Shown here: piece after piece, positions 1 through 7,639 of the stretch
Layout of the letters: each line of letters opens with the position of its first letter
Position numbering within the stretch: position 1 is the stretch's first letter
Source of the DNA: Gammaproteobacteria bacterium
Lineage (GTDB): Bacteria > Pseudomonadota > Gammaproteobacteria > Steroidobacterales > Steroidobacteraceae
Direction: 5' to 3'
Assembly (NCBI GenBank): GCA_003156695.1
Contig: PMHN01000190.1
Location: 8,448-16,086, forward strand
Length of the DNA stretch: 7,639 nucleotides
The notes under the pieces: generated by a model
The model's database searches: none
Told to the model about the DNA's origin: nothing
The model's input: the letters and a program-made list of their open reading frames with translations, nothing else
Translations under genes and position numbers: made by a program

Positions 1-980
1 AATACCATCCCCGCGCCGAAGCCGACGACCACGATCCCGACGTTTTCGATGGAGCTGTGCGCCAACATCGCCTTCAAATCGTTGTCGGTGGTCGCGTACA
101 GGATCCCGAGCAGCGCCGAGATGGTCCCGACCACGAGTGTGACCAAGCCCGTCCCCATCTGCGCGGCCGGCAAGAGATCGGCGTTGACACGCAGGATGCC
201 GTACAGGCCGACGTTCAATGTTACCCCGGCGAGCACCGGGGCAAACGCCCGGGGCGCCCCAACGTAAGCGCGTTGCAGCCAGGAATTGACCGGTACCAGG
301 CCGGCCTTCACGCCGAATCCGAAGAACGTGAGGAGAAACACTCCCCAGCGGGCGGTCGAACCCAGAGCGGAGGCACTGGATTTGACCGCCTCGAACTCCA
401 GGGAACTCGCGCCCAGCCCGAGCAGCAGGAATCCCAAGGCGGCCGCCACCGTTCCGGCTTCGCTCATCGCAAGGAGCAGATACCCCGCGCCGACCTGGCC
501 GTTGTCACCCTCCCTGCTCGTCACCACGAGCAGGTAGCACAGGATGGACATGACTTCCCACGCCAGCAGGAACAGCAAAGCGTCGCCGGCGATCAGGATC
601 AGACCGACCGACGCGTAGAGCGCGAGCAGCATCACCGTAAACACGCGTTCGCGGCCGCTAAACGATTGGCGTCGCAATTCACCGCTGGCGTAGATCGAGG
701 CCGGGAAGAGCACGAGCCCGGTAACGAGTACGAACGCGCCCGAAAGCGGGTCGACTCGCAGCGTGAGCATGGTCAGCCCCGGCAACGACCACAGCGGCTG
801 CGTGAATACTTCGCCAGTCAGAAGCACGTGGGTGCCCGCCACGACGGCGGCGATCGCAGCCAGGCACCCAAGCGCTGTCAGTACCAGGGCCTGGCGCCCC
901 GGCCGTAGCGCGAGGGAAAGCAGGATGCCGGCGCCGCAGGCCGCAAAGAACGCGATGATGAGCGTCTCGCTGTGCATCAT
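1..980 (-). CDS. HyfB-like antiporter-type membrane subunit (partial, C-terminus beyond left edge)
   Basis: I translated this frame by hand: it opens with ATG-ATG at 980-975 and stays open for 326 codons to the window edge, so the C-terminal part is missing. It is a very hydrophobic protein of the NuoL/NuoM/MrpA-D family, a proton or sodium translocating arm subunit. Visible family landmarks are the membrane Glu E142 in LLAWEVMSIL, Lys K225 in GFGVKAGLVP, and K303 plus H308 in DLKAMLAHSSIENVG, the last being the Hyf-type form of the complex I motif. The usual channel motif (PLHxWLPxAH, then a Lys in the next helix) is altered to PVNSWLQRAYVGAP with Asn N256 at the Lys position. Its ATG overlaps the TGA of the small subunit gene (ATGA) and no ribosome binding site is seen, so translation is probably coupled. 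HyfB is the best family match because of the IENVG segment; in Escherichia coli hyfB comes first in this part of the operon, here it comes last. Confidence 0.88.
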   Translation of the reverse strand, partial: MMHSETLIIAFFAACGAGILLSLALRPGRQALVLTALGCLAAIAAVVAGTHVLLTGEVFTQPLWSLPGLTMLTLRVDPLSGAFVLVTGLVLFPASIYASGELRRQSFSGRERVFTVMLLALYASVGLILIAGDALLFLLAWEVMSILCYLLVVTSREGDNGQVGAGYLLLAMSEAGTVAAALGFLLLGLGASSLEFEAVKSSASALGSTARWGVFLLTFFGFGVKAGLVPVNSWLQRAYVGAPRAFAPVLAGVTLNVGLYGILRVNADLLPAAQMGTGLVTLVVGTISALLGILYATTDNDLKAMLAHSSIENVGIVVVGFGAGMV

Positions 981-1729
981 TGCTGTGCGGCAGCTTGGTA
1001 CTCGTCCGGCGCCAGCCGTTCCGAAGCCTTGCGGCCGACGGCTACGAGTAATCCATGCAGGATGGCAAGCGGCGGCGGCGGATTACCCGGCACCGCGACG
1101 TCCACCGGCAGGACGTCCGCTACGCCGTTAGCACATACGAAGCTGTCGGCGAACGCCCCGCCCGACAACGCGCACGCGCCTACGGCGATAACTCGCTTTG
1201 GCGTCGGCATCGCCTTGTGGATCTTCTCCAGCGCGAACCGCATCTGATCGGTCACGGGACCGACGACCAACAGCACGTCCGCATGGCGCGGGGTCGGCGT
1301 GATAAAAAAACCAAGCCGGTGCATGTTGTAATACGGATTGTTGAGTTGCTTCACCTCGTTCAGGCATGCGCCGCAGTCGCCGGCGTCCACCACCAGGATG
1401 TGGATGGAGCGCCGGAATGGCTGTCCCAACTCCTGGGTCGGCCGCGCCGCTGCGGCCGCCCATTCGTAGGTCGGCTCCCAGTTCAGCGGCTGCTCGATGC
1501 CCCGGACGCAACGGTAGCAGTGCACACAACGGCGGCTATCCACCGAGATTACTCCCTGCGCCTGATCGAGCGCGCCGGTGAGGCATCGTGCGACGATCGC
1601 GGGCGCGGCAGCGCCGAAGTCACCCCCGCGGGGCATCCCGGGCGTGACGCCGGCGGCGCGCTCTGCGGCGCGCGGATACGCCGTGGTCCTGATTCCGGTG
1701 CGAATGCCCCTGAAAACCCATTGGCTCAT
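977..1729 (-). CDS. HyfI-like small subunit with N-terminal half-ferredoxin (NuoB family)
   Basis: This 250-residue protein is the iron-sulphur electron-transfer subunit of the peripheral arm. Residues 1-20 (MSQWVFRGIRTGIRTTAYPR) resemble the N-terminus of HycF/HyfH ferredoxins. C49 (CLTGAL) followed by C68, C71 and C74 (CVHCYRC) forms one complete ferredoxin half, enough for one [4Fe-4S] cluster; the first CxxCxxC of a normal two-cluster ferredoxin is absent. Residues about 105-235 are the NuoB/HyfI domain: C119 and C122 (DAGDCGAC) and C186 (VGACALSGG) match three of the four proximal cluster ligands, but the fourth, normally in PGCPP, is Asn N216 (PGNPPPP). C199 lies nearby and could compensate. 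The start is ATG at 1729 with a purine-rich AGGGG-type site upstream, 22 bp after the large subunit gene; the stop overlaps the next gene. Fusion of HyfH-like and HyfI-like parts replaces two separate hydrogenase-4 genes. The role as electron carrier is inferred from the family; the donor is unknown. Confidence 0.9.
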   Translation of the reverse strand: MSQWVFRGIRTGIRTTAYPRAAERAAGVTPGMPRGGDFGAAAPAIVARCLTGALDQAQGVISVDSRRCVHCYRCVRGIEQPLNWEPTYEWAAAAARPTQELGQPFRRSIHILVVDAGDCGACLNEVKQLNNPYYNMHRLGFFITPTPRHADVLLVVGPVTDQMRFALEKIHKAMPTPKRVIAVGACALSGGAFADSFVCANGVADVLPVDVAVPGNPPPPLAILHGLLVAVGRKASERLAPDEYQAAAQQ

Positions 1730-1751
1730 CTCTTTTCCCCTGCTTTCGTCA

Positions 1752-3332
1752 TCACCGGTCGTTCTCCGCCACGGACAAATCGAAGGTCGCGAGAATAATG
1801 GGAAAATCCTGGAACGCGAATTTCTCCGCAGCCAGGTGGAAGCTGTGCCAGTTGGTGAAAGACGGCGTCACGATCCGGTAGCGCGCGATCCGTCCGCCTT
1901 CGCCCAACCTCACCCAATGGAACGTTGCGCCGCGCGGCGCCTCGGCCCAGCCCAGTGCGGCACCCGAGCGGTATTGCACCGCCCGACACACCTCGCCTTC
2001 CGTCAGTGCCGTCACCACTTGCTCCATGATGCGCACCGATTGCCGGCTTTCCGCGAACAGCATCCGAAGCCGCGCGTAGCCGTCGCCTTCCCGTTCGCTC
2101 GGCACGTCAAAATTGAACGCCGCGTAACCGGAATACGGCAGCGTCCGGCGCAGATCGCGGATGAGTCCCGAGGCGCGCGCGACCGGGCCGACCAGGCTGT
2201 AATCCTTCGCGGTTTGAGCCGGGATGACGCCGACGTCCTCGATCCGATCGAGAAAACTGCTGGAGACGCTCAGCCGCCGTTCCAGTTCATTCAGCCGCTT
2301 GAGGATGTCCTGTGCCCGCCCGAGCGTCCCGCGGCAGGCATTCGCCGGCAGATCGCATAGCAACCCGCCCGGGGCAAGCAGGCCGAACAGGTAGCGATGA
2401 CCGGTCAGTTCGCCCGATAGGCGCAGCAGTTCTTCTTCGAGAAGTCCCGCCTGGCTGGTGGCAACCGCCAGTGCTGTCGATTCGCAGATTTCCTGGATCG
2501 CGCCAGCGTGCTGCCGCAGCCGCTCAAGCTCAGCCAAAAGTACCCGCAGCGCGCGCGCGCGCGGGGGCACCTGCACGCCGCAGACGGATTCGACGCCCTG
2601 GCAAAACGCCAGTCCGTGAGCGAAAGCCGTTGTCGCAGCGAACCGCTCCGCCAACAGGAGGCCCTCCTCGACCGTCTTGCCCTCGGCGAGCTTCTCGACG
2701 GCGCGCCACTTGTAGAACAGACGGGTCGATGAGCGGATGACGTCTTCGCCCACGGTTTCGAGCAAGAAATGCACAGATTCCGTGATGCCGGAGAACTTAG
2801 GCCCTATGGGCATAATGAACGCGCCGGGCTCCTGGACGATGCGCCGGGGTCGCCAGTCGACGTTCGGACGGCGGTTGTGCATCGCGGCCTGCGCATTGAA
2901 CCCGTGCCGCATCGGCTCGACCCCTTCCTGCCAGACGTCGTCGTGAAGTACGAAATCTCCAAGATGGGGGTGCCCCTCGAAGCGCACGCCGAACATGTCC
3001 TCTGCTTCCCGCTCGTGCCAGTCTGCAGCATGAATCCACTCGACCACGCTCGGGAAAACCTTGTCGGCGAGGGGGGCGCTCACCAGTACGTGCACCCAGC
3101 TGCCTGCGCCTTCGCCGTAGAATGCGTACCGCAGCTGCCATGCGCTTGCGCCCTCCTCGACGATCAAGCCGGCGAAGCTGCAATGCCACTCCTCGACCAT
3201 CCGATGGCACACCTCGGCAAGCACAGGGCGCGTACACGCCACTTCGCTCGTCGCAGTCAAGGCGTCAACGCGGCATTGTGCTTGCCCAGGCCAGTAACGT
3301 TCGATCTGCTGCTGCAATGTGGAGAAGTTCAC
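1752..3332 (-). CDS. HyfG/HycE-like large subunit without Ni-Fe ligands (NuoCD-like)
   Basis: This 526-residue protein joins a NuoC (30 kDa) domain (about 1-150, signature WHEREAEDMFGVRFEGHPHL at 105-124) to a NuoD / hydrogenase large subunit domain (about 160-526). Framework motifs are kept: VEKLAEG, GVQVPPRAR, VGPVARASG, GWAEAPRG and NW near the end. The active-site motifs are not. The position of HycE DRVCGICGFAHS reads ERFAATTAFAHG (229-240), and the position of DPCYSCTDR reads DLSVAENDR (518-526), so no cysteine ligand for nickel remains. The sequence ends at R526, the residue equivalent to the mature C-terminus of HycE and to the end of NuoD, so there is no maturation peptide. The start is GTG at 3332 with GAGG five bases upstream, 7 bp after the previous gene. 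The protein belongs with energy-converting hydrogenase-related complexes; its substrate is unknown. Product identity as a family member is firm, hydrogenase activity is not expected. Confidence 0.93.
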   Translation of the reverse strand: MNFSTLQQQIERYWPGQAQCRVDALTATSEVACTRPVLAEVCHRMVEEWHCSFAGLIVEEGASAWQLRYAFYGEGAGSWVHVLVSAPLADKVFPSVVEWIHAADWHEREAEDMFGVRFEGHPHLGDFVLHDDVWQEGVEPMRHGFNAQAAMHNRRPNVDWRPRRIVQEPGAFIMPIGPKFSGITESVHFLLETVGEDVIRSSTRLFYKWRAVEKLAEGKTVEEGLLLAERFAATTAFAHGLAFCQGVESVCGVQVPPRARALRVLLAELERLRQHAGAIQEICESTALAVATSQAGLLEEELLRLSGELTGHRYLFGLLAPGGLLCDLPANACRGTLGRAQDILKRLNELERRLSVSSSFLDRIEDVGVIPAQTAKDYSLVGPVARASGLIRDLRRTLPYSGYAAFNFDVPSEREGDGYARLRMLFAESRQSVRIMEQVVTALTEGEVCRAVQYRSGAALGWAEAPRGATFHWVRLGEGGRIARYRIVTPSFTNWHSFHLAAEKFAFQDFPIILATFDLSVAENDR

Positions 3333-3339
3333 GGGCGCC

Positions 3340-4824
3340 TCATCGGGTCAACGCAGCCGCCGCCATCGCCAGAAGGTCCTGCAGTGCTTTAGGAACGTAG
3401 ACGCCGAGGACGAGTACCGGTATGGCAGCGAGAACAAGCGCGAGCTGGCAACTGAAAGGCACTCGCGAGCGAGCGATTGCCTCCGGCCGCGAATGTGCGG
3501 GCCCCGGCGAAGGCAGCAGGGCGCCGAAAACCATGCGGTTAACGTGGGCCAGGATGCCAAAAAACGCGATGACGATGAAAATCGCGAGCAGACCCGTCAC
3601 CAGGTACTGTCCTTGCGCCAGACCGGCTTTGAGAATTGAGAACTCACTCAGGAAGACCGCCAGCGGTGGCGCGCCAGCGATCGCAAGCGCGCCGAAAACG
3701 AGCGCAGCGCCGGTGAGTGGGGAGCGCCGGATCAGTCCGCGTACCGCGGCGATCTCACGGGTTCCCACAATCAGTAACGTTGCGCCCGCTGCGAAAAAGC
3801 AAAAGGACTTGGTCACCGAATGACTGACGATCTGCTGCATCGCGCCGTAATTGGCCGCCGATGAGCCAAGGCCGATCGCCGTCAGGATGATCCCCATGTG
3901 CTCGACGGTGGAGAAGGCAAACAGGCGTTTGTAGTCCTTGACTTGCAACAGTAGGAACGCCGCGGTACCGACGGAAACGAGGCCAAAGACAAGGGCCCAA
4001 GTCGCGGCATGCACACGCGGCACGGCCTGCATCACCGGAAATAGCCGCATGATCACGTAGAGTATCGACGTAGTTTCGACTCCGGAGAGCAGCGCGCACA
4101 CCGGCGACGGCGCCTGGCTGTGGGCATCCGGCAACCACGTGTGCATGGGAACCAGACCCACTTTCGTTCCGAGGCCGATCAAGATCAGCAGAAACGCCGA
4201 CTGCAGAAGAATCGGCGGCATTTTGGGCGCCGCCGTCACGAGCCCCGTCCACGTGTAGATTCCCCCGCCGCCGGCGTGCATGGCGGCGAACAGCACCATA
4301 AAACCGAACAACGCGACGCCCGCGCCCATCAGCGACAGCACCACGTACTTCCACGCCGCCTCGAGCGCCTCGCGCGTGTTGTCGAAGGAGACCAGCAGCG
4401 CCGAACAAAGCGTCGTCAGCTCCACCACGATCCACACCAGTGCGGGCTCCGCTAGCACCGGAATGGCGAGCATGGAGAAGATGAAGAGGTTGTAGTTCGC
4501 GTGATAAAGGCGGAGCTTCTTGCCATCCAGGTTTGCCTGCGCCATGTAGCCGACGGAGTAGATTGCGGCAGTGCTGCCGACAAACGCGATGAGCAGCAGG
4601 ATGAGCGCGCTCAAGCCGTCGACGGCCAGCCATTTGGACCACGCCGGCTCCAGCAGTTGCGCTGGGACGGCACCGCTCACGACCTGGCGGGCCAGCCGTC
4701 CGACCAGAATGAGATCGGCCACGCAGAATACGACCGTTACCCACGGTACCCAGCGTTTGCCGAATGGAATGCAAACGAGCAAGGCAGCGGCGAGCGGCAG
4801 CAGCAGAATGACGATGACGCTCAC
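3340..4824 (-). CDS. HyfF-like antiporter-type membrane subunit
   Basis: This 494-residue, strongly hydrophobic protein with roughly 13-14 membrane helices belongs to the proton-conducting transporter family (NuoL/M/N, MrpA/D, HyfB/D/F), close to the 526 residues of Escherichia coli HyfF. Channel residues typical of the family are visible: E135 (WIVVELTTL), K221 (GLGTKVGLVP), H228 and H235 in PMHTWLPDAHSQAPSP, K299 (KDYKRLFAFSTVEHMG), K339 (SHSVTKSF) and E394 (FLSEFSIL). It should translocate protons or sodium ions across the cytoplasmic membrane, driven by or driving the redox arm. The GTG start at 4824-4822 shares a GTGA overlap with the stop of the hyfE-like gene, with GAGGGG a few bases upstream, so translation is likely coupled. 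HyfF is preferred to HyfD/HyfB because it sits between hyfE-like and hyfG-like genes and carries the SPVCALLSG form of the motif; the exact ion is not predictable. Confidence 0.92.
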   Translation of the reverse strand: MSVIVILLLPLAAALLVCIPFGKRWVPWVTVVFCVADLILVGRLARQVVSGAVPAQLLEPAWSKWLAVDGLSALILLLIAFVGSTAAIYSVGYMAQANLDGKKLRLYHANYNLFIFSMLAIPVLAEPALVWIVVELTTLCSALLVSFDNTREALEAAWKYVVLSLMGAGVALFGFMVLFAAMHAGGGGIYTWTGLVTAAPKMPPILLQSAFLLILIGLGTKVGLVPMHTWLPDAHSQAPSPVCALLSGVETTSILYVIMRLFPVMQAVPRVHAATWALVFGLVSVGTAAFLLLQVKDYKRLFAFSTVEHMGIILTAIGLGSSAANYGAMQQIVSHSVTKSFCFFAAGATLLIVGTREIAAVRGLIRRSPLTGAALVFGALAIAGAPPLAVFLSEFSILKAGLAQGQYLVTGLLAIFIVIAFFGILAHVNRMVFGALLPSPGPAHSRPEAIARSRVPFSCQLALVLAAIPVLVLGVYVPKALQDLLAMAAAALTR

Positions 4825-5531
4825 AGGAGCCCCTCGCCCGCCGCCGGCACCGTTGCCGTCTCCTTGAGACTCGCCAATTCGCCGACGGCCGTCGTGCCGG
4901 CCTGCTTCTGCACGGCACGCACCAGCACGCCCATAATGAACACGATGACCAAGCCGTCCGTGGCGATGGCGAGCTCGACCAGCATCCCCAGGTCGCGGGC
5001 GATAGAGATGCCGGCGAGAAACGCGCCGTTCTCCATCACCAATAGACCGATCAGCAGCGACAGCGCCTCGCGCCGCACGGTGAGGGTGAATGCGCCCAGC
5101 AGCAGCACGGCGATGCCGATCGGCACGTTCGGGCCACGGAATTCCGGCCCGACGGCATTGGCCAGCGGAGTGCCAACAAAATACGCGCCGATCGCTAGCG
5201 CCAGAGCGATGAGCAGAGCGGCCGGAATATTCAAGACTTGGTCGATTTCACGCCGAGTATAGATCTCCGCCGGGGACGTTCTGTGCAGTAGCCAGGGCAC
5301 GATGATCGGCTTGCTGATCAGGTTGACGAGCGCTACTGCGTACAGATGCCCCGAGTGGTAGCGCAAGCCCAGCAGCGCCGCAGACGCAGCCAGCAGCAGC
5401 GACTGTGCGATGAACAGATTCAGGCAGCCTCTGGCCTGTCGCATCGCAACGATGCCAAATGCTGTGAGCAGGAACAGGCCTGCCGCCAACGCGTTCAGGT
5501 TCTCCAGCAACTCCTTTGTTGCAGTGCTCAT
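4821..5531 (-). CDS. HyfE-like membrane subunit (NuoK/MnhC-related)
   Basis: This 236-residue integral membrane protein has about seven hydrophobic segments (near residues 14-30, 36-56, 62-82, 103-121, 134-152, 155-178 and 185-206). Escherichia coli HyfE has 216 residues, so the length fits, with a polar C-terminal tail (about 208-236) as the extra part. The last third resembles NuoK/MnhC: GLLVMENGAFLAG with membrane Glu E167, then E186 in LVELAIATDGLVIVFIMG. In complex I the NuoK glutamates link the redox arm to the antiporter subunits; I infer the same coupling role here, sitting between the HyfC-like anchor and the HyfF/HyfB channels. The start is ATG at 5531, seven bases after the hyfC-like stop; the upstream AACGAAG is a poor ribosome binding site. 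The stop overlaps the next gene by four bases. Assignment rests on both sequence and fixed gene order (C-E-F-G-I). Confidence 0.9.
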   Translation of the reverse strand: MSTATKELLENLNALAAGLFLLTAFGIVAMRQARGCLNLFIAQSLLLAASAALLGLRYHSGHLYAVALVNLISKPIIVPWLLHRTSPAEIYTRREIDQVLNIPAALLIALALAIGAYFVGTPLANAVGPEFRGPNVPIGIAVLLLGAFTLTVRREALSLLIGLLVMENGAFLAGISIARDLGMLVELAIATDGLVIVFIMGVLVRAVQKQAGTTAVGELASLKETATVPAAGEGLL

Positions 5532-5538
5532 GCTTCGT

Positions 5539-6489
5539 TCACGGCAAGAAGACCTGTGAGACCATGGCCGCTACAGAGGTGATGAACGCGGCGCCCAGGA
5601 ATTCGGCAATGCGGAACAGCCGCAGCTTGGAGAGGGACGACTCGATGACCACCAACACGAGGAGAAAGCAGAACACCTTCAGGAGGACCGTCGGTATCGC
5701 CAGCAGCACGGCCCCGAAAGTCTGTTCGCTCGCCAATCCCCACGGCGTCACCAGCACGTTCAGGAAAATGCAGAGCAGCACGAAGAATTTCATCTGACCG
5801 CCCCATTTCACAAGGGCGAAGCCGCGGCCGGAGTATTCGAGGGACTTGGATTCGTCGATCATCGCCAGCTCGAAATGACCGCTGGGGTTATCGACCGGGA
5901 TGCGTCCGCCCTCGGCGAGAATCAACATGAGGAACGCCAGCACGAGCAGTACGTGCGAGGGCGCAAAGAAATTCGCGAATGGCGTAACCCATCTCTGCTG
6001 GACGATGTAGGGGATGGTAGAGCCGGCTACGAATGAAACGGTGAAGAACACGATCATGAATACGGGCTCCGCGAGAAAGCCGACCATGCGGGTGCGGCTG
6101 GCTCCAATAGGTCCGTAAGGGTTAGCCGTATCCACTGCCGCCAGGGCGGCGAAGAAGCCGCCGAGCGCCAGCACGAAGCCAGCGCCAAGCATGTCGCCCA
6201 TGAAGGCGAAGAAGAGCGGGTAGCTCGTCAGCACCGGAATCAGCAACGCGACAAAAATCGGCGTGACGAAAACGAGGTAAGGCGTAAAGCGAAAGATCCA
6301 GGAGCTGTCTTCGGAGACGATCTCGTCCTTATGGAACAGCTTCCACAGGTCCCGATAGGGCTGAAAAATGCTCGGCCCGCGCTTGGACTGGACCATTTCC
6401 TTGAGCCGGGCCAGGACCCCGGCCGCGAGTGGCGCGGCGATCATCACCACCGCAACCTGCAGGAGGTTGAACAGGATGCGCGCGATCAC
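5539..6489 (-). CDS. HyfC-like membrane anchor subunit (NuoH family)
   Basis: This is the complex I subunit 1 / formate hydrogenlyase subunit 4 homologue that anchors the peripheral arm and connects it to the ion channels. I choose GTG at 6489, giving 316 residues beginning with the hydrophobic helix of IARILFNLLQVAVVM, because HyfC proteins (322 in Escherichia coli) start just before that helix; an in-frame TTG at 6570 would add 27 polar residues. About eight membrane helices are visible. Conserved loops are SKRGPSIFQPYRDLWKLF (35-52), VDTANPYGPIGASR (119-132), GGRIPVDNP (194-202), and HFELAMIDESKSLEYSGRG (205-223), which holds the acidic residues that line the E-channel region in relatives. 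The GTG overlaps the stop of a short upstream ORF (GTGA) and has no clear ribosome binding site of its own, so coupling is plausible. First main gene of the operon. Confidence 0.92.
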   Translation of the reverse strand: MIARILFNLLQVAVVMIAAPLAAGVLARLKEMVQSKRGPSIFQPYRDLWKLFHKDEIVSEDSSWIFRFTPYLVFVTPIFVALLIPVLTSYPLFFAFMGDMLGAGFVLALGGFFAALAAVDTANPYGPIGASRTRMVGFLAEPVFMIVFFTVSFVAGSTIPYIVQQRWVTPFANFFAPSHVLLVLAFLMLILAEGGRIPVDNPSGHFELAMIDESKSLEYSGRGFALVKWGGQMKFFVLLCIFLNVLVTPWGLASEQTFGAVLLAIPTVLLKVFCFLLVLVVIESSLSKLRLFRIAEFLGAAFITSVAAMVSQVFLP

Positions 6490-6578
6490 GCTTGTGCTCG
6501 TTGGCAGAAGGCGGGATCGCCGCTGCGTGTGCCCGGACAAAAGCGCATGCGGAACTGGAGCGCCGGCCAAACGGTCAT
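6486..6578 (-). CDS. Possible 30-codon leader ORF upstream of the hyfC-like gene
   Basis: An ATG at 6578-6576 follows AAGAGGATAGGC, the best ribosome binding site in this stretch (AGAGGA about six bases before the start). It opens a 30-codon ORF starting MTVWPALQFRMRF and containing two cysteines; its TGA (6488-6486) overlaps the GTG start of the hyfC-like gene as GTGA. The peptide matches nothing I recognise and has no membrane helix. It may serve only to deliver ribosomes to the weak hyfC start, or the match may be chance. Conservation in relatives would decide; I see no direct proof of coding. Confidence 0.35.
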   Translation of the reverse strand: MTVWPALQFRMRFCPGTRSGDPAFCQRAQA

Positions 6579-6674
6579 GCCTATCCTCTTCTCCAAAGAG
6601 AAATCAGGTAGGCATCATCAGCCGGTCAGGCGGTTTTTCTTGTAGGAGGAATGCCATCTCCCACGGTTGATATC

Positions 6675-6703
6675 AGCGTACAGAGAACAGCGCGCCAGAT
6701 CAA
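6675..6703 (-). promoter_or_regulatory. Weak sigma-70 type promoter candidate for the hyf-like operon
   Basis: Read on the minus strand, TTGATC (6703-6698) and TACGCT (6680-6675) are separated by 17 bases. They match the -35 consensus at four and the -10 consensus at three positions. A start near 6668 would give a leader of about 90 bases before the small ORF at 6578. The match is poor and could be chance. Confidence 0.18.
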
Positions 6704-6789
6704 GATCGGGGCGCGACTGGCCCGGGGCTTCGGTGTGTGTCGTAAGCTACGATGGTCGTGTGAAGGCGACGGTAAAAGTCCGGGTGTGC

Positions 6790-6810
6790 GCGCGACCTAT
6801 TGCGTCGCGC
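6790..6810. repeat. Perfect 7-bp inverted repeat just upstream of the ATPase start
   Basis: GCGCGAC (6790-6796) and GTCGCGC (6804-6810) are exact reverse complements around a 7-base loop, CTATTGC. The structure ends 14 bases before the ATG at 6825, so it could be an operator or an mRNA hairpin that limits ribosome access. No T-run follows, so it is not a plain intrinsic terminator. Confidence 0.4.
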
Positions 6811-6824
6811 TAACCCGGGTGATC

Positions 6825-7574
6825 ATGCACAGTAGTGTTCGCGAACTCTGCTCGGATTTGTTCGATCGCGTGGGGCGCGGTGAGCACCTGATCCTCTACG
6901 GCCCACGCGGTAGTGGTAAGTCCACCCTCGTGTCCCAGTTGCATGCTCGTTTTGCCAAAGCGAACACTCCCTGTGGGCTCGCTCAGTACACTTCTTGCCT
7001 GGATGACATTACGCGCACCATGGAAAGCGCCTATCCCGAAGTGAACATCCAGGGAGTAGCCCGTAGAACGGCTCGGGCCAGACTGTGGAACGCCGCGGAC
7101 CGGCGCGGCTGCGTGTTGCTGCTTGATCATCTCACCAAGGTAAGCACCGCCATGGTCGGGTTTTGTCGTCGGCTCCGGGGAGGCATTGCGGGCGTACTGT
7201 TCGTCATCGATGTCGACGTCGAACGCGAGCGACAGCGAATGCGGGCGAGGCGCCTCGCGCTCTCGGTGCGCATGCCGCCGGTATCCACGCGGCAACTGCG
7301 CATGCTGCTTCGGTCGCGGTGTGCCGAGCACTATCTGTCACTCGAGCTGGACATGGAAAGACAAATACTGCGTGCGGCACAAGGCCGTCCCGGATGGGTC
7401 ATCCAGTGCATGACGCTCATGCCTCACAGCCGGTACTGGCACGACGGGCGGCTCTACCCTACCCTGCTTTGCACCGACACGGAGATCACGCTCCGACAGG
7501 GCCACCTGCGTCTGCTGGCACCCAACGCCCACAGCACGTCAGCTGACGTGGCCGAGTCTGAGCTGCACCGATGA
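6825..7574 (+). CDS. Small AAA+ type P-loop ATPase, function unknown
   Basis: From the ATG at 6825 this is a 249-residue soluble protein. Walker A is GPRGSGKST (26-34) after the strand HLILY; Walker B is CVLLLDH (96-102), with D101 present but His H102 where the catalytic Glu usually lies. A later strand (AGVLFVIDVDV, 122-132) is followed by an Arg-rich helix, a MPPVSTRQLRMLLRSRC segment (150-166) like the PLS-x-EEL part of ORC/Cdc6, ExeA and TniB-type ATPases, and ILRAAQGRPGWVIQC (181-195), which resembles the lid helix (GNPRRI) of that group. The frame is open back to an ATG at 6651, but the extra 58 residues look non-coding in character and that ATG lies one base from its AGGAGG, so I prefer 6825; its own site (GGGTGATC) is weak, making the start uncertain. 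The stop overlaps a possible next start (ATGA at 7571). I do not recognise a specific family; a link to the divergent membrane complex is unproven. Confidence 0.72.
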   Translation: MHSSVRELCSDLFDRVGRGEHLILYGPRGSGKSTLVSQLHARFAKANTPCGLAQYTSCLDDITRTMESAYPEVNIQGVARRTARARLWNAADRRGCVLLLDHLTKVSTAMVGFCRRLRGGIAGVLFVIDVDVERERQRMRARRLALSVRMPPVSTRQLRMLLRSRCAEHYLSLELDMERQILRAAQGRPGWVIQCMTLMPHSRYWHDGRLYPTLLCTDTEITLRQGHLRLLAPNAHSTSADVAESELHR

Positions 7575-7617
7575 AAAGGCTGAGCCCGCTACTGCTTGAG
7601 CCTGCGAGGCGCGCGAC

Positions 7618-7639
7618 ATGACGCGCATTGTCCTGGTAC
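7618..7639 (+). CDS. Start of a further plus-strand gene (seven codons, cut by right edge)
   Basis: An ATG at 7618 preceded by GCGAGG (GAGG eight bases upstream) opens a frame reading MTRIVLV before the window ends. An in-frame TGA at 7597-7599 rules out an earlier start. The hydrophobic beta-strand-like beginning is typical of Rossmann-type enzymes, but seven residues cannot identify a product. It lies 43 bp after the ATPase gene on the same strand, so it may share its operon. Confidence 0.4.

Follow-up and report, generated by a model that had tools for sequence, protein, structure and literature searches.

Fluoride riboswitch-headed operons encoding a complex I-like, Ni-Fe-less relative of formate hydrogenlyase

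Related complexes and the published link to fluoride

Complexes of the energy-converting hydrogenase-related (Ehr) type, which lack the CxxC ligands of the Ni-Fe site, have been reported in Nitrospira, Sulfobacillus, ammonia-oxidising archaea and other microbes, and the accessible text of these reports gives their function as mostly unknown (PMC10284858, PMC4378227, PMC6349859). They share the group-4 hydrogenase/complex I architecture and the Hyf-like membrane subunits of the locus described here. The clade to which this locus belongs carries, however, fluoride riboswitches and altered proximal-cluster ligands, neither of which is mentioned for Ehr in the same accessible text, and the likeness is one of architecture and not of comparison with named Ehr sequences.

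In 2010 a crcB motif was described ahead of genes for "formate hydrogen lyase", according to the available portion of the paper (PMC2864571), and the enzyme has been listed, in the part of a later paper open to us, among the commonest ones associated with the riboswitch (PMC11139923). As far as the accessible text describes them, the published operons (PMC2864571, PMC11139923, PMC8004769) have the crcB motif in the 5' leader, as here, and it is very likely that they and the loci of our clade represent the same association, matched by description and not by gene lists. In contrast to the published label, the loci studied here have no Ni-Fe site and no formate dehydrogenase.

Among solved structures, HycE, HycG and HycD of E. 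coli hydrogenase 3/formate hydrogenlyase (7z0s) score best against the large, small and NuoH-like subunits, respectively, but the clade lacks the cysteines, the C-terminal tail, FdhF, HycB and HycI of that enzyme and has more antiporter-type subunits. Pyrococcus MBS (6u8y) is also Ni-Fe-less, with altered proximal ligation and antiporter-like pumps, according to the accessible portion of its description (PMC7684303); another ligand is altered there, however, whereas the clade is linked to fluoride and has a fused ferredoxin half in place of MbsN. Respiratory complex I has NuoB, NuoC, NuoD, NuoH, NuoK and antiporter-type subunits in common with the clade, in which NuoE, NuoF, NuoG, NuoA and NuoJ are missing from 81 loci and the quinone-ligand positions are changed. 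The parts are known; what appears to be new is the join between the riboswitch and an Ehr-like complex, the negative results on hydrogenase and formate dehydrogenase parts, and the ligand shift. Our literature search, with most subscription papers outside its reach, found no report that joins a fluoride riboswitch with a Ni-Fe-less or Ehr reading.

Operon layout and the riboswitch

The stretch of DNA analysed (the window, 7,639 nucleotides, positions 8448-16086 of contig PMHN01000190.1 from a Steroidobacteraceae genome, GCA_003156695.1) carries on its minus strand one operon, read downward from 6670, in which the riboswitch is followed by the genes of the NuoH/HyfC-like, HyfE-like, HyfF-like, large, small and HyfB-like subunits (Table 1). 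A GTG start is likely for the NuoH/HyfC-like gene, the listed ORF of 343 aa starting at a TTG at 6570. The host contig is scaffolded, with unknown bases at the window edges that give X residues in translations. The first HyfB-like gene continues in locus L004 (7299-8411), where it is followed by a second one (6137-7321), and on the host contig beyond the window the second HyfB-like, DUF190 and DoxX-like genes come next. A divergent AAA ATPase gene (PF13191) adjoins the riboswitch at 6822-7574 (+), possibly from 6651; the later start is likelier, because the longer ORF would overlap the riboswitch in antisense. A scan for promoters found none, and the matching search for terminators gave a single terminator-like site, on the opposite strand.

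Table 1. Features on the window, with positions counted from its first nucleotide
Feature	Position	Strand	Basis
Fluoride riboswitch aptamer, RF01734	6602..6670	-	Rfam 51.9 bits, gathering 34, E 1e-11
Likely expression platform	6577..6615	-	Sequence and fold
Possible 30-codon leader ORF, speculative	6486..6578	-	Sequence reading; TGA overlaps GTG start of NuoH/HyfC-like gene
NuoH/HycD/HyfC-like membrane subunit	5539..6489	-	PF00146; 7z0s_D E 2e-42
HyfE/NuoK-like membrane subunit	4821..5531	-	NF008556 E 2.3e-23, below cut-off; PF00420 slightly below cut-off
HyfF-like antiporter-type subunit	3340..4824	-	PF00361; NF005044 (hydrogenase 4 subunit F) below cut-off
Large subunit, NuoC+NuoD/HycE-like, lacking all four Ni-Fe cysteines	1752..3332	-	ORF, domain search, alignment to HycE
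Small subunit, NuoB/HycG-like, with one [4Fe-4S] ferredoxin-like half at its N-terminus	977..1729	-	
HyfB-like antiporter-type subunit, start only, leaves window	3..980	-	PF00361

The Rfam match to RF01734 sits directly upstream of the operon on the same strand. A covariance model of our own, built from 11 examples of which the window is one, scores the window aptamer at 74.7 bits and was run over 80 loci (the best 80 of 139). In 66 of these the HyfC-like gene is present and preceded by more than 150 nt of DNA. A same-strand upstream match of at least 20 bits occurs in 64 of the 66, no more than 600 nt from the HyfC-like ORF in 56; raising the threshold to 30 bits leaves 55 and, within 600 nt, 48. 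At 20 bits the model misses L041, which scores 19.6 bits, and L076, whose match (15.9 bits, E 0.96) is not credible, and the riboswitch is found only 0.75-3.2 kb further upstream in L012, L013, L016, L017, L019, L020 and L028, with a weak match (23.1 bits, 3.2 kb away) in the last. Because this model was trained on some of the same loci, Rfam serves as the independent check, and alone it finds RF01734 in 26 of 29 relatives sampled (6/6, 7/8, 8/8 and 5/7), missing L027, which lacks upstream DNA, L028 and L076. Both models also find the riboswitch in L200, L202 and L203, which were discovered later by protein search alone and where it lies about 3.3-3.45 kb before the large subunit; a fourth later member, L201, was counted as the same as L034.

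Control group-4 loci were scanned with flanks of at most about 8 kb on either side, wherever their operon heads may lie. In 21 of them (13 of the SGDS type without CxxC pairs, and 8, E. coli among them, that carry the Ni-Fe motif) no match reached 20 bits, the highest being no more than 19.0, and Rfam found none in the 7 examined. A further 16 (2 with Ni-Fe cysteines and 14 of SGDT/SGDS type) gave none at 20 bits and none above 17.2, with no Rfam match in the 5 examined. As judged from these comparisons of sequence, the riboswitch is a well supported control element of the clade. At the 3' end of the aptamer, ATGCCTA (6609-6615) is complementary to TAGGCAT (6577-6583), a segment that shares bases with an ATG and lies after a purine-rich stretch, so that the two could pair. 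The same pairing is possible in L006 and L029 and, with a G-U pair, in L007 (TAGGTAT), while other arms (CCTACG/CGTAGG) allow an equivalent alternative pairing in L008 and L010, followed by a T run in L010. This alternative pairing has the look of an ON switch.

Recurrent neighbours anywhere in the locus, counted over the best 80 of 139 loci, include CrcB (22/80), DUF190 (25/80) and enolase (16/80), all of which fit fluoride defence; that CrcB and enolase are seen in a minority is partly because many loci are cut short. A gene with MutS domain V recurs in 11 loci. A search with a CLC seed across the 80 loci found nothing; L004:17262-18185 (+) is a gene of the Voltage_CLC family, separated from the riboswitch on that contig by about 2.1 kb and encoded on the opposite strand. 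Extra fluoride riboswitches occur downstream of the operon at L007:14574-14639, L009:18252-18321 and 21230-21301, and L015:18642-18714, which gives these three loci the look of fluoride islands with several operons; in L009 one of the extra riboswitches has an enolase gene close by.

Subunits, missing partners and spread of the clade

The large-subunit ORF encodes 526 aa and is open throughout. Residues 229-240 read ERFAATTAFAHG and the C-terminal end reads ATFDLSVAENDR, and in the alignment with E. coli HycE (PDB 7z0s_E, E 1.7e-56) the four Ni-Fe cysteines correspond to A232, T235, S520 and E523. Across 81 sequences (the window and 80 related public-genome loci, the best 80 of 139), cysteine stands at none of the four positions in 77, at one in 3 and at two in 1. 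The closest thing to a displaced cysteine is Cys524, adjoining the invariant E523, which is present in 24/81 and is Asn in the window. In alignment A1, comprising 26 sequences of which the others are 71-90% identical to the window protein, the N-terminal motif is invariant except for A238 in one row; in the wider set of 81, again drawn from the best 80 of 139 loci, E229, R230, F237, H239 and E523 are the same throughout and S520 in 79, at a large-subunit identity of 49-80% across the 80 relatives. Because the motif is near-invariant at both depths, the cysteine loss is not a product of chance or decay. HycE has a 32-residue tail past the last motif arginine, which the window protein lacks, ending as it does in ...ENDR. 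The residues aligned with His38 and Tyr87 of Thermus Nqo4, which we take to be the quinone ligands of the NuoD family, are never His or Tyr (0/81 at position 184 and 0/81 at position 233).

By the evidence of these alignments the large subunit is a maintained protein and not a hydrogenase. The preliminary description of this DNA had said as much, and its claim that all four Ni-Fe cysteines are lost is confirmed by the HycE alignment and by the 77 of 81 sequences with none. Its view of a maintained protein, as opposed to a decayed gene, agrees with the open frame, the near-invariant motif in A1 and the conservation in 81 sequences, and its exclusion of a hydrogenase with the lack of Ni-Fe cysteines in 77 of 81 sequences, of a C-terminal tail in the window protein and of a HycI relative at the 81 loci. 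The warning about automatic annotation was justified as well, the JGI source naming many relatives "formate hydrogenlyase subunit 5", and the likeness to Ehr holds as architecture, given the Hyf/complex I-like subunits beside a Ni-Fe-less large subunit. Overall its reading of a maintained, Ehr-like non-hydrogenase under a misleading name stood, but it had overlooked the fluoride riboswitch and the altered proximal Fe-S cluster.

In the small subunit, the N-terminal [4Fe-4S] ferredoxin-like half contains C49, C68, C71 and C74, and the proximal cluster has C119, C122 and C186 as ligands, with Asn216 replacing the fourth cysteine (PGC motif) and a cysteine at 199. These seven cluster cysteines are kept in nearly all of the 81 sequences. 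Position 216 is other than cysteine in 51 of 79 clade members and Cys216 is kept in 28; Cys199 is present in 43 of the 51, and neither cysteine occurs in 8/79, which have Ser together with Asp, His or Gln. Cys199 could restore four thiolates in those 43 of 51 members, and our first idea of an open, MBS-like proximal cluster was weakened by this residue. An exchange between Cys199 and Cys216 by Fisher's test (p 9.6e-12) was discarded as evidence on account of shared ancestry. The tree gives 6 changes at 199 and 3 at 216. Its starred branches offer 4 independent pairs, 1-2 running in the same direction and none in the opposite one; the exchange is not significant.

The antiporter-type subunits are three, HyfF and two HyfB. 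In the HyfF-like subunit E135 is conserved in 68/71 and K221 and K339 each in 72/72, and all three have Glu or Lys counterparts in the alignment with MbhH; another MbhH lysine, adjoining the aligned stretch, is opposite a gap on the HyfF side. The first HyfB-like subunit has E142 and K225 in 68/68. In the HyfC-like subunit (numbered by the 343-aa ORF), E168, E234 and E245 are found in 63/63 and E220 and E240 in 62/63. The presumed proton-channel charges are accordingly placed as largely kept in the NuoH-like and antiporter-like subunits.

No enzyme that would supply or take up electrons was seen beside the operon. Seeds for FdhF, NuoE, NuoF, NuoG, HycB, HycI and HycH found no relative in the 81 loci (3-22 kb, median 15 kb) and nothing in L004, L005 and L200-L203, while the same seeds do find HycB, HycI and HycH in 7 control loci. 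NuoA and NuoJ are likewise absent from the 81 loci. A separate ORF at L037:1815-4517, about 7.6 kb upstream of a fluoride-clade large subunit, combines a NuoB-like domain with a HycF-like match. In the window's own genome (77% complete) no HypD turned up, but 26/30 relatives' genomes have it; it does not separate the hosts and its absence here is not general, and it was rejected as a marker.

The clade spans 14 named phyla among the 81 sequences, most of them from metagenome-assembled genomes in which binning errors are possible. By score and motif, a member occurs in 1/249 genomes of the window's phylum (0/248 without genomes already known), and in other phylum samples in 5/118, 4/199 and 2/148 (3/116, 2/197 and 0/146 without those already known). 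In the 199- and 148-genome samples clade members reach at least 640 bits, against 305-332 for the next-scoring group. Another Ni-Fe-less type within group 4 (L206-L219, L124-L136) has the motifs SGDT/SGDS ... NLSYAGND or NCSYSGND, proximal cysteines that are intact where seen, and no fluoride riboswitch that we could find; in the Nitrospirota sample it occurs in 18/148 genomes (305-328 bits) vs 2/148 for the fluoride-riboswitch clade. This type may be the "Ehr" of the comammox papers, and since two Ni-Fe-less clades exist, "Ehr" in print may mean either.

Possible roles of the complex

From the aptamer, the gene content and the pattern of lost and kept residues, we infer that the operon may encode a fluoride-induced, redox-driven proton pump. 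Of the readings considered this one fits best, though we hold it to be evenly poised between right and wrong. Fluoride binding to the aptamer, itself identified by sequence match, would keep the start region from being sequestered in a hairpin and so turn the operon ON. A low-potential soluble carrier would hand electrons to the small subunit at its N-terminal [4Fe-4S] domain; from there they would move on to the proximal cluster and reduce an acceptor in the emptied Ni-Fe cavity, most likely quinone, even though the customary ligands for one are missing. Protons would leave the cell through the NuoH-like and antiporter-like subunits, and their export would restore the proton-motive force and the cytoplasmic pH lowered by HF entry, and the restored gradient would serve the Fluc/CrcB channels and CLC-F exchangers that expel fluoride. 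Uptake of fluoride as HF is indeed described, in the accessible part of the source, as lowering the proton-motive force on which Fluc and CLC-F export depends (PMC11139923). Against a pump stand the quinone-ligand positions 184 and 233, never His or Tyr, the MbhH lysine that faces a gap, and the riboswitch that is weak or missing in L028, L041 and L076. An "Ehr" of Geobacter sulfurreducens, which may or may not belong to the clade, is more abundant on formate, from which its authors, in the available text, deduce a link to formate dehydrogenase (PMC7894505), and this also speaks against it.

The same cavity, without Ni-Fe or quinone ligands, would suit a fluoride-induced ion antiporter (Na+/H+ or F-/H+, for pH homeostasis) whose Fe-S arm serves as redox gate or scaffold and does not supply the power. 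Three antiporter-type subunits, with charges conserved in HyfF and the first HyfB, are in keeping with it, as is the rank of Na+/H+ antiporters, next in frequency among riboswitch-associated classes in the portion of the survey open to us (PMC11139923); yet the seven cluster cysteines are near-universal and Cys199 is present in most non-Cys216 members, so a working electron wire seems to be selected, and we regard the antiporter as rather unlikely. Should electrons be used at the proximal cluster itself, its altered ligation could reduce a small substrate of the disulfide or polysulfide type, with pumping, much as the three-cysteine proximal cluster of Pyrococcus MBS is the proposed active site in the accessible text (PMC7684303). 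The 51/79 members without Cys216, and the 8/79 with neither cysteine, lean this way. However, the ligand lost is a different one (the first Cys of the pair in MBS, the last in the clade), Cys199 could give four thiolates in 43/51, Cys216 is kept in 28/79, and nothing ties fluoride to disulfides, which makes such a reductase improbable. The same anatomy, with a possible port for a soluble carrier on the small subunit, would also permit running in reverse, the proton-motive force driving quinol electrons to a low-potential carrier for repair under fluoride stress; this would, however, use up the gradient that fluoride export needs, and among the recurrent neighbours, ten representatives of which were annotated, we recognised no gene for a dedicated carrier; we consider reverse running very improbable. 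A genuine formate hydrogenlyase or hydrogenase, as the literature and automatic annotation have it, has in its favour that the E. coli formate hydrogenlyase is the nearest solved structure and that the name is used for riboswitch-controlled genes in the accessible text of two papers (PMC2864571, PMC11139923). We give it next to no credence, since 77/81 sequences lack every Ni-Fe cysteine, the C-terminal tail is missing, HycI, FdhF and HycB are found in 0/81 loci, and HypD is absent from the 77%-complete own genome, though present in 26/30 relatives' genomes; at the sequence level this identity is already refuted.

Returning to the proton pump, we tentatively propose that it would be a dedicated respiratory pump for fluoride stress, of complex I type without the NADH module, the Ni-Fe site or the canonical quinone ligands, and made only on sensing fluoride. 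The fourth ligand of the proximal [4Fe-4S] cluster would have moved from 216 to Cys199 or to Asp, His or Gln, tuning the cluster for a new acceptor, and the "formate hydrogen lyase" of the literature would then be a family-wide misannotation.

A "formate hydrogenlyase" switched on by fluoride has been repeated since 2010, and we correct it here, as no formate or H2 enzyme is seen at these loci. Through the clade-wide fluoride riboswitch, which indicates when the complex is likely made, an Ehr-like complex gains a concrete inducer and a phenotype to test. If the pumping is true, organisms carrying the operon would have another fluoride defence beside exporters and enzyme overproduction, namely the making of the gradient on which export draws.
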